A stretch of DNA of 64,000 bases from Acarospora socialis. Lineage: Eukaryota > Ascomycota > Lecanoromycetes > Acarosporales > Acarosporaceae. A program made the position numbers and the translations under genes. The notes under the pieces were generated by a model that was given only the letters and a program-made list of their open reading frames with translations, ran no database searches and was not told the DNA's origin. Below are positions 1-64,000 of this stretch, piece by piece. Each line of letters opens with the position of its first letter. Position 1 is the stretch's first letter. The stretch spans positions 3,968,001 to 4,032,000 of the forward strand of contig JAMYGW020000001.1 in NCBI GenBank assembly GCA_025617375.2, written 5' to 3'.

Positions 1-1165
1 TCTCGCTATCAACCCGGCCGTCGCCGATCCTACTCTTACTCTAACTCAATTGTGAACAGCTCTTGTTGTAATGGGCTTCCTCATACCTTGTTAGCCAAGA
101 ATGTCGATCGTAACCGGTTTTCTGCTCTTTATCTTTTGAACGCTCCCGGGACGAAGGTGTGGCGCTGGTGTTTTGGTATAAGAAACCCATTATTGGACGA
201 TGATAAGGATTATTTGGAGCAAGGACGGGAGAATGGATGGCGGGGAAGATAAGAAAGTGAGGAGGATGGTGTGACTGCTCAAGAAGCTTTCTTAGCACAT
301 CAGTGTCTCGCAACACTCTCCTTATAGGGCCTGAAAATATGTTGGGTTACGTTATTGTTAATATTACTACACTTGTTGCAGGGTGTCTATGGTTGTATGT
401 CAGTATCAAGGAGGCCGGATAAGGTGATGGTGGTGATTGTGGTTATGCTCATGGAGCGTGCGTTTTCCCGGAGACGTTGCAGACTGGTAGGGTAGACATC
501 ATTAAACAAGGTGTGCCTCAATCGCAATTGTTTGCTGTATTCGTACACGCCCAGGACAAGTGTAAGGGTATCTAGAACAGAACAGAACAGAGCAGAGCAG
601 AACACCGCTTCTAACCCCTTCATCGTCAACTCTCACCTTAACCCTAACTCTCAACCAGCGCCGGCTCTGATTTGCAACGAACGAACGAACGCTCAGCCAC
701 GCAAAAGGAAGGAAAGAAAACTTGGTGCAGATGATGCAATGCAATGCAAATTCGCTTCGCTCCATGAAACCAGACCTAAGCCTAACCCTAATGCCGACTC
801 TATTCACGATCATGCTCAAACAACACCACCGATTCCCACCAACCTGAACCTGAGGTCTAACTCCGTATGAGCCCAACAACACCCCACAAACGTCCACTTC
901 CCCGACCCTCTCAGCGCCTAGTTTTGGCACTCCCGCTCTCAACCTTCCAGTCCCACGACAAAAACGAATCCCACCCTTTCGACTTTGGTTTCTCCAGCAC
1001 CTTTGACGGCGACGAGGGAGCCGAAGCCGATGTCGCCAGATCGGATTGTGTTCTCGATCGGGTAGGCTGCGGAGATAGGATGCGATGTCCTAGTCTTTGT
1101 GTTGGTCCTGGTCCTGGGACAGGTCCTCCCTGCATGTGTCCAATCCGTCAGCCTCGCTACTGCGA
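1..1165. other. Intergenic, no gene recognised
   Basis: No open frame here resembles a known family and the longest ones overlap on both strands. Visible low-complexity DNA includes an AGAACAGAAC/AGAGCAG run near 580-602 and two short matches to the fungal telomere unit (CCCTAA) near 640-650 and 783-791. It is the 3' flank of the minus-strand atg11 gene. Confidence 0.6.
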
Positions 1166-4100
1166 CTAGGGCCCCCACAACAGATCTGTGCGCACCTCTT
1201 CACTATCCCGCGCCGTAACCGTAACCGTACTCGTCTCGTCCTCTCTAAGAGCGGCGGTAGCCAGCGTCGCAGCAGCGGAGTCAGACGCAGGGCCTTGGCC
1301 CTCCTGCAATACAACTCCAGACGACGTATTCCCACGCGAAACATCTCCAGATCCACCTCCTCCATTGGGCGCCGAATATCCGGCAGGCGGAGCGGGCGAG
1401 GGAAGACCCTTTTTTGAATTCGTACTGCTGCGCCGACTGTCGAGGCTTTTACTGAGCGTCTTGCTGGCCCCGCCATTGCCGTCTTTCGATTTCTTCATGC
1501 GGATGCTGCCCTTGGCGTCGACGTGCGCGCTCGCTACCGTGCTCTTCGCCGGCCCTGCTGGCGTGGTCGGCGCCCCGGGCTTCTCTTCCGCCGCGTCGAG
1601 GAGATACCAGCGTAGCCCGTCAGAGAGTTCGAAGGGGTTCTCGTCGTCAATGGAGGGACCGCCGTCGTCACTGTTCAGGGAGCGGCGCTCGGTGCTGCCT
1701 GGCGCTGCAGGATTGAAGCCGTTGATGGACTTGGATAGATCGACGACGCGCTCCTCGACCTTCGAGATGCGAGCCAGCAACCAGTCTCGCGTACGCAGCT
1801 TGTGCGAGTCCGTCTCGCGCAGGAAATAGTGCGGGGCGCCGACATTGAAGGCGGCCCATGGGCGGGTGGCCTGGTTTCGGGTTGGGAGGAAGAGGGCCAG
1901 ATCGCCTTCCTTAAACGCGCGGAAGGCGATTTTCTCGTGCGCTTCGCTGGCAGCGCGGTGAGATTTGTCGCGGTAGGCACGCGCTTCTTTCTGCCATTTG
2001 CGCGCCATGTGTTCGGTTTCTTTGATGCGCTTGATGATGGTTTCGGAGAAGGCGTCCATATCGAAGCTGCCGGCTTGAGAGATGAACGTGGCGTACTGTG
2101 AGGTCTCGGCCTCGGAGTCGGAGGCGTGCATCCAGTGGAGGAGAGCGAGGTCGGTGGTGTTCTCGAACGATTGTCTTGTTGGTAGTGGACCTGACAGACT
2201 GCGGTTCATCGACGACGCGGGATCGATGATGGTGGTGCTGGCACTGACGGTTCGCGGTACTCGCTGGATAGCCGTCGATCCATTCTCCAACGTGACATTG
2301 TAGCCTAAATACTCTAGAAGTCCTTTGATGCGCTCAGTATGAGTGTACAACCTTTGCGTAAGTTCCTTGGCTTGCACGCTGCGAGTCTCGAGACGTGTGG
2401 TGGTTGTGGTCTGAGTCCTTTGCGCTTCCTGCAATTTGCCATGCACTGCTGAGACTTCTCCTTCCAAGCTCTGGACTATAGACTCGGTGGCAGCGAGCTT
2501 TTCGGATAGCCTGGCAACTTTGCCTTCTTCTTCGACCAATCGTTCCTTTAAGGCTTCCGAACCGGTCTCTCCCGCGGCAAACTTCGTCCGCAAGGTGCTG
2601 AGTTGCATCCTTTCATCCTCAAGCTCGGATATTAAAGCATTATATTTCGCCTTCTCCTCTGCCAGCCGTTCGCTCAGGGAACCAACCTCTGTCTCTTTAA
2701 TACCCAACGTCTCCCTTATGCTGGAGAGCTGACTTTCGATGTCTTTTGATCGAGAGCTGAGTAGTTCAAGATCTGCTCGTGCTATAGATAAGTTCTGTTC
2801 GAGTTCTTTGATTCTCGTTGTTAAACGCTCCGAGACAAAATCGACGGACTCCACAAGAGCAGTCAATCCCTCCGGTATACTCTCATCTGGTGATAATCGA
2901 CGATGAACTGCCTGCAAGGTGGCCAGATGTTCACTCTCGCTGGTAGCATGAATGCGTAATTGATCCTCGAGCATCTGAATTCTTTCTTGTAGTTGCTTCT
3001 TCTCCTCCTCGATATTCTGATTCTGCTTATCGAGCTTGATTGCCTTCTCCCGTTGCAGTGTATAATCATCACGTAGATAGTCAGTCTGGCCTTGAGCCCT
3101 TTGCACCGATTCCGCTGCGTCTCTCTTTACTCTCTCAAGTTCTTTTTCGAGAGATGTCACTTTGTCGTCAGCGCTGTTCTTCTCATTATCCCGACTTCCA
3201 AGAACTCGGTCAAGCTCGTCCTCTAACTCTTCGACTCTGACTTTGAGCTTGCTAGTATCATCTTCCAAAAGTCTACGCTCATCATCGAATTCCTTTTGCT
3301 GAGCTTCTAGATTCTCCATCAGGTCTTTCTTGGTTGATACTGCTTCTTCCATTTGTCGCTTATACTCATGGTCGGCAGTCCCTCTCGCGAGTGCTTCTTT
3401 ACGCAAAGCAGCGGAGTGGTCTTTCTCCGACGACAGCTCCGCTTCTAGTGCCACGATCCTTTGTACAAGACTTCTGTCTTCAGCTCCCTGGTTCGCAGAA
3501 AGTCTTCGTAACGACACCGAAGACCTTCGAGAGAGATTCTCGTGCGGTCGTGAGGTAGTTGTCGATGAGGGCTGATTTGGTGTTGGAGATTGCTGCTCTG
3601 CAACATGCGTACCTGCAGGTTGGAAGTCGTTGCCACTCATAGTCCGATTGAACTGACTCTGCCGGTGGAGAAGATCTTCTAATTTCCGAATTCGACTGTC
3701 CGAGGATTTCAATCTGTCTTCAAGCCTTGACTTGTCGTGTTTCAGGCTTCGTAGCAAATCATCGTCTCCTCGAAGAAGCAACGAGCTTCTTCCCATGCCG
3801 ACATCGTAAACACTGCCATTTTTGAACGCTTTGGCTCTGCGCGTCTGCTGCCGATTCGGTGTATCCAGGTCCTTCAACATCTGAGAAAAGTTCTCAACCG
3901 TATTTTTCATCCCTTTCGTTCCCTTGAGCTTCTCGAGGAACGTTGAAAGGTTCTCTCGAGTAACAAAAGGCCATTCTTTCTCTTCTCCCCGCAAGTTGAC
4001 CTCAATAGCCAGCGACGAAGTATCAACGACGTCGGAGTTTAGGTGACCTTCTATGCCCTTCAGCCACTTTCTGCGCCGTCTCATTTCTTCCTCTTTGTAC

Positions 4101-5576
4101 ATTGCCATCTCTTCCGCCAGAGTAGAAGAATCAGCAGTCATTCTCTCCCGCCATTCCCTACGCATGACTGACTCTATGAGTAAAGCGCCGTATAGTGAAG
4201 GTAAATGGGCCACAAAGCTGAGAATGTCAAAGGCCTTGGTGGTTTCCGGATCTATAGTCAAGGTCGATAACTGTTGGTGAATGCTCGCTAACATCGATTC
4301 GATAGCTGAGATGGTCTGCATTTGACGGACGGCAGACACTGAAGAGGTGTTCCTTTGCTCGGAAATTGAGCGTACTTGTTGACTGATTTCATGACTTCGC
4401 TCCTTCAGTGTTGGAAGATAATCCCTCGTATGCACCAACGCCATCTTCGACGCCTGTGATACGGCTTTCGGGGAGCTCTGTAATCCTAACACATGCTCGT
4501 AGTCCGTGCTGACTTTCTTGGCGATCAGCTCGATGTCTTCCATTAACTGTTCCACCTCGTCAGAACTCCCAGACACAGGCCGATTAACCTCCATATCCAC
4601 ACTGGCAACCAAATCTTGGCTATCAGACGTGATCCTCTCAACATGGACGCCGATTTCGGACAACCGACTGCCAATATCCGCCACGCGGCGACTAAGACGG
4701 ATTGCATTTTGAACATCTTCCACCTTTACAAAGTCCTTGAGCGTGGTTACAGATCGTGTACTCAAGGAAACCTTTGCACCATCTCGCGTGAAATTGGCAG
4801 CTTCAAGAAAGGGCAAGAAAGCTTTCTCTGCCGGTAAGTTGTGGAGACCTGACATGACAGCATCGCAGCTCTCAACCAGTGCGTGATGCTCTTGCACCAG
4901 GTTCCCCACCCACGCATTTGCATCTCCGAATTTCTGTTCCAGGCTTCTAACGTGCGTCTTCAGGTTTTCGACCGCAACCCCAACTCCGCGCCTAATTATA
5001 GTAACTTCGCGGTTAACCTTCTGAGCTGACGCAGTCATCGTATCACATCTCTCCACAATTCGCAACGCCCACGCTCTCCTTTTCATGAAGAGACTCTGCC
5101 ATGCTTGTAGATCATTTTGACTCGACAGCGTATCTGGTGGTTCTTCCGGTGAAAAATCAGCTGGCAACGGTATGGTTGGTGGGAGATGTTTTGGAGACTC
5201 GGAAGTAGGTGGAACGAGGTATTGACGATCGTACACAAATATCTCCGTCTGCTGATCATCAGCGGTTGTTGCCAGCTCATCCACAGAAGATCTGTAAAGT
5301 ACCTCATTCAAGAGTGTCTGGAGGCGGACTTGCTTTCCCCGAGCAGTCATGAGGATCTGCCTCTGCGCCGGAACAGAGGTATTGCGGGCGATCCATGTTC
5401 GCAACGCATCGAGACTGGATAAGACATCCCCAGTCAGTCATACGGTATTCGATGGTTTCCTCCGATCTGCCAAGTCACAGTATATCAAAGCAAAGTCATC
5501 CCACTCACGTTGCGAAAGTCGCAGGATCTGCTTGTAAGCTCTCGCCCGTATGTGCAATGTAGAGCAGCAACGACAT
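1166..5576 (-). CDS. atg11: Autophagy-related protein 11 (Atg11), selective-autophagy scaffold
   Basis: Exons 5576-5509, 5414-5303 and 5251-1166 give 1,421 residues. The first exon encodes 22 residues beginning MSLLLYIAHTGESL; the second continues with LDALRTWIARNTSVPAQRQI and MTARGKQV, the ubiquitin-like N-terminus typical of filamentous-fungal Atg11. The second intron (51 nt, GTACTT to GATCAG) keeps frame; removing it joins LQTLLNE to QTEIFVYDRQYL as expected. Long coiled coils follow in the middle of the protein, then a conserved C-terminal Atg11/FIP200-like domain about 280 to 150 residues from the end (ARKWQKEARAYRD, AFKEGDLALFLPTRN, PHYFLRE), then a low-complexity Ser/Gly tail. In the family Atg11 scaffolds cargo receptors and the Atg1 kinase at the pre-autophagosomal structure. 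It is divergent from the CENP-H gene. Other in-frame introns cannot be excluded. Confidence 0.93.
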
Positions 5577-5824
5577 CCCCTCCACCTCACGCAGCTAGCC
5601 AGATTCGCAAACTTTCTCAGTTTCCCAGGCGTTGTGGACAGTAGGCTTGTGCCATAGGTCTCGTAAGGGCGAGTCATAAAGTGAGTATCAGAAGCACAGC
5701 ACAGCCACAAACAAGCCACAGATCTCGGAGGATCGCCAAACACGCGCGAAGTGGGATGATCTACCTCGCCGTTATCAGCTGCTTGCGCGTTTAGGAAAAC
5801 GTGTCTCCATCGCCTACCTGGCTA
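5577..5824. promoter_or_regulatory. Shared spacer between divergent atg11 and CENP-H genes
   Basis: The two start codons (5576 on minus, 5825 on plus) are 248 bp apart, so both promoters and 5' untranslated regions must lie here or overlap the genes. I saw no clear TATA box. A bidirectional promoter is inferred from geometry only. Confidence 0.5.
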
Positions 5825-6704
5825 ATGGCTACACTGGAGGGGATCGGTAACCTATCTTTACAAGGAACCGGCACTGATCGGGATGCGCGAAGGATCTATG
5901 AGGATCTAGTACGCAATGATCCTCACGACGCGGTCTCTCTGTCAGAGCGTGAACAGCAAATACTCGATCTTTACGACAGTCTTAAGGAGATAGAGCTCGA
6001 ATGTAGTCTGTTGGAAGCTCAGAAGACCGTCCAGCCAGGTGATTTACGCCACTACCAGTATAGGCTGCATCAGCTGATCCGCGGCAGTGCCTGTTGACGA
6101 GCTTCTTGAGAGCGACGACTTGGACGATCAAGTCAGGAGAGCTGAAAATGAACTTCTCAAAGCCAAAGCTACCTATTCACTACGAAACCAGATCATTGAG
6201 AATGTCCTCATGACCGATCCTATCCTGAAAGCAGTGCACTCAGGAGAACAGGCCACAACTGCGGAACGGTACGAACTTCGACAGTCTACTAGATATCACA
6301 CTGACAAGATTAGAATGCTGTCAACTCTCGTCAATCGCCGGGATGTGCTCTCCATGGCGCATACGACTATTTCATCGGATCTCAAGACGACTTTGGACTC
6401 CTTACTAGAGGCGGAGACAGAGAACCGCATTGTTATGAAGAAGAACCAGGAGCTGGCTCGCACGTTACTGAGTCTAGCGGAGGAGTCTAAAGCCGAAGAT
6501 AGAGATCAGGTCACCGATCCCGAACTGAAACGTCAGCTTGAAGACCTAGAAGCGGAGATTGAAGTCAGCAAATCGAAGTGGACAATCCTGAAGAGCGTGA
6601 TCAGTGCGGTTGTTGTGGGTAGCGGAGTCGACTGGGCGCGGGATGAGAGTCTTCGAGAACTTGTCGTAGACGACGGTGATGGAGAACCTGTCCTGGATGT
6701 GTAG
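5825..6704 (+). CDS. CENP-H-like inner-kinetochore protein
   Basis: Exons 5825-6038 and 6088-6704 (49-bp intron with a GCTGAT branch site) give 276 residues. Start chosen as the first ATG (MATLEGIGNLS). The C-terminal half has the CENP-H signature: LRNQIIENVLMTDPILKAVH, then RRDVLSMAHTTISSDL, then helical coiled coil and SVISAVVVGSGVDWARD. In the family CENP-H (fission yeast Fta3) belongs to the constitutive centromere-associated network linking CENP-A chromatin to the outer kinetochore. Assignment rests on the ENVLMTDPILKAVH and GVDWARD blocks; the function here is by homology. Confidence 0.85.
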
Positions 6705-8401
6705 CCGATTCCGGAAGGATCATACGGACATACTCATCGGCAGCTTCAGGATACGGCGCTCTTCCTCCTCCGCCGCACTCTCAGTCCAGGCCTTCTACGC
6801 GAGACCATAGTCCAGCGATGATGGCTACAGTAAGGGTAGGACAACTATGCTATCATCTGACTTGTGGGCATTCGCTGAGAACAGGTTAAGGTCAATGCGC
6901 TCCACATCCAGTACGATGACACTATGCTGAACAGGAGCTCCAGCTTCGCCTGATACGAGAATTAGGTGGTGAGGAGCGTACGCTATAATCTGTGAAGAGG
7001 ACTAGGGATGATCTCTCCACGCAGCTGGGATCAGAGCCACGGATCGCTAGTGTCTATCATACATACTGCTCGAAGATGCTGAGACCTTCTGCGAGCTCTG
7101 GATTGCTGAGACGAGATGTGACCTCTGTCTAGGTGACTGCTTCCTCCATGCTTGTCGCTTACGGGGAAGAACTGAGAGACAGACTGGATTGGTCAATGAA
7201 TGCCTGTAGTCACCATCTCATAAGGGTAGAGCCTCAGCGCTGCTCATAAGGTAGGAGAAGAAAAGAGAGAAGGCACCGGCATTCATGCTGCTGCAGTTGG
7301 CATAAATCGAGATAGTTATGCACGTTTTATGAAAACCTGCGAGCAGCCAGAAAGCGGCTTACTCATGTAGTTAATTCAGTCTGCTGTTCTGCGAAATACA
7401 CACCCACTTCCTGGACATACTGTAACTTACACTCGCGTTAATTTCTATAGAGGCTATGTCGGTACTTGCTACATCTCTGTTTGCTTGATGCAGCCTGTAC
7501 TGATATGTATATGCGCCTAAACGAGCATACCTTACCGGTGGTTGTTGTGCTCTGTTGCTGTTGCTTGCGTCGGCTTGGCTTTTCATTGTTGCCGCGTACC
7601 TTACCTACCTTACAAGGTACCTCTTTCCCTCTGTTGTTAAAGGCGCACGGGATATTTGTAGGGAAGGGGGGCCGATGTTATGTTATTTTACCATAAATTA
7701 CGGGTAGCTCCGTTAGCAGAAGGTCTGGTAAATTACTCATACATTTAGGTAGAGGCAGCTCTGCCCACTTTCCTGCCCGCCTTTCTCTCCCCTCATACAA
7801 CTTCAGTGAGAGAGACCGACCGCAGTGAGAGAGCACACCGCAAATACACAAAGTACTGTGATCAACTCCCTTCAATCGTAGGTCACCTCCCTAACCAGAT
7901 TCTCAATATCATCAACAAGAATCGCTCAAATTTATTTATTTTCCCAATCGCTCCCAATCAATTCACCGGCACTTTCGACGCTTGATTTCATTCATTTGCT
8001 CTCTTCCTGACGCAATTCATCATGGCGCGCCCGATCTTCGTTGTTTGTTTTGATCATGGACTGACCTATCTACCGTATAGGAACCGCAACAATTCGATTT
8101 CAGTCAACATCCATTATCTCTTGACTAGGTGAGTGATTCTGTTCCGTCGTCTTCCCCATTCGAAATCTCTCTACACGAAGTTTCATTATGGCGCGTCTCA
8201 GTTTGCGACCGCATCCAGAAGGCGCGAGACCCTTACTGAGGGGCCCGTCCTCCAGAATACTTCCACTCTTCAGTGTGCTACTACTTCCATTCGACAGCTG
8301 CTATTGTCCAGACTGCCCGACGCGCAATTACTTGAACTGTGTGGATAACTAATCTGCCGGCCTCGTCAACAGCCTCCATTGCTCGACACTCAACCACCAC
8401 C
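6705..8401. other. Intergenic, no gene recognised
   Basis: Only short frames without family resemblance. A cluster of TACCTT/AAGGTA words lies at 7589-7625. The last few hundred bases are pyrimidine-rich and probably hold the NHP6 promoter and leader. Confidence 0.5.
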
Positions 8402-8915
8402 ATGCCTAAAGAGAAGACCACCACCCGCAAGACTAAGGCCAGAACCACCGAGAAGAAGAAGAAGGGTACGCTCTCCCAACACGCCATCAATCCCCTCCCT
8501 TTGGTGTCATCGCTTGCTGACTCGCTCCACCAGATCCCAATGCGCCGAAGCGTGGTCTCTCCGCTTACATGTTCTTCGCCAACGAGCAGCGCGAGAATGT
8601 GAGAGAAGAGAATCCTGGCATCAGCTTCGGTATGAAGGATCCACTGTTGAATTCTTCCTTATGTCCATGTGCTGAAGGTCGTCGTCGTGCCTGCAGGTCA
8701 AGTCGGCAAGGTCCTGGGCGAGAGGTGGAAGGCCTTGAACGAGAAACAGCGTCAACCTTACGAAGCCAAGGCCGCTGCTGACAAGAAACGTTACGAGGAC
8801 GAGAAGGCTAGCTATAATGTGAGCTCCGAGCCTGTCGACGGCCAGAGGAGAAAAAGACAGTCGTCGTTGACTGACCGTTGTACAGGCCGGCGATGACGAG
8901 GAGGAATCCGGTTAA
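8402..8915 (+). CDS. NHP6: HMG-box chromatin protein Nhp6
   Basis: Exons 8402-8465, 8534-8629, 8697-8818 and 8886-8915 give 103 residues. A basic N-terminal arm ([20 protein letters not shown]) is followed by one HMG box of about 75 residues: [20 protein letters not shown], then [20 protein letters not shown], then [20 protein letters not shown], and an acidic tail. Size and layout match Nhp6, an abundant non-sequence-specific DNA-bending protein that works with FACT and chromatin remodellers. All three introns are short with good consensus ends, and the intron splitting the codon for the glycine of ISFG sits inside the box. Confidence 0.95.
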
Positions 8916-10702
8916 CCCGGCTTACCACCGAGTCTACCGATGCCACCAGCTAGGCGTCTGCATGTCTACTTCGGCACACTTCAAGTACTGTCGTCGTCAG
9001 TCGTGCTTCGCCTCCGCTTGCCGGTCGCACTGTCCTCCTGTTTCCTTCTTTTCTGTTCGGCTGGGTGCTCTGGGAGATGGGATTATCGGCTTTTCATCTA
9101 TCGCTTTCCATTCGGTCAGGCTCTCGGGGCTTTAATAGGCCACAAAAGGCCGATCTGAGGGTGGTCACACTTCGCCCCACGGAAACCAAGTGTTCAGTGT
9201 TCGACTGGGCATTCTCGTCGTGCGAACATTGATGATTTATGTACACTAGCTCCAGGGCGCTCAATCAAGATATCCTCTCACATCGCTCCCGTGCATTGAT
9301 GCGTTGCTTCATCGACGTCCACCCAGACGCGTGCCTGAATATCGTTGACGCGTCGCCTTATCCGAGGCCCCCCTGTAGCGTGTGACAGAACAAGGCGGAG
9401 CCGTTTGTCATTCTGAGGCGGAGTCATCACTAACAATAGATGTCTTGCCTCACTTTCGGATGGAATGAAATATATAAAGGTAGTCGATGCCACCCGATGA
9501 ATGCTGTATTTTGGCCTCCATTTGCTCTGCCACCGATGTTCAGAGGGAACGTTGTGTTGAACAACCTGCCTTACTGGAGTACACGCGAGATCGTCTGCAA
9601 TTCAGGCTGCCATCACGCACACTTCAAATACTATATACTATGCTTGGATAAAAAGTCTGTGATGCTCGACAGCAGTATTCTTATTAAAAAGACACGCCGA
9701 TCTACAATTAGCAGTATCATCTGCCGGCCCCGTCATGAGGACTATCGTCCTTACAGATGTTGGATAAGGAGTGCATCAAGAACATTTGATGGCAGCGGAC
9801 GGTGACACCAAACTCAAAGATTGCTTGATGATCGGTAGACTTGAGCCGCGTCTCCTCGAACGGCGTCGCCGGGGTATTGCTGTCGCACGGTCGATCGGAT
9901 CAATTTAGATACTCGTATACCTATATCGAGGCTAACATACACATACATGCATGCAAGGCTTACCTGATGCCTTTGCCTTAGGGAGCAATCATCATACCTT
10001 ACCTCGACAGAATAATAATACGGGCGGTCACTTACTCTCCACGACTGGCTCCGGATATGCAGCAACTAAAAGTCACCTCGGATCTAATTGGACTCGACAT
10101 CAGATGATGATGCGGTTTGGCGGTCACCAAGTCAATTATGAATGACGGAATCTGTTATACACTATGTCGGGCGTATGTTGGCGACACCGCATCAGCGTGC
10201 CCAGACAGGTGGTGCATAAGCTTTGTATGTTGTGTCTTTACCGTTTGTTATCCTGACTGCAGCAATATAATTCGATCAGGATAGAGAAGAGGAGGAAAGA
10301 CGAGAGAGAGAGAGATCTCCTGAGGGAAAGATTCGACTACAACCGAGTAACTATCGGCAGGACTCATCGATCATAAGGTAGACGCAAACTCACCCGCACC
10401 TCCACCTCCACCTCATTGGCCTCGACTCCGCAATCAATCGGTCACTCTGCCGCCCATGGACGGACTGACACGTCAACGTGCCGATGACTAGGTAAAGGTA
10501 TCTTCTAGAGCCGCAATACAAATTATTTCCATTTTGGTATCGGTGGATCTGCGAGTACTCGTACTCCTAAGCGCGATGCGACGCTTTTTTGAGAATCTCC
10601 AAATTCGAATCCTATCTCACACGCCGATGTGGCCGCATTATATTTCGATTTTCAGCTCAACATCTTCTCTTCGCTTGATAGCTTGATGTTCGGGCTGCGA
10701 GT
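8916..10702. other. Intergenic, no gene recognised
   Basis: Frames here (for example about 120 codons at 9440-9805) show no family resemblance or splice partners. A GA-rich microsatellite lies near 10283-10318 and an ACCTCC repeat near 10397-10413. Confidence 0.5.
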
Positions 10703-12723
10703 ATGAATTTAGCTGCCGAAGCCCAGAATGCCCGGGACGTCGGTACTGCTTTCGATCGGTTCTTGGACGCCCTTCCGGATGACTATTTCACAGAACTAAC
10801 CGCGCTGGTTGCCGAACTATACGCCATCGGTTCAGCCCTACGAGACTTGGATTTTATTATTACCTCTCCAGAATATGGACGGAGGGCGACTATCATCCAA
10901 GACGACCTGGATCTTGTCCAATTGAGCCTCTCAATTACTTTAAGAGATACTCGTAAGCTGTTCGACGGCTTGAACCGCGACGGTTACCCTCCAACGGTGA
11001 GGGCGTACCGGGAAGTGTGGATAGAGATCTGCAGTCACTTCGAACGAGAGAGTGGCAACACGCTGCAAACCCGTCTGGAGCGGTTCCGACAATTCATCAT
11101 GGAATTGTGTTGTACGATGCGAAGGTTGGGCCCCAAGCTTGTGTCCGAAGTCAGCCGATTGATGATTGTCAGATATCCTCCTGACCCCAGGGAAATGGAT
11201 CGACTTCGTTGGAGTATCAACGCGCTGGTAGATGCCCAAACGAGACGCTTGGATGCCGTAGCACTTGGACCACAGCGTACGCTTGACCGCAACTTGCATT
11301 CTCTTAGATAACATTTTCGATTTTCGTCCAACACGTTCGATTGTCGTTCTGACCGACACTTACAATACACCATAGTGGGAAGACGGCGGTCATTCCTAAG
11401 GCTGAGAGGTGGAGCCGAGCCGCGATCACCTCCGTCCCCCTTCTTTCCCCGAGCTCCTGACATACCAATCTCACCGACCGTTGTCAGTAGCTCGTCCCAT
11501 TCGTCCGGCGGTAATTCAGTCACCCCCCACTGGGCCGTGACCGTCTTCGAGCAGGCACAATCGGCCACCCCTTTCCGATCGTCTGGACAGGTGTGCGTTA
11601 CCGTGCTTCGGCGTCGACCGACTAACTTGCTGACAACTATCTAGATCAGCGTGTCTAGGTCCAGATGTGCCCGATGCGAGGTCCCGCCTGGCCCAGGAAT
11701 ATGAGAGATTGTGTGAATTGTAAGCCCGGCTTTGTCGAATCAGACGTTGTCGTAGCTGAGCAATGTAGGCCGTTCGACAGCCAAGACTTGATCGTCTCCC
11801 TTTACTTGCGGCAATCAGATCTCCGAGCTAGGATCCTCTGCCGATCATTGCGTTCCAACCGGCCGACATTATGTTGCCTCCCTCTTTCAGCCTTGAAAGC
11901 GAATCGGAGTGAGTCTTGCATTCAGCTCAGAAAACCGAATCGATTAAGTCGATCCATGGATGTTTGGGCGAATTTGAGGTTTACGACGTACGAACGTGAG
12001 TTATTCTACAGTGCTTTTTATACACCCGAACTTACAACGTCCTCAGGCATGATTCTTTTCTACTGCACCTTTCTCGCCTTACGGTCTCAAGACTCCGGTA
12101 GCCCTGTAAGGGACATTGATGATCACGAACTCCATGGAGAAAGAGAGGAATTCGCGGCGTAAGTGGACCAAACCAACAGCGTTGTCAACTCACGCAAGTA
12201 TTGAATGATTTCTCTTAGCAAAATCTATGACGACGGCTACATGCATGCTCTGCGCCTTTACCGTGACCGTGACTCGAAAGGAATCCGAATCCAAGCCTCC
12301 GTCCATGGCGGCGAGTTGAACAGGTTTCTTTCCTCTCCCACAACCCCATTTTACATATACCCAGACACACAGACCTCTGACGAAAAAAATCCAAATCATA
12401 GGACCCCCATCTGGACGGCTTTCATAACCCACCACATTACTTCACACACCTGGATGCGCCGGCATGGTAGAGTCATCCACCTCCGCGAACTCAACCGCTT
12501 CGTTTTCTCGCCCGACTATAAACCGCAGTATGGGCCGCGGGGCGACCACGAACTGCATTTCACTGCCGAGGACGGTGAGTTCCACCTGTCGTACTCTTCG
12601 CCATCAGCCTTGACTGCAATCTTTTCGAGCATCCATGTATCGGTACTGGTTTGACTGACTGACCTTCCAACAGACGCTCTTGATTTCAGAAATATCATCA
12701 ACGACATCGTGGCCAACCCTTAG
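10703..12723 (+). CDS. Conserved Pezizomycotina protein of unknown function, eight exons
   Basis: Exons 10703-11276, 11376-11592, 11645-11719, 11769-11995, 12047-12158, 12219-12323, 12402-12574 and 12674-12723 give 510 residues. The N-terminal 190 residues are helical (FDRFLDALPDDYFTELTALV, ELYAIGSALRDLD). A disordered Arg/Ser/Pro segment follows, then a conserved C-terminal half with landmarks LWANLRF-like (VWANLRFTTYER), MILFYCTFLALRSQD, KIYDDGYMHALRLY, TPIWTAFITHHITSHTWMRR and LRELNRFVFSPDY. This architecture is familiar from many uncharacterised filamentous-fungal proteins; I know no function. The C-terminal half looks like a PH-like or protein-interaction fold, but that is a guess. Exon 2/3 boundaries are the least certain. 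Confidence 0.82.
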
Positions 12724-13293
12724 CCTATATTACTTGCTTCTCTGCCACTGGTTACACACGCACATACTCGAGGCTTGACTTGACAGATCTAGGAATACAG
12801 CACTTACTCTCCTCTTCATAGGGCGCCGATTCTACTTCTGCCTCTAGCGTCCATGACTATTGTTTTGACCGGTCTTTATTATATGTTCTCTCATGATACC
12901 CTACTCCATCTGCGTCGTTAAAAGTCTTTCTTGGCCAGGAGCATACTTCTCTACTTTGAAGTACGATATCTCATCTGTTCAGCCATTCTAGCGAGGTGGT
13001 TACGGGTTCTGCTTATGCGATATGTTCTTGGTGTTGCGGTCGTCTGACGGCGGCCACGCTATGCTATACTACCACCGTCCGCTCTTGTGGCCATCCCAAA
13101 CTCATCTCTCAGAATGAGGACGGAAATGTGCTGAGTATGCGCTCTCCTAGAGTTGCTTGCTGCTCCACGTCAGAATGAACTTCACTGTTAGATGGTACCA
13201 CTCTCATATAATCGGCATGGTGTAAGGCATGTGTACAAATTATCTATTTACATGCGGCGCTACAAACTACCAGTTTATCACATAGCTGGATAA
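12724..13293. other. Convergent intergenic spacer, nothing recognised
   Basis: Lies between the 3' ends of the eight-exon gene and HOM6. No ORF, RNA gene or repeat that I can support. Confidence 0.5.
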
Positions 13294-14813
13294 TCATACG
13301 TGCAGTCGTTGCAGAACTTTGATCAAATCGGCCGTCACGCCCATGGCCGTCACGTCGCCACCAGCACTATTACATACTCATGAGTTAGCACCAGCACCAA
13401 CAGAACACGGCCCATGACTTCTGAGCGTATGCAAACCGAAACTGAAGGGAGAGAAAAGACGACTAGGAGAAGATGGAGATAACTCACCCGCCACCTTGCA
13501 CGATCAACGGATTAGCCCCATACCGTCTCGTATGGAACGCGATCAAGTTATCGCTCCCCGACAACGCCGCGATCGGATGCGACTTATCAAACGACTCCAA
13601 CCCAACCTTAACCTCATTAGCCTCCACATCCACACTCGCCACATACCGCACCACCTTCCCCTTCCCCTCCGCCTCCCTCTTCACCTCCTCCATCTCCCCA
13701 TCAAACTCCCCCAACCGCGCCAAAAACTCCTCCCCACTCCCCACCCCCTCCAACTCCCTCGGAATCAGACTCTGCACCGGAAAACTCGTCGGCCCCTCGA
13801 CCTTCAACCCCACCATCCTCGCCAGAATCGTCAGTTTCCTCGCCACATCCAGCCCATTCAGATCGTCGCGCGGGTCGGGTTCCGTATACCCCAACTCCTT
13901 GGCCTTCTTCACCTCCGCGCTAAACGAGCCCCCGCCCCCAGCCACCGGCGCGAAGCTGTTGAACAGGAAACTCATCGTGCCCGAAAACACGCCTTCGATC
14001 TTCCGCACTTCATCCCCTGTCTCGACCAGGTCCCGCAGCGTCGATATCACCGGCAACCCAGCGCCGACCGAACTCTCGTGATACACCATCCCTCCGCCCC
14101 TCGCAGCCGCCGCGGCGAAGATGTCTTCCCACAGCGCGTAGCTTCCCGAAAACGCCTTCTTGTTCGGCGTCACGACGCTGATGCCCTGTTTGAGAAACAG
14201 CGGGTATGACTCGGCGACGTCCTGGTTGCTGGTGTTGTCGACCATGACGACCGGTCCCGGCGCGTTGCGGAGGTAGGCGAGGATGTCGGGCAGGCCGAGG
14301 ACCGCTTGTTTGGAGGCCGCGAGGGAGGTCTCCCAGGTGGAGAGGGGGAGGCCCCGGAAGTCTTCGCTGAAGAGGATGCGGTTGCTGCGCGCGATGAGCG
14401 CGAGGGAGATTTGCGGGTAGCGAGGCTGTAGGGCGGATAGTTGGGAGAGGAAGCATTTTCCGACGCCGCCGACGCCTGGGAGGTTTGGTTAGATTTGTTC
14501 TGTGAGTAGAAGCGGGGGGTTGTAGGTGGGACTATGACTGGAAGCCGGTGAAATATGTGGAGTACGGGATTCGTTGGGATGGAAGAAAGTCACAATTGTG
14601 AAAAGCATGAGACTTCTGTATGTCGACTGCGTACAGAGGATCAGAAAAATAAGGATCTCTGGGAATGAGAAAGAGAGATTTAAGACTGGCCCCAGATATT
14701 GTCCAGGTCTACTGAAGTGGTAGCGGGTCCGAGAAAGAAGGGCTCTCCAATGGTATGAGACTGCAGACGGAATGCGCAAGCTTACCTATGACAGCAATGT
14801 AGACTGCAGGCAT
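13294..14813 (-). CDS. HOM6: Homoserine dehydrogenase
   Basis: Exons 14813-14786, 14475-13488 and 13366-13294 give 362 residues. Exon 1 encodes only nine residues (MPAVYIAVI); after a 310-bp intron exon 2 resumes the Rossmann dinucleotide motif GVGGVGKCFLSQL. Later landmarks are VVMVDNTSNQ, GISVVTPNKKAFSG, YHESSVGAGLPVISTL, the substrate-domain block KIEGVFSGTMSFLFN, ELGYTEPDPRDDLNGLDVAR and the C-terminal GGGAGGDVTAMGVTADLI split by the last intron. The enzyme reduces aspartate semialdehyde to homoserine with NAD(P)H in the cytosolic threonine/methionine/isoleucine pathway. Length matches the family (about 360). Confidence 0.96.
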
Positions 14814-15062
14814 AGCTGTACAAGTGATTCTCTCCCGCTCGGCTTGTCCCTGGTTCTAGTGCTAAAGGTGAGCCTGTCGTCTTTGCCAACTACGTTCAAA
14901 CTGAATAACTCAACGTTGATACCAATTCATGGTGGGGGTTTCTGCCACCGCCTTCGCTAACTTACCGTTCTTGAACCCCCTGCCATGTCCCGATGGAGTT
15001 AATGTCAAACTCACCCTCCACTCATTTATACGAGTAGTCAACTATCAGCCACATATGCAAAG

Positions 15063-16124
15063 ATGCCAGACTCCTCACTTTACGGTCTCCCACGCCCAAA
15101 ATCCACCAAAGGCACGAGAGAAATCTCCTCATCAACCAGCCTAGCCTTCACATCGCAGCTCGCCTCCCTCATATCCAAACCCCCCGCCGGACATAGCATC
15201 TCAGCCGGCCGCTCCCGTCCAACAAAATCTAAATCCGACATCTTCACCGCCCACAACAAGAACGCCAACAAGCGCGCCGCCAAAGATCTTCTCGACGATG
15301 GCAGACGCCCATCCGTCCAGACGCAAGCCGACATCGGCGCCGTTGACTCGGCCACCCTCCACCGGTCCAAGCGCAAGATGGAGGAGAAAGCCCGTCTCTA
15401 CGCCGCGATGAAAAGGGGAGATTACGTGCCTCCCGGCGGCGACGAAGCCCGAGATGAGCGAGGGCTCGTGGATTTCGACCGCAAATGGGCGGAGGACGAG
15501 GCTGCGGGTCGAGGTGGCAGTTACGAGACGCCGTCCGATTCCGACAACGGCGACAGCGAGGAGGAGATGGTCGATTACGAAGACGAGTTCGGCAGGCAGA
15601 GGCGGGGCACACGTGCCGAAGCCGCGAGGGAGGAGCGCAGGAGGAAAGCGCAGGCTCACGCGGCGGAGGAGCCGGATCGGTTCTCGGCGCGTCCGGCGCA
15701 GCCTAGCGCACTGATCTATGGTGATACGGTGCAGACGGCGGCGTTTAATCCAGAGGAGCCGGTCGCGGCGCAGATGGAGACGTTGGCGCGCAAGCGGGAT
15801 CGGAGCATGACGCCGCCGGAAGAGGTGCATTACGATGCGAACGGCGAGGTGCGGAGTAAAGGCGTCGGCTTTTACAGCTTCTCGAGGGATAAGGAGGGCA
15901 GGCAGAAGGAGATGGAGGCTTTGGAGCGGGAGCGGGCGGAGACGGAGAGGGGGAGGAAGGAGAGGGAGAAGAGGAGGGAGAAGAGGAGGGTGGAGGTTGA
16001 GGCGAGACGGAAGCTGATTCGGGAGAAGAGGGGACAGAAGCAGGCGGATAATTTTCTGGATGGGTTGATTGGCGAGATTGCGAGCCCTGCAGCAGACCCG
16101 ACACATGAAACCTTCGATAAATGA
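15063..16124 (+). CDS. CCDC174-like (DUF4078) coiled-coil protein
   Basis: Single-exon gene of 353 residues. The N-terminus starts MPDSSLYGLPRPK. The middle is charged, with MKRGDYVPP, LVDFDRKWAED and an acidic SDNGDSEEEMVDYEDEFGR stretch. The C-terminal third carries the DUF4078 core (NGEVRSKGVGFYSFSRDKEG) and a very basic Arg/Lys/Glu coiled coil. These match fungal relatives of CCDC174, a nuclear protein linked in animals to the exon-junction complex; the fungal role is not established. Codon use is distinctly G+C-rich. The start is 249 bp from the HOM6 start, in divergent orientation. Confidence 0.8.
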   Translation: MPDSSLYGLPRPKSTKGTREISSSTSLAFTSQLASLISKPPAGHSISAGRSRPTKSKSDIFTAHNKNANKRAAKDLLDDGRRPSVQTQADIGAVDSATLHRSKRKMEEKARLYAAMKRGDYVPPGGDEARDERGLVDFDRKWAEDEAAGRGGSYETPSDSDNGDSEEEMVDYEDEFGRQRRGTRAEAAREERRRKAQAHAAEEPDRFSARPAQPSALIYGDTVQTAAFNPEEPVAAQMETLARKRDRSMTPPEEVHYDANGEVRSKGVGFYSFSRDKEGRQKEMEALERERAETERGRKEREKRREKRRVEVEARRKLIREKRGQKQADNFLDGLIGEIASPAADPTHETFDK

Positions 16125-18990
16125 ACTCAATAAACGCAGCAATCCCATGAGAACACCCCCCGAGAACTCCTCTCCGCCTAACTCCGGAAACAATCTGCCC
16201 CCTCCACCATCTCGATCACCATCGCTGGTTCCCTCCCTCTCTACCTCCCCCTCTACCTCCCCCACCTACCACCGCTGCCCGCCGCGCCCGCCTCCGACTC
16301 GCGCATTCCGAACATAACTCCCACCGGAACTTATTCAACGTGACCAGGTCCTGCGCGCATCTCCCCGTCTGCGCCTTCCGCCGGCAAGCCTGGAAGCTCA
16401 GCGTAATGACATGGTTCCCGTGACGGCCGCAGCCCAGGCACACTTGACGCGTTTGACGGACCGGCACCTGGACGGTTAGAGCGAGTTGCAGAGACTGGCA
16501 GTCAAGACTGAGGTGACATACATGACTGGTGTCTCAGTACGGGATAGAGGGATTGGATCGGTCACGAGCGAGGAGTAACAACAAGGCGGGGGATAGGTCA
16601 CAAGTAGGTCAGAGAGGTCGGCGGGCTCGCGACTTTCCTCAACTGAGACGGGACCCGACGAGTCGACCTGAAACGAGCACGCGCGGGCGATCCCCAGCTT
16701 CAATCCCGCAGACTGCGCAGTGAAGTTAGAAGGACTAACGTCGTCGAAGAAACCCTAGCCACTGTAGCTAAGAACGACTACAGCTGTTGCATTCCTACAA
16801 GCACAAAGAGAAAGCAGAGAACAAGAAGCAGCCACTTCTTCCACAGAAGTTGGACACAGCCGCTGAAGCGGGGACTCCAAACATGAGACGAAGGCTGAGG
16901 CCGGAGATAGTATCCATGTACAGATGGCGGCCTTCGCGATTGGTGGGGCTATGGGTGCTGTATACCCTACCCTACCGATATAAGATGTTTACACAGGGTG
17001 CTCCATAGCTGTATGCTACAAACCTCGCACACCTCAGTAGATAGTCGAACCCATGTCGAAGACGCCTCGAAACAGGAGTTACTCCTTTTCCGAGTATGGC
17101 ATGATATCTCCAGGTAGAGTATTATATGTACCTTCCTCCATTACGGAGGACCCCAGACGTATCCCGGTACCCTTACTGTTCCTCAGCGCATCCTCACCCT
17201 TCTTCCACTCCTCCAACACACTCGCCACATACCCATAATCCTCCACTGAACCTACCCGATATAACTTCCACGACTTTTCCATCGCCATCCCATCTGTCCC
17301 GCCCATACTGAGGTACATGCATATCAGGACCCCCATCAAGCCACAATTTCACCCCAAGAAATATACATATGTTCATCCTCCATCCTTTCCTTCCTCTCAC
17401 TTCCCGAATCATCAAGGAAGGAGTGAGTAACAAGTCATAATCTTCCCCCAAACCATACCGACCTGTATCTGAGAAGCCGTAGCCATTTCTCTCACATGCA
17501 ATCCTCTGCTTCGTCCGACAGCCGATGCAGTGGAATGTAAATATCATCCGCCACATCTTCTGACCATATGGCGGACTTCCATTGCTGTCGTTTGATGGCT
17601 CGAGATTTGTGGTGCTTATTTTAAGGGTTGGGGGATGGGATCGAGCGGGGCATGGGCAAAAGCTTGCTTTCATGGTACTTGTCGTAGGTATAGTGAGGTT
17701 CAGGAGGGGAAGGGAGAGAGGAGCGGGGAGGATGAGGGTTATATTATCGTTAGTCAGCGGGAGGCCGCCGCATGGCTCCGAGAACCTTCCGAAACCCGAA
17801 GCTCCAAGGGCGGACGAACAGTTGCTGGGCCAAGCACATGACGAGAGAAAAGAGGAACGAACGAACAAATATCGCCAAGGTAGCGACCCCAGCCACTTCT
17901 GATGGTTGTCGGCAATATCCTGTGTTTCCCTCCAGATGCCAGAACATGAGATGTCAGAGAATGAAGCCAGTGGGGTAGACACTGTAAGCCGGGGGCCAGA
18001 CAGATAGGAACCATGTCTTCCATGCTCAACAGATAGCGGCCATCAACCAAGCATGCGATGTGATGTGTGTAAGCTAGCTCACCAGAGAATACATCCAGCC
18101 CAGATACACAAGCCAAGCCGCAAACGAAAGAAGGGTAAACGACTCGACCTCTCAGGGCCAAGTAACGTGCTATCCAAGGATCCACGGACGTAGCGGCGTC
18201 TCAACAGCAACGAGCAGATCAAGGAACCTCAAGCCAGACGTTTCGCCCAGGGCGAGGGAATTTGGCGGAAAACGGTCAGGAAAGCAATGTAGGAAGTGTG
18301 CCACGGTGGGCGCCCATGTCGACCTGTTTCCGTGCTGCGAGTAAAATCGGATAAGGAAAAAGCGAAGGGAATCCCAACGGTAGAGGGAGATACAGAGGAT
18401 CCTTGCACCCAACGACGATACCAAGCTGTGAAGATTCGGACGGAAATCCCGATGACGGGGAACTGCACGGCTTTGGCATCGTGGGTTACACCGTCAGCAG
18501 CGAGACTGCTAATTGGATTTCAAGGCCAGGTACAATAGGATGTTGGCCGGAATCTTGCCGAAGCCATCTGGGTCACAAGTTGGAGTACCGCAGCCTGTTA
18601 TGTATTAGTCCTCGTCGGAGGGAGATCAGGGAAAACTGAAAGCGGGCTTATGGCAGATGAACCGTCGTAGCAACGGCAAACGAGCGTCTGCTAATCCGCC
18701 TACCGTACTTGGAGCGCTTTGGTTCGGTATCAAAGATAGCTATCCATCAGGTTGTCGTCACGGTACAATACATCATGCCGTGCGGTTGACGTTATAAACG
18801 GAAGACGTGCTGGGTGGTGAAAAATGATTTAGAACAAGAAACTCATCAGTCAGTTGTGCCCATCCCGTTTAAGTCCCCATACACACAGCTTTCCAGCCAA
18901 ACAGAGGGGAAAGCAAAACGCCCCACCTCGCCCTAACCTCGAAGGTTTCTCCAGGAAAAGCCCTCGATTTCGTCTACGGTCTACCGTACC
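16125..18990. other. Long spacer with no confident gene
   Basis: About 2.9 kb between the CCDC174-like gene and KES1. A CCCCTCTACCTCC low-complexity stretch lies near 16234-16266. A possible minus-strand gene at 17079-17640 is listed separately. Nothing else resembles a known family. Confidence 0.5.
17079..17640 (-). other. Possible unidentified minus-strand gene, structure unresolved
   Basis: Two adjacent frames read like protein: an upstream piece with FTFHCIGCRTKQRIACERNG, GYGFSDTGRYGLGEDYDLLL and RGWRMN-like GRKGWRMNICIFLGVK, and a downstream piece with SWKLYRVGSVEDYGYVASVL followed by EEWKKGEDALRN and a stop at 17079. No join with a normal-length intron puts both in one frame: the only phase-compatible join I found needs a 37-nt intron. 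It could be a decayed or frameshifted gene, a gene with a misjudged intron, or chance. I do not recognise the family. Confidence 0.2.
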
Positions 18991-20385
18991 CTAGTGTTGC
19001 TGATAGAGCGCCTGAGCAGACTTCTCCGCCTTCCCCTCATCAAACCTCCACATCCCACCCGTCTTGTCCGGCTCGCTCCTCTCGCCTATCGCAGCGGCCA
19101 ATTTCTCAAACACTGGGTCGTTCGGAACCCTAGTGAAAAACTTCCGCTCCCACTCACGTCCCTCGGCCTGTTCCTTCTTGCGGAGATCCCGCTGGGAGTT
19201 TTCGATCTTAGATTTCTCCACTGATGTCGTGTCCATGTCGCCGCGGGTGATCGCTTCAGCCACGCTCTTCCATGCCCGTCGGCTCTCATACGGGTTTTGC
19301 CGGTCGACCGGTGTGACGGTCAGAGGCGTTGTCTTATTGTTCTTAGCGACATACGTTTCGATTTCGCGCTTCTTGCTGTCGCGGATGGTGAAGCTGTCGG
19401 TCCACTGGCCGGAGATCTCGTACAGGACGTCTTTCTCCTTGCCTGCCGGGTACAGGGTCGCGGTGAAGCTGTTCTTCTTGCCGCTCAGCCAGCCTTTGCC
19501 GCTATAGTCGATTTTGGCGGTGTAGCCGGATGAGGATTGGATGTAGGTCGCTTTGTTAAGCTCGACGAAGGGACTGCCGTAGATGAGACCCTCGATGTGG
19601 AGGGAAGGGAGCGTGATGAGGTAATCTTCGTTGTATTTGTCGAGGTGTAAGAGAGCGTGCCCGATCTGCTTGACGTGGATCGTACGAGAGAACGAGGCTT
19701 TCTGGGCGTTGTATCCTTGTAACTATAGGTAGGCCTTCAGTAACGATCTAACTCGAAGGGACGCAGATCTCTTACCTTTACGCCGTGCTTGTCGTTCCAG
19801 ATACAATACGCTGTTACCGGTGGATGGTGGCTACAGTATCATTAATCCCAGGATCTTTTGGCGACACAAATCGTAGTACTCACCTGACCTGCTCCGAAAC
19901 CAACTGAGTCGTCCCAGCAGCATCTTCCCACCTCCCCAGAAAGAGCTCTCCGAGGAACGGGTTCAATGGTTTCTTCTCGCTACCCAACTTCTCGTTCCTA
20001 CTACTATATTGTTGCTTCAGGGTGCTGAGAAACCATTTGAGCACGAGTAAAGCGCGCTTCTCTGGATCCGGCTCCGAAGCAGGCGCGACGAACAGCGATG
20101 GATGTTCGGTCCAGTAAGCGGAGTATTCGACCAGTGAGGTGGTGGATAAAATGAACGGAGGGGCGGTCATGGAGGAGAGGTCGCCGTTGAAGGAAGCGAT
20201 AGACTAGGTACGGATACATGTCAGTAAGAGTAGTAGAGTTGTCGTGTTGATTGGTAAAGCTTGGTGCGATGGCTGGCGACTGTTATGTGCATGGTACTGT
20301 TCAGGCTCCATACCTTAAGGAACGAGGACCATGAGCCTTTGTTCTGAGGCGCAACGCCTGCTCCTTCGTCTTTTGATGAGGACAT
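18991..20385 (-). CDS. KES1: Oxysterol-binding protein, Kes1/Osh4 class
   Basis: Exons 20385-20314, 20203-19884, 19830-19776 and 19722-18991 give 392 residues. It is the minimal ORD-only form, without PH or ankyrin domains: a short N-terminus (SSWFLK-like [17 protein letters not shown]), the lid and [29 protein letters not shown], and the diagnostic EQVSHHPP motif reconstituted across the intron at 19883-19831. Later blocks are [19 protein letters not shown] and the C-terminal [12 protein letters not shown]. Family members exchange sterol for PI4P between ER and Golgi membranes and restrain Golgi PI4P signalling. Length fits Osh4/Kes1 (about 430) with a slightly short C-terminus. Confidence 0.95.
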
Positions 20386-20777
20386 GATGATCTGAGGAGG
20401 TGTTAGGAGAAGAGAAGTTGTTGAGTGTATAGTTGATAAGGTAAGGTCAAGACGTGCGCGTACTCGAGTAAGTTGGTTGCAGAGACGAGGGGGATTGGTG
20501 GGGCGATGATTGGCGACGTCACCGCCTCGTGGTACAGTATCTGCCGAATAAGGTATAGCGTCATACCTGTCAGCCTTAAGCTTCCAAGCTCAATGGCACT
20601 CTACAATACTCGTACAACTACCTCATGGGAAGCTTCACACAAAGTCACCAGCTAGAGCCAGTATTTTCATTAGTCTATCTATGCCCAGAGGGTATTGGAC
20701 TCCATGATGAAAGATCTAGTCCAGTTCATAACAGTACCAGCGTCATCGTAATTCTATTGCCGGAGGGAACCTCACAA
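20386..20777. other. Spacer between KES1 start and GLN4 end
   Basis: 392 bp, upstream of KES1 and downstream of GLN4 (both minus). No motif I can support beyond its position as the KES1 promoter. Confidence 0.4.
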
Positions 20778-23064
20778 TTAATTCTTCTCCGCATCCTCCT
20801 TCAAGCTCACAATCCTATTGAGTATCACTTCCTCCTCGGTACTCTCGCTATCCAAGCAGAAGTAAGCAACTCGCATGCCTTGGAATCGTACCGTCTCGGG
20901 TCGGAAGATCCCCGCCGTCTGGTCGTCCTTCTCTCCTTCCTTCTCTGGCCACGGTGCTCTACGCTTGATCTCCGCGAAGCCCGTTTCTATCATAGCGTTG
21001 GTGAACTTCTCTATCGAACTCGAATTGATGTCTGCTAGATAGCCGTCGGGGTGTGCTTGAGGGTTGCTGGAGTTGAAGAGGGGGTTAAAGACGCGAACCT
21101 CGGCCTTGATGGGACTGTGGTGAGCGGGAGACTTGGCAACCCAGTGGATGTAGCTATTCAAGGGTGTAAGTAATATCTGCTCATTGAACAGGTAAGGATG
21201 AGTCATAGTGATGAACAGAGGAGTATCATGATATAACAAATGTTACTCGTGACAGTTTAGTTTGTCGAAGGTGAGTAGGTACAATCAGTCGTCCACTAAA
21301 GAAATGGGGACAGGTATGAGAAAGTAATACGTACCTCTTAGGTTTTTTGAAGCTAACACCGTCCTCTGGTTTCTCATACGTGGCGTGTACGGCGGTCACA
21401 TGCCCCGTAGCTGGATCTTTTTCGAAAGTGGTGGCGGTAATAGGGAATGGTACTTTCAACAGGCCGACTGTCTTACCCGGTGCCAGTCGGAAATAGCTAT
21501 CTGAATCAACTTCTCTGAAGTCGCTAGATTCGATATACACTGTTTTGGTGAATGGGACCGTGTGTGACTGTTGGGGATCAAGAAGTTAGCTACGAAGGAT
21601 AGGTTTGAATAACTGTGAGAGCCCAAGCTTGGACCACAGTTCGTGCATGATCTACATACCCCATATGCGGGATCCTTCGAAAAAGGCATCTCAACCATTT
21701 CTAGATAGTCGTCAGGCAGATTGTCAATGATGACCGGAATCGGCTCGAGGACAAGCATAAGTCGCGGAACGGTAGTCTCTAGATACCGACGTACAGACTG
21801 CTCGAAACGCTTGATCTCGATATTGGTTGTGGCTTTGGTAACACCGAGTTCATTGACAAAGGACAGGATTGCGCCAGGAGGCACTCCGCGACGACGCAGT
21901 GCAATGAGTGTGTACAATCGAGGGTCATCCCAACCGCTTACATAATTGCCATTGACAAGTTCAATAATTTTGCGCTTCGAGAGTACTGTTCCACTGATGT
22001 TGAGACGGCCATATCTAGAGCAGACTGTTAGATAGATGACCGAATATTTCCTAAGAAGAGAAAGCTCATACTCTCGTTGCATAGGCTTGTAAACCTCAAG
22101 CTTGTCACAAAGCCACTCGTAAGAGACCCTTGAAAGCTCAAATTCTGTGGTGCACAATGAATGCGTGATTCCCTCAAAGCTGTCACACAAGCAATGCGTG
22201 AAATCATATGTCGGATATATCCTCCACTTGTCTCCCGTTCGGTGATGCTTTGCGTGTTTGTCTTCTAGGATCCGGTAGGCGAAGACATCCCACATTTGCG
22301 GATTGTCATTCTCTATGTCCTGCTTCATCCGAAGAGCTGCCTCGCCCGATGAGTATTTGCCGTCTCGCATGGCCCTGAACTCGGTTAAAGACTCGTCGGT
22401 GGGACGATCGCGGTGTGGGCACGCGTATCGAGCTTTGCCTTCGCCTTCTCCTCCGCCACGCTGAGCCATGATTTCACTTTCTTCAAGTATGTCAGTACTA
22501 GGTGGCGTTTGAGAGTGGGGACGATGGGGGTATACTGGTACAATGGCAGACATAGGCTCCGTCAATGCTTATAAGCTTCTCCGCCAGCTCGTACAAACGG
22601 TCAAAGTTGTCGCTGGAATATGTAATCTGCACCGGCTTGAACCCAAGCCACCTAACCATCTCCTCGATGGCGACAAAGAACTTCTCCTCCTCGCCCTTCG
22701 GATTGGTGTCGTCGAAGCGCAGGTAACAATCTCCGCCATGATATCTTGCAAATCCAAAATTGATAGCAATCGCTTTGCTGTGACCGATGTGAAGGAATCC
22801 ATTGGGCTCTGGCGGGAATCGCGTCACAACCTTCTTGATACCTTCAGGACCGACAGGTCTCTCCTGATATACGTCCGCAAGGAAGCCAACCTTGAACATG
22901 GAATCTGGATCTTCGGCGGGAGGTTTCGCGGCTGGTGGGCGCTTGGTCGCTGGGGGTGTGGGTCCTTTTGGGGGTTTTGGGGCTTTGGGGCCCTTTTCAT
23001 TCTTAGGTTTGGGACCTTTTGTCCGATCAGGTAGAATTGCGGTGGGTTCCATCTTCTCCTCCAT
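20778..23064 (-). CDS. GLN4: Glutaminyl-tRNA synthetase (cytosolic)
   Basis: Exons 23064-22536, 22480-22072, 22014-21660, 21567-21335 and 21153-20778 give 633 residues. Class I synthetase signatures are present: [19 protein letters not shown] (HIGH), [33 protein letters not shown], and the KMSKS-equivalent [10 protein letters not shown]. The C-terminal beta-barrel anticodon domain follows ([19 protein letters not shown]-like [14 protein letters not shown]). It charges tRNA-Gln. The N-terminus is a short Lys/Pro/Gly-rich tail (about 60 residues) where many eukaryotic enzymes carry a roughly 200-residue appended tRNA-binding domain. The start is the first ATG of the frame ([11 protein letters not shown]). 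Confidence 0.96.
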
Positions 23065-23413
23065 GTTCAATCATGCAGTGTAAACTCCAACGCCGAGGAC
23101 TTTGAAGGGATACCACCTTGTCAAAAGGTGGGATGAACAACAAGTTGATGACTAAGCAATGACTCAACCGTCTCAACCTCAGGATTCTAAGGTACGAGTA
23201 CAAAGGCCGCACCTATAACACAACACATATTCGCCAGTCTTGGCACATAGAAAACCGTGACTGAGTACAGGTCCAGTAGACCTCAATGTGCAGCATTTCT
23301 GATCCCGCGACTACTTCAGAGAGATACATGGTAAAAGGCAACCCAGATGGAATCTTCGCCCTTCTCCTTTCGTATTCGCCGGTTTCCCGTCTCACATTTT
23401 AGCTCTCGGGGCT
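23065..23413. other. Spacer, presumed GLN4 promoter
   Basis: 349 bp between the GLN4 start and the end of the secreted-protein gene; nothing recognisable inside. Confidence 0.4.
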
Positions 23414-23913
23414 CTACTTTTGGTATCTCCATACCATCTCGATATAGCCCATCTTTGGCTCATAGAAGATGCCTCCACCTGTATACAATTTCCCAGCATC
23501 GCTGGGTTTGTTGCCGCCGGGAGTACAACCTTGAGTGATGTAAAGCAAGTACCAGTTACAAGATTCTTCTCCTATAACCCACCCCGGGGCACGGTCATTC
23601 TGATACTTGACTATCAACCAGTTAGTGGCGAGTGAGCGCAGTCTTTCGGAAACATTTTGCACATACCGTACATGTTGACCAGCTTGTCCCCGGATCTGTA
23701 TCCTCCAATGGCGCCATCATCGATCTTCCCTCCCTGTGGCACCGTTTGGCCTGCATGGGCACTGCACCATTTTGACACTGCACTCGTGGTGTCGGACCAG
23801 CTGACATAGTTCCTCTGACCAGCATTGCATTTTCTCCCATCCCGCGACGAAAAGAGGCCCGCTTGGACGCTGGCAACGGTAGCCAAGGCTGTCAGAATGT
23901 GGAAAAATTGCAT
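23414..23913 (-). CDS. Small secreted four-cysteine protein (effector-like)
   Basis: Exons 23913-23667 and 23610-23414 (56-bp intron) give 147 residues. A clear signal peptide (MQFFHILTALATVASVQA, then GLFSS) is followed by a mature region of about 130 residues with four cysteines (RKCNAG, KWCSAH, ESCNWY, QGCTPGG), enough for two disulfides. Trp and Tyr are common and there are no transmembrane segments, so it should be released outside the cell. An upstream in-frame ATG at 24012 would bury the signal peptide, so the start at 23913 is preferred. I recognise no family. Effector, antimicrobial or cell-wall roles are all possible; none is shown. Confidence 0.72.
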
Positions 23914-24669
23914 GACGACTTTATGGATATGGTCTTCAGTAGACGATAACTGCCGGTGTCGTGCTTGATACGTTTGAAGTTGGTAGAACGAAGGTCTCGC
24001 TCTAGGTTGCAACAGGCGCTGTGATGGACGACTTCAACATCTTTATATCACTCAACCTGCTGTAATGGGTGCAGGCGCCGCTTGACTATCCAACTGTTCC
24101 TATTCTTGCTCCTTCATGGCCCTCGGAGGCAGTGTAGATGTCTTCAATGTTGAGGCACCGTTCCTGAAACGAAGTTGGGGGCTACATCCAACAAATCTGA
24201 GTTTGAGTATGCGGCGATCGAACTGTTCTGTGCCGTTCCAGCAGGATTATTAACGAGTTATCCATCCACTGAGCCATGTCTGACACACCCAGATCCTTGA
24301 CCTTGATTCTGTGCCCTTCGAACTAGTTTGAAAAGGGTCCGAAAGAGTTGGTCCGAAGGATGAGCGCCAGCACCAGGGCGGCGAAGCCTCTGAAGTGTTT
24401 TCAAAGCACAGTCGGCGGCTAGAAAACAGGAGCATGAGGCACCATTTACGACACTAGTCTGACCCGTCTTGTACCTTTATGCGCAATGTAGGTCGAGGCT
24501 TAGGGATATTATTATGATTTCAGTTCGGAGGCCGGCCCTAATTTGAGGATCAATCTCGGCACCCAACAGTCAAGTCTGTGGCACCGACTCGTTTCTAGAG
24601 GAAGGCGGACTGCTATGGATTCTATGTGTGACATATGGATATTGCCTACGGGCCCTACACAACAACTGC
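23914..24669. other. Intergenic, nothing recognised
   Basis: 756 bp between the secreted-protein start and the DUF3632 gene end; short unsupported frames only. Confidence 0.4.
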
Positions 24670-25578
24670 TCAAAAATCCTTGACTCTCTCGCCAGATTCG
24701 ATTCTCTTCATCTCTGAAGCTGCTTTCGAAGCAAAGTCGCGGGTCTCTTGTGGTACTTCGGCATTTTCCGCAATCGACTGAAACCCTTCTCTCCACAAAT
24801 CCCAACGCTCTCTGCTGAAGCCCCTGGTGCCATCCCAAAGAGGTCCACCCACTGCTGGATCCCCCTCCAGAGAGCCAGGCTCCCAAACTTTCTGAGCTTT
24901 GAAAATCCGATCTCCGGCATAATAGATCCATACCGCTGCTCCAGGCACGTTGAGATGTAGCTCATCCGGCTGGAGCGGCTCTTCAAGAGCGTCTCTCATG
25001 GCCCAGATGGCATGTACATCGGGGTCGTCTCCAGAAAGGTGGCTGACCCGGGCCAGAAATGCATTCAGCCGAGTGTGATCCTGACGGAGAATGGCCCCGT
25101 GCTTGTATCTGTTCGGAAGGTCGATGGCCATGTCTTGAGTGGAGGAGTACCCTCGTTCCCTTACAACGGACGCAGGATTGTCCCAGCCTTCCTTCATACC
25201 CGGTCCGAACAACGGCAGATCAGTCCACAGGTAGAGCCCCCAGATCGAACGCTTTGGGCCGGGTGGTGGAGGACGCTCGGCCAGGGCTGAAAGGAGTAGC
25301 GCTAGCTTGTCTTGCCACGGGTGATCATGAGGAATCTGCCAGACAATATCGTTGAAAGTCATCCACAAAGCCTCAAGTTCAGTCTCGACCTCGTGAAGAT
25401 TATCATCTTCTAAATAGTGACGCTCAATGGGTGCGGTAACGGTTTGCTCGGTGGTGGTCAAGTCCGACAGCCCTTGAAGGTAATTCATCAAAACAGAAAA
25501 TGCCCGATCTGCAGCGGTGTGCAAGTTACCCCGAGGCATCGGTATCTGCTCGATTTGTAGGATTGAGACTTCAGCCAT
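24670..25578 (-). CDS. DUF3632-family protein of unknown function
   Basis: Single exon, 302 residues from MAEVSILQIEQIPMP; an in-frame ATG at 25647 would add 23 residues with no similarity to the family. The layout fits DUF3632, a family restricted to filamentous fungi: ALWMTFNDIVWQIPHDHPWQ and LALLLSALAERPPP near the start, LYLWTDLPLFGPG, then NAFLARVSHLSGD and WDLWREGFQSIAEN near the end. It is predicted soluble, with no signal peptide or membrane helix. No biochemical role is known to me. Confidence 0.7.
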   Translation of the reverse strand: MAEVSILQIEQIPMPRGNLHTAADRAFSVLMNYLQGLSDLTTTEQTVTAPIERHYLEDDNLHEVETELEALWMTFNDIVWQIPHDHPWQDKLALLLSALAERPPPPGPKRSIWGLYLWTDLPLFGPGMKEGWDNPASVVRERGYSSTQDMAIDLPNRYKHGAILRQDHTRLNAFLARVSHLSGDDPDVHAIWAMRDALEEPLQPDELHLNVPGAAVWIYYAGDRIFKAQKVWEPGSLEGDPAVGGPLWDGTRGFSRERWDLWREGFQSIAENAEVPQETRDFASKAASEMKRIESGERVKDF

Positions 25579-26603
25579 GATGCAGTTCACAAGAGACCAT
25601 AGGCTTGGTGTTTGATGAGTGGATGTGGGAGCGCTGAAACGGCACAAGAACAGCAGGGATATCTGACATGATGAGAAAAGTGCTGCTCAAGGATGAATGA
25701 ATTGACCGTCACGTCAGTTGTAACGAGCACTTCTCTCAAGCACACTTTTCGACTTTTAACCCAGGCCCTAAATATGTAAGTTCCTTGGAGGGCGGGCTAT
25801 TTCCGTTTCTGTAGATAATCCAGCAATCTCATATGTATATAGCCACAAGAGTCATCAGTCGAGCCCAAGATCCAAGAAGGCCCTCGAGTGATAGTATCTA
25901 CTACAGCAACGGGTTTCGACCTTTCTTGGATGTTACTGTGTCTACCAAGTCTTGGTATGTAACTTTTGTCAGTCGCGCTTGACTCGAAACTGCCTGCTTC
26001 CGCGGATTCTATCTACCATAGGACTATTGACTTTTGTCACAGCTCCAACCGCTTTCCCATGCATACAGTAACTTGGCAAGCCCCCGCATCAGACAGGCTG
26101 CAGTCTTTACGACCGCGTGTCGATGTGTGCAATGTATATATGCTATGTATAAGGAAGCACTACTGCAGAGTAAGACAAGGTAAAGCATACCTGTGGTAGG
26201 GACCACAATCAACCAAACGTAGAAAGCAAAGACCATTCATCGCGCCACAATTACAACGACAGGACGCGATGCGATGATCCGGACAACCAGTTTTCCCATC
26301 CCTCCCGCCTAAGTAAGATACTGACGTGAGGAGAGCAGAAGAAGGATGGCCAAGGACACTGATGGTAAGAGAAAGGGTTGCCCCCTGGCCGCACCAGCCG
26401 CTTTGAAAGTGACGAATTCACACTAACCTAACCAAACCACCTACCCTCGCAGCACCCAAGACTTTGGACACAGTAAGCAGGGCACAAATACCCGACGAGG
26501 CGAGCAAGACTCCCAGTCTATCTCGCTTCAGGTCCCCATCCATCCATCCGATCGCGCACACCAATAGGATTGCCCCACCACCCCTCCCCTCAGCGCAGAT
26601 AAT
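25579..26603. other. Intergenic, nothing recognised
   Basis: About 1 kb between the DUF3632 start and the end of the Tudor/HVA1 gene. An open frame on the plus strand that runs through 26464-27417 is the antisense shadow of the lysine-rich Tudor gene. Confidence 0.4.
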
Positions 26604-27541
26604 CTACGAAGTCTTCTTCGACCTCGTCCGACTCCCAATCCCATCGCCATTGGCCACGGGCCGAGCTTTCCTTTCCTTCGCTTTTTTCTCCGCACCGCCT
26701 GCGCCGGCCTTCGTCTCGCCCTTCTTGGGCCTTCCCGGGCCCTTTTTCTTCGGCGCGGCCTCGTCGGGCTTGCAGTCTGCCTCTTTAATCTCGTTGTTTG
26801 TGTCTTTGGTTTCAGTGACGACTTTCTTGGCGGGACGGCCCTTCTTCTTCTTCGTTCCGGCGTCGGTCGTGTCCGTCGTCTTGGCGTTCGCGCTGGCGTT
26901 GGCCGTCTTTTGTTTCTTCGGCGAGGATTCGTCCTTCTCTACGCCTACTTCTTCGCCTTTATCCCCGGCTTCACCCTCTCCGTCCTCGTCTTCCCTCTCC
27001 CTCTTCTCTCCCGTTTTAGCCCCCTTCCCCTCGTCCTCCTTCTTCTCCTCGTCCACACCCTTCTCCTCATCCCCCTCCGCCGCGCCACCCTCACCCGCGC
27101 CATCATGCTTGCTCTCAACCTCCAGCTCGCTCGCCCGCTTCACGACGTCATTTCCCGGCCGGGAGATGTGCACGGCGGGATTGTCGAGCTCGCCGTGCCG
27201 CTTGATCGTGTTGCCCCGCTTGGATTGGATCGTCACGTCGCCGTGCTCTTTGACTTCCGCGACGGTGCCGCTGGGGCGTCCGCCGGACCATTGCCATGAG
27301 ACTGTGATGCGCAGAAAGGAGAGTCAGTGGGCGGTGCTCTCGGTGGGTATAGAGGGAGGTACGCGCGAGGCGATGCGATGGGACGTGAGGGTATTGATGG
27401 GAGGACGGGTCGGGTGATGGGTACAGCGCAACGACGCGCACAGCGCATGTGTACTCGTACAATATGCCGACTAGTTCTGAGAAGAGAAGAGAATATGATA
27501 AACATACCTTCATCCCCCTTCTCGATCTTCTCGTCAGCCAT
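26604..27541 (-). CDS. HVA1-type Tudor (DUF2945) protein with AT-hooks
   Basis: Exons 27541-27508 and 27301-26604 give 243 residues. The first 60 residues form the small Tudor-like domain of the hypervirulence-associated (DUF2945) family: IEKGDEVSWQWSGGRPSGTV, then EHGDVTIQSKRGNTIKRHGE, DNPAVHISRPGNDVVKRASE. The rest is a long acidic then Lys/Ala-rich tail with two AT-hook-like cores (KKGRPAKK and KKGPGRPKKG). Together they suggest a nuclear DNA- or chromatin-associated protein. The intron (27507-27302, 206 bp) is long for this window, but removing it joins KGDE to VSWQW exactly as the domain needs. Confidence 0.8.
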
Positions 27542-28477
27542 GCCCGATTGCGACTGGGAAGAGGACGCTATGGATGTTCTGCTTTTGCGCGCAAAGGTTC
27601 GAAAACACAACTGTCGTGGTCGCAATGAGTAGGCGACTTTGCGCGTAGAAAGAATTATGTTGGGCGATGAGGGACGGATGTTGTTGACACTGATGAATGG
27701 ACGGGAAGGTGAAGGTCGGAAGGTCTGTCGTCTGGGAGATTGGGTTGGAGATGCGATGCGCGGACGGGATGCGCGACGCTAGTCATTTGGTCTGGATCAT
27801 CCCGGGTAAGTTGATGGATGTTTGTTTACTGGGTACTCGGGTAGGAAGGATGCTATTTATAGAATATTGTGAGGTACCAGCTGGTGGGGAACTCCTGGTA
27901 GACCTTTCGATAGGTACGGTAAGGCTCTGCTTGGACGATATCATGGATGCAGTAGGTATTGGCTTTGCGACTGTCAATAAGTCTGGGGAACTTATCTCTC
28001 ACTGGAATCCCTAACTCGTACCTTCGCTACGTAAGTCGATCCACTTCCTTGGTCTAAACGTAACCTTGTTCTTTCTTCCCTCACGATGGAGCCGATAGAC
28101 TCAAAGGCATGAAAATGACTGCGGTTCTGAGAAGCGGACTCTATTTCAGCTTGTAGAGCCTGTTATCAGATGACATCACCCCACCAGATCCGAGATCCGT
28201 GTGATGCTGGTGGACATGTACTACGAAATTGGACATCGTCCGTAGCAATCTATCTTCATGTAAAAGGCTCTCTAACCTCATCGCATCGCTGACTCCTCAG
28301 AAGCGTCACACCTGTAGAGTGTCATCTAGTGAATAAAATATCTCCCTCTCACAATGGAGCACGTGTCAATGTGCACATGAGATGAGTTCCATGCAAGAAC
28401 ACAACAAGGGGGTATTTGATTACTATGGTGCTACACTAAGCCAAAATCTAACCGGATCCAAACCACTCTTACAAACA
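27542..28477. other. Intergenic, nothing recognised
   Basis: 936 bp upstream of the Tudor gene and downstream of the large unknown gene. A plus-strand frame at 27697-28014 has no supporting features. Confidence 0.4.
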
Positions 28478-30214
28478 CTACTTATGCCAACTCTTCCCAC
28501 CCTCCTTCCTCTTATTCCACGGATCAGAAGGCATGACCCAACCCCTCGCCCTCTTCGCGTCCCTCTTCTCGCCGACCTGCGGCTCCGGGATCCAGGCGTC
28601 CTTTTCCAGAAAGTGCTGCCTCGTCATCGCGGCCGGCGCGCCGACGTCCAATCGCCAATAACACTGTCCCAGCAGTGGTTGTTCTTTGGCCATCATGTGC
28701 AGGTACCAGAGAGCCAGACAGGCGGTGAGACCCGTCTGCGTCTTCATCTCGATGGTCGGGGCGAGCTCGAGGAAGCCAAAGTACGGGATCGAGTCCGTCC
28801 CCGCCCGCACGCAGACCAGTTCGATCTCCGTCATGATGAAGCCGTAGCGGCAGCTGTGCTCGCGCATGTAACGGTGCAGGTGGGAGAGGCCCTGCAGGTA
28901 CTCGACCCGACGGTGGGGGGCCTCGTAGCGCATGCTGGTGTTCCAGCGGTCGAAGGATTTGACGAGACCGACGACTCGACCGCGACCGTTGCCGAATATC
29001 GTCTTTTCCATGTCGTTTTGGTAGTTCGCCACGAAGTGAGGTCCATCTCGCGACATGTCGGCGCGCATCGACATGTATGAGGGACCTTGGGCCACTTTCA
29101 ACGCAGCGTTGACTTTAGAAGCGTAGAAGTCTCGACAGATCTCGTGTAATGCGTGCTCCGAGTCTGGGTGGAGACGAGTACTGGCGCTGCCGACAGGTGG
29201 TAAGGCTTCGGCTTTGAGGTCGGCGCGGAGTAGCTTCGCAAAATCCGGTATGCTCTCGATTGTGTCGAGGTTGAAGTCGTCCCACGAACTCAGGTTGCGG
29301 ATGTCCCACCAGAAATGAGTATTGAGTCCTCTGCCGATGTTCACGTTGACCTGACGGACAAGATTCACCGCCGGATTTGGTCCGGTCAGATATTCCATCA
29401 ACGTCGAGGTGGGCTCCTCATACTGCGAGTAAGACGCACTATCGTCGTACACGGTGTATTGAAGCTCTGCCGGAAGAGTATAATACTGCATCGGTCGCAC
29501 CAGCATCGGCGCTGGGGGTACAAATGTAGAAGCGCCTGGTACGACTGAAGGGGTGTATTGTGCGGTCGAGATGTATGCAGGTAGTTGTCGGTACGTGGGG
29601 AAGCCGTACTTGCCAAGGATCGAATCGTCAATGCTTGAAGCAGAACCTGACCGAGAATGGGAATTGAAACTCTTGCTGCCGTGGGAGGGTGTGAATGTGA
29701 TTGGAGAGTTCAGCGCCGAGCTTCCACGAGAGCTGAACATGGATGTGGCGGAGATGGGGGAGATGAGGGGTATACAGTCGGGAGGGCTGGTGACGCTCCT
29801 CTGAGGAGCAGGTCGGGTTCGGTAGGGAGTGAAGCCTGGAGGGTTCCGTGCGGTTGACAAAGCTTTCCTGTGCCGTCTCGGACCTCCGGCCGAGGATGGT
29901 TCGACGCTCTGATCCTGAGGCCTGATCTTTGGCAGGAGCAGCGGGCCATGATGCCTGACGGGGGACTTGACCGGTGTCGACAAGTCGGCGTTGACAGATG
30001 CGGGAGAAGAGTGACCGGAAAGGGAGTATACGGACGAGCCGGAGGTGTTGCGGCTATGTGCGCTATCGCTGATCAACGGAGGAGGTTCGGAGGCAGGCGG
30101 TGTGGTAGGTCTGTAGTAGTAGGGTTCGAGGGAGGATAGAGTCTCATGGCTGTCTGACGTTAGCAGGCGCACAACAGTGATGTCTTGAGAGATCACCCAC
30201 GCTGTAGTAGTCAT
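28478..30214 (-). CDS. Conserved fungal protein of unknown function (often mislabelled sialidase)
   Basis: Unspliced frame of 578 residues from the first ATG (MTTTAWVISQD). The N-terminal 250 residues are Ser/Pro-rich and disordered. The C-terminal 300 residues are a compact conserved domain: MEYLTGPNPAVNLVRQVNVN, GRGLNTHFWWDIRNLSSWDD, then FIMTEIELVCVRAGTD, PYFGFLELAPTIEM and LALWYLHMMAKEQPLLGQCY, ending WVMPSDPWNKRKEGG. Orthologues in other filamentous fungi are, as I recall, sometimes labelled sialidase, but I see no Asp-box repeats or beta-propeller pattern. It might be an interaction or nuclease-like fold. Predicted intracellular. Confidence 0.75.
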   Translation of the reverse strand: MTTTAWVISQDITVVRLLTSDSHETLSSLEPYYYRPTTPPASEPPPLISDSAHSRNTSGSSVYSLSGHSSPASVNADLSTPVKSPVRHHGPLLLPKIRPQDQSVEPSSAGGPRRHRKALSTARNPPGFTPYRTRPAPQRSVTSPPDCIPLISPISATSMFSSRGSSALNSPITFTPSHGSKSFNSHSRSGSASSIDDSILGKYGFPTYRQLPAYISTAQYTPSVVPGASTFVPPAPMLVRPMQYYTLPAELQYTVYDDSASYSQYEEPTSTLMEYLTGPNPAVNLVRQVNVNIGRGLNTHFWWDIRNLSSWDDFNLDTIESIPDFAKLLRADLKAEALPPVGSASTRLHPDSEHALHEICRDFYASKVNAALKVAQGPSYMSMRADMSRDGPHFVANYQNDMEKTIFGNGRGRVVGLVKSFDRWNTSMRYEAPHRRVEYLQGLSHLHRYMREHSCRYGFIMTEIELVCVRAGTDSIPYFGFLELAPTIEMKTQTGLTACLALWYLHMMAKEQPLLGQCYWRLDVGAPAAMTRQHFLEKDAWIPEPQVGEKRDAKRARGWVMPSDPWNKRKEGGKSWHK

Positions 30215-31625
30215 AGCGATGGTGGTGGGGCAGGTCACACTGATTGTATTAAGGGAGACCAGCTCCTGTATGAAAGTCTATAGGACAAAGAGAGAGAGAC
30301 AAAGGAGATTCGTGAGTGTCTAAGGCTGCGCTTGAGTGATCAAGCAAACATCTAATGGATAGAAAACATCAGAGCTGAGTGTGGCGATGGGCCCCATACT
30401 TATCCTCCACCGGCACCCATTGGTGAGGGAAGTAGCAGACAGCGAGACAGCCCTAGCCCATTGCTAGATCTCCAGCAGAGATATGCTGAAACATGTAGAG
30501 ATGGGGAGACACATCCGGATTCGGTGAATATAGAAACCCATCCCGAGGAGGCCAGCGGCGAGACCTGGGAATCCGAAACATGGGGCTCCCTTGGTCCTGC
30601 CACGAAAGTCGCGCGTCAAGATTCTGGAGTGTGTGTAATGGTTAAGGTAAGGCAGGTAAGTTGAACTATTATTATTATGCTTTGGGTTCCTGAAAGCAAG
30701 ACATGATGCTATTTGAGGCATCCATACCTTACTTATGCCGGCGGATCGCCCGTCTACTTTGATGCGATCGATACGGAAGAAAGACAGAAAGGGAGTTCTC
30801 GGATTCAGTGTGCCTTGAAGCCAGGCGATAGTATCGTTGTCTCATATAACCAAGCGCCGATGCAATCTTGGGTATTAGATCAAACACACAACTATGAGGA
30901 AGAAGAGTGCCTCAACTGCTGCTCCTCGGCGATTGCGATAGTTTCAGAGAACACGTCGGGCGCCAAGTAAGAGATTACACGTCGCCGATGTATGTATGTG
31001 TACGAGTATGTGTACGAGTATGTGTATGTGTAACGTTATGGTGTATGTGCGATGCGAGGTGAAGTCGTCGGGCGCGTCCATTCTATTTCAGCGACACAGC
31101 GAATCTGATTGGCCAAACACTGCGTCATTAGCCGCTGCACGATCTTTGACGAAACAGACCCAAAAAGTCATCTTCAACTCCAGAATTGCTAATTGGCTAC
31201 TCCGGACATGTTTCAGGTTGATCGAGAGTTGTGAGTCATCAGATGGTGTTACTTCGCAGCTACATCTACCAGGTACCTGTATGTAGGGCAGTCTACCGCA
31301 CATCGAAGGCAGCGAGTACTCTACAGAATACAAGCTCATCTGGCGTTGGCAATAAGCTACCGGCAGATTGAACGTTGACTCTTCCCTTTACGTGCGTATA
31401 TGAATGGCCCCATGACGGCAAGCCACATGATAGAGACGAATTACATATTGGGAACCACCTAGGTATTCTGAGCAACTCACTCATGCTATCTGTCCTCATC
31501 GCTCTCTGAAGAACCCGAATACCGATATTGAAGACCCGCAAGACGCCGCCCTACCTACCGCAAAAGCCCGTGCATTCAATGCCATACTGACAATCAGACC
31601 CTTCCCAACAGTACTGGTCTTACCC
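30215..31625. other. Intergenic with a GT-rich tandem repeat
   Basis: 1.4 kb upstream of the large unknown gene and downstream of the oxidoreductase gene. An 86-codon frame at 30713-30970 has no recognisable domain. The tandem repeat is listed separately. Confidence 0.4.
30990..31031 (+). repeat. Short tandem repeat, TGTATGTGTACGAG type
   Basis: Two to three imperfect copies of a 12-14 bp unit built from TGTATGTG and TACGAG. A simple-sequence tract with no coding context. Confidence 0.7.
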
Positions 31626-33279
31626 TTACCGAGTATTAACTTGTGAGTCAACATTGTCCTCCCACCAAGTTTCCCAGTCCACAATCTGCTTGCCCCTTCT
31701 GGCATCCTCGGCCGCAAATACCATGGCATGACTTCGGATCACGTCTTCCAGCGAGCATCCAAGATACAAAGCCTGCGCCTCTTCCGCCCTCATGCCCTGT
31801 TTCTTGACGGCATCAATGGCCTTGACGTACTGCATTGCGAGACCGTCGTCGCCTCCCCCGTGACCACCTCCAGGCTGATGTGGGTAATGCGTCTGTGTTT
31901 GACCGGTGCGGAAGTTATGCACTCTGATAACCTTGCTGTCGTATTCTACCTCGCCTTCCGTGCCGTATACCCTTCCTCGGCGCTCGCATATCTTCTCCGT
32001 AAATGCGATCATGTGGAGGGTCGCGGTTTTGGCGCCTCTGCCCTTCAGCCTAGCCGTCGCGTCGATCTCGGCGCTTGATGGAAGGGGATCATCTTCCCAG
32101 GTGATAGTGACATATTGATCATCGCAAACGTCGTTTCCAGCCTCATACACGCATCGACCAAACCATGACCGCCCATCAACCTCAGTCGTTGGCGTGTTGA
32201 TATTGTAGTCTTCACCGAGACGTTCCATAAGCTCGGCTTCTGCCCGATGCGGACCACCGTCCTTAAGACAGTCCTCAATTTCTGGAATGACAATCTTTAC
32301 AGGCCAACCCATCCTGCCTTGCTGCAAATGCCGCTCGTTGTAGATCTTCTTCGCACTATACAGACATTCCGGTTCCGCTGGGCAAGAGAGACAATTAGTG
32401 GCCTCCCCTGCCAGGACAGGCTTCCTCGATCTTTTGAAGTACTTGAGGGAACCACTAGACGACACAGACGATGGCAGATGGAGTGGCTGGTCTCTACCAG
32501 GCGGAGAGCAGAGTAGCCACAGCAGTAAATCAACGTCATGACATGACTTCGTCAGCAGTGAGGGTGCCGTCGTCGACTCCTTCCGCCAGTGTCCTCTGTT
32601 TTAGGTTTAGCAACCATCGAGATATATCTGGATTGCCCACTGACCTAACATAACTATGGGAAAAATGCCACCATCCCACCGGCTCAGTGTGCTCTATCGA
32701 AACAATATCTCCAATGGCTTTATCCTCCACTAGAAATTTGTATAGAAGCATATTGTGCGGACTGTAACGAAGCACATGTCCAACAGAGAACACCTTTTTC
32801 GGCGACGGCGCTGCGCCCTCAGGACGTAAAGACCTATAGATGTTCAAGCAACTTTGCATCGTTGTAGCTAGGGGTTTCTCGCTCATGATATGAAGATTCA
32901 AAGGCGCAAAAGCAATGATGATCTCCTCATGCATCGTATCCAGCGTGCATACAAAGATGCCATCAACTCCTGGAGGTACATCTTTCCCATGTTCTGCCTG
33001 CTGTCGGCGCTGTAGCTCGTAATCAAGAAACTCTCTCCACCCGCAGAACTCTTGCCCTTCTCTCGGACCATCGTTGCCCCAGATATATCTACGTCCGAAC
33101 TGTTGGCGCTGGAATGCGAAGGGCTCCGCTACGGCCACTATGATTCCATCGGTCGACTCCTTGACCGCACGAGCGTATGCATTTCCACGAGATCCCGCCC
33201 CAATGACTAAGAGTCTTGGAGGAGAGGATGACTGCTCGATTTGGTTAAGACCTTCTCCTGTTACTTTGACGATTTCCAT
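31626..33279 (-). CDS. Gfo/Idh/MocA-family NAD(P)-dependent oxidoreductase
   Basis: Exons 33279-32645 and 32595-31626 (49-bp intron, branch GCTAAAC) give 534 residues. The N-terminal Rossmann fold shows RLLVIGAGSRGNAYARAV, then GIFVCTLDTMHEEII and the family hallmark SEKPLATT (MSEKPLATTMQSC). The catalytic/substrate domain has APSLLTKSCHDVDLLLWL (the H-D pair typical of the family) reconstructed just past the intron. A cysteine-containing insertion (NCLSCPAEPECLYSAKKIY) follows. The family oxidises or reduces sugars, inositols and related polyols; the substrate cannot be read from the sequence. The start is 87 bp from the divergent REX2 start. Confidence 0.88.
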
Positions 33280-33366
33280 GTGGATCCGACTTAGATTGCA
33301 ATTGCGTTTGCAAAATTAGCGAGAGATCCTCAGCGGTGGCCATCATGGTTCCTTATCTTCGTTTAC
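33280..33366. promoter_or_regulatory. 87-bp divergent spacer, oxidoreductase / REX2
   Basis: Only 87 bp separate the start codons at 33279 (minus) and 33367 (plus). If the upstream REX2 start is right, both genes must share an extremely compact promoter or transcripts must overlap. If REX2 instead starts at the internal ATG at 33547 the spacer is 267 bp. Confidence 0.45.
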
Positions 33367-34180
33367 ATGAGCTTGAAGTCACTTAAGACGCAGCTAACGT
33401 TACTCCACATGGTTGCACTCAGTCAACCAGCCTTGTGCAGATCTTGCTTCGCCTTACCAACGTATCGAGCCAAGCGAGCCCTCGCCCCTTTCTACGGAGA
33501 CACGGCTTTGATCCCGAAAGGGCTCGGAGGAAGATCGCAGCACAGAATGGCAGTGACACCGTCCAAAGATCCTTTGGTATGGATCGACTGCGAGGTAGGG
33601 CACATGTGGAAATAATGCACTATTATACTACAAGACGCTGAGATTGGCATCTTAGATGACCGGTCTCAATGTCAACACAGACAGTATCCTTCAAATCTCT
33701 TGCTTCATCACAGATTACGATCTAAATGTGATGGACGCAGAAGGATGGGGAGCCATTGTCCATCACGACAAAGCCTCTCTGGACAGAATGGACGAATGGT
33801 GTACTCGGACGCATGCTTCAACCGGCCTGACTGCTGCGGCGATAGCATCGTTAACCACGGCGGAGGACGCAGCACAAGGCCTCTTGACGTATATTCAAAA
33901 CTACGTTCCCACACCACGCTCCGCTTTGCTTGCGGGCAATAGTGTGCATGCCGACAAGGCGTTCTTGAGCCGAGCGCCATATGATAAGGTGCTTTCACAT
34001 CTCCACTACAGGATCCTAGACGTGAGTTCTATCAAGGAGGCGGTGAGACGTTGGGCGCCGAGAGAGACGCTGGAATTGGTACCGAACAAGAAGGGCCGAC
34101 ACGAGGCTCGAGAAGATATTCTTGAGAGTATCGAGGAGGCACGGTTCTACCAGCAGAAGTTTTTCAAGCGGTCGAGTTAA
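33367..34180 (+). CDS. REX2: Oligoribonuclease, DEDDh exonuclease
   Basis: Exons 33367-33594 and 33656-34180 give 250 residues. The intron falls exactly after the catalytic WIDCE; exon 2 resumes MTGLNVNTDSILQISCFIT. Other DEDDh landmarks are WCTRTHASTGLT, LLAGNSVHADKAFL (Asp), HLHYRILDVSSIKEAVRRW and the C-terminal GRHEAREDILESIEEARFY (His and Asp). The enzyme degrades two- to five-nucleotide RNAs to mononucleotides. The N-terminal 60 residues are basic and lack acidic residues at the front (MSLKSLKTQLTLLHMVALSQ), fitting a mitochondrial presequence as in yeast Rex2; the internal ATG at 33547 (MAVTPSKDP) would give a cytosolic form. Confidence 0.94.
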
Positions 34181-34362
34181 AGAACACTATTCCTTCGCGT
34201 AACCAGCTTCTGTATATTCACTGGACATGCTAATAGGTGGTCAATCAACGCATCGCCAGCGAAGTCGGGGAAGTACCACAATCGAAACCAATAGTCGTGA
34301 TGAATGGCCTTCTGCCATTGATTGACTTTGGTGGAGCGTTCGCTGTAGACCGAGATGTTGCT

Positions 34363-34995
34363 TCAGGCCTCCACGCGAAATCTACACTTCGCTCCCGGAA
34401 TGACTTCCAAAGCCCCATCAGCTTGTTTCCACACTGAGCCCTCACCGTCCTCGGACATAATTTCCTCTAGCTCCCCAATCATATATCCTTCCGGCTGCAT
34501 CTGCTGAACGCCGATTTCATACTCCTCTCCTGGCTTCAAGAACTGCATACCAAGGGGAAAGAGCATCCGGTACCTCTCCACGCCCTTCTCCTTCAGCTTC
34601 TCGTAATCGTAAGGCTCATCATGTGGCCTGAATGAGACTCGCACAACGCTGGTCTCCCCAGGTCGCAGGCCTAAGAACTCGTTCTTGTGCTCTGGTGTTA
34701 GTTTGGGCAGAGGAGGGTAGCTTCTCCAAATGTCAACACGTGGGAGATATTCTTGCCGGCCGCTGCTGGCATGGTGAAGCGTGAGTGCACTTTGCAGGTT
34801 TAGTGGCCACAGGCGACTGCGTTTTAGGGCGATAATGATTGGCTGACAGTGTTGGAGCGTTATGTACATTTCGAGCTGTGGCTTTTCAGTGTTGGAGAAT
34901 GAGATGACCGGCGGTAAATTAGCAGTTACGAGGAGTCGAGGAGGTAAAGAGGTTGATGATGCCCTGGAAGCCATAGTGGAAATTCCGGCTGTCAT
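34363..34995 (-). CDS. Conserved small fungal protein, function unknown
   Basis: Unspliced frame of 210 residues (a second in-frame ATG at 34974 gives 203). It opens with a beta-rich stretch (PRLLVTANLPPVISFSNTEK, LEMYITLQHCQPIIIALKR), followed by FLGLRPGETSVVRVSFRPHD and YRMLFPLGMQFLKPGEEYEI, then a Glu-rich C-terminus ending VIPGAKCRFRVEA. The beta-strand pattern resembles an immunoglobulin-like or arrestin-like fold seen in many small uncharacterised ascomycete proteins. No signal peptide or membrane helix. It is convergent with REX2, 182 bp between stops. Confidence 0.65.
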   Translation of the reverse strand: MTAGISTMASRASSTSLPPRLLVTANLPPVISFSNTEKPQLEMYITLQHCQPIIIALKRSRLWPLNLQSALTLHHASSGRQEYLPRVDIWRSYPPLPKLTPEHKNEFLGLRPGETSVVRVSFRPHDEPYDYEKLKEKGVERYRMLFPLGMQFLKPGEEYEIGVQQMQPEGYMIGELEEIMSEDGEGSVWKQADGALEVIPGAKCRFRVEA

Positions 34996-35712
34996 TGCTT
35001 ATCCTTGGGACATCTTACTAGCTCTTGGATCGTTTGTAGAACCAGTCTGGGTCGGAAGAATTGGATTTGACATCTGCATACGATCGCATTGCCAGAGTCT
35101 GATAAGTGATACGTTTAGAGGGTTTTGCTACCTACAAGTAGTGCTTGATCTTGTATTCGCAGTCAAGGTCCATTCAGAAGCAGATATATCCTACAATTAG
35201 CATATGTGAATTAGTGTCCAGACCTTGCGCATTAGACTGGCTCTTTGTTTTGAATACTCCCTATTCCAGCAGGGTAATTATATATTCTTGCTGCATGTTG
35301 CTGACATCCAGTTACCGTGTTCAAGATTTGCCCCGCAAACCCCAGTCCTTTGTGCAGTCTCACTGCAGCACCTACCCCACCATTCAGAAGAAATAATCCA
35401 CATCAAACTCCAATTGAAGAAGAGATGTCACCCGCTTTCCTCGTCCCGCATATCTCTACAAGGGAGTATATGCGCGAATCTTTCGGGGCCAGTCAGGGAT
35501 TCTCCTCCCACTTCTATGTCTATCTCTCATTCGCTACTCAGCGAACTCTGCATGCTCGAACACAGCTTTTCTGAGGCCCATGTCAGCCCAAATTTGTCCC
35601 ATATCTTTCTTTACTGCTCTCACCTATCGTCTCTGCCACCGGTGGCTATTCTACTTGCCATCGTAGTCCACCACAATTTTCGCTGGCCTCTAGAATAAGT
35701 ATCGCAGCCAGC
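34996..35712. other. Permease upstream region
   Basis: 717 bp shared by the divergent unknown gene (34995) and the permease (35713). It contains the duplicated promoter segment listed at 35275-35416. No convincing gene. Confidence 0.45.
35275..35416 (+). repeat. Diverged copy of the PGM2 upstream segment
   Basis: Aligns by eye, same orientation, with 52598-52792. Shared blocks include GCATGTTG-TGAC-TCCAGTTACCGTGTT, TGCCCCGC-AACCCC and ACCCCACCA--CAGAAGAA-TAATCCACA. This copy is shorter, lacking about 30 bp and about 20 bp that the PGM2 copy has. Most differences are C/T or G/A, many at CpC or CpG in the PGM2 copy. It ends 296 bp before the permease ATG. Confidence 0.75.
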
Positions 35713-37974
35713 ATGGACCCAACCAAAGCGTCCATCTTTACCCGGTCTGACGTCCACGAGCTGCCCGATGTCACTCCCGGTGACACTTCAGAGAGGTTGG
35801 GCAACGAGTGGGACCAGCGCGGCATGGTGCGCATTGGCAAGAAGCAAGAGCTGCGTCGCGAGTTCCAATTTTTCAGTGTAACAGGCTATGCTATGATCTT
35901 GGGATGCTCGTGGGAATTCGCCTTGATGTGAGCCCGCTCGCCCAAGTCGACCCTTTTGGAACTGAATGGCAATATCTCTATGCTGACGAGATCTCCTACC
36001 CAGCAATGTGGTACTGACGTTGTCCAATGGTGGAAAGGCGGGGACTATATATATGTTGCTGGTAGCCATTTGCGGCGTATTCTTTGTCTGCCTCTGTGAG
36101 TTAGAATATTTCGGAACACCAGGTTGCACTTAACGGCTAACACCTCTGAAGCTCTGGCGGAGATGGCGAGCATAGCGCCAACAGCGTAGGGCACATCCTC
36201 ATTTGCCTTTGATCTTGATCTCGGCTGACAGACCTGCGCCGCAGAGGAGGGCAGTACCACTGGTGAGACCGTCTCTTCGCCAAGCTACAAAACTTTGCAC
36301 CTGTGCTGACTTCTTGCTTTTTGGCTCAGGACCTCGGAATGTACGTCGAATCTTAGCGAAAAGCTCTTTTCCTGCAGAAACATCCACTGAACTATACACC
36401 AGTTGCACCGAGAAAGTACCAGAAGATCCTCTCGTTCAGTGTCGGCTTTTTCTGTGTTCTAGGCTGGCAGACCAGTCTGGCGGCAACTTGTTTTGTGAGT
36501 AACTGTCCGTGTCTTGTCAAACTACCAAACACGACCATAGCTAATTTCAACTTTCTAGGCGTCTGCACAGCAGATTACTGCCCTGATCAACCTTGGCAAT
36601 CAAAGCTACGAGCCAAGTCAATGGCAAACTGCCTTGCTTTCTTGGGCGATCTTACTCCTGGCTATCTTCGCCAACACCGTGCTCTTTCGGAAATTGCCTC
36701 TCATGGAAGGCATTGTGACATTTATCCACGTCCTTGGCTTCTTTGCTTTTGTTGTCGTGCTTTGGTGCGTATTTTAGCCCAACGCCTACCGATGCGCAAT
36801 TTGAAATCATAAAGGCCGCTCATCAATCTCACCGCGTCTAGGACCATGGCTCCCCGGGGCACTGCTTCATCCGTCTTCACCAAATTCGAATCCAATGGTT
36901 GGCCTACCACCGGCTTGGCCTGTCTTGTCGGTTTGAACGGACCTCTGCCATACCTAACTGGTGCTGACTCCAGCGTGCATTTGGCAGAAGAGCTCAAGAA
37001 CTCTGCTTGGATACTTCCTCGGTCCATGTTGCTTACTGCAATCACGAATTACATCACCTCGTTTATTATTGTTGGTCCGTTCTCCTTTATCATTGCTTAT
37101 TCTATTCCTAGATGCTGACCCAGTACCAATCTCAGTCACTCTAATGTTCTGCCTTGGCGATATCGAATCCGCGATGGAGTCTCCTACGGGCCAGCCGTAC
37201 ATCGCGGTCATTCTTAACGCAACGAACTCCATTCCTGCAACGAAGGTACTTGCGGTTGTTATCCTTATCCTCGTAACGTCATGTTCTATCAATGGCGTCA
37301 CGACAACTTCCAGGCAGCTTTGGTAAGCACAAGCGGAATTATGCTTCTACCCGCTAGTAGGAACTCTGGCTAAGGCCGGGTCCAGGTCATTCGCCCGTGA
37401 TGGCGGCCTCCCGTATAGCTCTTGGCTTTCGCAGGTGCGCCCTGGTTTGGACGTGTGAGTCTTTGGCCGCAATCTTGGAACCTTCAACTGATGGACGTTA
37501 CAGCCCAGTCAATGCGATGGCAGTCTCCATGGTGTTCACCATCTGTCTCACTTCCATTGCAATTGGAAGCGAGGTGGCTTATGGAATCTTCGTGTCCTTG
37601 AACGCCTCGGGTCTGCTCACAAGTTACATTATCTGCATCGCATGTATGTTCCGGTGGCGATCCGCCTTGAGATCTAGATCGCTTGCTCACAAGTTCCAGG
37701 TATCCTCCAAAAGCGACTCCGTGGTGAAACGCTCCCAGCTTCTCGATTCAACCTTGGCAAAGCCGGCAACGCGATTAACATCATTGCGCTCTGCTTCCTC
37801 ACGGTGTTCTGGGTATTCCAGTTCTTCCCGGCTGCTCCGAACCCGGCGCCGAGCGAAATGAACTGGAGCTGCGTGATATGGACTAGTGTCCTCGTCTTCT
37901 TCATGACCTACTACGCGTTCGGGGGACGGCACAAGTACGTAGGACCTATTGCGTACGTCAGAAATGACATCTAA
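35713..37974 (+). CDS. Amino-acid/choline permease (APC superfamily, ACT type), 12 exons
   Basis: Exons 35713-35927, 36004-36095, 36152-36185, 36245-36262, 36330-36340, 36403-36494, 36559-36764, 36842-37074, 37136-37322, 37386-37454, 37504-37643 and 37700-37974 give 523 residues in an unbroken frame. Landmarks: GYAMILGCSWEFALI (TM1), LSNGGKAGTIYMLLVAICG, SLAEMASIAPTAGGQYHW, SFSVGFFCVLGWQTSLAATC, GFFAFVVVLW, GADSSVHLAEELKNSAWILP, GVTTTSRQLWSFARDGGLP and GGRHKYVGPIAYVRNDI at the C-terminus. About 12 membrane helices. The family imports choline, GABA or amino acids at the plasma membrane; the substrate cannot be assigned. Exons 4 (18 nt) and 5 (11 nt) are microexons. The intron at 37075-37135 uses a weaker GTCCGT donor. 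Its stop is 302 bp from the transposon nest. Confidence 0.88.
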
Positions 37975-38276
37975 GCGGGGTTCCAATGAGAGGATGAAAC
38001 CTTCAATAGCGCTTTCTCCCATGAAAGAATGTTCTATGATAAAGTAAGGTAGAAAGTGGGCTCAGTGGTACGGTGTTGCCCGGCGATCAGGCGGTGTTGC
38101 ATTTCTAGAAGCTTTTAGACCATTTTCTTCCTAATTCAAGGAAGCAAGAGCTTCGAGCTCAAACATTCTGATTATAGAAATTTTATCATCATATTATATG
38201 TATATTGTAGTTCCCGCTGGGATGACACCCGCATGGCCCGCACCCCGGGCTACGGGCGACTTTTCCTCGTGCATTA

Positions 38277-38500
38277 CAGTGCCGGAAAAAACTCTGGTCC
38301 GTTCAGAACGGTCGCGAAAACCACTTTTTTTTGAAAGCCCAAATTTCTCAAAACACACAAATACTGCAACTACTCCACAACCACAGTATATTATTATAGA
38401 CTGAGTATATAGATTGATGTAAGATATATAGATCTTTCATATTTCAAAATTTGAAGTGTGTAATTGAACAAATGCATGTGTAGTCACTGAAAAAGTGTGT
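38277..38500 (+). repeat. Left terminal inverted repeat of the outer element
   Basis: About 224 bp pairing with 50817-51042. The outer 110 bp is nearly identical and the inner part more diverged. This copy keeps GTCGCGAAAACC where the right arm reads (reverse complement) GTTGTGAAAACC, that is CpG to TpG in the right arm. Confidence 0.85.
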
Positions 38501-38719
38501 TTTTGAGTGTTTTTGTTGTGAAAAAACAGCAATTTTACACTGTATTCAGTGTATAACTCAACAACAACAACTTATTACAGTAATCTGAGACTACAGTATT
38601 AAAATATATATAAATCTCTATCATACTTGAAAGTTCTGAATCAATTGATACATAAATGCTGTTGTTATTGCAATATTCAGTGATTTTTACATACAATTTG
38701 CAGCAAAATCAACAAAAAC

Positions 38720-38894
38720 TGTTGAAATTAGAAGACTCTTTAGAAGTTCAACCCTATCTGACCTAGTGTTGAAATCTTCTGTGTCACATGATATCACTTA
38801 GTTATCACACACAAAAGTTATTCTTTGTGTATTCTAGTTTTCTAGATAATAAAGACATCTAATATCAAGCAATAAAAATGTTTCAATTTCAACA
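38720..38894 (+). repeat. Copia 5' LTR
   Basis: 175 bp, TGTTGAAATTAG to TTTCAACA. By eye it differs from the 3' LTR at about 13 positions, all transitions. Confidence 0.93.
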
Positions 38895-38910
38895 GATTAT
38901 GAGTTCAAAT
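38895..38910 (+). other. Copia primer-binding site (initiator-Met half-tRNA type)
   Basis: Immediately after the LTR, GATTATGAGTTC matches the complement of the initiator tRNA-Met anticodon arm (GGTTATGAGCCC) apart from one GG-to-GA and two CC-to-TC changes. Copia elements commonly prime from this cleaved half-tRNA. Confidence 0.6.
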
Positions 38911-38989
38911 TTTCATCTTATCTAGAATGTTTTCTTGTCTTTAATTGATCTCACTGTCATTATTTTGACAACATCTTTTCTCATTTCAA

Positions 38990-41900
38990 TAATTTATCAA
39001 GATGCTTTCTCAAACAACTCTTTCATCACTTCAATATTCTCAAATGACATTCTTCTTTCACCTTCTCAATAATCTATGCATTTTGATGTTCATTCTGCAG
39101 AAACAACTCACATAATTATGACTTTCTCAAATGACACTTTCAACTTCTCTCATCTTGTTAACACTGATAACTATGTTTCATGAGCTATCAACATCAAGTT
39201 TATTCTTATAAACAAAAATCTATGAGCTGTTGTTTTTAACATTTTCTTTAAATCTGTTGTCACATCTGAAATAATCAACAATCTAAATTTAAAGTTCTCA
39301 TCAAAATACATTATCTGAAGTAGAAAAAATGACAGAACATGTGCTACTATAGTTTTTTCTTGTCAAAATGACTTTAAAAACTTCATTCAAAATCTATTTA
39401 TTCATCAGATATGATTAAAACTGAAGAAGTTGTATGAAATTCAAAAATTCAATGTTAAATATCTCATATTCACTATACTTCTCAGTCATCATTATAACAC
39501 TTTCAAGTTCATTAAGAACTATGTTAATCAGCTTAAGATTTTGTCACAACATTTGAAAGAGATAAATTCTATTTTTTCAAACTGAGTTATACTCACAATT
39601 CTTTTTAACAATCTAAAATCTACTTTCAATGTCTATGTCACAACTAAACATCAATTTATTTGAATCATTACTTTTATTTTTGATGCTCTTGTCATCAAAC
39701 TCATTGATGAGACTAAAATGAAAAATAATAAAATCTCAGTGATCATGATCTTTTGAAACAAGAACTTGAACTTAACTTTTAAATTGAACTTCAAATCAAT
39801 GTTGTTACTTCTTTACACTTATTGCAAGAAGACTGATCATGAGAAACATAACTGTTTTCTCAAATATTCTCATAAGAAAAAGAAATTTAATGTGACTAAG
39901 TTTGTTAAGCAAAAGAACAAGAACAAAGACAAAGTGATTAAGTCATTCACTTTATTAAGTCTAGTAATAACAATACTATAACTCTTAACTTTATAACTCA
40001 CATCAACAAACTTCATTCTGATGCTTACATCATCAAGTTTTATTCTGAAGTTCATGTTTCTGAGCTTTATTTGAAAACTTATAATGTTGTTGAACTTCAT
40101 TTTCATGCTTATGTCATTGAGTCTCATATCATAAACATATAAACTGTTGACACTGCAGTTTCTGATCACTTGTGCTCAATATATAAATTCTTCATCATTT
40201 ATAAGTCTATCAATAGATCTCTTCTTACAACTAATGAAGCAACTAAAATTATAGAAAAAAATCAAATTTCTCTATATTTAGTTTGTTCTGATGAAGACAT
40301 ACAAGAGATTATTCTCAATAACATTATACACTTTCTTATCATCTCTGCAAATCTCATTTTCAATATCTGTATATAAGTTAAAGACATTATGTTCAACATA
40401 AAGAATTGCATCTTACATCATAATAACAAGATTATTGAATATACATCTGAAGTTAAGAACTTATTTTGACTACAACTCAACAATACATCTCAGTTTCATG
40501 TCTTTGCAGCTAATAAAGAGTTCAAGATATCTTTTAAAATGTAACACTGTTGATTAAATCACTTAGATTATGTCAATATTAAGTAACTAATTAAGATCAT
40601 CAATGATATTAATCTTAAGAATCTTTTTAAACATCAAAATATCTGTGAATTATGCATTAAGATCAAACAGATGTGTCATCTTTACAATGCTTTCATTGAG
40701 TAAGCAACTTGATCATTAGATCTTGTTCATTTGAATATTATTGAATTTATTACACTCATCACTTATGACAGTTCAAAGTGATTTGTTATCTTCACTGACA
40801 ACTTTACTAGATTTATATGAATGATTTTCATGAAGTTCAAGATCAAAATGATTAAGCATATCAAGAACTTCATCACTTTAATGAAGATAAATTGTTTTAA
40901 CTATTCTTTAAAACATCTTTGCATTAATCTTAAGTGTGAATATCTTGTTCTGAAGAACTGATTCATCATTAATGACATTACATGAAAATTTACTACATTT
41001 TACTCATCTAAAGAAAACAGCATTTCTGAGTGACTGAATTGCATTATTTGCAAATTCACTAAAGCTATACTTAAAGACTCTGATCTGAAGTCTTATCTTT
41101 AACTGAAAGTTATTTGAACTGTAATCTATTTAAAGAATTGATCTTTTACTTATACACTCAATATAACATTATATGAAGCATGAACAGACAATGTTTCTGA
41201 TCTTTTAAGTCTTTGTATCTTCAGTACTACTGCTTAAACACATATTTTTAAGAAATGACATCAGCAAAAAGTCAAATTTGATGATCACAGTCTCAAATAT
41301 CACTATTTAAACATGAACAGTAACTTTATTTATCATATTTGAAACTCAGAATCAGAATATGTTCTTATTATTCATAACTGTTTTGTAAAAGAAAATATTA
41401 ATATCTATAAAAACATGATTAATCTAAAGATCTACAGCAAGAAAAAGACATTTAATACTGTTGATCTTTCTTTCAATTTCTCATTCTTATTCACATCTTT
41501 GTTGTTACAATTTTCTTTCTCTTCAGAAAAAGTTTTCAGATTAATTACATCATTGTTATAATCTTTGCTGTTACAGTGTTTTTAAAATCTTTGAGACATT
41601 AATTCAAATGACTTTCATTTATTGAACACATCTCAATTTAGTATGCTCAGCACAGAAAATTAAGACTTGATGTCATTTATACAGTATTCAGTCATTGAAG
41701 TTCACTTATCTTTCTCATTAACATTATTTAACATTACAGTTGACTATTCTCTTCTTCATTTCAAATTCTCATTTTTGTTCTCTTCATCTCAAAATTCTCA
41801 ACTTTCTGACTTCTTTAATGACTCTGATGCACACTTTTTGTATGTATATATTGTGATTTTTTTGAGCAATATTGTTAAATCATTTATCTATAAACAAGTT

Positions 41901-42208
41901 GTTGAGTTGTCACTGTGCAAAAAGTGAAAGCAAGTGATGAAAAATGAGATACACTTTTGAAGAAAAACAACACATAAAAGATGATTTCTATGTCATCAGA
42001 TCAGTATATTCTTCAAGAATGCTGAATGTATAAGATTAAGTGTGATGCTCATGATCAAATTAGTTACTATAAGACTTGAATAGTCAAGAACTACAAACAG
42101 CAATTCAGTGTTGACTATAATCAAATCTTTGTGTCTATTGTCAAGTCACAAATCTACAAAGCTCTCTTTGTCTTAATCACTCATTTTGATCTAGAGACTG
42201 AGCAAATG
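38990..42208 (+). pseudogene. Copia gag, integrase and start of reverse transcriptase, broken
   Basis: gag: NTDNYVSWAINIKF-like near 39170, with the Trp codon now TGA. The nucleocapsid zinc knuckle near 39818-39870 has lost its first Cys (reads YTYCKKTDHEKHNC). Integrase: the HHCC region with LNHLDYVNIK and CELCIKIKQM near 40560-40680, then the catalytic core (TDNFTRFI near 40790). Reverse transcriptase begins VDYNQIFVSIVKS near 42110 and reaches FDLETEQM, where the MITE interrupts it. Stops are scattered, mostly TGA. Confidence 0.85.
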
Positions 42209-42644
42209 TAGACTGATTAGTCAAATTAATAAAACTGAAACTAACTTGATGACAAACTGATCTGATGCATGAGTCAGTTAATGATTTTCAACTCATTGAG
42301 TCAGATTAAGTTAACATTTCTAACTTGACCTGACTCATTGAGTTGATATAACTGCATAAATTATGCATAGACATGCATATAGACATGAATAGGTCTAAAT
42401 TTAGACTATGAAGCTATGTAATTTAACAAATTATAAAATACCAAATGTGATGTGAAATTTATACTTTGCAACACCTAAAAATGGTAATATAAGTGTAATA
42501 TACTGTATTTTTAGTAATTTATTTTATAACAATCCTTATAGTGAGTCAGGTCAGGTTAGAAATGTCAACCTGACTTAACTTAGTCAAAAAACCAACTCAA
42601 CCTGGTTTTTTCAATCAGGTCAAGATTTTTTTCTATATACAACT

Positions 42645-42996
42645 TGTAATGTTCTGACCTGAGATTTCTCAGATATGTAGAGCTAAGAGTTTGTGCTTAT
42701 TGATATAACAGCTAGTCTGAAATGGTTCTGATCTTTAACTCTTAGATTGTTATTTAAGTTGAACATGATTGTTTTCATAAGAGAAATGACTCTACTATAT
42801 AGTGAGTTCACTTGCTGATCTCACTGTCAAGCTCATTAAGATGACTTGTTCATGCAATCTGTTGAGCTTGCTCATCAAGCTTGCTGTTGAGCATGTCAAG
42901 ATATTACATGACTGCTGTCTAAACATTCTTCTGAATGCACATCTTTCACATGTACACATCAGTTTGCTCTAAGTCTATTCTGACTTGATTGTAACA
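42645..42996 (-). repeat. Gypsy 3' LTR (left copy)
   Basis: 352 bp. About 43 differences from the other LTR by eye, all transitions, many at sites where an ancestral CG became CA in one copy and TG in the other. Confidence 0.92.
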
Positions 42997-43074
42997 CTAT
43001 TCTTTTCTTCTCAGATGCTAGTTCTCTAGAATTTATATAAGCAAGAGTATTCACATTGTTTGCTGTCAGTGACA

Positions 43075-43482
43075 ATGCTTTCTAAAAATTTCAATCACAT
43101 ATGAATCACAAAGAAAATTCAGATTGATGATGTACTTGCTCTGTTTTCTTGTGACTATTGTGTTCATTGTGACATTGATTGTTTTGTAATGAAATCTTGA
43201 TCAAAATGCAATAAGTGTACTCATTGTGATTGTCTGTGTATCAATGTATCATGAGAGTCTCTCAATAGAACTCATCTTTCACTTCAGAAGAAAATAAGTA
43301 AAGCAAATGATGAACTGACAGTCAAGCACACTAAGCTTGCTGCACTTTCTTCAAAAGTTGTACATCTTCAGAAAACACTGAATCAGACAGATTACTGTGC
43401 TTTGCAGAAGACTGACTGTCTTGCTGCTGAACTTGATAGTGATAATGATGAAATTGAGAATGAAGATTCTCAAACAATATTG
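43075..43482 (+). pseudogene. Opposite-strand accessory ORF in Gypsy: Cys-rich coiled-coil protein
   Basis: A plus-strand frame of 136 codons (three are TGA) runs antisense to the Gypsy polyprotein, between the left LTR and the integrase end. It reads ITKKIQIDDVLALFSCDYCV, then a CX2C...C, SKCNKCTHCDCLC cysteine-rich region, then SLNRTHLSLQKKISKANDEL and a heptad-rich coiled coil, ending in an acidic ELDSDNDEIENED tail. Several Cys probably arose from Arg by CpG decay (CGC/CGT to TGC/TGT), suggesting an ancestral pattern of two CX2CX5C-like pairs. A TATA-like ATTTATATAAG lies at about 43031-43041, some 40 bp upstream. I believe similar ORFs are common as hypothetical proteins in fungal repeats, but I know no function. 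Confidence 0.6.
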
Positions 43483-43489
43483 TAACTTG

Positions 43490-46400
43490 TTGACTTCATG
43501 TTGTCATTCTTCTGAACTAATATTGACTTCTTTTCTCAAAATGTTGAAGTGTTCTTACATAGTTCTTGAGATTTTCTCTGAGTTTTCAGATACTCTCTGA
43601 GATATTATAATCTTTTCATCTTATAAGATAATAAGCTTTCTCACTAATCATTCTTTTCTCTAGAATGTTCTTGACTTTATATTCTTCTTTGAGTTTGACA
43701 GACATTTTGATGATTTAAAGTGATATAAACTGATCACAATGCTGTAACATGAATGCATGAAATATCAGATGTATTCTCATCTTCTTAAGTAAGTTCAATT
43801 TGTAGCTTAACTTCTTAATGTTTCATGTAATCTTGAATAATTCAATGCTCTTGTTTTTCAGCTTCTTGCTTCTCTCTTTAGTTCTTATATTGTCTGTTTT
43901 TAAATATATCTTCTTTTCTTTTTCAAATGATCTTGTCTCTATCATTTGTTCTGTCTGCTGTTTGATCTGTTTTGTTAGATTTTGATGCAGTTTCTTTATT
44001 TAAGCAATATTCAAAATTGCTTTTTGACTTCATGATCTATGTTCTTCAGAATCTTGTCATATCTTTGAGTTATAGTCATAGTTTTCATAGAAAGATGTCT
44101 CTTCTGTGATCTCATTTTTTGCATTGTTGTATGCAAACTGTGCTGTTGACAACAGTCATACTCAGTTATCTTGACTCTTGTTGACATAGTGTCTCAAGTA
44201 CATTTTTACTGTCTGATTCATTCATTTGCTCTGTTTATCTGTCTGTGAGTGATATGCTGTCAACATTTTGTGTTTTATTCTGAGTTCTGCTGTGAGCATT
44301 TCTCAAAACTTGCTTGTAAACAGCTTGTTTCTGTTGATGATAAACTTCTTTAATAATTCATGATTGCTAATCAATTCTTGCAGTATGATGTATGTCAATA
44401 CTGATGCTGTTGTAGTTTCTTTGAATAAAATGAACATTGTGTACTTGATCAATCTATTCACTATCATCAATATACTGTTGAATTTCACTTTTCATGCTGA
44501 GTCTTTTGATGATGATAGCTTTGTAATGAAATTTATAATAACTGACTTTCATGATATATCTGATGCATCTAGTTGCATTACTTCATTGTATTGTTTATCT
44601 TAATTGATCTTGTTTCTTTGACATGAATTGCACACAGTGATCATTTTGATGATTCAATTTCTAAGATTGTTAATGTTGCATCTTTTCTGCACTAGATTCT
44701 CAGTGTGCTTGATCTTTAGATATTCATTGATTCTGCTGTGATAACACATCTTAATGAGTTCTTTGTCTGTCAAGAAAACTTGTTTCATCTTGTATATCAC
44801 TGCTAAGTTCTTCATGAGAACTTCTTTGTCATCTTTGCTTAGAATTTTGATGTGTATTGTCTGTATATCTTCATGATTAAGCTCTCTACTCAAGACATCT
44901 GCTTCATTATTCTCATTATTTTTCTTGTAATGAATCTGAAATTCATAGTTTGTCAACTGTTCTGCTCAATGAATCTGTTATTGATTGAGTTGTTTTGTTG
45001 TTGCAAAGTTTCTCAGATTTTTGTGATCTGTATAGATCTGAATCAGTTTGTTTGTTTTTATAAGATAAGATCTTCAGTCTTATAGTGCTTCTACTATCAC
45101 AAGAAGTTTCTTATCATGAATTTTATATTTTTTCTTGAATTCTGATAACTTTCTAAATTGATATGCTATGAGTCTCTGTTGCTTCTTCTCAATTTAATAC
45201 AAATATACTTTTACTGTGAAATCTGAAGCATCAGTTTTCAGTGTCTTCTTGCATGCTAAATTGAGTATTCTCAGATGTGCTGTTCTGCTAAAACTTTTCT
45301 TTAATATGTGAAATGCACTCTTCTGCTCTTGATCTCAATGTTATTCTTTGTTCTTGTGTGTTAAATGTGTCAGTGATTCTGCAATTCTTGCATAATTTGA
45401 TACAAACTTTCAATAATAGTTTGTTAACTCTAGAAAAATCTGCACTTTCTTGATTCATTTCAGTGTTAATCAGTTTCTGACTGCTTCTGTCTTCTTTAAA
45501 TTCTTCTTGATTTGTTCAGATTGAATTATATAGTTTAGAAACTTAACTTTCTTGATCTTGAATCTGCTTTTTGACTTTTTCACATATAAGACTTTCTTGT
45601 TGAGCTTTGTCAATATCTTGTGCATGTGTTCTCAGTGTTTCTCAAGATCTTCTGAGTATATCAGAATATCATCAAGATATGTGATCACAAAATCATCAAG
45701 ATATTCTCTCAATATGTCATTGATCAATCTCTGAAAGATGACTGATGTGTTTTTCAGTTTAAATGACATAATAATGTACTCATAATGTCTGTATCTTGTT
45801 TAGAATGCTGTCTTTCACTCTTTATCTTCTTTCATTCTGACTTGATAATAGATGTCTTTAAGATCTAAGCTTGTGAATTACTTAGTCTTGTCTAGTTAAT
45901 CTTGCAACTCTTCTATCAGCAGTAGAGAATAACTATCTCAATGAGTTATCTTGTTGAGTTGTCTGTAGTCAACACATAGTCATTTTTTGTCATTCTTCTT
46001 TGACATGAACAGAATTGAATATTCTGTCAATGATTTTGATGATTTTATGAATTCTCTCTTAAGATTCTTGTCAAGATAAGTTCTAACTTTCTTGAGTTAA
46101 TTCTTGCTCATTGAGTATAAAGACATTTACTTAGATTGTTTTTCATTCAATAACAGTATTTCATGATTTCATGACTTATACTCTGATAAGCTCATTTCTG
46201 ATTGTTTGAGAATCTTGTATGTGTCTTCAATCATATATATTTCTTTTGTAACTCAGTCAATCTTCAAATTTCTTCTTCACAATCAGAGCATTTTTAGCAC
46301 TGCATTGTATCTGATTGATTTTATAACATTAAATGTTATCTCTTGTGAGTTTTCAAGAATTAAGACTTTCACACAGATTTTCTCATCAATTCTTTTGATG

Positions 46401-48453
46401 ACTTCATTCATCATTTGTATGTTGAATGAATAGTGCACTCACTGTGTCTCTAATTTCAACATGTTGACTGTTTTTCAGTTTATAATATTACTGTCTGCTT
46501 CAAAATTCATCAATATGTTGATTTGATGTTCATTGATTATAATCTTGATTCATATTTAATGATCATTGTCTTGTCTTTGAGATGCTACTAGCTTCTTGAT
46601 CTCTAGTCTTGTTGAGAAAGCTTTTCATTTTTTGACTCACTTGATCACTTGACTCATCTTTAAAGTTCTTGAAATCATCTTGATTTTCTTTTAATCATGA
46701 AATTCACATACTCTAAACTGTGTCACTCAATGTGTCTTTCTGAGTGTAGTCAAAGTTTATACTGATTGTACTTCATCTGCAACTGACTCTCAAAGACTTT
46801 TACTCTTTACAGAAATTCAGATGATATATATTCTTCATTGAAGATTCATTTATCTTTATTCTGTGTAATATACTCTTCAGACAAGCATATCTTGATCTTG
46901 TGACTCTTGATTTTTCACACAAGAAATTCTGATATTGATTTTCTCATAACTGTTTGTATGTCTTTCATTAAATTGTCAAATTCTTTGCATATCTCTGTTT
47001 TCTGATTTCAAGTCTTTTTCTTTTTTTTCTGCATTGTACTGCAATCTGATGCTGTTTCTCTCTGAGTACTTAGATCTCTTTTAATTTTTGTTTAATATTC
47101 TCTTGAAAGTTCTGTCTCAGCATTGTCTGAACTTTCTTTTGTGAGTGTATTGTTATTGAAAAATATTCAAGATTTGTCAATCTGAAATTCATGATCATCA
47201 GTTTCTTTGATGTCATCTTTAAGAATATTATCTTCTTTCTTGACATCAAGAACTCTTTTCTTGATAAGAATAGTTAATTTTTTTTTGTAAGTTAATTGAC
47301 TCATCACATCATATCTGTTCTTCATGTCTTTGTGTGATTTCTAAGAATATCATTCAGCTTTATCTTTTGTGCTCATGTGTACTCTGCACATGTCATTGTA
47401 ACAGACTGTTTAGTTGAGAGTGTTGTGCACTACACATGTATTTTTCTTAACTGTCACTGCAACATTTTTTCTTTTCATCTGAGATCTGTTGCATTCTCAG
47501 ACAAGATGTCTGAATTTTCTGCAGTTGTAACATGTTTGTGTTTTGTTTTGCAGTGTTATCTAAGACTTATTGAATCACTCTGACTGACATTCATACTCTG
47601 TTCATTTAGTTTTTCATGACTTCTGATGATGCTTCTTAATTATATTGAGATTTATAGAGTTTGTTCTTCTATGTCTTATCAATAAAATATATCACTTTGT
47701 TCACAGTCAGAAGCTTTCTTCTTGACCTTTTATCATAGATGACATTTGATATTTTTTTTGTTTCATTTGTTGTTTTCACTGATAACTGTCAATGTTAATA
47801 CTCAGATTAATTATTTTCTGAAGATTGTCTGATCATTTTGCTCAGACTATCTTGTCTTTGATGAACTTTCTCAACTCACAATAGTACTGGTAAATGAGTG
47901 CTTCATTATTTCATTTAATAAGTGCTGCTAACTGCTGAAACTCTGTGATGTATACTGCTGCTGATTCACTCTGTCATAAGATGTGAACTTGTTTCTTGAC
48001 TGTTCTTTCTTCATTAATCACTTCAAAGACTTTTCTTAGTTTCTTCTTAAATCATACATAGTCATTGAACATAGACTCTGTGTCTGCATTGCATTCTTCA
48101 TACTTCTTTTCTAGAAACTCATGCAGCTTGAAATCAATTCAATTAAAAGCTGCATTCACAAGATAGATTGTCACAAATAATATCTTTTCTTGATTGATCT
48201 GAAACTTCAATTGATTAAACTTAATGTACAGATTGAGTTTAGTCACAAAGACTCACAGCTTCTCTCTCTCTTCATCAAAGATATCTGGTATCTGTATCTT
48301 TGATGTGCTTAAAAGTAGTTGTATAGCTTGAATCAACATCATCACTGATTGTGCTGTCATTCTATTCAGAGTAAATAATAGAGATAAGTTTGTCTGAACT
48401 TGCTTCAAGAACAAAGTTAAGACATTCTTCTGTGTGTCAGACATCATACTCAT
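43490..48453 (-). pseudogene. Gypsy gag-pol, broken
   Basis: Read on the minus strand. gag starts MSMMSDTQKNVLTLFLKQ at 48453, 23 bp inside the LTR, and has a CCHC zinc knuckle (CYNCRKFRHLV, stop, EC) at 47532-47491. Reverse transcriptase shows the MPFGLTNAP equivalent decayed to MSFKLKNTS near 45760 and an intact TYLDDILIYS near 45655-45682. RNase H ends with EADVLSREL near 44880. The integrase zinc finger CNSCQRNKI lies near 44620. TGA stops are frequent. Confidence 0.85.
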
Positions 48454-48475
48454 TATATTATAAGAGTATTTAAAG

Positions 48476-48827
48476 TGTAATGTTCTGATCTGAGATTTCT
48501 TGAGTATGTAGAGCTAAGAGTTTGTGCTTATTGATATAATGACTGGTCTGAAACAGTTCTGATCTTTAACTTTTAGATTGTTATTTAAGTTGAACATGAT
48601 TGTTTTCATAAGAAAAATGACTCTACTATATAGTGAGTTCATTTGTTAATCTTGTTGTTGAGCTCATCAAGGTGACTTACTCATGCAATCTGTTGAGCTT
48701 GCTTGTCAAGCTCACTGTTAAGCATGTTGAGATATCACATAACTGCTGTCTAAACATTCTTCTGAATGCATGTCTTTTACATGTATGCATCAGTCTGCTT
48801 TGAGTCTATTCTGACTTGATTATAACA
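48476..48827 (-). repeat. Gypsy 5' LTR (right copy)
   Basis: 352-bp direct repeat of 42645-42996, TGTAATGTTCTGA to GATTATAACA on the plus strand. Confidence 0.92.
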
Positions 48828-48856
48828 CAACTTAACTCAATCTGACAGTCAGTTTA

Positions 48857-50100
48857 AGCAAATGAACATGATAACTGCATTTCTTTATGATTCTATTGAT
48901 CAAATCATCTATATGAAGCTTTCTCATGAATATGAACTTTCTGATATAATTGTCTTACTTAATAAGATTTTATAAGATTTAAAGCAGATATCTCATCTTT
49001 AATATAAGACTTTATACAATCATCTTATCTCACTTGATTTTTATTGTCTTAATTTTGATCATAGTGTCTTCTTTCAAATCAATAACAATATTATTATTGC
49101 TGTCTACATCAACAATCTTCTTCTTATAGAAGAGAATAAATCAGTTATTCAAGACATCAAAGTACATCTTACTAACATTTTCAAGATGTCAGATCTTAAT
49201 TCTGTGTTTTATTATTTAAGCATAAAGATTGAATACAATCATTCTGAACACACTATTTGTTTTATTTAGACAGTTTACATTAATAAGATTCTTAAGACAT
49301 TTCAACAGTTGTAGATAGTTTCTGTCAACATATTTATGAATTTTGATGCAGTACTCATAAAGAAGTTCATTACTCAGACTGACATCACTACTATTTGATA
49401 CTATCAAAAAACAGTAAAATCATTAATGTACATTATATTACAAATGCATTCTGACATCATCTTCATTATCTTTATTATTAGTCAGTTCAGTCAGAATCTG
49501 AATGTCTTACATTACAATACTGTTAAATAAGTTTTTAAATATCTTGCTGACACTATGAACTTAAGTGTCATTTATGACATCACTGATATGAATCTCATTG
49601 ATTATATTAATACTGATTGAGATAAATGTCACAATACTCAGAAGTTCACTGACACTTATTTTTTTTTTCTTTTTGAAGATTTTATTAATTGATGTTTAAA
49701 ATGTCAACAGATTGTTGTCTTATTGTTCATTAAGTCTGAATACATGACTGAAATGTAAGCAACAAAGAAAGTCATATGACTTTATCATTTTCTTATGAAA
49801 ATTAACTTTCTTAATGACAATAATTCTATTATTATTTGTGCTGACAATCATGATGTTATAAATTTAGCTTGAAATTCTGAGTTTCACATCTGCATTAAGC
49901 ACATCAATATTCAGTATTACTTTGTTCATAAAACTGTTAATTGCAGTCTCATCAATCTTAAGTTTGTTTCTACATCTGAATAAACAGCTAATGAACTCAT
50001 TAAGTCTTTATTCATCATTAAGTTTTGTTACTTTCTTAGTCAGCTAGATCTTCTAGCTGCAATAACTTTATAAATTAAATCAATAAAATATCAATTAGTT
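48857..50100 (+). pseudogene. Copia reverse transcriptase/RNase H, continuation after insertions
   Basis: Frame resumes directly after the MITE target duplication with NMITAFLYDSIDQIIYMKLS, then AVYINNLLLIEENK (decayed from the YVDDLLL active-site box: both Asp codons now Asn) and SQFSQNLNVLHYNTVK. RNase H blocks near 49830-50060 include ICADNHDVINLA and KHINIQYYFVHKTV, where the family has D..SA..LA and KHIDIRYHFIR. Multiple stops. Confidence 0.85.
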
Positions 50101-50606
50101 GCAATCTGAGTGATTGACTTACTTACTCATGAAGTATAACAGATCATAGTCTACATTATAACAATTAAGTCAACTTCTTGAATTGTCAACTGATTTTTTG
50201 ATTGCACATTTGAGTCTTAATCTCATCATTGCTTTCTTTGTTGACTAGAACTTATGTTGACAATGTTATAAATTGAATTGATGAAGTATTCATTAATAAT
50301 AATCAGAGTAACTGACTTAATGAGCTTGTGAAGTATGACAGATCATAGTTTACATCATAAGATTGTTAAGTCAGTTCTTTTCAATTATTCATTCTTTTTG
50401 TTGTGCATTTAAGTTCTGACCTCATTATTGTTTCACTTTTTGCATCTTTGCTACATCTTTTTCTTTTGTCTTGTTCTTGCTTTCTCATCTCACTGTCATC
50501 TCAATTTTTTTCATGACTTCTTTGTCATCTTGCTGTCAGATCTATCTCTTGATAGAATTGAAGAATCTATACTGATTAGTGAATGAATATCTAGATCATC
50601 TAGATT

Positions 50607-50616
50607 TAAGAAGAAG
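50607..50616 (+). other. Copia polypurine tract
   Basis: AAGAAGAAG immediately before the 3' LTR, the expected plus-strand primer position. Confidence 0.55.
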
Positions 50617-50791
50617 TGTTGAAATTAGAAGGCTCTTTAGAAGTTCAACTCTATCTGATCTAGTGTTGGAATCTTCTGTGTCATGTGATATCACTTAGTC
50701 ATCATGCACAAAAGTTATTCTTTGTGTATTCTAGTCTTCTAGATAATAAAGACACCTAATATCAAGCAATAGAAATGTTTCAATTCCAACA
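50617..50791 (+). repeat. Copia 3' LTR
   Basis: 175-bp direct repeat of 38720-38894 followed by the AAAAC target duplication. Confidence 0.93.
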
Positions 50792-50816
50792 AAAACTCAT
50801 GTTGTGTCGCTGTTTT

Positions 50817-51042
50817 ACACATCTTTATGATAACTACTCATGCAATTGCTCAAAGATATGTATGAAAATTGAAATTCTAATAGATCTATATATAATTCAT
50901 CATTCTATATACTCAGACTGTCTGTATAAGTTGTGGTTGTGGAGTAGTTGCAGTATTGTGTGTTTTGAGAAATTTGAGCTTTCAAAAAAAAAAAGTGGTT
51001 TTCACAACCGTTCTGAACGGACCAGAGTTTTTTCCGGCACTG
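50817..51042 (-). repeat. Right terminal inverted repeat of the outer element
   Basis: About 226 bp, inverted relative to 38277-38500. It ends 74 bp before the start codon of the DUF3445 gene. Confidence 0.85.
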
Positions 51043-51116
51043 TACTTGACACGACGGACTGTCGAAGGGTAGAACCAAAGCCAACACCTTAGCGGGGTCA
51101 ACTTGCAAGCTTCACA

Positions 51117-52467
51117 ATGACCCAAACCTCGATACTCATCTTCGGTGAAGATGTGACTTGGATGCTGCTTCAAGTTACAGGCCTTGCTGTATTGTATCTC
51201 GCAGTACGGAAATTTATGGACCAGTATCGATTGTCACGGTCACGTCTGGAAGGACCATCTCGAAAGCAAACGGTAAGTCTGTGTAAGCTGGTGATACTGG
51301 TTTTCGTCACTTCGACTGACCCCTGATAGCTTTCCAATCCAGCTGAGGGCCTCGGTATCAATGAGAAAGAGGCATCGCGTGGCAGCTCCACTTGGGCATC
51401 TATGGGCAAGGTCACACCTCTGCATGACCTCGATTACCGAGTAGTTGAGCCGTTGCGCATCTACAAGTTCAGTCCAAAGTATTTCCTCACGATGGGTGGG
51501 TGGACTCGCCGTTAAGCCAACTTGGGACAGACTCCTTTTGCTAATACATGGGAAGGTCTCCAGAAAACAGACATCAACTGTATCATCCATATAGACAGTA
51601 TCTACGCCGAGCGGATAAAAGCACGCCAGGACATTGTCCGTCAGTACGCTGGCGCGCTCGACTGCCTCGACTCCGGGGTGGGCATGCTCAATGAACTCTA
51701 CGAGTTCCTGGTGCAGGAGTACCTCCCGCACCGGTATCCTACCATCTTCCGTCTTGATCTCTCTGCCGGCGCTGTAGAGAATCTAATCACAAACGAAAGA
51801 TTGCCACTAACAGCTCCCGCAGACCGATACGAGACCCTTCGGAAAATCAATCGCAACGTCGACGAGGACTTCCTGATGCTGCTGCCCGCACCGGACTGCG
51901 ATGGGTATAGCTTACAGTCTTTCGTCTGGGCCTATCCCGTTGGATTCGATCCACAGTCAAAACTGGGCATCAAGTTGCGCGACGCTCACCAGCCCGTACC
52001 TGGTTACAAGGAGAAACTCGCACTGAGCATGGACCGGTACTTCAGCAAACTGGAGCCTGGTAACATTAAATGCCGCGTCAATTGGGCCATAGCTACCAAC
52101 GACAACTTGTGCGAACGAGGAGAGTACCATCTGTACCCTGGCCAGGAGCCAACGGAGACGGATTTCGATTTGGAGAATTGCCATGTGCGGTGCGAGCTGC
52201 AGACGTTATTTGCGTTACCGAAGAGCGGTGGCAGGATACTCAGCGTCCACTTATACCTGTACCCACTGCAGGAGATCAAAGATGTGGGTCTTGGGCCGGA
52301 GATGGCTAAAGCCATTGATGGGTTCAAAGATGGCAATGTCCCAGGCTTTCATCGATATAAACGGTAGGCGTGCAATCCACATAAGCTCTACTAGAATGGT
52401 GCGAGCCTGACCTTTCATCAGAGCCGCCGTTTGGGGCGAACGAGTAAAAGAATTCCTTATGAACTAA
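51117..52467 (+). CDS. DUF3445 / haem-dependent oxidative N-demethylase-like protein
   Basis: Exons 51117-51272, 51330-51495, 51556-52363 and 52422-52467 give 391 residues. A hydrophobic helix near the N-terminus (WMLLQVTGLAVLYLAVRKFM) suggests membrane anchoring. The DUF3445 domain follows: RIYKFSPKYFLTMGLQKTDI, then LYEFLVQEYLPHRYPTIFRL, DEDFLMLLPAPDCDGYSLQS, SFVWAYPVGFDPQSKLG, IHAPVPGYKEKL-like HQPVPGYKEKLALSMDRYFS, NWAIATNDNL, RCELQTLFALPKSGGRI, YLYPLQEIKDVGLGPEM. The last tiny exon restores the family ending VWGERVKEFL. Bacterial DUF3445 proteins are subunits of haem-dependent amine N-demethylases; the fungal role is unknown. Its promoter must lie in, or within 74 bp of, the decayed transposon. 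Confidence 0.85.
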
Positions 52468-52859
52468 CGCGACAATGATTATGCAGTGACGATATATGAT
52501 CAATAAAGGCAATTCTATACTCTCAACAATCTCCCGATCTGTATCATGTTGTTGTGAGCTCTACGGCCTCAATCCAATGGTCCTCGCACGCCCTTTGTAA
52601 TCATATATCCTTGCCGCATGTTGTTGACGTCCAGTTACCGTGTTGCGTACGAGTACTCGCGCGTCAACGTCCGATGTCTGACGATCTGCCCCGCCAACCC
52701 CGGTCTATTGTTCGGTGTCACTGCGGTACCTTAGGTAGGTACCTTTACCTTACCCCACCACCCAGAAGAATTAATCCACAACACCTCCAATTCCTTGATT
52801 TCTACTCTTGCAGTCAATCGACTCATCATTGTGCTATATAGCGAGTACTTTTTGCCATC
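52468..52859. promoter_or_regulatory. PGM2 upstream region
   Basis: 392 bp containing the duplicated segment 52598-52792. It includes the palindromic run GGTACCTTAGGTAGGTACCT near 52725-52744. No gene. Confidence 0.5.
52598..52792 (+). repeat. Duplicated promoter segment, PGM2 copy
   Basis: Less mutated partner of 35275-35416. It holds two blocks absent from that copy: one around GCGTACGAGTACTCGCGCG and one around TTAGGTAGGTACCTTTACC. It ends 67 bp before the PGM2 ATG. Confidence 0.75.
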
Positions 52860-54674
<1,815 letters not shown>

Positions 54675-55775
54675 ATGCTTGTGAAAAACAGGCGAAGAGC
54701 GTCAAACCACCTAGCGTTCCTTTCCTTTGCCTTGAGAAGTTGAGAAAGTTGACTGGGGATGTCTAAAAAGTTAGATGAGGCTGACGGTTCGCTTTCGAGC
54801 ATTGATATCCATAGTGCTATCTGTGAATCTTAATCCGTACGTACGACCTAAGTTACGGAGTAGACCAAACCTCTTTAAATTTGAAAAGGAAATATTTGAG
54901 CGCACTTCTGGATATAACAACCGCAAATATCTCGAATGACCCCCAGCTTTGCAAGTCCTGTTTAGTTCCACCTCTAATTCAAGCATTGGGAATGCACGCG
55001 ATGGGAGTGGGGGTCGGATGGAGTAGGGGGATATGGATATGCACCCCAACACTCGATCGTGTCGGCCCTCATACTGATAGAATTACGAGTACTCTATCCG
55101 GCTGGACTCCGTGGCGGCGCGTTGCTGCGCTCATAGGTCTGTTATTTTCCCTTTACACTATAGTTCTAATTCTAGTTGTATTATATATATCAAAAGTGTC
55201 ACCCTCGACGGAAATAAAAGGAACCACAGCCTTTGAATATATCTTGGCAGTCACAGCTCCGTAGCCTATAAGTGGAGGGATGGTATGAACTGTGATTGTC
55301 GAGCGATGGATGATGGGAGATGTACAGATTGATGTGCAGTTACTTCGACACTTAGCATTATATATGGGGTAGCTGCTTAGGACCTACCTATGCTCAAAAC
55401 CCCCCTGTAAACGGCAAATAAGCGCTTATGAATGATTCCTAAGGCTTCGCTCCGACTTTAGCCTCGCCGACAATTATGTCGTCCGTGTGCTGAAGTTCTC
55501 CGTCGCACTGTCCTTTCCACCTCGTCTTCCCCCTTGAACTCTTTAGGCTTCAGGTTATCCTTGCCCCGCTATGGCTCTAACATTGTCGCTGACAATGCCA
55601 CCACCGCATCCCAAAACACCGTTGACAAGTGTTCTCCGCGTTGCCTGGACAGACGATTCTTGCCCACACTTTGAGTAGAGTCAGTATCCGGTACTCCTCA
55701 TCCGGACGATCGAGACCATCTTACTCAGACTCTGAGACTGAACTGCGGAACAAGGGTGGGTGTTGCTGTGCCCAT
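54675..55775. other. Intergenic, nothing confident
   Basis: 1.1 kb between convergent PGM2 and the F-box gene. A 127-codon plus-strand frame at 54881-55264 has one hydrophobic stretch but no family resemblance and is not called. Confidence 0.45.
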
Positions 55776-57204
55776 TCAGGCGGAATCCGTTCCTCGCTCG
55801 GAGAGGCTTTTGATACGATCCACGACCTTTACCACTGGATCTGGTTTCCCCCAAAGGAGCGCCCTTCCCCGAATATCCGTATTCCATTTGGTCCTTCGAT
55901 AGTCCTCCCAATTCTGCTGAGGTGACCATTCTTGATCACCAAAGTGTTTCTGTAGCTGTAATGCGACCGCTCTTTCCAAGTCTTCGGACGAGTACCATGT
56001 ATCTGGCGACTGACCAACGTCACGGAACGCAACATGTCCTGGAAAGGGAGTCTCAAAAAAGGCCCGTAGACGCAGATATCTCGCTTTTTCGTTCGATGAC
56101 CAACCCGGTTGATTTTCAGACGCATGCTTCCATCGAGACGTAAATAGCAAGAGCTCGATGACATCTGCCGGACTCAGCCTCAACCGCATGTTCTGAATAA
56201 ACGAGCGCCACTGATCCTGGGGTGGCTCATCGGGTTCCAGCCATCCTTGATTCTCAACCCAACGAGCGAAAGTGTTGAAGCCCGCGGGCGCTATCTGTCG
56301 TATCAAATAGCCATAAACAAAGTCATATACTTCTAACATGTCCAAGCTTTCACGAAGGCTCTTACCAGCCTCCCACAGAGCATCCACTTCGGTATATATG
56401 GCGAGCTCGGTGCTCTGTAAAGGATACTGGCAGATTTTCGCGGTTCGTGCTCCCTCAATTGCCAACCAATAACCAGTCAAAGCCATATAAAACCGCTCCT
56501 TTGTGTCACAGGATGGAACAAGACTCTTTCTAAACTTGGTGGTCGAAAGCTCTCTCTGTAAGGCTAGTGCCCGCTCTTTCAACAAAGGATTGCCCTGTTC
56601 GAGCGAGCGAGTCTCATATACTGGTGTGTATTGAGAGATATATTTGCGATAGGCCAAGTTGATATAAGGGTGGAAGTATAGCTTGTGCAGAAGGGCCAAG
56701 CCATGCCAACGAGCTACCACATCCCATACCTGCTGGTCACTCAGTGTCTTGGCAGTCACGCAATCTATGAATGTTGACGATGGCGGATGGACCTCCGGGG
56801 GGATTGGATTGTCTTGGTCACGGAACTCTTGAAGGAATTCCGATGCCCATGCGTCGTAGGTATCCTTGAGATTGCAAAGTCGGACGTCGTACTTGTGGAT
56901 GTCGGAGTGAAGCTAGTAGAAGATCAGCCAAATGTAGAGACTGTGCCCTTAACTATTTAGCTTCGTAGAAGATAATGTCGAGAGAAAATTATGTTAAGGC
57001 GCCACTTCAGGTTTGTCCTAAAAGTCGACTTACAATTACACACCTCATGATGCCCAGCCTATTTTGATCCAGGAGCCCATACAGGCGACGACAACACATT
57101 CCAAGTCGGAGACTGTCGCTTATGCTCTCCGACTGCTTAAGAAGTTCGAAGAGGATGTCATCAGGGAGCATCATAAGTGAGGTCATCGCGGGTTCTACTT
57201 GCAT
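55776..57204 (-). CDS. F-box protein, fungal-specific C-terminal region
   Basis: Exons 57204-57034 and 56912-55776 give 435 residues. The N-terminus carries an F-box core, SLMMLPDDILFELLKQSESI followed by LRLGMCCRRLYGLLDQNRLG. The intron uses a GTAAGT donor and a CTACTAG acceptor; the frame resumes LHSDIHKYDVRLCNLKDTYD. The rest is a helical region common to lineage-expanded fungal F-box proteins (WKHASENQPGWSSNEKARYL near the end), with no leucine-rich or WD repeats. F-box proteins recruit substrates to SCF ubiquitin ligases through Skp1; the target is unknown. Confidence 0.75.
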
Positions 57205-57570
57205 GGTTGGCTAGTAAGATGGTAGAGTCTCGTTGGCGAACTTGCGATGCAGATGGAAAGGCAAACATATGCCTCGTCTATGGCAAATCAGAAACAAAGC
57301 ATTGAAAGGCGGGGCGGGGACAGCGTCCATATAAGGTAGTGTCTTCATACGCCGCAAGGTATCGCCATCGGGCGATGGGGCTACTCGAGACAACGGACGA
57401 ATGAGGTGCCGCCGATTTGCCACCGAGTCAGGTCAGGTTTACCCGACCCGAGCGGTCAGTTTAGATTATCCTATCTACTCAAGAAAGGGTTCTGTTGGAG
57501 TTTGCTGATTGCGGAAAGATCTTTTCCTTGTTGAAAGGGATTGGGATGATCTATTGTCCTTGGATTGTAG
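57205..57570. other. Spacer, nothing recognised
   Basis: 366 bp upstream of the F-box gene and downstream of the GMC gene (both minus). No feature seen beyond presumed F-box promoter sequence. Confidence 0.4.
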
Positions 57571-59723
57571 TTACTGGCGGAGAGAAGTCAACTGATAGTG
57601 ATACTGCTTCTGTGATCCAGTCCGAATATCATCCGCGATCTTCTCCGCAAGCATATCTGGAAGCGATCTTAGCATTCCATTATTACGTTTTGGGAGCCTC
57701 ATAGATGTTGGATCCAAAACAGCACTTACAGACGGTAGCCATGGGATGCCCAGGGGGTAAGAAGGGGAAAGCGGACGCGTCCACGACCCTCAAGCTGTTC
57801 ACACCCATCACCTTGGCGTGTGAGTCCACAACTGCGTTCTCATCTCCGGGCTTACCCATCGCGCAAGTGGCAGAAGCATGCCACACAGTGTTGAAGCTCT
57901 TCTTGATGAGGTCTAAAATCTCGGCGTCGGTCTGCACTTCTGGTCCAGGGAAGTATTCTGCTCCGATAACGATTTGCTGCATCGCCGGCGTTGCAAAGAA
58001 CTCTCGAGCACGCTTGTATGCGGCGATGGCCACTGCTTGATCTGCAGGATGGGTGAGGTAGTTGGGGTTGATAATGGGCTGATCATTGGTGTTATCGGAG
58101 GATATGGTAACTGTGCCTCTTGACAGAGGAGCAATGAGGGCTACTGCCATGGTGGCGTAATTATAGCTGTCTGTAGGAGCGTCTCGGATGTAGTTCTCTT
58201 GGTAGCCAGAGAAGCCGGCAACGGCCAGAAACTCTATCTCAGGCCAGTCCGCCGGAAATCGGGTGAGTTCATCAGTGATATTGCTAGAGAAATTTGATCG
58301 TAGTGATTGTGGAACCTTTTCCCATCCTACAGAAGATTAATGTCAGCAGGTGCACCTAAGGTGGAAGGAATGCCTGCATGACTTACCAAGAAAGTCACCA
58401 CCTGGACTGCTGAGGATACCGCCCTGTTCACTATTGAACTCATTGATCGCTTGCTGGGAAAATTCAGGATTGGCGAGCGCAGAGCCGGTAATGACATCAA
58501 CTCGATGGCTAGGTCCAAATAGGATATGATCCTACTGTATCGTCAGTTACTGGCTGTGAAGCAGATCAAGCCCATTTCGAGCTACTCACCCACATGTTTT
58601 GACCTACTCCTGGCCTATCTGCAACTACAGGGATATTGTACTGCTTCAATGTCGCAACTGGACCAACTCCAGATACCATCAACAGTTGTGGAGACTGAAA
58701 TACACCAGCAGATAGAATGACTTCCTTTTTCCCTGACAAGGTGTAGATCTTTCCCTGAGTATCGACCTGAACCCCTGTCGCTGTTTGTCCTTGGAAAAGA
58801 ACCTTTCGTGCCAATGTACTGCCATATACAACTAAGTTAGGTCTTCCCAACACAGGCTGTAAGAAAGCTGTCTCAGATGATTCTCGAGCTCCTGTTGTGT
58901 GATCAATAGTGTTGATCACATACGATGAGCCAATCAGTTTGCCGCTTGTGAACCCATTAATGGGATGTATGCCAATTTGTTCAAGTCCTTTTTGAGACCA
59001 AGTAGAAAATGCCTGGGCATAGTTTGGAAATGTAACCGAGAGGGGCTGGCCACCGGGTCCAAGGCTTGGCAGATCATACTCAGGCGTCGCATTCACTCCT
59101 CTCTTGCTGATATCTGGCGGTGTGAAGTTCAGACTCTTCTCAAAATATGGCAAGAGATTATCAAAAGTATAGCTCTGATCCCCCACCGCATCTGCCCACA
59201 TTTGGTAGGAATCGACGGTGCCTCTCTGATATACCATATAATTGCGCGCGGTGCATCCACCGAGTGTTTTCCCGCGGGCGTAGTGTTGGACCGCGTTGAA
59301 AGCTCCCTAGTAAAGTCAGCTTGACGATCTCTACGCTGCCGAGACCTATCTTACGGCCTGTGGCGTTGTAGTAAACCCCCAGTCTACCAATGGATTGACA
59401 TCTTTCGGGTCTTTACCAGTCCAATAAACGTCATCGGCTGGGATCTGGCTGATATTGCCATCGGTGATCTCGTAGAAACTCCCTGCTTCAATGACCGCTA
59501 CCAGGGTCGAAGGGTCCTCCGATAATCGGGCTGCTATAGTCAAGCCAGCATTACCTCCACCGACAACAACGTAATCGAAGGTTCGGTTAATGTTGGGCAC
59601 CCCGAAGTTGTTGCCCAGAAGGGTTCGGGACTTCAGGCGTTGTCGTTCATAAGTAGGTGCCGATTCAGTGAAGACAGCAAGTGTCAGAAGCAGAGCTGCG
59701 GCATGCAGGATGTAAAACATCAT
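57571..59723 (-). CDS. Secreted GMC-family FAD oxidoreductase
   Basis: Exons 59723-59355, 59306-58590, 58531-58387, 58326-57730 and 57656-57571 give 637 residues. A signal peptide (MMFYILHAAALLLTLAVFTE) is followed by the FAD dinucleotide motif DYVVVGGGNAGLTIAARLSE and AVIEAG, the GMC signature KTLGGCTARNYMVYQRG, GKKEVILSAGVFQSPQLLMV (signature 2), and the C-terminal catalytic pair of the family: His in WHASATCAMG and His in GHPMATVYMLAEKIADDI. Aryl-alcohol oxidases, glucose dehydrogenases and secondary-metabolite GMC enzymes share this plan; the substrate is not readable. It is in tandem with the MFS transporter upstream. Confidence 0.92.
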
Positions 59724-61155
59724 AACTATAAAAGGCTTGGCCGGAAAGCAATGACTCGAAAAGGTTTGAATGATTCTGTCTGAGTTGGGGCAAAAACAAT
59801 TCTTAGGGAAATTGACATTGAGGAACAAGACTGGGAGTTCGGGAACCTATCAGTCAAACTGCTTCTCGAACTTAGAGGAGCGCTGAAGCTTGGATATGAT
59901 GTGCGGCAAGAGGCCTCTGGTGTATCTTATGTCAAGCCAAGCAGGCTCCACTAGCCAATTCGATTGCTGAGTCCCCCATGATTATAAGCCGTGCGGACTT
60001 ACAACGCATGTAGTGCATTTAAACATGCCGTGTTTGTTACTGTACTGTGCTGCATACAAGCTCTCATTCAAGGTAATCTATCTTACTCGGAGCCCACGAG
60101 TACAGGGTACCCTGATGCAGTTAGGGATGAATAAGAAAGGTTTTTTATTCAAAGATTGTACGAAGTACACAATCCCCCGCACCAGCATCCAAATTTTGGA
60201 CATTTGTAAGCAATAAGCATAAGGTACGGAAGTACCTACCTTAGCGGTAGGCATGACTAATATAATTGCATTAGCTGCATAAGGTATGATGTGCATTTGA
60301 CATCGCCGATGCACTACCTTAAGGTATCAACCTCTCTTGGCCATTGCTAAGCATTGGCCCCCTTGCTGGTCACTTGGTACTGAGTCTGAACTTGAATGCT
60401 CAGAACAAAAGACAATGACACAAGATGAGTTATTATTGAGGCAGTAGGCTTCACCAATCAGCTTGGCAAGCTTGTACAAGCAGTCACAAAGCTGACGACT
60501 TGGCAGTGGTGAACATAAGAGGTTGACATTCTTAGATGATACATTTCCACACTGTTCCCTTTTAGACACGGGTTCTTGCTTCTACCAGTGTTACTTCTAG
60601 GTTTCTGCCAAGATTCACTCTCTGAATACACCTGCAAGGTCCTTACAAGCTGGAGTAAACCAGACATCTTACATGTATAGCGCACACAGTGATAACCTAC
60701 ATCAAATGAAGATGTAAGTACTAATTTGAGTAGAACAACTCGGTATCTGACAGTTTAGGTATATATAGCACATAAAAAATTATTGCTATTAGTCTCAACG
60801 TCACCGACTCCAGGTTCTAAAATGAATATGCATTTCTTATGGGACCTGATTGTGCAGATGGCAGAATGCCGATATTCCTTTTGAATGGCAAGTCCTTGCG
60901 GTTATGTGCTAATTTCAGCCGCACTATCAATACAGCAGACATGGATCCGCATGCACTCCATAGTTGAACCGCCCGCTATAGCTTGCCGCTGGCGGAAATT
61001 AACCCTGCGAAAGCCAGCCAATAGTGACGATGTTGAAGCGAAGCAGTTCACAAAATTACTCCGTTGAAACTTCTCGAACTCTACATGTGTTAGGATTACA
61101 TTCATACAGCTTTGCGAGACCTTCATGGTCCTCGTAACGCCGTCAGGCTGACTTT
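59724..61155. other. Spacer between GMC gene and MFS transporter
   Basis: 1.4 kb. TACCTT/AAGGTA words cluster at about 60220-60335, including CATAAGGTACGG, GTACCTACCTTAG and ACTACCTTAAGGTATC. No gene supported. Confidence 0.45.
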
Positions 61156-62692
61156 CTACCACTTTGTCCTCCAATTCCACCCCTTTACTTTGATCCGGAC
61201 CCATACAAAACATAGACAGGAGGCCACATAGCTGAGTCCGGTGAAAAGAGCGGCGGCCCAATACCTTTCTTTACCTGCAGCGTTCACTGCATCAAGAAGG
61301 CTCCCAGCAATAGGGATGCTTGCCAACACGCCAAAAGCTACTACCGTGAAGCAGCTTGCATAATATCGTCCATATTCTGGAGTTTCGCAAAGCTGACCGA
61401 GGCAGATTGGTGTCAAGCTAACATTTGAACCGCTGACAAATCCAAATAGCAGTACAAAGACTACCAGGAGTGCGCAGTTGTCCAGGTTTGGTACGAGAAT
61501 GTCTGGTAACCAGAAACACAGGACTGATACCGTGCAGAGGAATAACGAGACAAGCATAGTGTTGTATCGGCCGAATCGATCAGCCAGGTCGCCCGCCATG
61601 TACCGGCCAATGCATGAAGCAGCATTGAGAACCGCGAGAAGCTGATACGCAAACGCCGCTGACCCCGTAAAGGCCTCCTCGTGAGACAGACGTTGTCGAT
61701 CGATGTAGTAGCTCGGCGCGTATGTAATAGGTATGAAGTACGCCAGATCCGTCAAAAGGACTCCAGCGGTTGTGGCTGCCATGGCTCCTGTTCCATCCAT
61801 GAAGATCCGTGGGTCCGGCAATGTATCTCGCCAAGTAGTTGCTGCTCCTCTGCGCGGTGGAACTCTGCTTCGGCAGAATGCCACGCTGATAGCGCAAAGC
61901 ACGAGCAGCACAAATCCGAGAATACGGATGGACCATCCCCATCCAACTTGAGGGAGGAGTGATTGTATCATCAAGGGAAAGAGAACGCCACCGAAACCCC
62001 CTCCTATGAATGCTATGCCACTGGCGAGACCGCGACGCTCCATGAACCAATGAGCGACGCAGCCCATTGATGGTGTGAGGAGAAGGGATGAACCGATACC
62101 AGTTAGGATGGAGAACGACAGAAAGATCTGATAGAACTCTATATCTTTATTAGTAAAAAACAGAGCTTCGAAGAAGATCAGGCTAACATCAATCTCAGCA
62201 GATTATTATGAGAATGGGTGATGCTCGAGTATCATATGCACTGATCTTACCTGTGCAGACGCTGAGCGAGAAAATGCCAATGAGCGTGCAAATAGTTCCC
62301 GCAATTATCAGTGCACGCGGGCCCTTCGCATCGAAGGTCGGTCCAACTTGCACCCCACAAATCCAGTTCACGAAGGCGTAGGTTGAGAATATCCAGCCAA
62401 GAGTAGATGGAGATTCTTCCGGTAAAATCTCTTTTGAGATAACGACCTCGAACACTCCAGCTGTGTTGTAGATACCTAGTGATGCGGTCAAGCCACAAAA
62501 AGCACCCAACACCACCAACCAGGCATCACGGCCACCCTCGGGATAAGTAATCTCGGTGTCGACGGGCGCTGGGTCAACCGCTGTGGGAAGAGATTGCGAA
62601 GGTTTTCCGACATGGGGAAAGCACCTTTTTTCGTTATCCGGGATGTGCGAAACATCTATCAGTGACAAACTGTATTCGGAGGTCGGTGTCAT
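61156..62692 (-). CDS. MFS monocarboxylate-type (MCT/MCH) transporter
   Basis: Exons 62692-62251 and 62138-61156 give 474 residues. An N-terminal cytosolic tail of about 50 residues leads into PEGGRDAWLVVLGAFCGLTA (TM1, D-G-G-x-x-W motif of the family), followed by about 12 helices. Landmarks: LGWIFSTYAFVNWICGVQVG, HWFMERRGLASGIAFIGGGF, the mid-loop, then AFAYQLLAVLNAASCIGRYM and GDLADRFGRYN (MFS A-like motif), ending in WVRIKVKGWNW. Fungal MCH relatives move small organic acids, riboflavin or secondary metabolites. Its position next to the GMC oxidoreductase, same strand, hints at a shared small pathway but co-regulation is not shown. Confidence 0.9.
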
Positions 62693-64000
62693 TATCTCCT
62701 ACTGCTTCACTTTGAAAGACTTGCAATGTGTCGGAACTCAAAGGACGAAAGAAGATTATATGATTCTTGTCGTATGTTTCTATTCAACAGATATTCTTGT
62801 TTGAGAGGAGAAGTGATAGACCAAATCTGCCTGGGGTTGCTAAAGGGTCAAATCACCCTTAGAGAAGAAGGCAACAAGGTGACGGGTGATGCTGCAGTGG
62901 CTTTTGAACTTTTTTTGCAATGAGAAGTGTTGCGAATCATACGTAGTATGGCTCTTACTTACGTCGCACCATGCTGGGGCTTAGGGTTAGAGCTTGTTTA
63001 TGCAGCCCTATTAGGATTAATTTCTTGACTTGCCCCTTAGAGAGTTACCTTAATAACCGTAACACATACAGTGTACTCAAAATGACCACTCACCGCAAAG
63101 CAACAAAAGTAGGAAGTATGTATCAAAAGGACCCAGTCAGTGGCAAGCAACGGAACTGTGAACTTATAGTGACGAATCAGCATCAAGCATTGCCTGTGTA
63201 CTCAAAATGACCACTCAGAGACAAGATCGGGTGTGTACATATATGGACCAATCAGTGACAAGCGACGGAACTGCGTGGGTGTGTACATAAATTGACCAAT
63301 CAGCGACAAGTGTTGGCAAACACTCCCCATCAGCTTGCCTGCACCGTGGGAATTTCTGGCAGAAGATTAATGCAGATAACTTATCATCTCAAGTGCATCT
63401 AGTGTGTCCAGATACAAGGCATTATCTCTAACTGCTTTAGGCATGTATTCTCATTTTGCTCCACGTAGAGTCGGTATGGGCCGAATATAAAGATTGCGTC
63501 TATCCAAGACGTGTTGGAGACCAAATTGGCCAAGACACTCGGTGGCATTACGGACTTGGTCAATGCTGGAAACGCAATTCAGCCAGTTCAGGCATGAGTG
63601 AAGGTCAGCTACTTACCGTTAGCAACACAGACTTCAAATGGGTCATTCATAACAGTGCAGCTTGCTACATCGAGGTGGGTTTTGAAATAGAGATGCTTGC
63701 TGGGTACGACTTTCTTTCTAGGTTACTTAGGTTTTATATCTAGGCGTCTTTGACTTTGTAGCTAGACGAATTCAAGATCCTGTGTAATGTGCCACTGCAC
63801 TACTTTCAAGGTCACCTTGTCTAACTTTACACTATTGGCCTGAACCGCGAGCTAAACGGGTGCACAGGATCGAGTCCGGTGTAGTTGTGGGGGGCACCAT
63901 CTTAATACCAATTCGTGCCCAAGACCATCGATGATATTCAGTACAATCTCAACATTGACCCGGCCCCTTGTATTTATGACCACATTCACTCCATCACGCT
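62693..64000. other. Right-end spacer with degenerate tandem repeats
   Basis: No gene recognised to the window end. A telomere-like TTAGGGTTAG word occurs at about 62982-62991. Repeats are listed separately. A 95-codon frame at 63456-63743 has no family resemblance. Confidence 0.45.
63071..63312 (+). repeat. Degenerate tandem repeat, about five copies
   Basis: Units begin near 63071, 63118, 63196, 63233 and 63281, with consensus GTGTACnnAAAnTGACCA followed by ATCAGnGACAAGnnACGGAA. Spacing is irregular (about 35-80 bp), so it is an eroded minisatellite or stacked insertion remnants. No coding role. Confidence 0.6.

Follow-up and report, generated by a model that had tools for sequence, protein, structure and literature searches.

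A nested transposon island in Acarospora socialis probably decayed by RIP-like mutation of CpC and CpG rather than CpA

A nest of transposons in Acarospora socialis, lying in the 64,000-nucleotide stretch analysed here (the window), was probably mutated by a RIP-like C-to-T mutator, active on both strands, whose target has shifted to CpS, meaning C with C or G as its 3′ neighbour. A preference for CpC and CpG over CpA, proposed for this island in an earlier note, held in both families in which reference copies allowed changes to be polarised, a LINE family and the island's Copia family; CpA was not the dominant mutated context, and the contexts were not mutated at equal rates. The mutator would recognize repeats and act premeiotically, within the sexual cycle, and its lesions may be made by a RID-like methyltransferase encoded at G000:C2:1.42 Mb or by a DIM-2-like one. 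CpG would become TpG or CpA, and CpC would become TpC. Because CpA and CpT largely stay, decay stalls near 25–34% GC and TpA is not enriched.

The island consists of a Gypsy element inside a Copia element inside a TIR element. The TIR element (~627 bp, MITE-like) was split by the Copia insertion into a left part (38309..38719; 95–99% identity to 8 other copies) and a right part (50792..51010; 84–99% identity to the copies examined), and the Copia target site duplication, AAAAC, is found at 38715–38719 and 50792–50796. Comparison of the LTR pair places the Copia 5′ LTR (175 bp, TG...CA ends) at 38720..38894 and the 3′ LTR at 50617..50791, both on the forward strand. The left part of the Copia internal region (38895..42644, forward strand) has zero CpG and almost no CpC or GpG outside a small repeat at 42343..42640, and six other copies are as depleted. 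This small repeat adjoins the Gypsy insertion, has 14 genome-wide matches including itself and carries 12 of the 33 CC/GG listed for 38391–51010. Gypsy is bounded by LTRs of 352 bp (42645..42996 and 48476..48827) with the duplication CAACT at 42640–42644 and 48828–48832; its internal region (42997..48475, reverse strand), compared with 29 other copies, has zero CpG and includes a reverse transcriptase (RT) remnant with six stops (45527–45979, reverse strand; RVT_1 profile match). Since the Copia RT remnant (48832..49305, forward strand, three stops; RVT_2 match at profile positions 71–231) starts at the Gypsy insertion, Gypsy apparently inserted within the Copia RT region. No tRNA genes were found within the 64-kb window.

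The near absence of CpG, scarcity of CC/GG and abundance of CA/TG that had been described for the island were borne out, and the depletion is stronger than claimed. Over 38391–50957 (12,567 bp) there is 1 CpG against a mean of 260 and a minimum of 229 in 200 mononucleotide shuffles, and CpC and GpG together number 31 against a mean of 529 and a minimum of 472. The single line 40081–40140, cited by the earlier note as an illustration, on recount contains CA six times and CC, GG and CG not once. The ratio (CpA+TpG)/(ApC+GpT) is high (1.54), with no excess of TpA (TpA/ApT 0.69). Within the window, the normal flanks of the island (50,900 bp) contain 3,080 CpG and 6,276 CpC+GpG, and among random 1-kb genome samples 18 of 20 were normal and 2 of 20 were CpG-null; judged on composition only, the flanks and these 18 samples fit the sparing of non-repeat DNA expected of RIP. 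Standard RIP indices err in direction here and class the island as free of RIP; scans relying solely on them would miss it.

The Copia LTRs differ at 13 of 175 positions (38720–38894 aligned with 50617–50791), every one a transition, just as had been counted by eye. For the Gypsy LTRs, the 43 differences claimed, all transitions, proved too many: the 351 aligned columns hold mostly transitions (39), plus one transversion beside an indel. Pairs with CA in one LTR and TG in the other, said to be many in Gypsy, number nine there and two in Copia. Counted from difference classes, 21 of 39 differences in Gypsy and 10 of 13 in Copia are directly CpC, GpG or CpG; the remaining 18 and 3, read on the C strand, precede A or T, so the LTR pairs alone leave the CpS preference unproven, and it is the LINE family that proves it. 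The LTR pairs were dropped as chief proof, since about half of the Gypsy differences fall outside direct CpS contexts and a pair does not reveal the ancestral state. Between the two ends of the TIR element, the outer ~80 bp show two CG-to-TG changes and one CC-to-TC change of the claimed kind, but the inner arms show many differences of other kinds. All 3 CpG, 5 CC and 1 GG of the left part (411 bp) lie in the outer ~80 bp, and the interior has none.

The LINE family, which has near-identical copies, provided the deciding test, with the majority of copies taken as the reference state. Over 2000 columns, the 14 most similar copies, each with one to six differences from the majority, vary at 28 sites, all C-to-T and with no other substitutions: 24 are CpC, 3 CpG and 1 CpA. 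Changed sites are 27/123 for CpS and 1/592 for CpW (C followed by A or T; Fisher p 4e-21). In the 27 more-mutated copies, C-to-T changes affect 649/2757 CpC (23.5%), 54/266 CpG (20.3%), 134/8848 CpA (1.5%) and 97/6761 CpT (1.4%), cells that are not independent because common descent leaves copies with the same changes. Restricting the count to a single copy from each contig (13 copies) gives 351/1360 CpC, 28/130 CpG, 69/4290 CpA and 63/3286 CpT; 98/105 CpC sites and 59/332 CpA sites are mutated in one or more of the 27 copies; and an earlier, smaller count (10 copies, four reference copies) gave the same result. The CpA preference that serves as a criterion of RIP is thus absent, both from these copies and from the youngest sites. 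C-to-T and G-to-A changes on both strands of repeats, another such criterion, are found in Gypsy and LINE copies. That the pattern is the odd residue of saturated, ordinary CpA RIP, or an artefact of composition or assembly, is scarcely credible: CpA and CpT changes do occur in old copies, but in the most similar, pre-saturation LINE copies all variable sites except one are CpS, it is CpA+TpG and not TpA that is raised, and those 14 copies are spread over four contigs.

The 3′ neighbour of the C determines mutation. In CCA triplets of LINE copies, the first C is mutated at 437/1658 and the second at 17/1658. An APOBEC-like cytosine deaminase that attacks the cDNA of retrotransposons, or single strands, could be considered, since APOBEC3G prefers CC; this enzyme, however, mutates the 3′ C of CC on one strand of cDNA, whereas here it is the 5′ C that changes, both strands are mutated and the TIR DNA element seems to be affected too, which makes such a deaminase very improbable. 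An APOBEC_N profile search of the genome gave no match, a result of little weight since control genomes were equally silent.

Since differences among the most similar LINE copies are nearly confined to CpS, the mutator has been active recently. A strong Neurospora RIP cycle produces far more mutations than the few per copy seen there. Among the 27 partly related LINE copies, CpS hits do not track other substitutions (rho 0.23, p 0.24), which favours an episodic process, and CpW C-to-T changes do (rho 0.59, p 0.001). CpS hits also correlate with CpW C-to-T changes (rho 0.65, p 0.0003), so some CpW activity is possible. No same-strand mutation tracts were found in LINE copies. Load is uneven within one cluster, C10, where L068 has 3 differences from the majority and L052 and L063 have 15 and 34 CpS hits. 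A DIM-2-like or DNMT5-like enzyme might instead methylate CpC and CpG in heterochromatin, the mutations then arising by ordinary deamination during mitotic life with no RIP involved; this seems to us rather unlikely. The genome does have two additional methyltransferase genes, the LINE clusters look centromeric, and deamination of 5mCpG has been proposed in a rust fungus (PMC12774611). Against this, CpS hits are not clock-like relative to other substitutions, and the load among C10 copies is uneven, though insertion age could account for it. To our knowledge there is no case of strong CpC methylation, which also counts against this explanation. Its narrower form, CpG-limited 5mCpG deamination accumulating with time, was rejected: CpC changes are as frequent as CpG changes, and hits in the 27 copies show no correlation with other divergence.

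Other genomic copies of the island's Gypsy and Copia families are similarly depleted of CpG and CpC. The Gypsy family, which lacks a reference copy here, agrees in the main with a CpS preference. At Gypsy positions where some copy retains CC, the others read TC (735), CT (179), TT (157) or otherwise (89); 118 of the 179 CT cells stand before A or T, contrary to a strict CpS rule. Variable Gypsy columns comprise 73 CA/TA, 108 TG/TA, 176 CT/TT and 66 AG/AA. CpG loss exceeds CpC loss: 30 Gypsy copies (59,939 bases) hold zero CpG, whereas CC/GG survives at 41 sites in some copy, and four open-frame LINE copies (2 kb) are poor in CpG (5–6 each) and richer in CC and GG (44–62 each). These counts would suit past mixed-context RIP with a separate, methylation-driven loss of CpG, the two depletions then differing in cause. 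Such a double origin is improbable, given that per-C rates at CpC and CpG in LINE copies are alike (p 0.34, with few CpG sites) and that both contexts occur among the 28 youngest LINE changes. Measured against L083, a GC-normal relative, Copia has changed at 613/710 CpC, 176/668 CpA and 265/802 CpT. In the oldest copies CpA and CpT are mutated too, though less than CpS (26–38% in old Copia copies). As regards dependence on homology length and identity, a feature of RIP, two Copia relatives of normal GC that are 82% alike along 837 bp remain in the genome. The ~627-bp TIR elements also seem to be targeted, as judged by eye at the few remaining sites (9 CpC cells, no CpG), and on these few sites an exemption of short elements by length is unsupported.

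A search for methyltransferase genes, a check proposed in the earlier note, found three DNA methyltransferase genes in the genome. One, at C2:1418838 onward, has a DNA_methylase domain in two pieces (profile 2–160 and 254–324) and the motifs SPPCQ, LENTSG and QIGNAVPP; judged by these motifs, it is putatively RID-like. The other two are presumably DIM-2-like and DNMT5-like. A tentative reading, which we hold with less than even confidence, is that a RID-type enzyme in Acarosporales came to direct its repeat-targeted mutation at CpS instead of CpA, perhaps by way of a bulky W/F replacing the usual P/D in the catalytic loop, and that some elements responded by turning nearly target-free. The loop residue is W in the enzyme found here and P in that of the Acarosporales that carry P0003/P0004. 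The TIR element would have multiplied after loss of its interior CpG and CpC, and the most similar LINE copies, nearly CpG-free, would be a further instance.

A preference for CpA is typical of RIP and not universal among published cases. Cladonia rangiformis presumably belongs to the same class as A. socialis. Like the fungus analysed here, it is a lichen fungus with sharp RIP islands, and its RID and DIM-2 homologues have putative counterparts here; most of its chromosomes have one large RIP region, read as the centromere, and its RIPped DNA peaks at ~16% GC, compared with 25–34% here (PMC12542154). The words dinucleotide and CpG are absent from the text of that paper as available (PMC12542154). 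Neurospora crassa RIP (RID/DIM-2) resembles the present case in its C-to-T changes on both strands of repeats and, putatively, in the RID-like and DIM-2-like genes, but its order is CpA>CpT>CpG>CpC (PMC5496416), whereas CpC and CpG lead here and CpA and CpT are ~15-fold lower in the LINE family. In Trichoderma reesei CpG is among the leading contexts, as here, but CpA ranks equal with it and CpC comes last (PMC5496416). MATE elements of Aspergillus nidulans likewise favour CpG over CpA, the order there being CpG then CpA, and Microbotryum Ty1 elements favour CpG (TCG); CpC is named as a target for neither in the portions available (PMC2621366). Rhizoctonia solani AG8 shows C-to-T SNPs as here, and among the four contexts its CpC SNPs are the most closely spaced (Table 2), but unlike here its hypermutation is genome-wide and affects genes and repeats equally, and the authors call it CpG-biased (PMC4014442). 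Thus, a CpG preference has precedents, and no precedent for CpC as the leading repeat-targeted context was found in the literature examined, portions of which were available to us, so that earlier reports are possible. A survey of 1,239 genomes states, in the part available, that RIP-like defences share a CpA preference (PMC12543289), and the present genome is a clean counter-example to that generalisation. It becomes testable which component of the RIP machinery fixes the dinucleotide that is targeted, and the genome also suggests an escape route for transposons from a context-bound mutator, namely the loss of their own target sites.

The nested repeats of the window, which lies within contig C1 of the 31.1-Mb, 38-contig genome, occupy 38309–51010. 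The outermost layer, a terminal-inverted-repeat (TIR) element of ~627 bp, is interrupted by a Copia element (LTRs 38720–38894 and 50617–50791; target-site duplication AAAAC), itself interrupted by a Gypsy element (LTRs 42645–42996 and 48476–48827; duplication CAACT); reverse transcriptase remnants support both labels. An earlier note had proposed RIP-like decay here with a CpC/CpG rather than CpA preference, and the near absence of CpG and rarity of CC/GG that it described are borne out by counts against shuffles: 38391–50957 holds 1 CpG (shuffle mean 260) and 31 CpC+GpG (shuffle mean 529). The borders are sharp: no CpG lies between the left flank's last, at 38315, and that at 50808, and density is back to normal from 51009. 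RIP is customarily called when TpA/ApT exceeds ~0.89 and (CpA+TpG)/(ApC+GpT) falls below ~1.03. The island gives 0.69 and 1.54 (window flanks, 0.73 and 1.17), so both indices point away from RIP.

The mutated context was counted in copies of a LINE. With a 2-kb piece of it as query, and 40 of 62 candidates scored, 41 matches were listed, including a 125-bp fragment; rounded identity reached 100% in 14. The 14 most alike copies vary at 28 sites in 2000 columns, all C-to-T (24 CpC, 3 CpG, and 1 CpA) with no other substitution; with 27 of 28 sites at CpS (C followed by C or G), the preference over CpA proposed earlier holds. Altogether, 41 copies were fetched, including L047, drawn from RVT_1 matches; the 27 more mutated ones changed at 649/2757 CpC, 54/266 CpG, 134/8848 CpA, and 97/6761 CpT. 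Many changes in these counts are common by descent, an effect lessened by taking one copy per contig (n = 13), and the CpC/CpG excess stands in this subset: CpC 351/1360, CpG 28/130, CpA 69/4290, and CpT 63/3286 (CpC vs. CpA+CpT, p = 8e-192; CpC vs. CpG, p = 0.34). The 3′ neighbouring base determines the target, since in CCA the first C was mutated in 437/1658 cases and the second in 17/1658 (27 copies); in CCC, the first C changed in 30/349 cases, less often than in CCA or in CCT (182/750). Across LINE copies, CpW changes (C followed by A or T) correlate with other substitutions (rho 0.59), whereas CpS changes do not (rho 0.23, p = 0.24); in our interpretation, CpS changes came in episodes and CpW changes are largely background. 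CpS and CpW changes also correlate with each other (rho 0.65), and a weak CpW activity is possible. Stop codons in LINE-length RVT_1 matches comprise 29 TGA, 4 TAA, and 2 TAG (hand count, 19 matches with stops); CpC/CpG mutation would produce such a TGA excess, through TGG-to-TGA and CGA-to-TGA, whereas CAA/CAG changes would yield TAA/TAG. Four copies with long open frames (L035–L038) carry 5–6 CpG per 2 kb but 44–62 CC and 44–62 GG; they were CpG-poor already before mutation. All 41 listed matches (22 of 62 first-look candidates being unscored) fall into one cluster per contig on C1–C14 (14/14), each ≤ ~150 kb (for example, C1:2.65–2.80 Mb, C14:11–86 kb, and C10:186–266 kb). These clusters may be centromeres, in which case the LINE would be confined to centromeres much as VdLTRE9 is in Verticillium (PMC7482064).

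The Gypsy and Copia families agree, within limits. For the Gypsy family, which lacks a reference copy here, 130 columns read as ancestral CpG retain none (TG 2009, CA 1468, TA 409). Other variable columns (73 CA/TA, 108 TG/TA, 176 CT/TT, and 66 AG/AA) reflect either CpW changes or double hits. CC survives in at least one copy at 41 sites, where the remaining copies have TC (735), CT (179; 118 preceding A or T), TT (157), or other states (89). Old Copia copies compared with L083, a GC-normal relative, changed at 613/710 CpC, 296/518 CpG, 176/668 CpA, and 265/802 CpT; against the more distant L084, likewise GC-normal, the counts are 818/1033, 507/972, 380/1075, and 449/1181. Thus, CpA and CpT also change over the long run. 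L083 (C2:444 kb) and L084 (C20:54 kb) are 82% alike over 837 bp, and neither shows CpG/CpC depletion.

For the TIR element, a majority-based count (CpC 2/9, CpG 0/0, CpA 9/574, and CpT 5/315) has too few CpC/CpG cells. Its left 411–415 bp contain 0–3 CpG, 0–5 CC, and 0–1 GG in the window's copy and eight fetched ones, so the interior that all nine have in common had already lost its targets. On visual inspection, the CC/CG sites left in the outer part are altered in some copies and retained in others. The fetched copies (L069–L076) are 95–99% alike in the left 411 bp (38309–38719; right part, 50792–51010). Such alike copies with a common interior nearly free of CpG/CpC suggest that the element multiplied after being mutated.

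Target depletion is widespread and bimodal in the genome. Among 30 Gypsy copies cut at 5 kb (window's copy included; best 40 of 383 candidates listed), 29 have no CpG; the exception, L022, has 24, none inside its 2-kb Gypsy segment. CC+GG ranges from 1 to 92 per 5 kb, highest in L022 (58 CC, 34 GG), L031 (51, 25), and L011 (29, 17). Six ~2-kb Copia copies each have 0 CpG, 0 CC, and 0 or 1 GG. In a random check, 2 of 20 one-kb samples (fixed places, 12 contigs) were CpG-null and 18 normal. One locus, L085 (C14:25300–26100), has 5% GC, well below the mutated islands.

The methyltransferase search called for in the earlier note returned four DNA_methylase profile matches, taken as three genes. 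The gene at C2:1.42 Mb, presumably RID-like, is the genome's only full match of this type; its best database relatives are at 59–72%, and the best named one, from Pleopsidium flavum, is at 51%. That species, a member of the Acarosporaceae, also gives the best named hit for the phosphoglucomutase (93%). The C3:855 kb gene, which we take to be DIM-2-like, encodes DUF7893 and a BAH domain slightly under the cut-off (best solved relative, 9bap), and that at C8:614 kb is assumed, by motif, to be DNMT5-like. In the catalytic loop SPPCQ-VFS-x-AHT, x is W in the C2 enzyme and five relatives, F in four, and P in two others (P0003 and P0004); P or D occurs in 83 of the 103 matches with the motif found (120 in all). 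Going by the HhaI and DNMT3A structures, this place presumably adjoins the DNA-entering residue. The W/F residue may be a lead, rather than evidence, on the cause of the context change.

In the parts of the published accounts consulted, the order of contexts is CpA>CpT>CpG>CpC in Neurospora RIP, CpA and CpG lead about equally with CpC last in T. reesei (PMC5496416), other cases show CpG then CpA, or CpG alone (PMC2621366), and a survey of 1,239 genomes concludes that CpA preference is common to RIP-like defences (PMC12543289). The literature searched yielded no report of CpC as a leading repeat-targeted context. That the context has shifted in this genome is close to certain, and the mutator would likely be a RIP-type, RID-dependent process acting premeiotically.
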